Virus record (IMG/VR): IMGVR_UViG_3300044624_001919
Coordinates: 1 to 20,659 of that record
Reading direction: 5' to 3' (one strand)
DNA: 20,659 nucleotides
DNA from: a virus
The translations under genes were made by a program, and so were the position numbers. A model generated the notes under the pieces. The model was given only the letters and a program-made list of their open reading frames with translations, did not search any database and was not told where the DNA came from. Numbering within the stretch: the stretch's first letter is position 1; each line of letters begins with the position of its first letter. Of this stretch, positions 1-20,659 are shown in pieces.

Positions 1-266
1 CTAAAATTCAAGGCTTGATTTTCGTCGGCAAATTTTTTGTCATTGATTAGTATAGCCGACACTACTCCGTAAGGTTTGCAAGCAATGGCAATATCTTTGA
101 TCCACTCAAGTCCCCAGGGGTCATTTGCAGCATTTATAATAATAGACTTTTTACCTGTGTATCCTGGCAGTTTGTCCGGCGATTTATAAATGGTCAATAA
201 ATGTGCAAATTCTCCAGCATTTACATAATAGTATTTCTTAAATAACTCATTGTCTTGAAAATACAT
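1..266 (-). CDS. Partial hypothetical protein (C-terminus beyond the left edge)
   Basis: An open frame starts at an ATG on the minus strand (264-266), just after the iscA stop, and stays open for 88 codons to the window edge. The product starts MYFQDNELFKKYYYVN, has a polar, aromatic-rich N-terminus and then hydrophobic strands (IIINAAND, YGVVSAILIND) that look like an alpha/beta fold. No catalytic motif or signal peptide is visible. The 1-nt gap to iscA makes it the last visible member of the same transcription unit. I do not recognise the family; the missing C-terminus may hold the diagnostic part. Confidence 0.6.
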   Translation of the reverse strand, partial: MYFQDNELFKKYYYVNAGEFAHLLTIYKSPDKLPGYTGKKSIIINAANDPWGLEWIKDIAIACKPYGVVSAILINDKKFADENQALNF

Positions 267-267
267 T

Positions 268-594
268 TTATATAGTAAAGCTCTCTCCACATCCGCAACG
301 TGCAGCTTCTTGCGGGTTTCGAAAGTCAAATCCTTCGTTGAGACCCTGACGTGTATAATCGATAGTGAGACCGTTTAAGTATACCAAGTCTTTTCCTGTT
401 ACCCAGACTCGCGCTCCATCCTTTTCGTACTCTGTCCAATCCCAAGTACACGGTGCTTGATCCAAGTACTCCAATACATAAGCTAATCCGCTACAGCCAG
501 TGGTCTTGACTCCAACACGAATGCCTACTCCTGAGCCACGTTTGGCAATATTGCTGACAATTTTACGTGCGGCAGTTTCAGTTATTGTTATCAT
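268..594 (-). CDS. iscA: IscA, A-type iron-sulfur cluster carrier
   Basis: A-type carriers bind iron or [Fe-S] clusters in the cytoplasm and pass them to apo-proteins. The 108-aa product has the three invariant cysteines of IscA: C34 in TTGCSGLAY, and C100 and C102 in the C-terminal CGCGESF motif. The segment GLNEGFDFRNP is also typical of bacterial IscA, and the length matches the family (about 107 aa). I chose the ATG at 592-594, giving MITITETAARK, because it aligns with the normal IscA N-terminus and has an upstream AGAGAA; a longer start at 615 adds seven atypical residues inside the end of iscU. It overlaps iscU by 17 nt, keeping the bacterial iscU-iscA order. No iscS, hscA/B or fdx is nearby, so it would depend on host sulfur donation and chaperones. 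Confidence 0.95.
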   Translation of the reverse strand: MITITETAARKIVSNIAKRGSGVGIRVGVKTTGCSGLAYVLEYLDQAPCTWDWTEYEKDGARVWVTGKDLVYLNGLTIDYTRQGLNEGFDFRNPQEAARCGCGESFTI

Positions 595-964
595 GCTTTT
601 CTCTGTAGTTTGCAATGGCTGCTTTAATGGCGTCTTCGGCTAAAATACTACAGTGAATTTTTACCGGTGGTAAAGCCAGTTCTTGAGCAATGTCAGTATT
701 TCTAATTGTTGCTGCTTCGTCGAGAGTTTTTCCTTTGACCCATTCAGTAACCAGGCTTGACGACGCAATCGCTGAGCCGCAACCATATGTTTTGAACTTT
801 GCATCCGTAATAATGCCATCCAGAACCTTTATTTGTAATTTCATTACGTCACCGCAGGCCGGTGCTCCTACCATACCGGTTGCTACATCTGGATCACTTT
901 TGTCAAACGATCCAACGTTGCGTGGGTTCTCGTAGTGATCTAATACTTTATCGCTGTATGCCAT
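578..964 (-). CDS. iscU: IscU, iron-sulfur cluster assembly scaffold
   Basis: IscU is the scaffold on which IscS-derived sulfur and iron form [2Fe-2S] clusters before HscA/HscB-assisted transfer. The 128-aa product has the full set of ligands and motifs: C37 and D39 in APACGDVMK, C62 in YGCGSAIASSS, H104 and C105 in KIHCSILAED, and the LPPVK chaperone-recognition motif at 98-102. Length and sequence are close to the enterobacterial protein, with one residue missing near position 49. The ATG at 962-964 has a good ribosome site (AGGTGG, about 5 nt away) inside the end of the upstream gene. Its near-cellular sequence suggests recent capture from a proteobacterial host or strong conservation of host partner surfaces. 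Confidence 0.97.
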   Translation of the reverse strand: MAYSDKVLDHYENPRNVGSFDKSDPDVATGMVGAPACGDVMKLQIKVLDGIITDAKFKTYGCGSAIASSSLVTEWVKGKTLDEAATIRNTDIAQELALPPVKIHCSILAEDAIKAAIANYREKHDNNN

Positions 965-1424
965 TTATTCCACCTGTGTCGTATGTCTGTGCAAATATGT
1001 CTTTCTTTACTGCGCCATAATCACCAGTACCGTGTCGTACAATATAATCATTTCCTGCTGTGTAATTCAAATCTCCCCAACTAGTGTGTAACACACCGTC
1101 GTGGTCTGCTAACTTAGCCAGCTTAATAATTTTCTTAGGAGTAGCTGTACCGTCGCCATTGTCATCATATAAAGTAGCAAACTTCTCAGGAGCAATGGGA
1201 TAGTTTTCTCCCTTGGGACCGGTCATAATATAATGTCCAGCTGCGTATTTTACAGGACCTTCTAATGTTTTTACTGTGCCGGGCTGTTGTGCAACTTGAT
1301 ACTTTACTGGTGCTGCTTTTTTAAAAGTTTTAAATGACCCTTGTTTAAACCAATTGTCATCAATGGCAACCTGCTCTGCCTCGGTAATAAGATCTGCATA
1401 TTTTCTAAAAAATTCTGGATTCAT
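948..1424 (-). CDS. PGDYG-like repeat protein with a capsid-targeting-like N-terminus
   Basis: The 158-aa product carries two related segments of about 30 aa. Residues 59-87 (AAGHYIMTGPKGENYPI, then EKFATLYD) and 120-149 (TAGNDYIVRHGTGDYGAV, then DIFAQTYD) share the pattern Y-x-A-G, a Y-I strand, G, an N/D-Y core and F-x-x-x-Y-D. The second contains GDYG and resembles the small PGDYG family, whose function is unknown. Residues 1-16 (MNPEFFRKYADLITEA) match the start of the neighbouring Nudix protein and end in I-T-E/A, the kind of site cut by the T4 prohead protease. ATG overlaps the Nudix stop (ATGA), and the 3' end overlaps iscU by 17 nt. The family assignment is tentative; the internal duplication is directly visible. 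Confidence 0.8.
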   Translation of the reverse strand: MNPEFFRKYADLITEAEQVAIDDNWFKQGSFKTFKKAAPVKYQVAQQPGTVKTLEGPVKYAAGHYIMTGPKGENYPIAPEKFATLYDDNGDGTATPKKIIKLAKLADHDGVLHTSWGDLNYTAGNDYIVRHGTGDYGAVKKDIFAQTYDTGGINGIQR

Positions 1425-2020
1425 GATAATGCCTTTTGTAAAATAGCTGCATGATCAAATGCCAATTGCATCTTTCCCAACTTGTTTATAGGAATCCATG
1501 CTGTTGCACTTGCATCGTCACCTGCTGTTGTTTTTGTTTTGTCGGCTACGTGTACACTATATGCCCAACTCCAGGTATGTTCCATCCTTGGATCTCGCCC
1601 AGGTTCGCGAAACTCTCCTACAAAGGTTGCATGGTCAACATGTAATCCTGCTTCTTCTTGTAGCTCACGTATTGCTGCTTGCGCTGGAGTTTCGCCTGGA
1701 TCAATGAAGCCGCCTGGTAATGCCCAATGCCCTGCATAAGGATTGTTCTTGCGCTTAATCATTAAAACTTCTGTGTCAGTATGTACTACAATGTCTGCTA
1801 CCATTAAGATAACTTTTGCAGCTACTCCGTCTGACAATTCAAATGCATAGTTGTATCCCGGCTTTAATGTGTCTTTGACGTTGGATCCTAATTGAACCGG
1901 AGCATGCCCGTCAAGATGCATCATTCCGTCCTTGATCATTATCAATTTAAAAGGACCAATTACTGCCGATGCAGCTTCGTTAATAATGTTGGCGTATTTA
2001 CGCATTAAATCAGGATTCAT
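1421..2020 (-). CDS. Nudix hydrolase, ADP-ribose pyrophosphatase-like
   Basis: Nudix enzymes hydrolyse nucleoside diphosphates linked to another moiety. The 199-aa product has a complete Nudix box at residues 104-126 (G-x5-E-x7-REL-x-EE-x-GL, within GGFIDPGETPAQAAIREL). It is preceded by LMIKRKNNPYAGHWALPGG and followed by EFREPGRDPRMEHTW, features of the ADP-ribose or NadM-type branch; the substrate is not proven. Residues 1-80 are an extra N-terminal part, beginning with a leader (MNPDLMRKYANIINEA) almost matching the next gene's product. I chose the ATG at 2018-2020: it lies 1 nt past the upstream stop, whereas the longer open frame to 2299 only shadows the PXPV gene. A weak ribosome site suggests translational coupling. 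Confidence 0.92.
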   Translation of the reverse strand: MNPDLMRKYANIINEAASAVIGPFKLIMIKDGMMHLDGHAPVQLGSNVKDTLKPGYNYAFELSDGVAAKVILMVADIVVHTDTEVLMIKRKNNPYAGHWALPGGFIDPGETPAQAAIRELQEEAGLHVDHATFVGEFREPGRDPRMEHTWSWAYSVHVADKTKTTAGDDASATAWIPINKLGKMQLAFDHAAILQKALS

Positions 2021-2021
2021 A

Positions 2022-2360
2022 TTATCTATAACATTGACACATACTATCCCAGTACAACACTGGTGCTGGATTGGGATCCACATAGGTGTTGGGAGGTGCG
2101 TAGTATACCGGCGGTGGTATATAAACCGGCGGTGGAGGTGCATAGTATACCGGAGGAGGTGCGTAGTAAGGTCTTGCTCCGTATGTGAGTGCTCCACCAA
2201 TAATGGCTCCGCCCAAAAAGGCTGCTCCGCCCCAAGCCCAGGCATTGTTATAGCCACGATTGTAATTGTAGTTGTTGTTGTAACCGCGACCGTAACCACC
2301 GGCTTGTGCAGTTCCGATCATAAAAATGGATAAAGTAATTGCAAGAATAATTCGTTTCAC
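2022..2360 (-). CDS. Secreted PXPV-repeat, Gly/Tyr/Pro-rich envelope protein
   Basis: The 112-aa product starts with a clear Sec signal peptide: MKR, a hydrophobic core of about 14 residues and a TAQA-G cleavage site near residue 20. The mature part is Asn/Tyr/Gly-rich (GYGRGYNNNYNYNRGYNN). A glycine-zipper-like apolar helix (AAFLGGAIIGGALTYG, about residues 46-61) and repeated PPPVYYAPP/PPPVYIPP units follow, resembling bacterial PXPV-repeat proteins. The tail CQCYR has two cysteines. It should be exported to the periplasm or envelope. The start is GTG with a near-perfect AGGAGG 6 nt upstream, and a good sigma70-type promoter lies just beyond, so it is probably host-polymerase driven and strongly translated. 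An envelope-modifying role such as superinfection exclusion is only a guess. Confidence 0.88.
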   Translation of the reverse strand: MKRIILAITLSIFMIGTAQAGGYGRGYNNNYNYNRGYNNAWAWGGAAFLGGAIIGGALTYGARPYYAPPPVYYAPPPPVYIPPPVYYAPPNTYVDPNPAPVLYWDSMCQCYR

Positions 2361-2366
2361 AATAGT

Positions 2367-2372
2367 CCTCCT
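2367..2372 (-). promoter_or_regulatory. Strong ribosome binding site for the PXPV-protein GTG start
   Basis: The minus strand reads AGGAGG, ending 6 nt before the GTG at 2358-2360. It is among the best Shine-Dalgarno matches in the window and supports a GTG start. Confidence 0.8.
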
Positions 2373-2383
2373 GGGATATATTA

Positions 2384-2962
2384 CTATTTAATATTATACA
2401 CGAACTCTTTGATGATATCAACTGTTTTTGGGCTCATTACTACTTCGTAATGGTTGATGTATAATTCTTCGAGCTGCATTTCGGATCTATGCCTCATGCT
2501 GTTTATGGTCACTACTCCATCATTGGGTTGTATAATCCAAGGACTATCACCGCGTGTGGTCACTATATTTAACCACGGATGTTGTATTCGAATTGTGCTG
2601 GCTGTTTTCATTGGTGCACTGCTGGGTCCGATGTCGCGTAACAATCGATTAAAAGGTAAAAAGTATTTGGCATAATCTGCCGATTCGGCTCCGCCGTAGG
2701 GTGTGCTCATTGTAACTGCACCCAATACTCGATCTGGAAAGGCTGCTGCTAAATGCAAGGCATATATGCCACCTAGACTGTGACAAACAAATACAACATG
2801 ATTGATATTGACAATAATGTTTTTCATGTCATCCAAATTACAGTCAAATCCATTTTGACTGTTGTACTCAATGACAATTTCGCTGGGATGATTTAAATGC
2901 TGCCGAATGTAATTGAAACTATCTCCGGTGGCACTGGCACCGTGGATGTACACAAGATTCAT
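2384..2962 (-). CDS. Alpha/beta-hydrolase fold protein (lipase/esterase-like)
   Basis: The 192-aa product begins at the first strand of an alpha/beta hydrolase (MNLVYIHGASATGDSF, with the oxyanion-type HGAS). The nucleophile elbow is VCHSLGG, with S62; the usual first Gly of G-x-S-x-G is Cys60. Candidate triad partners are D148 in QPNDGVV and H171 in NHYEVV, in the correct order. The protein is short for the fold, with little cap domain. No signal peptide is seen, so it is probably cytosolic or virion-associated. A lipid, ester or peptide substrate cannot be read from the sequence. The downstream PXPV gene has its own promoter within this gene's last codons, and the upstream gene ends 3 nt before this start. 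Confidence 0.85.
   Translation of the reverse strand: MNLVYIHGASATGDSFNYIRQHLNHPSEIVIEYNSQNGFDCNLDDMKNIIVNINHVVFVCHSLGGIYALHLAAAFPDRVLGAVTMSTPYGGAESADYAKYFLPFNRLLRDIGPSSAPMKTASTIRIQHPWLNIVTTRGDSPWIIQPNDGVVTINSMRHRSEMQLEELYINHYEVVMSPKTVDIIKEFVYNIK
2387..2403 (-). repeat. 17-bp promoter-core repeat, copy 1
   Basis: The plus-strand string TTTAATATTATACACGA occurs here and again at 12435-12451, exact over 17 bp. In both places it holds the TATAAT box of a minus-strand promoter and overlaps the last codons of the upstream gene (here the alpha/beta hydrolase). Confidence 0.75.
2393..2421 (-). promoter_or_regulatory. Sigma70-type promoter for the PXPV-protein gene
   Basis: On the minus strand TTGATA (2416-2421) and TATAAT (2393-2398) are separated by exactly 17 nt. 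This is one mismatch from consensus at -35 and perfect at -10. Initiation near 2386 would give a leader of about 25 nt containing AGGAGG. The boxes lie inside the 3' end of the hydrolase gene. Confidence 0.75.
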
Positions 2963-2965
2963 TGA

Positions 2966-3304
2966 TTATAGGCCAGATTTTCCTGCTGCTCGTTTGGCCA
3001 TGGTGTTGACTGTGTCACGAGCCTGGTCCACGCTCATATTGGGAGCTACTTCTTCGGTGCCTTTGAACAAAATTTCACTGTCGGTGACGTTGGCAATCAG
3101 TCCACTCAAGGGAGGTTGTTGTGCTATGTTTCGCAATTGAGAATCAGTTAAACTGATTCCCATGTTGCCGGCCAACTTTAAAAAAGCATCTATTGATATT
3201 GTTTTAGACGAAGATTGATCATCGGCACGAGACAGCAGAAACTGGCTTAATGCAGCAAGTTCCTGTGTGTTGGCTGAATTTACTTCAAATTCAATCAGTT
3301 TCAT
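2966..3304 (-). CDS. Conserved phage hypothetical protein, probably late or virion-related
   Basis: The 112-aa product is soluble and mostly helical (ELAALSQFLLSRAD, TISIDAFLKLAGNMG, QARDTVNTMAKRAAGK), with no transmembrane segment or catalytic motif. The ATG at 3302-3304 overlaps the stop of the 460-aa virion-type gene by one base (TAATG), a strong sign of translational coupling. The sequence recalls small conserved proteins next to structural genes of T4-like marine phages, but I cannot name a function. A structural or assembly role is inferred from position only. Confidence 0.75.
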   Translation of the reverse strand: MKLIEFEVNSANTQELAALSQFLLSRADDQSSSKTISIDAFLKLAGNMGISLTDSQLRNIAQQPPLSGLIANVTDSEILFKGTEEVAPNMSVDQARDTVNTMAKRAAGKSGL

Positions 3305-4686
3305 TATTTCTTTTTGGCAAAAGGATTTACGCCTTTCTTGGGACCTGCTTTCTTGTCAGCTGCAGCTGACTTCATTGACTCTTTCTTGTTGCCATCCTTG
3401 TTAAGATCCAGGAAGTCTGGCTTCTTGCCTTTCTTTTTGGCTGCTTCGCCAATATCACGGCGACTAGGACCAGACATATAATTTCCACCAACAGGCACTG
3501 CTCTGCCTGTCATGTCTCTGGTTGCCGGACCAGCAATTGCTTTGATTTTGCCTTGTTGAGCTAAATCAGCAGCCAATTTTGCTAGCCTAGGAAATGTAAT
3601 AGTATCAACTGTTAAGATACCAACATCATCACCACGCATTTCTACTTGAGCACCTGTCTCATTGGCAAGATATTCAATCATATCTTGACCGTTAATACGA
3701 TATGTATTGGTACGTGTATGTGTGCCTTCCATCATACCGCCTGCGTTGCGACGCTCACGGCCTAATGCCTCAGGAGCACCTAGTGGTGTTGGTTCTTCTT
3801 CATCAGCCGGTGCAACGTCAGCGTCAACAGCTACTTCAGCATCAACAGCAGGTTCTGCATTGAGATCTGCACCCATGTCTGCAGCAGGTTCTTGACCTGG
3901 AACAACAGGTGCTTGGCCAGTTAGTGTGCCTTGGGCAGCTTCCATCTGTGTTTTGCCTTGTTGCAAACTTTGCAACAGTTGTGTCAATGCAGCAGCACTG
4001 GCACTTTGAAATTGTGTTGCTTGATCAATTCCCATGTCGTTCTTGATCGAGTCAGTTAGAGCTGGCAGGTCTTTGAATTGCATTTCTGAAACTTCTTCCA
4101 GCATCTTTTGAATTCGGTCAATCATGTCCTGCGCTGCCAACACAACTTGTGCTGATTGCAGTTCGCTTTCTCTGAGTCTGCGACGTCCCAATTTTGACTC
4201 TTTTTGCATAGCCACAGCAGCAGCACCAGCAGCAGCCATCATCTCTTTTTCTTGAGGATTTAGCTGTTGTCCAGATTGTGATTTTTTAGTGGCAGCAATC
4301 AGCTTGGGGTCTTTGAGATTAACTGGCGCAGCAGCAGGTTGTCCAGGCTTTGCTGCCACAGTACCTGTAGCAGGCACGGTTCCTGCAACAGGTGCTGCAC
4401 CTGGAGCTGCAGCCGGCTGTCCTGGAACTACAGGAGCAACTTCTTTGAGTCGTCCTTTGAGACCGGATTCAATCATGAGCAATTTGAGATAAGCAGGATT
4501 GCGCTCGCTTGAGTGAAAAGCAGTGCTTGAACGGTGTTCATTGAGCAGTCCTCGCACACGCATCAGCATATGACGTGATTCATACAAGCTAAGGTTGTCG
4601 AAAGAGACTGAGTGACCCAGTCGATTTTCCAGCACTTGTTCTGCTTTATCTTGTTGTTTGAGAGTGTCTAGTTCTTGCAGTTTCAT
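3304..4686 (-). CDS. Putative virion structural protein with Ala/Pro linkers and EF-hand-like tail
   Basis: The 460-aa product is modular. Residues 1-82 are a helical head (SLYESRHMLMRVRGLLNE). Residues 84-122 are an Ala/Pro/Gly linker built of PGQPAAAP-type units, and 170-255 are a helical core (SAQVVLAAQDMIDRIQKMLE, then EMQFKDLPALTDSIKNDMG). A second acidic linker spans 257-305, followed by a compact alpha/beta segment at about 325-390. The Lys-rich tail contains PDFLDLNKDGNKKE, a D-x-N-x-D-G-type calcium-loop-like motif seen in other T4-like virion proteins. The linkers and tail suggest an extended capsid or tail component; the specific role is unknown. The ATG has AAAAGGAT upstream and a GCTAAATA late box 26 nt away. 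It overlaps the 166-aa upstream gene by 41 nt. Confidence 0.8.
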   Translation of the reverse strand: MKLQELDTLKQQDKAEQVLENRLGHSVSFDNLSLYESRHMLMRVRGLLNEHRSSTAFHSSERNPAYLKLLMIESGLKGRLKEVAPVVPGQPAAAPGAAPVAGTVPATGTVAAKPGQPAAAPVNLKDPKLIAATKKSQSGQQLNPQEKEMMAAAGAAAVAMQKESKLGRRRLRESELQSAQVVLAAQDMIDRIQKMLEEVSEMQFKDLPALTDSIKNDMGIDQATQFQSASAAALTQLLQSLQQGKTQMEAAQGTLTGQAPVVPGQEPAADMGADLNAEPAVDAEVAVDADVAPADEEEPTPLGAPEALGRERRNAGGMMEGTHTRTNTYRINGQDMIEYLANETGAQVEMRGDDVGILTVDTITFPRLAKLAADLAQQGKIKAIAGPATRDMTGRAVPVGGNYMSGPSRRDIGEAAKKKGKKPDFLDLNKDGNKKESMKSAAADKKAGPKKGVNPFAKKK

Positions 4687-5146
4687 CGCAATTAAATCCT
4701 TTTATCTGCCAGTATTTAGCCAAATTTACACATTTGGTCAACTGATTTTCTATCTGTACAAGTCCGTGTTTTTTGTTAGCAATCTTTAATTCGACTATTT
4801 CTTTTCTAACAGGGTCTTGTATTTTTTTAGCTAAAGTTTGTCTAACTTTAACATTGTTTAATATTGTGTATCGTTGTTGATCTAAAGTTACAATGGTACT
4901 AGCAAGATCCAATTTGCCATACTTGTCGGCGATACACCAGCTCAACGCAAATCTTAGTGTACTAAATGTTCTTGGGTCTTGGTATTGTTTACAGGTCAAA
5001 TATGTGTCATTGAGTTGTTTGTCGATTGTGTATTGAGTAAACACATGGTATTTGCCGTCGTCACAGTAGATTATGTTTTGCTTGAGCTGATCTAATTCGG
5101 GCTCCAGCAGTTTTTCCAGCTTGTCAAGATTATTGGATTTTTTCAT
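4646..5146 (-). CDS. Conserved T4-like phage hypothetical protein
   Basis: The 166-aa product starts MKKSNNLDKLEKLLEPELDQ and contains FALSWCIADKYGKLDLAS and a C-terminal CVNLAKYWQIKGFNCDETAR. These segments resemble a conserved, uncharacterised protein near virion genes in marine T4-like phages (from memory). It is charged and mostly helical, with no transmembrane segment or enzyme motif. I chose the ATG at 5144-5146 because it overlaps the upstream stop by one base (TAATG) and gives a natural start; the frame open to 5215 is a shadow of the neighbour. The 41-nt overlap with the next gene is long for this genome. Confidence 0.8.
   Translation of the reverse strand: MKKSNNLDKLEKLLEPELDQLKQNIIYCDDGKYHVFTQYTIDKQLNDTYLTCKQYQDPRTFSTLRFALSWCIADKYGKLDLASTIVTLDQQRYTILNNVKVRQTLAKKIQDPVRKEIVELKIANKKHGLVQIENQLTKCVNLAKYWQIKGFNCDETARTRHSQTTR
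4713..4720 (-). promoter_or_regulatory. T4-late-type promoter box (GCTAAATA)
   Basis: The minus strand reads GCTAAATA, 26 nt before the ATG of the 460-aa protein, with an AAAAGGAT ribosome site between. It matches TATAAATA at six of eight positions and is identical to the box at 11001-11008. It lies inside the upstream coding region. Confidence 0.45.
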
Positions 5147-5406
5147 TAAAACACGTATTGCACTAATAAAAACGCAACCGCCGAAGTCAATGCTGCAATG
5201 ATTCCTACACCCCAACTCAACAGTTGATCTTGACGTTTTTTATGCATGTCTTGTACCATGTTGCGTATCTCAGTGACCATTGTGGTCACATGAGCAGTGT
5301 TGTTTTCTACTGTTTCTAATTTTTCTTCCAAGAAACGATAACGTTCGGCACATAACTCAACGTGTGCTTCTAAGCTCTTTTTTTCGATATCAGTAGTGTC
5401 GACCAT
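5146..5406 (-). CDS. Small tail-anchored coiled-coil membrane protein
   Basis: The 86-aa product has an acidic coiled-coil-like region at residues 8-55 (KKSLEAHVELCAERYRFLEE, then NTAHVTTMVTEIRN), a short basic stretch KKRQDQ, and one C-terminal membrane helix at about 65-85 (WGVGIIAALTSAVAFLLVQYVF). That architecture is common in small phage proteins related to XhlA or DUF7201-type families. It could anchor a complex at the inner membrane or assist lysis, but no lysis cassette is visible. The ATG has AAGGAT upstream and a CATAAATA late box 20 nt upstream, so it is probably expressed late. Confidence 0.75.
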   Translation of the reverse strand: MVDTTDIEKKSLEAHVELCAERYRFLEEKLETVENNTAHVTTMVTEIRNMVQDMHKKRQDQLLSWGVGIIAALTSAVAFLLVQYVF

Positions 5407-5425
5407 TATGTATCCTTAGACAGAT

Positions 5426-5433
5426 TATTTATG
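5426..5433 (-). promoter_or_regulatory. T4-late-type promoter box (CATAAATA)
   Basis: The minus strand reads CATAAATA, seven of eight matches to the T4 late box. Initiation about 6 nt downstream leaves a short leader with AAGGAT before the ATG at 5404-5406. The box covers the stop codon of the upstream 140-aa gene. Confidence 0.6.
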
Positions 5434-5851
5434 CTAAGACCTCAAACCAGATGTTGGCATCTGGTCCGGAACTGATTAAAAATGGTGTGATATTGGACGT
5501 TTCGTTCAAGCCCAGTATCATAGGAACATCTGCACAGTCATTCAACAGATAACCGACTGGGTTGCTATCATGCGTGATAGATGCAGGATCTACCACTGCA
5601 AATTCAAATGTCCAAATACCAATATCAGCCTTGTGTACCGGTCGACTGATGTTTTCCGGCAAGGTTCTTAGCGAAATAACTTGATTGACAGTTTCCCAAT
5701 TGCACTGTTGATTTCTAGCGCGGTTCCATTCAAGTTCGTTGGTTATCTCTCGACCAGTGGCGTCGCGAAATACTATTCGAGCTTTATGGGAACGATTTTT
5801 TACACCTGTTTCGGTGATATCAAACCGGGTGCTACATTTTACACGTATCAT
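5429..5851 (-). CDS. Conserved phage protein, putative virion component
   Basis: The 140-aa product has an apparently all-beta pattern and begins MIRVKCSTRFDITETGV. It contains WNRARNQQCNWETVNQVISL and ends with PDANIWFEVLA. I recall closely similar uncharacterised proteins beside structural genes in T4-like cyanophages, conserving the RFDIT-TGV and RARNQQ-NWET segments. No signal peptide, membrane helix or catalytic motif is seen. Its ATG overlaps the stop of the oxygenase gene (ATGA), so the two are translationally coupled. A structural role is inferred from beta content and neighbours only. Confidence 0.78.
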   Translation of the reverse strand: MIRVKCSTRFDITETGVKNRSHKARIVFRDATGREITNELEWNRARNQQCNWETVNQVISLRTLPENISRPVHKADIGIWTFEFAVVDPASITHDSNPVGYLLNDCADVPMILGLNETSNITPFLISSGPDANIWFEVLA

Positions 5852-6510
5852 ATGGATAAGCCAACTGAACTCATGTCAGATCTGGTAATTCTAGCATTTA
5901 ATGCAATAACAATACGATCCTTGTTACCTCGATAAACAACAGCAGAATGTTGTAGCCAACTGGGGAAAACAATCATCATGCCAGGTTCAGCTCTGAAATC
6001 AATACTGGTGTTGCGATTTACCCAAGCCATTCCGGCATCTGCATAAGCACAGTGATTGGGATTATAAAATCTGTTGACTCCATTTTTATCTTCAGCAGCA
6101 CCCATGTCTCCGGTGTCTACATAATAGATAGCAGACCAAGAACTACCCGGATGAGCATGTGTGTCATGATAGCCACCGTCGCGGGTAATGTGGCACCAGG
6201 ATTCGTGTATTTCAACTGTGACATTCATACCTGCGGGCCAGTATGGTTTATTGGCATTTGCAGCAGCACGGAACAAGCATTGCTTGGCCCAGTGACTAAA
6301 TGCAAGAACAGCAGGCGAATCTGTGGTCACAAAGTCAAACCCGCTTTCGTATAGGCCTCGTTTGGCATCTGGCGCTACATTACTGACATGTTTCTTTGCT
6401 TCGAGATCATAACATACCTGGGCAATTTCATCTCGATGTTGATTGTGTTCGGCCCACTGAAAGTCGTACATCAAAACAGGCCATAATGTAATTGGATTAA
6501 GTGGTTGCAT
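5848..6510 (-). CDS. 2OG-Fe(II) oxygenase superfamily protein
   Basis: This family couples 2-oxoglutarate oxidation to hydroxylation of a protein, nucleic acid or small molecule. The 220-aa product shows the double-stranded beta-helix pattern. Iron ligands probably come from the HDTHAHPGSSWSAIYYV segment (H118 and H120, or H115/D116) and from distal H188 in FPSWLQHSAVVY. R199 in KDRIVIALN fits the 2-oxoglutarate carboxylate position. The GMMIVFPSWLQHS stretch is typical of oxygenases in marine T4-like phages. The substrate is unknown. The gene has no clear ribosome site; an ATTAAATA box sits 8 nt before the ATG. It follows the terminator of the 155-aa gene and is coupled to the 140-aa gene downstream. 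Confidence 0.88.
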   Translation of the reverse strand: MQPLNPITLWPVLMYDFQWAEHNQHRDEIAQVCYDLEAKKHVSNVAPDAKRGLYESGFDFVTTDSPAVLAFSHWAKQCLFRAAANANKPYWPAGMNVTVEIHESWCHITRDGGYHDTHAHPGSSWSAIYYVDTGDMGAAEDKNGVNRFYNPNHCAYADAGMAWVNRNTSIDFRAEPGMMIVFPSWLQHSAVVYRGNKDRIVIALNARITRSDMSSVGLSI

Positions 6511-6518
6511 AGTATAGG

Positions 6519-6526
6519 TATTTAAT
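6519..6526 (-). promoter_or_regulatory. Weak T4-late-like box (ATTAAATA) next to the oxygenase start
   Basis: The minus strand reads ATTAAATA, six of eight matches to TATAAATA, then 8 nt, then the ATG. It lies between the upstream terminator and this gene, where a new promoter is needed. A start about 6 nt downstream would leave only a 2-3 nt leader. Confidence 0.4.
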
Positions 6527-6530
6527 GGTC

Positions 6531-6561
6531 AAAAGAAAGCCCCGAAATAAATCCAGGGCTT
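6531..6561 (-). terminator. Rho-independent terminator after the 155-aa gene
   Basis: On the minus strand AAGCCC (6556-6561 on plus) pairs with GGGCTT (6537-6542), with a loop of about 13 nt, followed by TCTTTT. A second small hairpin (GAGTC/GACTC, 6562-6582) lies between it and the stop codon. Confidence 0.75.
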
Positions 6562-6586
6562 GAGTCTATACTAAACTGACTCGAAA

Positions 6587-7054
6587 TTAACTTGCAGCTA
6601 GTTTGAAACCTACGTTTACAACGTCTGTACCTGTAACGTTAACACCAGTCACTGTACCATCGCTGGCTGTGATCTGAATGTTACCTAATGCACGTAGTTG
6701 AGCTTGCAGAGTTGCTGCTGTGTAAGCGCCACTTGGATAAACAGCGTAGCTGATCTGACCAGCTGAAGCAGCTTCAACTTGGTACATAGCAATAGTAGCT
6801 GTAGTTTGAATGCTTTGATTAAGTTGGACAACAACACCTGGTGTGAAAACACCTGATGTTACATTACCCAACTGGTTTTGCAAGTCAATGTTCTGCTGTG
6901 AACCGTTCTGAACCACAACGTTGAAAAAGTCCAGTTTTGGACCTGCCATCTGCACTAGTGCAGCAGCAGTGATAACGCCTTGTTGTGGGCCGTTGTTGAT
7001 GTCTAATGCGTATACTGGTTGTGCATCACCATTTGCGGGTGGAAAATATGCCAT
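6587..7054 (-). CDS. Probable abundant virion protein (155 aa)
   Basis: The 155-aa product starts MAYFPPANGDAQPVYALDIN and is rich in Ala, Val, Thr, Gln and Gly, with alternating beta-type patterns (VFTPGVVVQLNQSIQ, TATIAMYQVEAAS). It has almost no charged residues and no cysteine, typical of a phage coat, decoration or tail-surface protein. It recalls a conserved virion protein of T4-like marine phages that starts the same way. Expression signals are the best in the window: a perfect TATAAATA late box, AAGGAG about 7 nt before the ATG, and a terminator just after the stop. It is therefore probably made late, alone and in large amount. The exact position in the virion is not known. Confidence 0.85.
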   Translation of the reverse strand: MAYFPPANGDAQPVYALDINNGPQQGVITAAALVQMAGPKLDFFNVVVQNGSQQNIDLQNQLGNVTSGVFTPGVVVQLNQSIQTTATIAMYQVEAASAGQISYAVYPSGAYTAATLQAQLRALGNIQITASDGTVTGVNVTGTDVVNVGFKLAAS

Positions 7055-7097
7055 TTTAAAGCTCCTTGGTTAAGTGGGAATGTTTCGTCCCTGCACT

Positions 7098-7105
7098 TAT
7101 TTATA
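7098..7105 (-). promoter_or_regulatory. Perfect T4-type late promoter (TATAAATA)
   Basis: The minus strand reads TATAAATA, exact T4 late consensus, in the 76-nt gap upstream of the 155-aa gene. It leaves a leader of about 37 nt carrying AAGGAG. In T4 this box is read by host polymerase with the phage sigma gp55 and clamp gp45. Confidence 0.85.
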
Positions 7106-7130
7106 CCAAAAGTCAGAAATCGGTCAGTAC

Positions 7131-9032
7131 CTATCCCAATTCAGGATTGTTTTTAGCAAAGTTGGCAGCACTGAATCGCATGCGATCAACAAATTTCATG
7201 CCCTGACCCACATATCCTTCGTGCCCGGGTTCGTTGTTGATGCTGGCCTGCACTGCCTGTGACTGTGAATCCAATTGACGCACCAGTTGATTTTTAAGAC
7301 TGGACACTTCAATGAATGCTTGGAATAGTGCTGCTACTGCCTGTTTGTTTTCGGTTGCCCATTCAAAAATTCTCGGAGCTTTGGCAGGTTCTTGTTGTTG
7401 TATCCACGACCCAAACCCGCTTACCAAGTTGTCATAGCTGCCGCCGCGCACACGACTGTTGATGTAAGTTTTAATCAAGGCAGGAAAATTGCTGATCTTT
7501 CTTGCACGTAATTCGGTAGGATCAAACAAGCGATCCATGGCAGCACCATACTGAGAAAGCAAACGGTTGGCATCTGCTACTGTTTTGGCATCTAATTTGA
7601 TTGTTCGAGGATCTTTGAGACTGGGATCTAGTATAAGAAGCCCTGGACTATCTGCCAATGCTGCAGCACGAATGGGTTCAGCTGGTGCACCCGGTGCAGA
7701 TAAACTGGTGTGTATGGCAACCGCGGCTGTGCTGTCGGCGATCTTTTTGCCCAGATCAGAATCCACAGGCACAGCATACTTGACAGTGTTGGGCTGGAAT
7801 ACCCATTGATTGCCAATACGCTGCGGAGTAGAAGAATAAAGTAAATCACCTTGTATGTAACCGCGAAAGTCTTGCGGAACTGCTCGGCGCAGCATAGGAA
7901 ACAGGCGTTGATAAATGGCAACCAGTTCGCCACGTTCGCCGCCACGTTGTGCCATTATCTTGGCAATGTGTTCTGGGCTTGTGGCCAAGCCATCGTAGCC
8001 CTTGGCCAAAAATCCCGACTTGTCAGTCAGCACGAATTCACCTGAAGGTTTTCGCCCAAAGATGATGGCAGGTTTTCCATCCCATTTAACAGTGGTTTCT
8101 TGTGGACGCTGGGCTGCTGCTACAATGCCAGCAAGTGCTTGTTTAAGGCCGGCACTGGGACGTTGGTCAAAAATCATGTCCTCGGGGTGCTCAATGCGTA
8201 CACCTTCTACAATGACCTGCATACCTTGGTTCACTATACGATCACGCAGACGTGCCATCATGCTGACTTCGTTGTATTCGGTGTATAATTCTGTGTTTTC
8301 TTTTACTAGCCCATCATCAAAAGGAATGCCTTCGCGTTCCATGTGTGCTTTGAAATCTGCAATTTTTTGTGGCTTTTTGGGATCTGCTTCCAGTGCTCGC
8401 ATGACTGCTTCTACGCTGGACAAATCTGCAAGAGTAGCATTTGGGCTCAATAGCATCTTTGCCACTTGTGCCGGATCGTCAGTTATTAATTCGTTGGTGG
8501 CACGATTCATTATGCCGTCGTTTTGATTCAACTTGTAACCCAGGCTCTTGGCCATGCTGTTCAGCATGATGTTACGCAAGGCACCTTTGTATCGGCTAGC
8601 AGGATCATTGCTTAATACAAACTGTGTCCAGCGTGGCTTGTTGCTGAACATGAAGTCTGTTTGCACAAACCCGTTCGCAGGGTTGCCGCCAATGGCTGCA
8701 AAGAAGTGTACCGCTGATCCAGTTTTTTTGATGTAGCGAGCAGGATCTACTTTTTGTTTCTGCGTCCAGACTGTTAGCACTTGTGTCAATTGATCTTTTG
8801 ACATTTCCCCTGCATCAACAGACAAATCCAAGTCACCAGAGTCTGCTTTTCGTCCAGTGGATCCTAACCATTTAACAGGACTGCCGTCGGCAGCTTTTTC
8901 GCTGGTTAAATCCAGTCCAGTAATGCCTTCCAGCCATTGCACAGTGGGCATGACGTCAGCTTGTTTAATTCTTTGCGTGAGTGGTGTCCCGGTGGAGTCT
9001 TTAAATACATTACCGCCTTCGTTTATATTCAT
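7131..9032 (-). CDS. Nucleotidyltransferase plus ligase-like fusion (DUF6267-like C-terminal part)
   Basis: The 633-aa product appears to join two nucleotidyl-transfer modules. Residues about 25-215 hold a Pol-beta-type pattern: GSTGRKADSGDLDLSVD (G57-S58, D67, D69) and a third acid D126 in FVQTDFMFS. Residues about 275-445 resemble the DUF6267-type phage protein and a covalent nucleotidyltransferase core: VKWDGKPAIIFGR, where K316-x-D318-G319 fits ligase motif I, then GYIQGDLLYS (D396, motif III-like) and FQPNTVKYAVP. The classic R five residues after the lysine is P321, so ligase activity is uncertain. Residues 450-633 are helical and unrecognised. The ATG overlaps the 567-aa gene stop (ATGA) within the virion-type region. 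Both domain calls are motif-based. Confidence 0.8.
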   Translation of the reverse strand: MNINEGGNVFKDSTGTPLTQRIKQADVMPTVQWLEGITGLDLTSEKAADGSPVKWLGSTGRKADSGDLDLSVDAGEMSKDQLTQVLTVWTQKQKVDPARYIKKTGSAVHFFAAIGGNPANGFVQTDFMFSNKPRWTQFVLSNDPASRYKGALRNIMLNSMAKSLGYKLNQNDGIMNRATNELITDDPAQVAKMLLSPNATLADLSSVEAVMRALEADPKKPQKIADFKAHMEREGIPFDDGLVKENTELYTEYNEVSMMARLRDRIVNQGMQVIVEGVRIEHPEDMIFDQRPSAGLKQALAGIVAAAQRPQETTVKWDGKPAIIFGRKPSGEFVLTDKSGFLAKGYDGLATSPEHIAKIMAQRGGERGELVAIYQRLFPMLRRAVPQDFRGYIQGDLLYSSTPQRIGNQWVFQPNTVKYAVPVDSDLGKKIADSTAAVAIHTSLSAPGAPAEPIRAAALADSPGLLILDPSLKDPRTIKLDAKTVADANRLLSQYGAAMDRLFDPTELRARKISNFPALIKTYINSRVRGGSYDNLVSGFGSWIQQQEPAKAPRIFEWATENKQAVAALFQAFIEVSSLKNQLVRQLDSQSQAVQASINNEPGHEGYVGQGMKFVDRMRFSAANFAKNNPELG

Positions 9033-10732
9033 ATTTTTCTCTGACTTCTAAGACTTTCATTGGTGCCAGTTGCTAATCTGTCTCGATCATCAATTATTTC
9101 AAAATCTTTTATCAATTGTGCTCGTTGCGCAGGTGTCATCATTTCGTACGATTTCAACAACTGCGAATTATTCATTGCAGGACCAGGCTCTGCAGCCGGA
9201 AGTGGTTTTGCTGCTGTAGCTGATGTAGCAGCAGCAGGAGTACTCGAAATAGCAGCCCCTGAGGTAGCTGGGGTAGCTGGGGTAGCTGGGGTAGCTGGGG
9301 TAGCTGGGGTAGTTGCGCCAGCCGCAGGAGTGTTGACTTCAATATTCATAGCACCAAAGATATCTTGTATTACATCATCAGATATATTATTACTACGTAG
9401 TATGGTGGCAATAATGCCACTGTCAGTGGGACGTCCAGCATATTCCCAATGTTTAAGTAGTGCTGCCGGATTTATTTGTTTGTTGGTAATTTTTTGTGCA
9501 AGTTTGCCACCTACGGATTTGATTTTATCCCATGTAGGACCTTCGGTAAGTTGACCACCCGCAATGGCAAATATTTCACGTATTTCTTTGTTGGTTAGTC
9601 TGGTATAACCTTCCTTAACCTGAGGAGCAGGAGCAGGAGTTTTAGCTGCTGGTGCAGGTGCTGCAGATGCCCCGGCTATGCCTCCTTGTACAGCCGCAGT
9701 AAGTGTTGAAGAAATTTTAGCAGCTACTTCCTTAAAATTAGCGGCATTAGCTACTGCTTGATCATATAATTTTTGATTATTACCAGCTATCTCTTTCACT
9801 GCTTGTCGCACTTCTGGATTATCAACTATAGCTGTAACTTCCTTCCAGTATCTATCAGCTCCAGCCCAATTGCCAGCATCAATATACTTTTCAGTTTGAT
9901 CTATAAGTAATTCTAATTTAGGAGCTAATTGGCTAGGAATTATTATTCCACGAAGATCACCAAAAAAGAATCCAGGATTGTTACCACCAATCCTGATGGA
10001 CGTCCGTCTAAAACCGAGTTGGGTAAGCTGTGTATATCCTGGTATCTGTCTGGCAACAACCTCGATGTTTCCAAAATAATCACCTAGTGCAGTTATGCCG
10101 GCGCCTAAGGCCCCGCCAATAGCAGCCGACTTGGCGCCTTTGCCCACAGCAGTTGATAACTTCTCGCCTTTCAGCAACTCTGTTGCACCACGTAATATTT
10201 GACCAGCAATGGCACCACCTGCTGGACCTGTGGTGAAGGCTGCTACTGCTGTTAGTGCACCTATCACAAAGGCTGTCTTGCCGGGGTTGGCCTTGGCATA
10301 TTGACCCAGTTGATCAATCACAGCCATTGTTTTGCTGTCTGTGCCTAATTTGGCAGAAATCTTTTGTTTTAGATCTTCAAACTTCTGATCAAAATATTGA
10401 ACAGGCGCAGTGGTCTGCAAGTATCGACCTAGTCCGTCAATGGCTTTGTTTACAGCACCAGCAGCAGTGCCCACAGCACTGCCCACTGCCTTGGTTGTAT
10501 CTACAGCCTTACCAATTGCAGTACGACCAACACCGCCCTGAGCTGTTTGCTTTTGCTGGGCCTGTTGGAAAATTTGTTGTATTTGATCTGCAGTAAGAGT
10601 GGTTTCAAACAAGGGGCGCAGGTCTCGCACCATGCCTTCCACTATGTGACGTTGTTCACGTGTGAGATCGCGGCATACACTTTCAACAAGTGTGTTTGAT
10701 TTTCTAGCGTGGTTAAGTTCAAATATCTGCAT
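9029..10732 (-). CDS. Large Ala/Gly-rich putative virion protein
   Basis: The 567-aa product starts with a charged helical region (residues 1-65). A long Gly/Ala-rich stretch (about 66-225) follows, with apolar helices such as AFVIGALTAVAAFTTGPAGG and SAAIGGALGAGITALG that could insert in or cross a membrane. A middle domain (230-350) is followed by a Pro/Ala linker (about 355-370). A module at about 375-470 (LTNKEIREIFAIAGG, WEYAGRPTDSGIIATILRSN) is of a type seen in large structural proteins of marine T4-like phages. A TPA-repeat linker and a helical tail end it. A tail-tube, injected or internal virion protein would fit, but this is inference. It overlaps the 87-aa upstream gene by 14 nt. 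Confidence 0.8.
   Translation of the reverse strand: MQIFELNHARKSNTLVESVCRDLTREQRHIVEGMVRDLRPLFETTLTADQIQQIFQQAQQKQTAQGGVGRTAIGKAVDTTKAVGSAVGTAAGAVNKAIDGLGRYLQTTAPVQYFDQKFEDLKQKISAKLGTDSKTMAVIDQLGQYAKANPGKTAFVIGALTAVAAFTTGPAGGAIAGQILRGATELLKGEKLSTAVGKGAKSAAIGGALGAGITALGDYFGNIEVVARQIPGYTQLTQLGFRRTSIRIGGNNPGFFFGDLRGIIIPSQLAPKLELLIDQTEKYIDAGNWAGADRYWKEVTAIVDNPEVRQAVKEIAGNNQKLYDQAVANAANFKEVAAKISSTLTAAVQGGIAGASAAPAPAAKTPAPAPQVKEGYTRLTNKEIREIFAIAGGQLTEGPTWDKIKSVGGKLAQKITNKQINPAALLKHWEYAGRPTDSGIIATILRSNNISDDVIQDIFGAMNIEVNTPAAGATTPATPATPATPATPATSGAAISSTPAAATSATAAKPLPAAEPGPAMNNSQLLKSYEMMTPAQRAQLIKDFEIIDDRDRLATGTNESLRSQRKI
9263..9307. repeat. 9-bp tandem repeat encoding Thr-Pro-Ala units
   Basis: Five perfect copies of GGTAGCTGG run head to tail on the plus strand, then a diverged partial copy. 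On the coding strand they give repeated TPA tripeptides in the linker of the 567-aa virion protein. Being in frame, copy-number change would alter linker length without frameshift. Confidence 0.95.
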
Positions 10733-10979
10733 CTGTGCGCCTTACTGTTCGTGTAAATTTCTTAGCATCTTTGTCGCGAATTGCATTCAGCAATTTTCTT
10801 ATCAAGTTGTCTGCTTGCTCAGGACTATAACTTGATTCGATCTGTTCTATTAGACGTATGGCACTGGCAATGACATTGTCAGCGCGAGTCTCAATAATAT
10901 AGCGTCGATCACGGTCCGCATTTTTTTCTGTGTATAATGCATCTAGTTCTTCCAAGATGCTGCGAGTGCGTTTTTGCAT
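10719..10979 (-). CDS. Small conserved phage protein
   Basis: The 86-aa product starts MQKRTRSILEELDALYTEKN and is highly charged and helical (AIRLIEQIESSYSPEQADNL, then KFTRTVRRTDADI). I recall small T4-like cyanophage proteins with the same RTRS-LLEELD start and a KF-R-xR end, of unknown function. I chose the ATG at 10977-10979 because AAAGGG lies 11 nt upstream; the TTG at 10988 is too close to that ribosome site. A GCTAAATA late box lies 21 nt upstream in the short gap after the helicase gene. It overlaps the virion gene by 14 nt, so it is probably co-expressed late. Confidence 0.75.
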   Translation of the reverse strand: MQKRTRSILEELDALYTEKNADRDRRYIIETRADNVIASAIRLIEQIESSYSPEQADNLIRKLLNAIRDKDAKKFTRTVRRTDADI

Positions 10980-11000
10980 GTTTACCAAGACCCTTTCAAT

Positions 11001-11008
11001 TATTTAGC
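11001..11008 (-). promoter_or_regulatory. T4-late-type promoter box (GCTAAATA)
   Basis: The minus strand reads GCTAAATA in the gap between the helicase stop and the 86-aa gene, with AAAGGG between box and ATG. It is identical to the box at 4713-4720 and would separate late virion genes from the replication genes. Confidence 0.5.
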
Positions 11009-11022
11009 AGTAATACAGCGCA

Positions 11023-12414
11023 TTAAGCCTGTTTGATCTGGCCCAGCAGTTGCCTGAGTTTGGTGCCTTGTACGTCTGCTGTGACTTTAGCTGTGTCCAT
11101 ATCTTCGTCGGGTTTGGCAACTTGGCTACGAGTCTTGATAGAGTCCATGATGCTGCTACGCGGACCTTGCTGATTAGTATCCTCTCCGTTGTCAGTAATG
11201 CGCATGGTTTCGATATCGTAGTCCAGATCAACCTTGTTGCCAACGCCCTGACTGCTACGACTTTTCATGCACTGCATTTGATACTTGCCTCGCTCTCGCA
11301 TGGCTCTAGATGTAAAAATACCAAACACAAAGTCAGCTGTATTGATCTTGGATATGCCACCGGCAATGTGGCTATGATCAAACTCAATTTCTTCTACTGC
11401 ACTACGGTTCAACTGACTTGCTGTGACCATTAACACCTTGAGTTCAATGGCCAAGTTACGCAGCTCTTCTGCTGAATACTTGTCCTTGATAAACTGATCA
11501 TTGGGATTGACTTTTACAGTGACCGGCATGATCAGGTCCAGATAATCCACCATGATAAAGTCGATCTTGATGCCGGTCTGTATCTGTACTTCTTTGATGT
11601 AGGCACGCATGTCGTTTACATTGCTTTGTGCTGGCAAGGCCTTGATGCGATAGTCGCCAAACTTCTTGCCCATCATTTTTACTTTGAGCTCTGTTTGTCC
11701 AATATCTCTACGAATGTCTTTGGTACTGGTACTGGTCAACATGGCGTCTGTACGCAGAGCAACCAGTTCTTCATTCAATTCCAATGTGATGTAAACACCA
11801 CTCAATCCTTGGCTCAACCAGTTTAAAGCTATATTCATCATGACCAGGCTCTTGCCCGAGCCAGAACCTCCAGCAAAAATGTTCAGTTCGCCTCTGCTGA
11901 ATCCGCCATACAAGATACGATCCATCTGTGGCCATCCGGTTGAGACCTGACCGCCTGAGTTGAAATATCGGTTGAGTCGATCACTAGGGCTGTCAAAATA
12001 GTTTGTGCCCATGTCCTTAGTCAGGCTGATCTGTACTGCGTCTTTGATCAGCTTTTCGATACCGCCGGAATCATAATCAGGTTGCTCCAACAAGTCAGCT
12101 GCTTTGAGAATAGCTCGCTCCAGTGCTTGCTTGCGAGTAAACGATTCAAACTCATCTAGAAACCAGTCAAAGTGACCTTCATTGAGATCGGGAATTTCCT
12201 GCAACACAATACCAGTGGCAGCACGAATCTGCGCACGATCTGGCATGGTCTTGAATTCGGCGCTGTGTTGTTTAATGAATTCAGCGGCTGGTCTCAACGT
12301 TCGATCAAAGTTTTCTGGATCATAAATGTTTTGCACACGTACATAGCTGGTGGCATCGCACAACATCATTTCCAAGAATAATCGTTGTACGTCAGTGTTG
12401 TAATCTTTTAACAA
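11023..12414 (-). CDS. 41: Replicative DNA helicase, T4 gp41-like (DnaB family)
   Basis: This hexameric 5'-3' helicase unwinds DNA at the fork and works with primase gp61. The 463-aa product has an N-terminal helical domain (1-135) and a RecA-like core. Walker A is GGSGSGKS at 182-189, the catalytic Glu is E212 in YITLEL, and Walker B is FIMVDYLDL with D290. The sensor-like MVTASQLNRSA and an Arg-rich C-terminal segment (FTSRAMRERGKYQMQ) follow. Length is close to T4 gp41. The start is TTG at 12412-12414 with AGGAA upstream; the next ATG would cut into the conserved MMLCDATSYVRV segment. A sigma70-like promoter lies in the 27-nt gap and the end of the upstream gene. Gene symbol follows T4 usage. 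Confidence 0.95.
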   Translation of the reverse strand: MLKDYNTDVQRLFLEMMLCDATSYVRVQNIYDPENFDRTLRPAAEFIKQHSAEFKTMPDRAQIRAATGIVLQEIPDLNEGHFDWFLDEFESFTRKQALERAILKAADLLEQPDYDSGGIEKLIKDAVQISLTKDMGTNYFDSPSDRLNRYFNSGGQVSTGWPQMDRILYGGFSRGELNIFAGGSGSGKSLVMMNIALNWLSQGLSGVYITLELNEELVALRTDAMLTSTSTKDIRRDIGQTELKVKMMGKKFGDYRIKALPAQSNVNDMRAYIKEVQIQTGIKIDFIMVDYLDLIMPVTVKVNPNDQFIKDKYSAEELRNLAIELKVLMVTASQLNRSAVEEIEFDHSHIAGGISKINTADFVFGIFTSRAMRERGKYQMQCMKSRSSQGVGNKVDLDYDIETMRITDNGEDTNQQGPRSSIMDSIKTRSQVAKPDEDMDTAKVTADVQGTKLRQLLGQIKQA

Positions 12415-12434
12415 GCTAATTGTTCCTGAAGTTT

Positions 12435-12451
12435 TTTAATATTATACACGA
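12435..12451 (-). repeat. 17-bp promoter-core repeat, copy 2
   Basis: This is the second exact copy of TTTAATATTATACACGA (first at 2387-2403). It carries the TATAAT of the helicase promoter and the stop codon of the upstream gene. Confidence 0.75.
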
Positions 12452-12469
12452 TACATTCTTTCTAGTCTA
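12441..12469 (-). promoter_or_regulatory. Sigma70-like promoter for the helicase gene
   Basis: On the minus strand TAGACT (12464-12469) and TATAAT (12441-12446) are 17 nt apart: four of six matches at -35 and perfect at -10. Initiation near 12434 gives a leader of about 20 nt containing AGGAA before the TTG start. It lets the helicase be expressed independently of the inserted cargo genes. Confidence 0.6.
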
Positions 12470-13203
12470 GTGACATCGGCCCAACTGCAAAAATTAATTG
12501 CATCGTTGATTGACCATAATCTTTTTTCCTCCGGCAGCTCGTGTAAGTACTCAAAGACATATATAAGCCAAGCTACCATCCATGGACTAAAATTATCTTC
12601 TATACCCCAAAATTTAATCAAATCGGGCATTGACATTTTATCCGACGGCATGTTCAAGTTATAGTTTAATTGAGTAGCCCAATAATTGTTAAAAAATAAC
12701 TTCTGGCTATCAGTTAACTCCTTTGAAATAATATCTTTTAAGAAATTTACGTCAGTTAAATTCCAATAATTGTAGCATGTTTGAGACGGAGTAAATGATT
12801 GAATTTTTTTATGCCAATTTGCAATGTCAATAAAATGATTATCAACTAGATTAGATAATTTTAATGTTAACTTTTTATAAGAGATATTATATAACACATT
12901 GCCAATGTGCGTATAGGGATATAGTTGTATAATTTTAGCATTTGGAAATGTTGTGTTAATTAATTCTGTATCAAAATTGTGTGTAACTACTACTGTATGA
13001 TTTTTTATACGTGCTTGTATTTCTTTGTGCCAATGATAACGACCATTTAATGATAAAACTAAATCATTGGGACCGGTATCAACGCGAAATATATTTGTGT
13101 TTTTCGGAACAACGTCGGCTATTAAGAATCCCAGAAAGTTGCCGGAGCAGCCTTCGAGATGACTTATCACATATTGAACATTTTCTTTATTATTTTCGAC
13201 CAT
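12442..13203 (-). CDS. P-loop, sulfotransferase-like protein
   Basis: The 253-aa product has a glycine-rich loop after the first strand (VISHLEGCSGNFLGFLIAD, about residues 12-30) and later VVVTHNFDTELINTTFPNAKIIQLYP. The T-H-N plus FPNAKII pattern is typical of sulfotransferase-fold proteins. The loop lacks the GK[ST] of ATPases, fitting a PAPS-type phosphosulfate loop. The C-terminal half is aromatic-rich and unrecognised. The ATG at 13201-13203 lacks a ribosome site and makes a 37-nt overlap with the SGNH gene; a GTG at 13168-13170 overlaps that stop as GTGA and would start MISHLEGC right at the first strand. It belongs to the AT-rich cargo between primase and helicase. Confidence 0.75.
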   Translation of the reverse strand: MVENNKENVQYVISHLEGCSGNFLGFLIADVVPKNTNIFRVDTGPNDLVLSLNGRYHWHKEIQARIKNHTVVVTHNFDTELINTTFPNAKIIQLYPYTHIGNVLYNISYKKLTLKLSNLVDNHFIDIANWHKKIQSFTPSQTCYNYWNLTDVNFLKDIISKELTDSQKLFFNNYWATQLNYNLNMPSDKMSMPDLIKFWGIEDNFSPWMVAWLIYVFEYLHELPEEKRLWSINDAINFCSWADVTRLERMYRV

Positions 13204-13712
13204 TGTAAATGTGTGTTGGGCCCTGGATGTGTATCATCTTCTGCACGATCAATAAAAGAAGACCAAGTAAGGGTCGGAATGTGCGAATGTTTGATTTCGT
13301 CAATAACAAAATAAAATCCATGATTCGGTAGTAAAAAATTTTCTTTGTTATATTTAAATTCTCGTAACTGAATAATAGTTATACCCGACTTGACAGAAAC
13401 TTTTTTATAGTGGTCAATAATATCATTATTTGAAACTAAAAATCCAGCGGTTGTGTAAGTGTTTACTTGTAAATCACCCAACAGTTGGTGCCAGCATTGA
13501 TTGTAGGCAAGACCTACACCAAAGCTAAAACTACTGCCAAAGACCGAAATGTCTGGATGTGCATGATGTTCGGGGCCGCGGTATCCCAGACTGTTAAAGG
13601 TATAATCAATGGGTTTACCTGAATCATGTCTTGCAAAATACTTGTATGACTGATTAGAAAATTTTCCAACCCAATTATTGATTCCATCTGCATATCCTGA
13701 ATTATAATTCAC
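13167..13712 (-). CDS. SGNH/GDSL-family hydrolase-like protein
   Basis: SGNH enzymes are serine esterases, lipases or glycan deacetylases. The 181-aa product shows the blocks in order: YTFNSLGYRGPE leading into DISVFGSSFSFGVGL (GSS replaces GDS, nucleophile S61), TTAGF (G90), SNND (N95/N96), and a C-terminal DDTHPGPNTHLQW supplying D159-x-x-H162. A GSSFSFG motif with D..HPG..TH recurs in phage-encoded members of the family. No signal peptide is present. The start is GTG at 13710-13712, 3 nt after the radical SAM stop, with a weak GGA upstream. It is compact for the family. Flanking radical SAM and sulfotransferase-like genes suggest a joint glycan or surface-modification role. Confidence 0.8.
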   Translation of the reverse strand: MNYNSGYADGINNWVGKFSNQSYKYFARHDSGKPIDYTFNSLGYRGPEHHAHPDISVFGSSFSFGVGLAYNQCWHQLLGDLQVNTYTTAGFLVSNNDIIDHYKKVSVKSGITIIQLREFKYNKENFLLPNHGFYFVIDEIKHSHIPTLTWSSFIDRAEDDTHPGPNTHLQWSKIIKKMFNM

Positions 13713-13715
13713 TTT

Positions 13716-14711
13716 TCAATCCAATGGGTTACTTTGCAGCAGATTTGACAAATAAGGTACATAATCGTTGACTGAAATACCTTTAATTTTATCTTGTGTA
13801 GTAATTGCTTCGACAAATTTAGGCCATAACGCATGACCGGGCTGTACAGTATGATTAAAATAAGCAGGATATTGCACATAATTTTCAATGTACAACAATC
13901 CTTGTTGATTGAACCAATTGACAGTATTTTGCTTGTCGTGAATGTTGAGGTTGCTAATGGTATAACTTACTACTACTTCTCGAAAAATCTGTCTGTACTG
14001 ATCAATATTTGTTAAGGTTCGATCCCAGCTTAATGGATATCTTACATATTCAAATAGCTTGTCAGTTCCGTCTATGCTAACACAGCAACTGATATTGCTG
14101 AATTTAGCAAATGTATCGATATGCTTTTTGGTCAATGTAACACTGCCGTTGGTAACAAAGCTAACCAAACAATCAGTGTTGCCGTTTAACAGCAACATAT
14201 CTAGTATAGCAAACGATTTTTCAATCAACAATGGCTCACCGCCTAATAGATTGATACGTTTGATTGTTTTCCAGTTAATTGTGGATTGATAGTGGTCAAA
14301 GTTGCGATCTATTCTACTATTCTCAGATGAGATTTTGATTTGTTTTTTTAGCAAGCCTTGCCAAGCAGAACTGGCATTGGCACCACAAGTAATACAAGTT
14401 GAATTGCACAATGATCCCAAATTAAATTGATACAACATTGGCTCGGCATCATGTATATTGTCGGCTATCACTTCGATATTTTTATCTAGCGCAAAGTCTA
14501 AAAATCTATTCTCCATTTGTCGACGACTTTCAATTCCAGAATCTTCAAGATGCCAGCATTTTTGGCAAGCCTCGGACTGTTTATTATCAATAAAATCTTG
14601 TTGCAGACGGGATCGAGAAATGGATTTTTGTAACCAACAACATATAGAATCTTGTTGGGTTTTTAAATTTATCTCTCTGCTGTACCAAGGCATTACACAA
14701 AAATGTTTCAT
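13716..14711 (-). CDS. Radical SAM protein, twitch-type
   Basis: Radical SAM enzymes use a [4Fe-4S] cluster and S-adenosylmethionine to start radical chemistry. The 331-aa product has the cluster motif C102-x3-C106-x2-C109 (CNSTCITCG), the SAM-contact GGEP at 157-160 and a following VTNGS strand. N-terminal cysteines (C5, C24, C25, and C49/C52 in ACQKCWHLEDSG) and the MPWYS start match twitch-domain radical SAM proteins found in marine phages and bacteria. The substrate is unknown. The ATG overlaps the primase stop (ATGA). It needs an Fe-S cluster, giving a possible client for the phage iscU-iscA pair. Confidence 0.92.
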   Translation of the reverse strand: MKHFCVMPWYSREINLKTQQDSICCWLQKSISRSRLQQDFIDNKQSEACQKCWHLEDSGIESRRQMENRFLDFALDKNIEVIADNIHDAEPMLYQFNLGSLCNSTCITCGANASSAWQGLLKKQIKISSENSRIDRNFDHYQSTINWKTIKRINLLGGEPLLIEKSFAILDMLLLNGNTDCLVSFVTNGSVTLTKKHIDTFAKFSNISCCVSIDGTDKLFEYVRYPLSWDRTLTNIDQYRQIFREVVVSYTISNLNIHDKQNTVNWFNQQGLLYIENYVQYPAYFNHTVQPGHALWPKFVEAITTQDKIKGISVNDYVPYLSNLLQSNPLD

Positions 14712-15676
14712 AGTCTGAAGGTCTTAACAAGTTGTTTTTTGCGCATTTCTATTTTGATTCTGCTGGTCTCTCGTGCCTGCATGATAGTTAGCAAGGTTGC
14801 TAAACGACCATATTTCTTTACAGCATCATTGACATCTTTGCAACCATCCCACTTGGGCATGCTCACCGACCATCCCAACTCAATGGCACGATTCACTAGC
14901 TCCATGCCAGGCCGGTCTTGATCGGGTACTACAATAATTTCCTTTCCCAAACTACGTATGAGTCTGGCTTGTGCATCACTGACTTCGTTGTGCATCAAAG
15001 CCAAGCCACTGATGCTGAGTGCATCAAATATGCCTTCTGTCACCACAACTGATTGCCAATTGGCATGTTGCAAGTCTGTGCCGAACACATACCCAGGTTG
15101 AAAATCGTTTAACCATACGGGTTTTCGATCATCCAAAAATCTAGTGGTATTGCCAACCAAGGTGTTGTTATAGGTGAACGGGATAATGACTCCCGGTCTT
15201 GCGCCTGCAGTTGCACTGACCATAAATGGATAATCTACAGGTGCACATCTGCTGCGCAAGTAATTCCATATGTCTGTATGTGCTGGTGTTACAAATTCAA
15301 CCCCGCCTATGTCACGTTCTTCGAAGTGTATGCCTTGTATAGCTGCTGCAGTTTGCTGACGGTCGTCTAGTAATCCTGTTATACTACGATGCCGTAGGCT
15401 TTCTAGATTGACACGTTCTATTTCTTCTTGTGGTACATTCAACCAGGTCAACAGCTTGCGAGCTTTAAAACTGAGATTACGTCCCAAGATAAAACTAGCA
15501 GTATAACCGCAGTTGAAACAATGATAACTCCAACCTTCGGCGCTGCTTTTGAGTCCGCCACGCTGCCGTCGATCCTGACTTTCGCCATTGTGGACACAGC
15601 AGGGGCCGTTGAAACTGATCCAGCCCGAGCTGGATGTCTTGCGTTTTCCTGGGAGGTATTGGACAATATCTAGCAT
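14708..15676 (-). CDS. 61: DNA primase, T4 gp61-like
   Basis: The primase makes RNA primers for lagging-strand synthesis with helicase gp41. The 322-aa product has an N-terminal zinc-binding module (C26/C27 and H29 in PCCVHN; C53 and C56 in HCFNCG). A TOPRIM domain follows: E214 in VVVTEGIFDAL and D252/D254 in IIVVPDQDRPG, then W-D-G-CKDVNDA (276-285). Order, motifs and length match T4 gp61. The ATG at 15674-15676 has no ribosome site; an extended -10 element lies 6 nt upstream, so the transcript may be leaderless. In T4 this gene sits close to gp41; here three cargo genes separate them. Confidence 0.93.
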   Translation of the reverse strand: MLDIVQYLPGKRKTSSSGWISFNGPCCVHNGESQDRRQRGGLKSSAEGWSYHCFNCGYTASFILGRNLSFKARKLLTWLNVPQEEIERVNLESLRHRSITGLLDDRQQTAAAIQGIHFEERDIGGVEFVTPAHTDIWNYLRSRCAPVDYPFMVSATAGARPGVIIPFTYNNTLVGNTTRFLDDRKPVWLNDFQPGYVFGTDLQHANWQSVVVTEGIFDALSISGLALMHNEVSDAQARLIRSLGKEIIVVPDQDRPGMELVNRAIELGWSVSMPKWDGCKDVNDAVKKYGRLATLLTIMQARETSRIKIEMRKKQLVKTFRL

Positions 15677-15682
15677 TCAGCT

Positions 15683-15691
15683 AGTATAACA
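15683..15691 (-). promoter_or_regulatory. Extended -10 promoter element at the primase start
   Basis: The minus strand reads TGTTATACT (TGn plus TATACT). No good -35 is seen at 16-18 nt. Its end is 6 nt from the primase ATG, so initiation about 7 nt downstream would fall at the start codon. The decamer TGTTATACTA recurs at the zinc-finger promoter. Confidence 0.5.
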
Positions 15692-15704
15692 TACTTTATG
15701 ACAA

Positions 15705-16490
15705 TTAGCGATATGCAATTACACCAAAGTCGCCGGATGTGAGATCAAAAGATAATCTCAAGTAAGGATGGTATCCAGAAACGTTGAAACCAATGCGTTC
15801 TTGACTATTAGTCAAGGTCAGCTGTTCGACGGTTTGACCTGTTCTGAGATCTTGAAAAGGCACATTGTACCATTCGACAGTGTTGGCTGTGGCTGCAGTT
15901 GCGCCTTGTACAGCAACTACGCCAGTTAATTGCTGAGGGTCGAACTGAAAGGTCGTCAATGCTCTACCATCAGTTTCTAGTGTACTGGAATAATAAACAT
16001 CATTCACTGGTGCCTGGCTGGGAACTGTCAAAATCTGACTGCCTACAAACATGGGAAATATGGAATTTACCAAGTCGATGTCGCCGCGAGCACCCGAATA
16101 ATCATCGGTATATACTGCTTGATCCAACACACCCGACGATACTTCCAAACTCCAACTGGCTGGCTGTGCTTGAAAATGCAGGGTGTCGGCAGCAGGAATA
16201 GTAACTTTGGCACGCCCTAGGCTGGCGCTTAAGGCCACTAGTTCTCGAGCATACAGAAGATTTTCTCCATTTTGACTGATAATACGAAAGGTAAACGTAG
16301 ATCCTGTGATGTTCACTGGCTTTTGATCTTGATTTAGGAACTGAAACAAAATGACATTGTCCACGCCTAAATTACATTTTAAATTTTTTGCATACACCGG
16401 ATTCCACCTCGCATTGAAATAAGCGCCGCTGATGTCTATCAACAAAACTTGTTGAATTTGTTGGTAAAGATAGGCGGTTGTTGAGTACAT
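15705..16490 (-). CDS. Putative baseplate or tail virion protein (BppU-like N-terminal fold)
   Basis: The 261-aa product is almost all beta in pattern. Residues about 40-125 (VILFQFLNQDQKPVNITGST, FTFRIISQNGENLLYA, RAKVTIPAADT, WSLEVSS) have the layout of BppU-type N-terminal domains of phage baseplate or receptor-binding proteins. The C-terminal part (VEWYNVPFQDLRTGQ, then YHPYLRLSFDLTSGDFGVIAYR) is also beta-rich. There is no signal peptide or enzyme motif. The ATG at 16488-16490 lacks a ribosome site; GATAAATA ends 5 nt upstream, suggesting late expression. The call is fold-pattern inference; it could be another virion protein. Confidence 0.7.
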   Translation of the reverse strand: MYSTTAYLYQQIQQVLLIDISGAYFNARWNPVYAKNLKCNLGVDNVILFQFLNQDQKPVNITGSTFTFRIISQNGENLLYARELVALSASLGRAKVTIPAADTLHFQAQPASWSLEVSSGVLDQAVYTDDYSGARGDIDLVNSIFPMFVGSQILTVPSQAPVNDVYYSSTLETDGRALTTFQFDPQQLTGVVAVQGATAATANTVEWYNVPFQDLRTGQTVEQLTLTNSQERIGFNVSGYHPYLRLSFDLTSGDFGVIAYR

Positions 16491-16510
16491 GATTCTATTT
16501 ATCTTATAAT
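16481..16510 (+). promoter_or_regulatory. Possible sigma70-like promoter for the plus-strand gene
   Basis: On the plus strand TTGAGT (16481-16486) and TATAAT (16505-16510) are 18 nt apart, in the divergent gap. Initiation near 16517 would give a leader of about 50 nt. The -35 box overlaps the start of the minus-strand gene. Confidence 0.4.
16496..16503 (-). promoter_or_regulatory. T4-late-type box (GATAAATA) 5 nt from the virion-gene ATG
   Basis: The minus strand reads GATAAATA, seven of eight late matches, then GAATC, then the ATG at 16490. Late initiation about 6 nt downstream would start at or beside the start codon. A TGTAAATA further upstream is a weaker alternative. Confidence 0.5.
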
Positions 16511-16555
16511 ATTTGTGCCAAACAGCTAATAGTTATTTACACCAAAAACCTAGCA

Positions 16556-16563
16556 CATAAATA
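16556..16563 (+). promoter_or_regulatory. T4-late-type box (CATAAATA) 5 nt from the plus-strand ATG
   Basis: The plus strand reads CATAAATA, then CCCGC, then ATG at 16569. The spacing equals that of the divergent box on the other side of the gap. No ribosome site is present, so a late transcript would be leaderless. Confidence 0.5.
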
Positions 16564-16568
16564 CCCGC

Positions 16569-16946
16569 ATGGGCAACAACATAATAGAACAGCTTACTGC
16601 CAAATATCCTTTCATGTCTCTATGCATTTATGCCAACATGGAATATGTTGGCATCGTACAAAATCGCGACGAAACCATTACCACCATTTACGACTTTGGC
16701 AACATACAAGATACTCAACTCAAATTGTTGTTTATTGAGTTGGCAGCGGTATGGTGGTGGGAAAGCAATAGAAGCATACCTATTAATATTTTTTTGAAGT
16801 CAGAATGGGAACCATTCCGGCAGTATCGTCGTACTTTTGTCAACAAAGATCTAACAATTTTATGCGGACCTGTTTGTAGCCTAAGCGACCTGAGTCGTAA
16901 AAAATCAAAAAGAAAAAGTGTTACTCTGGTCAAACGGGTTGAATAG
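16569..16946 (+). CDS. Conserved phage hypothetical protein on the opposite strand
   Basis: This is the only convincing plus-strand gene. The 125-aa product starts MGNNIIEQLTAKYPFMSLC and contains ELAAVWWWESNRSIPINIFL, SEWEPFRQYRRTF and a basic tail (SRKKSKRKSVTLVKRVE). The WWWESNR-IPINIFLK block recalls an uncharacterised protein conserved in marine T4-like phages. No membrane segment or known catalytic motif is visible; the basic tail could contact nucleic acid. It diverges from the 261-aa virion gene and converges on the mini-polymerase gene, overlapping it by 17 nt tail to tail. Its ATG has no Shine-Dalgarno sequence. Confidence 0.82.
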   Translation: MGNNIIEQLTAKYPFMSLCIYANMEYVGIVQNRDETITTIYDFGNIQDTQLKLLFIELAAVWWWESNRSIPINIFLKSEWEPFRQYRRTFVNKDLTILCGPVCSLSDLSRKKSKRKSVTLVKRVE

Positions 16947-17520
16947 AGTTGCGTTCTGCATCTTCTAGTAAATTCATATGCAGTGCAACCAATCGTGCAT
17001 AACCCAAGCTGTGGCTTTTCTTAAAGGTGTAGCCTCGACTGTCGTCGCCGTCCCACACTGACGCAAATACTTGATCCCAGGCACATTTCTGCAAATGAGC
17101 TTTTCCAGGTCTAATGACGCTGATAAATGCTGCCATACGAGGAATAGAATCTGGTTTCATTGTCTGCAGCAGATCCGCATAGTTTCCCACATGAACCAGT
17201 TGTGTTGCCCAGGTTGGATCAGTCCACAATCGTGCCCAGTTGACATCAGCTGCCAGCACAGATTCGTAATGCTCAGGGTCGCGTACCAGCTGATAAACCG
17301 ACATGTTTAAGAAATCGATTTTAAAATATCCGCGAGATTCTGCTTCGTTATAATCGATCGCAGCACAGCCATTTACAGGATCCTGAGGAATAGCAGTTAC
17401 ATATACTCCGCTGTTGTGTCGACGCACCTGTCCTTGATGCAGTTGTCGTGCAGTAGTATGCCGGATCAAGTTCAACAGTTGAGTACGATCTGCCAGGTCT
17501 ATATCAATATCTGCTGACAT
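16930..17520 (-). CDS. Miniature DNA polymerase III alpha-like (C-family) protein
   Basis: The 196-aa product keeps, in order, short motifs of the bacterial PolIII alpha catalytic core. They are SADIDIDLADR near the start (like PDxDxDF with the two catalytic Asp), GYFKIDFLNMSVY (third catalytic Asp, D69), SVIRPGKAHLQ (RPG segment) and YTFKKSHSLGYARLVALHMN (the F-NKSH-xAYA fingers motif). PHP, beta-binding and most thumb regions are missing; family members usually exceed 1,000 aa. I recall similar short proteins in T4-like marine phages. The ATG at 17518-17520 (TGATG with the upstream stop, AGGA 5 nt away) is preferred over one two codons earlier. Activity is uncertain; it may be a polymerase relic, regulator or specialised enzyme. 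Confidence 0.82.
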   Translation of the reverse strand: MSADIDIDLADRTQLLNLIRHTTARQLHQGQVRRHNSGVYVTAIPQDPVNGCAAIDYNEAESRGYFKIDFLNMSVYQLVRDPEHYESVLAADVNWARLWTDPTWATQLVHVGNYADLLQTMKPDSIPRMAAFISVIRPGKAHLQKCAWDQVFASVWDGDDSRGYTFKKSHSLGYARLVALHMNLLEDAERNSIQPV

Positions 17521-18194
17521 CACCATCCTGCCTGTTTTAAAATGTCACGAGCTGCTGCTGTGTCTTCTGGGTAGTCTCGAAACCGTTTTTGCCAAAAGTC
17601 AGCATCCACATACGGCCAAATCAGATTGATTTGATTACTGTTCAATCGAGATAAAAATTCTACTCCGGAGGTGGAGTTATACAGTGCCCAAGCTGAGACT
17701 CGGCCTGACGAAACAGCATGACATATAACATTGTCGTTGCCGAATCTTATGTAATCATGTGCTGGATTGCCAGTTTTTTCTGCCCAGTCGATACTGGTTT
17801 CAATTGCTCGATATATGGCATCCATGACATTTTCCACTCGCAGATATTCTGCCAAGAATTCTTCGTAAACACTGTCCTTACACCAGTAATCAATTTTCTT
17901 GTTGTTCTTTAGTAGCCATTCAACAAAACGCGGAACGTTGACAGCACGTACACTGACACAGTATTGTCCAAAACGAGCAAATGCACGATAGTAGGGACTG
18001 GCAGCAAAGTCATCAAATGATTTTGACCGCCCTGTGCCTTGACTCATGTCATAGAATTTTTGATAAGCACGTAATCCTATCTGTATACCAGTTTCATTTT
18101 GACTTTGGTAGCGTTTCTTCTGCTCACAAACATGTACTATAAGTGTGGTTTCTTTGGCAAAAGATTTTTTACAGTATTGACATTCAAATTTCAT
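17520..18194 (-). CDS. Zinc-finger protein coupled to the mini-polymerase
   Basis: The 224-aa product opens with a single zinc finger, C5-x2-C8-x12-H21-x-C23 (ECQYCKKSFAKETTLIVHVC). A basic patch (EQKKRYQ) and a helical body follow, with FYDMSQGTGRSKSFDDFAAS, CVSVRAVNVPRFVEWLL and SNQINLIWPYVDADFWQKRF. The finger plus body recalls a conserved protein of T4-like cyanophages; function is unknown to me. Nucleic-acid binding is likely from the finger. The ATG has GAAGAAG upstream and its own sigma70-type promoter, and the stop shares a base with the mini-polymerase start (TGATG). The tight coupling suggests the two act together, perhaps at replication or transcription sites. Confidence 0.85.
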   Translation of the reverse strand: MKFECQYCKKSFAKETTLIVHVCEQKKRYQSQNETGIQIGLRAYQKFYDMSQGTGRSKSFDDFAASPYYRAFARFGQYCVSVRAVNVPRFVEWLLKNNKKIDYWCKDSVYEEFLAEYLRVENVMDAIYRAIETSIDWAEKTGNPAHDYIRFGNDNVICHAVSSGRVSAWALYNSTSGVEFLSRLNSNQINLIWPYVDADFWQKRFRDYPEDTAAARDILKQAGW

Positions 18195-18217
18195 TCTTCT
18201 TCACAGATAAAATGGTT

Positions 18218-18246
18218 AGTATAACACTGAAGATCTTGTTGGACAA
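18218..18246 (-). promoter_or_regulatory. Sigma70-type promoter with extended -10 for the zinc-finger/mini-polymerase pair
   Basis: On the minus strand TTGTCC (18241-18246) and TATACT (18218-18223) are 17 nt apart, with TGT just before the -10. It lies in the 53-nt gap after the clamp-loader-like gene and gives a leader of about 17 nt with GAAGAAG. Confidence 0.65.
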
Positions 18247-18247
18247 G

Positions 18248-18697
18248 TTATTTCTTTACTTCGTTACCGTGAGCTTTAACATATTCATCCAATTCTTGTT
18301 TGGTTGTTATCTTGGCCAAAAGATCTAACTCGTCGTCTTTCATGCTGGGGTGCAACTCTGCTAATTTTTTTCTAACAGCACTGTTACTACCTTCTTTCTT
18401 TTTGGGTGCAATCCACTGGTGTCGATGTGCGCCCATGCCTGGACTGACAGCAGTGGCACAAAGCCATTGTAGTTCGGGATGCTTGTTTATAGAAAAGAAA
18501 TGTTTGTTAAAGTAATGATTGCAACTTTGCACATAGTATTCCTGCAACTCTCGAGGACCTTGAACACTGCTGCCCCAGCGAATCATAAGAAAGTTAGAAA
18601 ACTTTTTACGTTCCTCTGGTGTCAGCTCATTATAAAATTGTCGGTTTTTGAGGTCCAACTGCTGCATTTCGTTGGCAATGTTTAGTTTATCACTCAT
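18248..18697 (-). CDS. 62: Clamp-loader small subunit, gp62-like (probable)
   Basis: In T4, gp62 with gp44 loads the gp45 sliding clamp onto DNA. The 149-aa product has DLKNRQFYNELTPEERKKFS followed by NFLMIRWGSSVQG, then YYVQSCNHYFNKHFFSINKH, a central QWIAPKKK and a C-terminal MKDDELDLLAKITTKQELDE ending in a Y-x-x-A-H-G element. This layout recalls gp62 of cyanomyoviruses, where F-x-x-NR follows a YDSL-type segment. T4 gp62 is about 187 aa, so this is shorter. It sits with other replication genes. No catalytic motif is expected, so the call rests on remembered pattern. The ATG overlaps the upstream stop by 8 nt. Confidence 0.55.
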   Translation of the reverse strand: MSDKLNIANEMQQLDLKNRQFYNELTPEERKKFSNFLMIRWGSSVQGPRELQEYYVQSCNHYFNKHFFSINKHPELQWLCATAVSPGMGAHRHQWIAPKKKEGSNSAVRKKLAELHPSMKDDELDLLAKITTKQELDEYVKAHGNEVKK

Positions 18698-18992
18698 CGT
18701 TGTTTATTGTTCCGTTGCTGCGACGTTCGCGGGTGGTATCCATGTCCTGTAACCAACGCTTTTCCTGCATAGTAGGTTCTTTGAAAAACTTGCGTGGATT
18801 TCCGCACATGGCACAGCGGCTATCGCCACAGGTTACACCTGTTGTCTTGTGATAACGATGCGGGCTGTCTACCTTGCTGGTATTGATCGCAGGAAACTTG
18901 TGTGCCTGACGAATTCGTACTTGCCGTGCAATGTGTCGATTCTTTTGTTGAATACGCTGACTGCGTGTCGATTTATCTGTTGTCTGACTCAT
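18690..18992 (-). CDS. Small basic zinc-ribbon-like protein
   Basis: The 100-aa product is strongly basic at its N-terminus (STRSQRIQQKNRHIARQVRI). It contains a cysteine cluster VTCGDSRCAMCGNPRKFFKE (C55, C60, C63), then PTMQEKRWLQD. The C-x2-C-GNPRK-F followed by T-x-QEKR is shared by short uncharacterised bacterial and phage proteins, probably metal-binding. The fourth ligand could be an upstream His (HRYHK). RNA or ribosome binding is possible from charge but unproven. The ATG has AAAGGAA about 7 nt upstream. It overlaps the glycosyltransferase-like gene by 20 nt and the gp62-like gene by 8 nt. Confidence 0.75.
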   Translation of the reverse strand: MSQTTDKSTRSQRIQQKNRHIARQVRIRQAHKFPAINTSKVDSPHRYHKTTGVTCGDSRCAMCGNPRKFFKEPTMQEKRWLQDMDTTRERRSNGTINNDE

Positions 18993-20106
18993 ATACTGTT
19001 CCTTTACTAGCGCATCCGTTCTGTATTAAAAATTTTTCAGCATATTCATCAACTGGTGAAAGACGTAAATTACTAAGTACTGCAAAGTTATGTATTACTA
19101 TTGGTGCAATCTGCGATAATATCTTCTCCTGGGGCTGCTGGCAAAGCCATTTAGTTTGTTCAATAGCTTTTGCCCAGCGTGTTGTGCTTTCTTGGATGCT
19201 ATCATATGACTCGTCAATTATGCCGTCAAACGTTTTAAATCCCAACTGTCGTAAATTGCGAAGAAAGTGCTGCCCAGATATTACTACAAACAGACGGCGA
19301 CCCAAAATGGGTTTGGCAATCTTTTCTGTGAAGAAACTGTAACGATTGTCTGCCCAAGTTTCCATAACAATGCTGTATGCTGTCTTGTTATAAATCTTAA
19401 GTGGCAGAACTTGACTTATATGCATTTCTTTACCGCGGTATCGACAGCGATAAGTCTGCTCGATATTGATTTCCATATTATCTTCCCACAGATCAGTCTG
19501 ATCAAAATTAAAACCGGCCCAATTTTTACTATCTGCCCCTGGTTTAACAAAGACCGGTGACTCATAATACCATGTCGGGTCTGCGATAGTCTGAAGTTTT
19601 TTCTTAACAAACATTCTGTGAGATTTTGGAACACCGTACAGCACATCAAACATAAAAGGTTTTTTGTCAAAAGGATGCAGATTTTTTTCTAAAACATGAC
19701 CCCAATCTTTTATATATGGATCTGTAGTGGATTTAATCCAATACAGGTCTTGATCAACTGTTGCGTGTTGCAACTCAAAATTTAAATAACCGTTAAGTAT
19801 GAATACAAAATTGGGAAGATCGTACTTGAGGACAAGTTCTGGAACGCCTGCTTTAAACTCTACACCTTTAACTATAACTTGTGTACAACCAATGAGTCGA
19901 TCAAGTCGTGTCTTGGTAGAATTGAGATCATCAGTTATATGCACCAAAGCCAACTTGATCGAAGTTGTATCAAGTAAAAATTTTTCTAACTCATCAGTCG
20001 AGTTAGAAAGCGGATTTTCGTTGTAGACTTTAATTAAACTTACATCAATAGTCTCATGCGGTAATAGATTATAGGATAAGCAATTGTACATGGCTACTTG
20101 TGGCAT
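18973..20106 (-). CDS. Glycosyltransferase-like protein
   Basis: The 377-aa product has an N-terminal alpha/beta region (MPQVAMYNCLSYNLLPHETI, then KLALVHITDDLN). Its C-terminal segment, about residues 243-300, reads YSIVMETWADNRYSFFTEKI, AKPILGRRLFVVISG and LGFKTFDGIIDESYDS. The E-T...FTEK-AKP-L pattern resembles the donor-binding half of GT-B enzymes such as the GT10 group and recurs in phage proteins annotated as glycosyltransferases. No signal peptide is seen. It might modify phage DNA, host glycans or virion proteins; acceptor and donor cannot be read. The ATG lies 2 nt after the upstream stop; a second Met at residue 6 is an alternative start. Confidence 0.8.
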   Translation of the reverse strand: MPQVAMYNCLSYNLLPHETIDVSLIKVYNENPLSNSTDELEKFLLDTTSIKLALVHITDDLNSTKTRLDRLIGCTQVIVKGVEFKAGVPELVLKYDLPNFVFILNGYLNFELQHATVDQDLYWIKSTTDPYIKDWGHVLEKNLHPFDKKPFMFDVLYGVPKSHRMFVKKKLQTIADPTWYYESPVFVKPGADSKNWAGFNFDQTDLWEDNMEINIEQTYRCRYRGKEMHISQVLPLKIYNKTAYSIVMETWADNRYSFFTEKIAKPILGRRLFVVISGQHFLRNLRQLGFKTFDGIIDESYDSIQESTTRWAKAIEQTKWLCQQPQEKILSQIAPIVIHNFAVLSNLRLSPVDEYAEKFLIQNGCASKGTVYESDNR

Positions 20107-20108
20107 GA

Positions 20109-20309
20109 CTATTTGATCCTTGCTGAAACTTCGTTGATAGCTACACGCAAGCGTACTATATCTCTGTGCATTCTGTCAATGACTTTTTGTTGCTCTTCCA
20201 CCTGGTCGATTAATTTTCTAATTCGACGATCAAGCTTTTTTTCGCTGGCAGAATCTGCAGCTTGAATTTTGGCAACCGGTGGTTTTTCTTTGGAGGAATA
20301 TTGTGTCAT
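20109..20309 (-). CDS. Small coiled-coil protein
   Basis: The 66-aa product has a polar, Lys/Ala-rich N-terminus and a C-terminal heptad-like helix from about residue 25 (LDRRIRKLIDQVEEQQKVID, then MHRDIVRLRVAINEVSARI) that should form a coiled coil. No enzyme or membrane motif is present. A GGAGGAAT ribosome site lies about 8 nt before the ATG, and the start follows the upstream stop by 1 nt. It is probably an oligomerising accessory protein; I do not recognise the family. Confidence 0.7.
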   Translation of the reverse strand: MTQYSSKEKPPVAKIQAADSASEKKLDRRIRKLIDQVEEQQKVIDRMHRDIVRLRVAINEVSARIK

Positions 20310-20310
20310 G

Positions 20311-20659
20311 TTACCAGGCCTTGTTGTAGTCTAGAATTTCGCAGTTTCTGCTGATGTCCTTGACAAAATACACACAGTCAGGTTTGTGTGTATCATCCAA
20401 CGGCACACTCAGCATTTGTCCATTTTTCAGCTTGGGTGCATACCAAGCCACGTCGTGATATACATCTACAATTTCAATGTCGGGAAAACTGGGACGAAAA
20501 CTGGTTAGCGGATTGAATTGAAATGCTTTAAATCCGCGATCATTGATACTGGTCAATGACAACACTTCTAGGTCACCGCCGTCGGGTTCGCCAATAAGGA
20601 TACGCCAATCCATGGGCATTTTGATTGTGTGGTCTCCGATTTGCAACACCAATGCCGGA
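20311..20659 (-). CDS. Conserved phage hypothetical protein (5' end beyond the right edge)
   Basis: The frame is open from the right edge to a TAA at 20311-20313. The visible product includes TIKMPMDWRILIGEPDGGDLE, FKAFQFNPLTSFRPSFPDIE, WYAPKLKNGQMLSVPL and YFVKDISRNCEILD. The W-R-LIGE, FNPL and PKLKNGQ-L-VPL blocks recall a conserved uncharacterised protein of marine T4-like phages that may regulate or bind DNA, but I know no tested function. A TTG at 20650-20652 could be a start, yet codons upstream stay open (Pro-Ala before it), so the true start is probably outside the window. It is tightly linked to the small coiled-coil gene. Confidence 0.75.
   Translation of the reverse strand, partial: PALVLQIGDHTIKMPMDWRILIGEPDGGDLEVLSLTSINDRGFKAFQFNPLTSFRPSFPDIEIVDVYHDVAWYAPKLKNGQMLSVPLDDTHKPDCVYFVKDISRNCEILDYNKAW

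What the first reader, a model, noticed from the sequence alone, without database searches (positions are those of the whole stretch)
7131..9032. Pol-beta-type nucleotidyltransferase joined to a ligase-like domain in one virion-region protein
Residues 57-126 show GS, D-x-D and a third Asp, and residues 316-400 show K-x-D-G and G-D-L-L-Y. Two nucleotide-transfer modules in one phage protein are unusual. They could tag RNA, DNA ends or proteins by NMP transfer, or act as a toxin-like modifier. The gene lies amid structural genes, so the enzyme might be packaged.
Basis: partly seen in the sequence, partly recalled or inferred. Interest (0 to 1): 0.72.

Follow-up and report, generated by a model that had tools for sequence, protein, structure and literature searches.

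The report
Packaged polymerase–ligase repair polyprotein in phages
This phage gene encodes a polymerase-like and a ligase-like enzyme in one chain that carries two signals for being packed into the virus head and cut in two there, which suggests that the virus injects its own nucleic-acid repair kit together with its genome.

Summary
All are invariant or nearly so in the homologues aligned. AlphaFold plus Foldseek makes the N-terminal half a family-X (Pol lambda/beta/mu) palm-and-thumb fold. The C-terminal half is DUF6267, whose best structural matches are ligases (weak in the PDB). Profile comparison ties it to a PF09414-like ligase that sits next to the polymerase-like gene in jumbo phages. 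107 of 180 homologues found are fused and 58 more lie beside or near a ligase-like gene. The new result is packaging. All 112 distinct leaders of one class end in (L/I/V)-x-E before a conserved GG, the T4 prohead-protease motif. Fused proteins carry a second such site (I274-x-E276) in the linker, where separate DUF6267 genes end their own leaders. I infer a capsid-targeted polyprotein, cut into two enzymes and ejected with the genome to repair DNA (or tRNA). Substrate, cleavage and catalysis are unproven.

The parts
7131..9032 (-). whole gene, 633-aa predicted polyprotein (family-X-polymerase-like + DUF6267 ligase-like)
   Evidence: 107 fused homologues
9018..9032 (-). leader M1-N-I3-N-E5, predicted prohead-protease cut between E5 and G6
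   Evidence: 112/112 E-type leaders have L/I/V at -3, E at -1 and 12 different residues at -2; 16 others start M|GG; AF2 disordered
8205..9017 (-). mature module 1, residues 6-276: family-X DNA-polymerase-like palm and thumb
   Evidence: AF2 pLDDT 88.6; the 50 best PDB matches listed are all family-X polymerases, best E 3.2e-5, about 190-220 columns
8826..8834 (-). D67-L-D69 metal-binding pair (in GSTGRKADSGDLD)
   Evidence: both Asp invariant
8655..8657 (-). D126, third catalytic Asp (VQTDFMF)
   Evidence: invariant
8205..8213 (-). I274-V-E276 in the interdomain linker, predicted second prohead-protease cut before G277
   Evidence: 57/62 distinct fused linkers match within 12 aa of HxED; same position as leader end of separate DUF6267 genes; AF2 disordered, model residues 1-18
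7134..8204 (-). mature module 2, residues 277-633: DUF6267, ligase-superfamily-like
   Evidence: PF19782 E 4.4e-42; AF2 pLDDT 91.6; ligases lead PDB and BFVD matches apart from DUF6267 itself
8076..8087 (-). motif I, K316-W-D-G319 (candidate nucleotidylated lysine)
   Evidence: invariant in 72 diverse DUF6267 sequences
7836..7850 (-). motif III-like, G395-D396-L-L-Y399
   Evidence: D396 invariant, G395 nearly so
7263..7589 (-). all-helical insert (residues 482-590) between motif IIIa-like and motif IV-like strands; no OB fold follows motif V
   Evidence: AF2 secondary structure
7209..7220 (-). motif IV-like, E605-G-Y-V608
   Evidence: E605, G606, V608 invariant
7182..7196 (-). motif V-like, K613-F-V615-D-R617
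   Evidence: K613, V615, R617 invariant
9029..10732 (-). upstream 567-aa gene with its own leader ending TLVE|S; homologues LLIE|S, VLIE|N
   Evidence: weak tape-measure-like PHROG match
10719..10988 (-). 89-aa gene, virion structural PHROG family, homologue in phage PA5oct
   Evidence: phrog_11854 E 3.6e-14

Best explanation
The gene encodes a capsid-targeted polyprotein of two nucleic-acid repair enzymes. Shown from sequence or models: a family-X-polymerase-like nucleotidyltransferase with an intact catalytic triad; a ligase-superfamily-like DUF6267 domain with an intact lysine motif and motif III/IV/V counterparts; two conserved (L/I)-x-E sites, one at the N-terminus and one in the linker. 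Inferred: the leader brings the precursor into the prohead core; the T4-gp21-type prohead protease cuts after E5 and E276; the two mature enzymes (residues 6-276 and 277-633) stay in the head and enter the host with the genome. There the first extends or fills 3' ends and the second, through a lysine-NMP intermediate, seals the remaining break. The leading substrate is the incoming phage DNA, nicked or gapped by environmental damage or host nucleases before phage genes are expressed; tRNA is the close second.
For: Catalytic residues invariant. Fold: the 50 best PDB matches listed for module 1 are all family-X polymerases over palm and thumb. Module 2: among PDB matches DNA ligases rank first; in BFVD, after DUF6267-like proteins themselves, come the Atu_ph07 'RNA ligase' and PA5oct EST35_0228, whose genes lie beside or near the module-1 homologue. 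hhalign DUF6267 vs that jumbo-phage ligase-like family E 5e-8, prob 94.8%, unrelated controls 0.02-0.3. Pairing: 107 fused, 49 within 200 nt, 9 within 2.1 kb, 11 without a ligase-like gene nearby. Packaging: 112/112 leaders (L/I/V)xE|GG while 16 others begin M|GG; linker site in 57/62 fused and leader site in 57/72 separate DUF6267, the other 15 mostly starting at the mature end, such as MAKNTHLEHLED; sites lie in AF2-disordered stretches. T4 gp21 cuts at L/I-x-E (PMC9026906) and Alt loses only six residues at ITE (PMC5694885). PF03420 protease in 8 of 12 related records and in 2 of 10 further contigs. Module-1 homologue and its 81-aa neighbour carry ESI-MS/MS virion notes in PA5oct.
Against: No virion MS was found for a fused member. 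The PA5oct list also contains ribonucleotide reductase and other soluble enzymes, so carry-over is possible, and that homologue has no leader. The S-SCSM1 DUF6267 gene is not marked as a virion protein, while several other genes of that record are. The window leader is 5 residues, shorter than the 10-residue T4 IP capsid-targeting sequence. PDB matches of module 2 are weak and partial (best E 0.056, prob 0.80) and hhalign against these phages' own DNA ligases fails. The second lysine of KxK is a valine, and no OB fold follows motif V, which is unusual for DNA sealing. Pfam family-X profiles do not match. A CCA-adding tRNA enzyme with the same type of leader sits in the cassette of three contigs, which favours RNA.
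Confidence: 0.42

Rival explanations
1. Same packaged polyprotein, but it repairs RNA: module 1 restores lost 3' nucleotides and module 2 seals tRNAs cut by host anticodon nucleases in the first minutes of infection (works like RlaP plus an Rnl-type ligase).
For: Ligase-like domain ends about 16 residues after motif V and has no OB fold, like RNA ligases; partner proteins in jumbo phages match PF09414 RNA_ligase weakly (E 0.001-0.0025); a CCA-adding enzyme (PF01743 E 2e-36) with leader MRAFEFLIE lies between module-1 and DUF6267 genes in L225/L237/L238; RlaP plus RNA ligase is a described jumbo-phage pair (PMC7824862).
Against: Module 1 is not RlaP: no PF10127 match, and Atu_ph07 carries a separate RlaP elsewhere; hhalign vs that RlaP E 0.33. 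Fold matches are family-X polymerases. CCA association seen only in three near-identical contigs.
Confidence: 0.3
2. The pair acts in ordinary intracellular replication or repair and is not packaged; the L/I-x-E sequences are coincidental or serve something else.
For: Gene follows primase and helicase in nearly all relatives; stand-alone DUF6267 of cyanomyoviruses lies after gp41, and those phages lack a recognised DNA ligase (PMC2984593).
Against: Leader logic is very regular; fused-family phages have a separate DNA ligase, so replication does not need it; neighbours also carry leaders.
Confidence: 0.13
3. One or both modules transfer NMP to a host protein or cap RNA or DNA ends, as a host-takeover effector like T4 Alt.
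For: KxDG followed by x-P resembles some capping-type motif I sequences (own knowledge); packaged T4 Alt acts on a host protein (PMC9026906); NMNAT-like enzymes share the cassette in cyanophages.
Against: Motif IV is EGxV as in ligases, not the DGxI of capping enzymes (own knowledge); the family-X palm-thumb implies a polynucleotide primer; no defence profile matches.
Confidence: 0.1

Closest known systems
T4 internal head proteins and Alt (capsid-targeting leader, gp21 cleavage at L/I-x-E)
   Same: short N-terminal leader ending (L/I)-x-E, T4-type prohead protease in relatives, enzymatic cargo
   Different: cargo is a polymerase-ligase pair, and one precursor carries an internal site that would release two enzymes; no T4 homologue known to me
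RlaP nucleotidyltransferase plus RNA ligase pairs of jumbo phages (PF10127 / PF09414; PMC7824862)
   Same: Pol-beta-superfamily enzyme genetically tied to a ligase-superfamily enzyme
   Different: module 1 does not match RlaP by profile or hhalign; palm plus thumb of family X; capsid-cleavage sites
Family-X DNA polymerases (Pol beta, lambda, mu; ASFV PolX)
   Same: predicted fold over about 200 residues, triad D67/D69/D126
   Different: no Pfam palm/thumb match above cut-off, no 8-kDa or BRCT domain, found only in phages here
LigD of bacterial NHEJ and the ASFV PolX-ligase pair
   Same: polymerase and ligase activities linked for repair (works-like comparison only, own knowledge)
   Different: LigD uses an AEP polymerase and an OB-fold ligase; ASFV proteins are separate; no relation by sequence tested
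DUF6267 (PF19782) and PHROG 455
   Same: module 2 is a member
   Different: family was without function; often stand-alone or next to an NMNAT-like cytidyltransferase in cyanophages

Membership tests
DUF6267 (PF19782) | Pfam profile above gathering cut-off | tested here: met
   145 bits vs 27, residues 280-627
Ligase/capping covalent nucleotidyltransferase superfamily | motif I K-x-D-G lysine | tested here: met
   invariant in 72 sequences
Ligase/capping covalent nucleotidyltransferase superfamily | motifs III, IV (acidic residue; E-G-x-V) in order after motif I | tested here: met
   G395-D396, E605-G-x-V608 conserved and on predicted strands
Ligase/capping covalent nucleotidyltransferase superfamily | motif V K-x-K | tested here: inconclusive
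   K613-x-V615-x-R617 invariant; second Lys absent
Ligase/capping covalent nucleotidyltransferase superfamily | adenylation-domain fold | tested here: inconclusive
   ligases lead the PDB list but best E 0.056, prob 0.80, partial; BFVD ligase-like proteins E 0.004-0.009
ATP-dependent DNA ligase proper | OB fold with motif VI after motif V | tested here: not met
   chain ends about 16 residues after R617 in a helix; no PF01068 match
Family-X DNA polymerase | palm with D-x-D and third Asp | tested here: met
Family-X DNA polymerase | thumb subdomain beyond the palm | tested here: met
   Foldseek alignments of about 190-220 columns to Pol lambda/beta/mu; one of 37 members weakly matches PF14791, E 0.074
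Family-X DNA polymerase | Pfam palm/thumb profile above cut-off | tested here: not met
   so it is called family-X-like, not filed as a member
Family-X DNA polymerase | primer-dependent DNA synthesis | not testable with these tools
   needs biochemistry
RlaP (PF10127) | family profile | tested here: not met
   only Atu_ph07 rings, at another gene; hhalign E 0.33
T4-type processed internal head protein | (L/I)-x-E cleavage motif near the N-terminus | tested here: met
   motif per PMC9026906
T4-type processed internal head protein | gp21-type protease encoded by the phage | tested here: met
   PF03420 in G003, a contig with a fused member, and in seven isolates; the window contig itself is a 20.7-kb fragment
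T4-type processed internal head protein | about 10-residue capsid-targeting leader | tested here: inconclusive
   5-residue leader in fused form (Alt precedent 6); roughly 10-residue leaders on many separate DUF6267 genes
T4-type processed internal head protein | presence in the virion | tested here: inconclusive
   record notes for PA5oct homologue positive; S-SCSM1 DUF6267 not marked

The most novel reading that the evidence does not exclude
A phage polyprotein, cut by the prohead protease inside the capsid into a family-X-like polymerase and a new branch of ligase, is injected with the genome as a time-zero nucleic-acid repair kit: a bacterial-virus counterpart of repair enzymes carried in large eukaryotic virus particles, and the first function for DUF6267.
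Probability: 0.38. Interest if true: 0.86.

Novelty: new variant of a known kind. Interest (0 to 1): 0.72.

Why it matters
DUF6267 occurs in at least 468 sequenced phage records, mostly marine cyanophages, with no assigned function; a ligase-type active site makes it testable. If packaged, it means these phages bring end-repair enzymes into the cell before any gene is expressed, which would bear on survival of damaged virions in sunlit water and on escape from host nucleases. It also bears on an old question, why cyanomyoviruses lack a recognised DNA ligase (PMC2984593). The in-head polyprotein cleavage would be an unusual gene-expression trick for a phage.

Tried and rejected
Sequence search of the PDB with the protein and with profiles of both domains gave nothing useful. 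RlaP membership rejected. Toxin or defence system rejected for lack of any match. NCBIfam no match for the window protein. Direct profile link between DUF6267 and the phages' own PF01068 DNA ligases failed. I suspected S-SCSM1 ORF90, a virion protein beside the NMNAT, was DUF6267; it is not. Cellular homologues sought in 84,980 species genomes; none. Plasmids none. DUF6267 in the paper library: 0 papers. A family-X polymerase alignment for hhalign could not be assembled without typing sequences from memory, so that test was left out.

Full report
WHAT IS THERE. The ORF at 7131-9032 on the - strand encodes 633 aa. In 34 distinct full-length sequences D67, D69, D126, K316, D318, G319 and D396 never change. 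In 37 diverse N-terminal domains (down to 21-25% identity) the triad is invariant. In 72 C-terminal domains (down to 25% identity) K316-x-D318-G319, D396, H441, E605-G606-x-V608 and K613-x-V615-x-R617 are invariant (residue numbers converted from model numbering, first residue = 260).

FOLDS. Separate AlphaFold2 models are confident: residues 260-633, pLDDT 91.6, pTM 0.86; residues 1-268, pLDDT 88.6, pTM 0.78. Against the PDB, the 50 best matches listed for the N-terminal model are all family-X DNA polymerases (lambda, beta, mu, ASFV PolX), E from 3.2e-5, over about 190-220 columns, i.e. palm plus thumb and not just a minimal nucleotidyltransferase core. From my own knowledge, the string GSTGRKADSGDLDL mirrors the GS..RR...SGD.D signature of Pol beta; I did not test this by alignment. 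Pfam family-X profiles do not match above cut-off, so I say family-X-like. For the C-terminal model the PDB list is led by ATP-dependent DNA ligases, but weakly (E 0.056, prob 0.80, partial). In BFVD the best matches outside DUF6267-like proteins are the Agrobacterium phage Atu_ph07 'RNA ligase' and PA5oct EST35_0228 (E 0.004-0.009, prob 0.92-0.96). I read the order of elements (motif I, motif III-like strand, motif IIIa-like strand with H441, a long helical insert, then motif IV-like and V-like strands) as that of the ligase superfamily, without the OB fold of DNA ligases.

INDEPENDENT SUPPORT FOR THE LIGASE READING. In jumbo phages Phosso and Atu_ph07 the module-1 homologue is a separate gene overlapping a gene whose product has E-K-L-D-G, PN-x-(I/V)-x-Y, E-G-(V/Y)-V and a K-x-(V/F)-D-type motif V; in PA5oct the corresponding gene lies three genes upstream. 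That family touches PF09414 RNA_ligase (E 0.001-0.0025) and aligns with DUF6267 by hhalign at E 5e-8, probability 94.8%, against 0.02-0.3 for unrelated controls. DUF6267 and the jumbo partner share H-x-E-D, KxDG and PN-x-I-x-Y. So the pairing of a family-X-like enzyme with a ligase-like enzyme exists in three forms: fused (107 ORFs), separate but within 200 nt (49), or within 2.1 kb (9); 15 have none in view, 4 of them at a contig edge. Searching whole records for nine of the lonely ones found one DUF6267 elsewhere and none in a 219-kb contig, so module 1 may act without DUF6267.

PACKAGING SIGNALS. Aligning N-termini showed that 112 distinct leaders end in (L 76, I 31, V 5)-x-E immediately before GG, with twelve different residues at x; the 16 other leaders, all of separate-gene proteins and nearly all of the jumbo-phage branch, begin M-GG directly. 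Thus the same mature end is made either by a cut or by initiation. T4 gp21 cuts at L/I-x-E, and capsid-targeting leaders are removed this way (PMC9026906); Alt loses six residues at ITE (PMC5694885). The fused proteins have a second conserved site in the linker, window I274-V-E276|G277-V-R-I-E-H-P-E-D, found in 57 of 62 distinct linkers, the other five having a similar triplet slightly further upstream. Separate DUF6267 genes carry their own leader ending at the same place, for example MRAFEFLTE|A...REFNHLED and MKLVEF...ILLE|DARIHHLED (57 of 72); the remaining 15 are mostly cyanophage-type genes that begin at the mature end, MAKNTHLEHLED. Both sites fall in stretches that AF2 leaves disordered. 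The simplest reading is that two leader-bearing genes fused and kept both protease sites. Leader-like starts are enriched in neighbouring ORFs (84 of 1024 against 139 of 6415 internal methionines, p 1e-19), though the pattern was written after seeing examples. A T4-type prohead protease (PF03420) is found in G003, a 343-kb contig with a fused member, and in all seven isolates tested first, and in two of ten further contigs; several of the others are fragments.

VIRION EVIDENCE. In PA5oct the module-1 homologue EST35_0231, the adjacent 81-aa EST35_0230 and several downstream products are annotated as found by ESI-MS/MS; the same record lists ribonucleotide reductase, so carry-over cannot be excluded. 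Cyanophage cytidyltransferases from this cassette are repeatedly found in virions (PMC3037559; PMC9602691; PMC10665884), and the two I checked have leaders MKSFLQFLKE|A and MKNFSSFLTE|A, so the leader does go with packaging there. Against this, the DUF6267 gene of S-SCSM1 is not marked as a virion protein.

WHAT IT DOES. Shown: conserved catalytic residues, the pairing, the sites. Inferred: packaging, cleavage, ejection, repair. Fused-family phages also encode a standard PF01068 ligase, so this is probably not their replicative ligase. DNA is favoured by the family-X fold, by co-delivery with the genome and by the position after primase and helicase. RNA is favoured by the missing OB fold, by the PF09414 link and by a CCA-adding enzyme with a near-identical leader between the two genes in three contigs. 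I put DNA at 0.42 and RNA at 0.30.

KNOWN VERSUS NEW. No paper in the library mentions DUF6267. RlaP-RNA ligase pairs are known in jumbo phages (PMC7824862) but this is not RlaP. Packaged enzymes with cleavable leaders are known from T4. The polymerase-ligase pairing in a processed precursor, and a ligase-type assignment for DUF6267, appear new; hence 'new variant of a known kind'. The family is phage-restricted as far as tested: no relative in 84,980 prokaryote genomes or plasmids.

Noticed in passing
window 948-1424 and 1421-2299 (-): A PGDYG-domain protein and a NUDIX hydrolase, unrelated in sequence, share a near-identical leader MNP(E/D)xxRKYA(D/N)(L/I)I(T/N)E|A, a likely capsid-targeting sequence; the NUDIX hydrolase may be packaged too.
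   Followed up: partly
L225:6887-8035, L237 and L238 same place: A CCA-adding tRNA nucleotidyltransferase (PF01743, E 2e-36) carries leader MRAFEFLIE|D and lies between the family-X-like gene and the DUF6267 gene.
   Followed up: partly
L058-L061, L264, L265 (cyanophages, pelagiphage, DLP6): Cytidyltransferase/NMNAT-like and P-loop kinase genes near DUF6267 carry T4-type leaders (MITFHVFITE|A, MIPFILKE|G, MKSFLQFLKE|A); for the cytidyltransferases this is consistent with their detection in virions by MS in published work.
   Followed up: partly
cyanophage and pelagiphage records W04-W06, W08-W10: No PF01068, PF01653 or PF09511 ligase found in these phages, yet at least W04-W06, W08 and W10 have DUF6267; stand-alone DUF6267 is a candidate for a missing ligase.
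   Followed up: partly
window 268-964 (-): Two ORFs look like IscA- and IscU-type Fe-S cluster assembly proteins, conserved in the order of related contigs; judged from sequence and synteny only.
   Followed up: no
L177:2606-3580 and L184:5349-5984: HAD phosphatase (NT5C-like) genes immediately upstream of the family-X-like gene, possible end-healing partners.
   Followed up: no
L233, L183, L212 and similar: Runs of genes starting MRA(K/R)xF... including further nucleotidyltransferase-like proteins, suggesting a large packaged-enzyme cassette in one group of large phages.
   Followed up: no
L043, L044, L045, L068: The open frame of the fused gene extends about 230 codons upstream (852 codons); whether this is coding was not examined.
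   Followed up: no

Follow-up and report, generated by a model that had tools for sequence, protein, structure and literature searches.

The junction between the DNA primase and replicative helicase genes was an insertion hotspot in the 20,659-nt stretch of viral DNA analysed here (the window; IMG/VR record IMGVR_UViG_3300044624_001919) and in its relatives, with conserved core genes flanking cargo that was variable or absent. By comparison with relatives, the cargo of the window looked like a composite of two cassettes stacked at this hotspot, a radical SAM gene (cassette A) and an SGNH-sulfotransferase pair (cassette B), rather than one module of fixed shape. We regard the genetic part of this explanation (hotspot, swappable cassettes, stacked A and B) as very probable. 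By analogy, the biochemical role of the cargo may be the tailoring of a glycan or surface molecule of the infected cell or virion, a proposal that we hold tentatively and at rather less than even chances. The explanation as a whole, a composite accessory cassette at a hotspot in the replication block together with surface or glycan tailoring, is in our judgement slightly favored.

A primase-helicase junction with exchangeable cargo

The locus contained the following features, given in the order of transcription.

14708-15676, minus strand: DNA primase, the left flank (phrog_47, E 1.9e-25; Toprim_2 above cut-off)
13716-14711, minus strand: predicted radical SAM enzyme with an N-terminal twitch domain, 331 aa, cassette A (NF033640)
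13167-13712, minus strand: SGNH-type protein by its motifs, 181 aa, GTG start, first gene of cassette B
12442-13203, minus strand: predicted sulfotransferase-fold protein, 253 aa, second gene of cassette B (AlphaFold2 model and fold searches)
12441-12469, minus strand: promoter-like site for the helicase, TAGACT-17-TATAAT (10/12 in a consensus scan), overlapping the end of the sulfotransferase-fold gene
11023-12414, minus strand: DnaB-like replicative helicase, TTG start, the right flank (phrog_19, E 6.5e-68; DnaB_C above cut-off)

An earlier note, made from the letters alone, had described three enzyme genes splitting the primase-helicase pair, and the gene coordinates, all on the minus strand, bore this out. 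The classes that it had named (radical SAM, SGNH and sulfotransferase-like) were broadly right according to profiles, fold searches and SGNH motifs. The genes were tightly packed: the radical SAM gene began in an ATGA overlap with the primase stop codon, 3 nt separated it from the SGNH gene, the SGNH and sulfotransferase-fold genes overlapped by 37 nt, and 27 nt remained before the helicase. The source is an uncultivated large T4-type phage of the T4-type/jumbo phage clade. Among cultured phages, its helicase was closest to those of the jumbo phages Atu_ph07 and PA5oct (about 47% identity), and a second public contig (L081) was 99.97% identical to the window over 16 kb. Elsewhere, the window encoded a 2OG-Fe(II) oxygenase (PF13759, 5848-6510), a NUDIX protein (PF00293, 1421-2299), a DUF6267 protein (7131-9032), and a possible C2H2 zinc finger that scored below cut-off (17520-18194).

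Relatives were collected by a primase search of IMG/VR, which gave 73 further loci covering both flanks, near-duplicate contigs included. At 53 of the 73 loci the junction was empty and the primase and helicase genes overlapped, and 20 carried other cargo, whose main genes lay on the same strand and were mostly AT-richer than the flanks. Comparison of this interval among relatives had been put forward in the earlier note as a check, and by it the cargo was accessory: most relatives lacked it, and the junction was empty in the closest ones (primase identity 84-87%). The finding was thereby more informative than first described, because an exchange site was exposed. Only a few classes of gene made up the cargo at the junction, and most of it consisted of SGNH or radical SAM genes. 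GDSY-type SGNH proteins occurred in L012, L014, L029, L067, and L074, other SGNH families in L020 and L054, N-twitch radical SAM genes in L013, L030, and L032, radical SAM together with SGNH genes in L027 and L064, and B12-binding radical SAM genes in L035 and L045; L050 held a possible second sulfotransferase-like and SGNH pair, and L117 an O-methyltransferase. On the helicase tree, at least 14 changes between filled and empty junctions and at least 8 between presence and absence of the pair were required, with starred branches forcing 10 and 5 respectively, and these counts do not distinguish gain from loss. The most frequent state, shared by the closest relatives, was a primase gene running into the helicase start, and same-strand cassettes of accessory enzymes have repeatedly been gained, lost, or swapped at this point.

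Accessory cassettes of T4-type phages are a known kind of element, and the gene set itself is undescribed; our literature search found no paper combining radical SAM, SGNH, sulfotransferase, and phage. The nearest likeness is the host recognition cluster of pelagimyophages, one of the hypervariable regions of T4-type phages, in which conserved core genes are likewise separated by swappable accessory genes. Its glycosyltransferases are believed to change the surface of the host cell, and two close pelagimyophage genomes differ by cassettes of radical SAM genes (PMC7029224). Unlike that cluster, the site described here was a single junction of overlapping genes within the replication block, it received cassettes of 1-4 genes, and it featured a recurrent SGNH-sulfotransferase pair and a separate promoter for the helicase.

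The three cargo proteins and their possible substrate

The assignment of the radical SAM protein was firm by profile and motif. It scored 185.9 bits against NF033640 (N_Twi_rSAM; cut-off 170), and its relatives scored 203-318 bits. The CxxxCxxC motif for the [4Fe-4S] cluster of SAM (C102, C106, and C109) was invariant in 10 sequences, and the N-terminal twitch cysteines (C5, C24, C25, C49, and C52) were invariant in 10 relatives. Within the NF033640 family, the window protein differed in belonging to a helicase-linked subfamily and in having a shorter C-terminus. We found no literature report on the substrates of phage N-twitch radical SAM enzymes or of the NF033640 family. Radical SAM genes of this type were also seen in other phage DNA. 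One 192-kb phage contig (G002) encoded seven NF033640 proteins above cut-off, and the genes for five of these formed a cluster in G002:C1:138000-157000 (L123), accompanied by a carbamoyltransferase and a DegT/DnrJ/EryC1 aminotransferase. In the cultured Vibrio phage K566, a radical SAM cluster lay beside two GT8 glycosyltransferases.

The assignment of the SGNH-type protein rested on motifs. SGNH/GDSL hydrolases share a serine in GxSxxxG and a DxxH near the C-terminus, and the GSSFSFGVG and DxxHPG motifs were invariant in relatives; S61 of GSS and D159-H162 were invariant in 13 sequences, the blocks being assigned by eye. The protein departed from known SGNH/GDSL hydrolases in having GSS for GDS, a length of only 181 aa, and no profile match; indeed, none of the 13 SGNH-type members matched a Pfam SGNH family. 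Its predicted structure had a pLDDT of 50, and the DxxHPG block weakly and locally matched another SGNH protein.

For the second protein of cassette B, a sulfotransferase fold was moderately supported by its AlphaFold2 model (pLDDT 86.5). The top Foldseek and VIA rows were nearly all sulfotransferases (Z up to 8.1, rmsd 3.9 over 167 residues; no Foldseek E below 0.001), and its top BFVD matches were named sulfotransferase. There was no sequence match to any solved structure. The predicted model shares its overall fold with the PAPS-dependent sulfotransferases, both tyrosylprotein and cytosolic. The cofactor loop of those enzymes usually carries Lys or Arg, whereas proteins of the window type seem to have Cys or Ser there. 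Neither the loop (HLEG[CS]SGNF) nor a later strand (AKIIQ[IL]YPY) had a basic residue at the expected places, as positioned from secondary structure. What sulfotransferases do in phages has been described as unclear (PMC10580990).

Taken together, a sugar or peptide would undergo C-H chemistry by the radical SAM enzyme, an acyl group would be taken off or passed on by the SGNH protein, and a sulfo group, or one like it, would be transferred by the sulfotransferase-fold protein. Receptors might thereby be masked, superinfecting phages excluded, or virions decorated. We favored surface tailoring because of the glycan context of the relatives' radical SAM clusters and the radical SAM cassettes of pelagimyophages, a glycan context that belongs to paralogues in other phages and not to the window locus. 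More speculatively, the three proteins might constitute an undescribed phage tailoring pathway whose product would be a glycan, peptide, or small molecule with a novel modification and that spreads as exchangeable cassettes bringing a promoter for the severed replication gene; we consider this possible but doubtful. If the surface tailoring reading is true, one junction of the replication block would act as an exchange port for surface-modifying enzymes in a widespread uncultivated phage clade, and phage N-twitch radical SAM enzymes, which form a large family, would gain a defined setting.

The target might instead be a peptide or protein, a protein of the phage or host being modified by the twitch radical SAM enzyme and further by the sulfotransferase-fold protein. 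The best Foldseek and VIA matches of the latter were tyrosylprotein sulfotransferases, but these were only marginally better than the matches to other sulfotransferases. Similarly, the radical SAM core weakly resembled peptide maturases (PapB and HxsB, for example), yet its peptide-maturase scores fell far below the cut-offs, and the gaps in the cassette (3 nt, an overlap, and 27 nt) left no room for a precursor peptide gene. We judged a peptide or protein target unlikely.

Linkage, composition and movement of the two cassettes

The nearest relatives of cassette A (49-52% identity; L130-L133 and L135) occupied the same site and strand without an SGNH or sulfotransferase gene. The radical SAM subfamily of the window was helicase-linked at 68 of 78 loci, in 63 of these downstream of the helicase and on the opposite strand. 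Cassette B was found at the junction of 13 relatives (L083-L092, L094, L095, and L109) in which no radical SAM gene was present there. Its gene order was constant, SGNH then sulfotransferase-fold, with the same kind of overlap, and in L117-L120 the pair was placed after the helicase. Where pair-bearing relatives were readable far enough, they mostly carried that radical SAM gene after the helicase in convergent orientation.

We next considered whether the three genes belonged together. An alternative holds that there is no common pathway and that the junction collects AT-rich accessory genes, so that classes frequent in these phages meet by chance. N-twitch radical SAM genes were indeed frequent (11 of 12 contigs examined, with up to 9 matches in one), most loci of the window's radical SAM subfamily lacked the SGNH-sulfotransferase pair, and the cargo at the junction was diverse. 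However, when the count was confined to loci whose sequence extended 1.3 kb or more past the helicase, the radical SAM subfamily was present in 10/14 loci with the pair versus 4/51 without it. Of the 10 positive loci, three lie on contigs of the window's own phage and others form two near-identical pairs, and two of the four pair loci without the gene (L117 and L119) end before its expected place. On the helicase tree, 4-5 of five independent contrasts agreed with the association and none disagreed, five being too few to reach p 0.05. Moreover, the three-gene set recurred in four arrangements, among them a distant set (L207) comprising a helicase, another SGNH-like protein, a 27% identical sulfotransferase-like protein (31-nt overlap), and a convergent radical SAM gene. 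The suggestion that the three genes co-occur elsewhere was therefore borne out, and a meeting by chance was considered improbable. Since the three proteins tended to be found together even when rearranged, they probably serve one pathway, and we read the association as functional and not obligate.

Natural variants were also found. In L085 (640-760) and L096 (4920-5040), nearly the whole SGNH gene was deleted and only the 3' part that overlaps the sulfotransferase-fold gene was kept; the latter gene was still constrained (dN/dS 0.19). Between them, relatives with an empty junction, with one cassette, with a rearranged set, or with the SGNH gene deleted allow each gene's role to be examined comparatively. 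In L126 (2120-4014), on the same contig as L081, another N-twitch radical SAM gene (318 bits) was directly followed by a further SGNH-type gene. These two genes (GC 0.35 and 0.32) lay beside a conserved 496-aa gene, apparently elsewhere in the same phage genome; thus the radical SAM-SGNH pairing recurs with a different SGNH family.

The cargo genes were lower in GC (radical SAM 0.355, SGNH 0.352, and sulfotransferase-fold 0.316) than the primase (0.460) and helicase (0.456), and Asn, Ile, Lys, Tyr, and Phe together made up 31-36% of residues in the three cargo proteins versus 22-25% in the primase and helicase. To this extent the AT-rich and Asn/Ile/Lys-rich character reported earlier held, but synonymous codon use was not foreign. 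The GC3 of the cargo (0.29-0.33) fell within the span of the remaining genes of the window (0.29-0.51), its synonymous codon score against the rest of the window was no worse than that of core genes, and the GC difference between cargo and other genes resided in GC1 and GC2. Since GC3 and synonymous codon score fit the window, the AT-richness of the cargo mainly reflected amino-acid content, and codon usage as proof of foreign origin was rejected. In nearly all carriers, the pair had a GC of 0.30-0.37 versus 0.43-0.49 in the flanks, the exception being L109 (0.40 and 0.43, flanks 0.43-0.45). The bias was therefore mostly a long-standing property of these gene families, not a mark of recent import.

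Rates of synonymous change indicated movement of the pair. In L117/L120, dS was 0.08 and 0.07 for the two pair genes versus 0.54 for the helicase; in L087/L092 it was 0.21 and 0.26 versus 0.59, and in L117/L119 1.42 and 1.49 versus 0.72. Because the two genes gave similar values that departed from the helicase value in each case, the pair appears to have been exchanged as a unit. Constraint was evident in close phage pairs, with dN/dS of about 0.15-0.25. Pattern-based scans, whose reach is limited to fairly close relatives, detected no relative of the pair in 84,980 species genomes of bacteria and archaea; within the limits applied, no relatives of the three cargo proteins were detected among 50,697 records of cultured phages. 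Given the negative result in the bacterial and archaeal genomes, transfer from phage to phage is a better fit than acquisition from a host.

The earlier note had proposed a single, horizontally acquired module, of which some elements stood. The genes were accessory and co-occurring, and exchange between phages was supported; the single module gave way to two stacked cassettes with different nearest relatives, and recent bacterial import was not supported. In the latter scenario, one three-gene module would have come recently from a bacterial host, in keeping with the low GC of the cargo against its flanks and its absence from the closest relatives. Codon choice fitting the window, AT-richness of the pair in nearly all carriers, the scan of bacterial and archaeal genomes, and the separate phage relatives of the radical SAM gene and the pair all spoke against it, making it very unlikely. 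A viperin-like antiviral radical SAM system directed at competitors was rejected as extremely improbable, since the weak matches of the radical SAM protein to PADLOC pVip (43.5 bits) and NF038283 (40.5 bits, cut-off 180) contrasted with its NF033640 score above cut-off, its N-terminal twitch cysteines were conserved, and no kinase was nearby.

As to the means of spread, the three cargo proteins had no endonuclease profile match, and so the cargo did not qualify as a homing-endonuclease cassette. Only in L125 (2957-3637) did a SegE-like GIY-YIG endonuclease gene, with NUMOD3 motifs, adjoin similar cargo, its neighbors being two radical SAM genes and one SGNH-type gene, and it is a possible means of spread for cargo of this type. 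Target-site duplication was considered as a general mechanism and rejected: a clear direct repeat was present only in L014, and at most filled sites the repeats were chance matches or shared coding sequence. At the junction of the window, an 8-bp repeat, CTTGTTAA, was not significant (p 0.09). In L014, a 25-bp direct repeat, ATTGAGGAAAAGACAAATTGTTAAA, flanked a single-gene insert (primase end near 2932, helicase start near 3665). The inserted SGNH-type protein started with MLKKY, compared with MLK(D/E/N)Y at the helicase N-terminus, as if the helicase start had been taken over.

A probable promoter ahead of the helicase gene

The helicase had been described as having its own promoter just after the cargo. 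This was supported by a perfect sigma-70 consensus in pair-bearing relatives, and the site in the window itself was weak. The region of the window contained 28 promoter-like matches versus 18.3 +/- 4.5 in shuffles; because matches were so abundant, the 10/12 site carried little weight on its own, and it was the relatives that made it believable. A perfect TTGACA-N17/18-TATAAT preceded the helicase in 13 of the 13 relatives with the pair at the junction, whereas junctions with other cargo and empty junctions reached at most 10/12. Since these loci share ancestry, the perfect promoter represents one or a few origins, not 13. Its -10 element ended about 5 nt before the helicase ATG, and the 10/12 site of the window lay further upstream. 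With the -10 element so close to the ATG, a leaderless helicase transcript is possible in the pair-bearing relatives. A promoter within the 3' end of the primase gene of empty-site phages was rejected as a candidate: TATAAT was common there, but the -35 elements were poor and the site was inside coding sequence.

The promoter at the end of cassette B would restore expression of the helicase after its uncoupling from the primase. Promoter-bearing segments accompany shuffled accessory genes in the mobile regulatory cassettes of T4-type phages. Unlike in those cassettes, the sigma-70 consensus found here preceded the core gene downstream of the cargo. In L090 and L091, the -35 hexamer overlapped the sulfotransferase-fold stop codon without coding for the tail of the protein, which suggested selection on the promoter itself.
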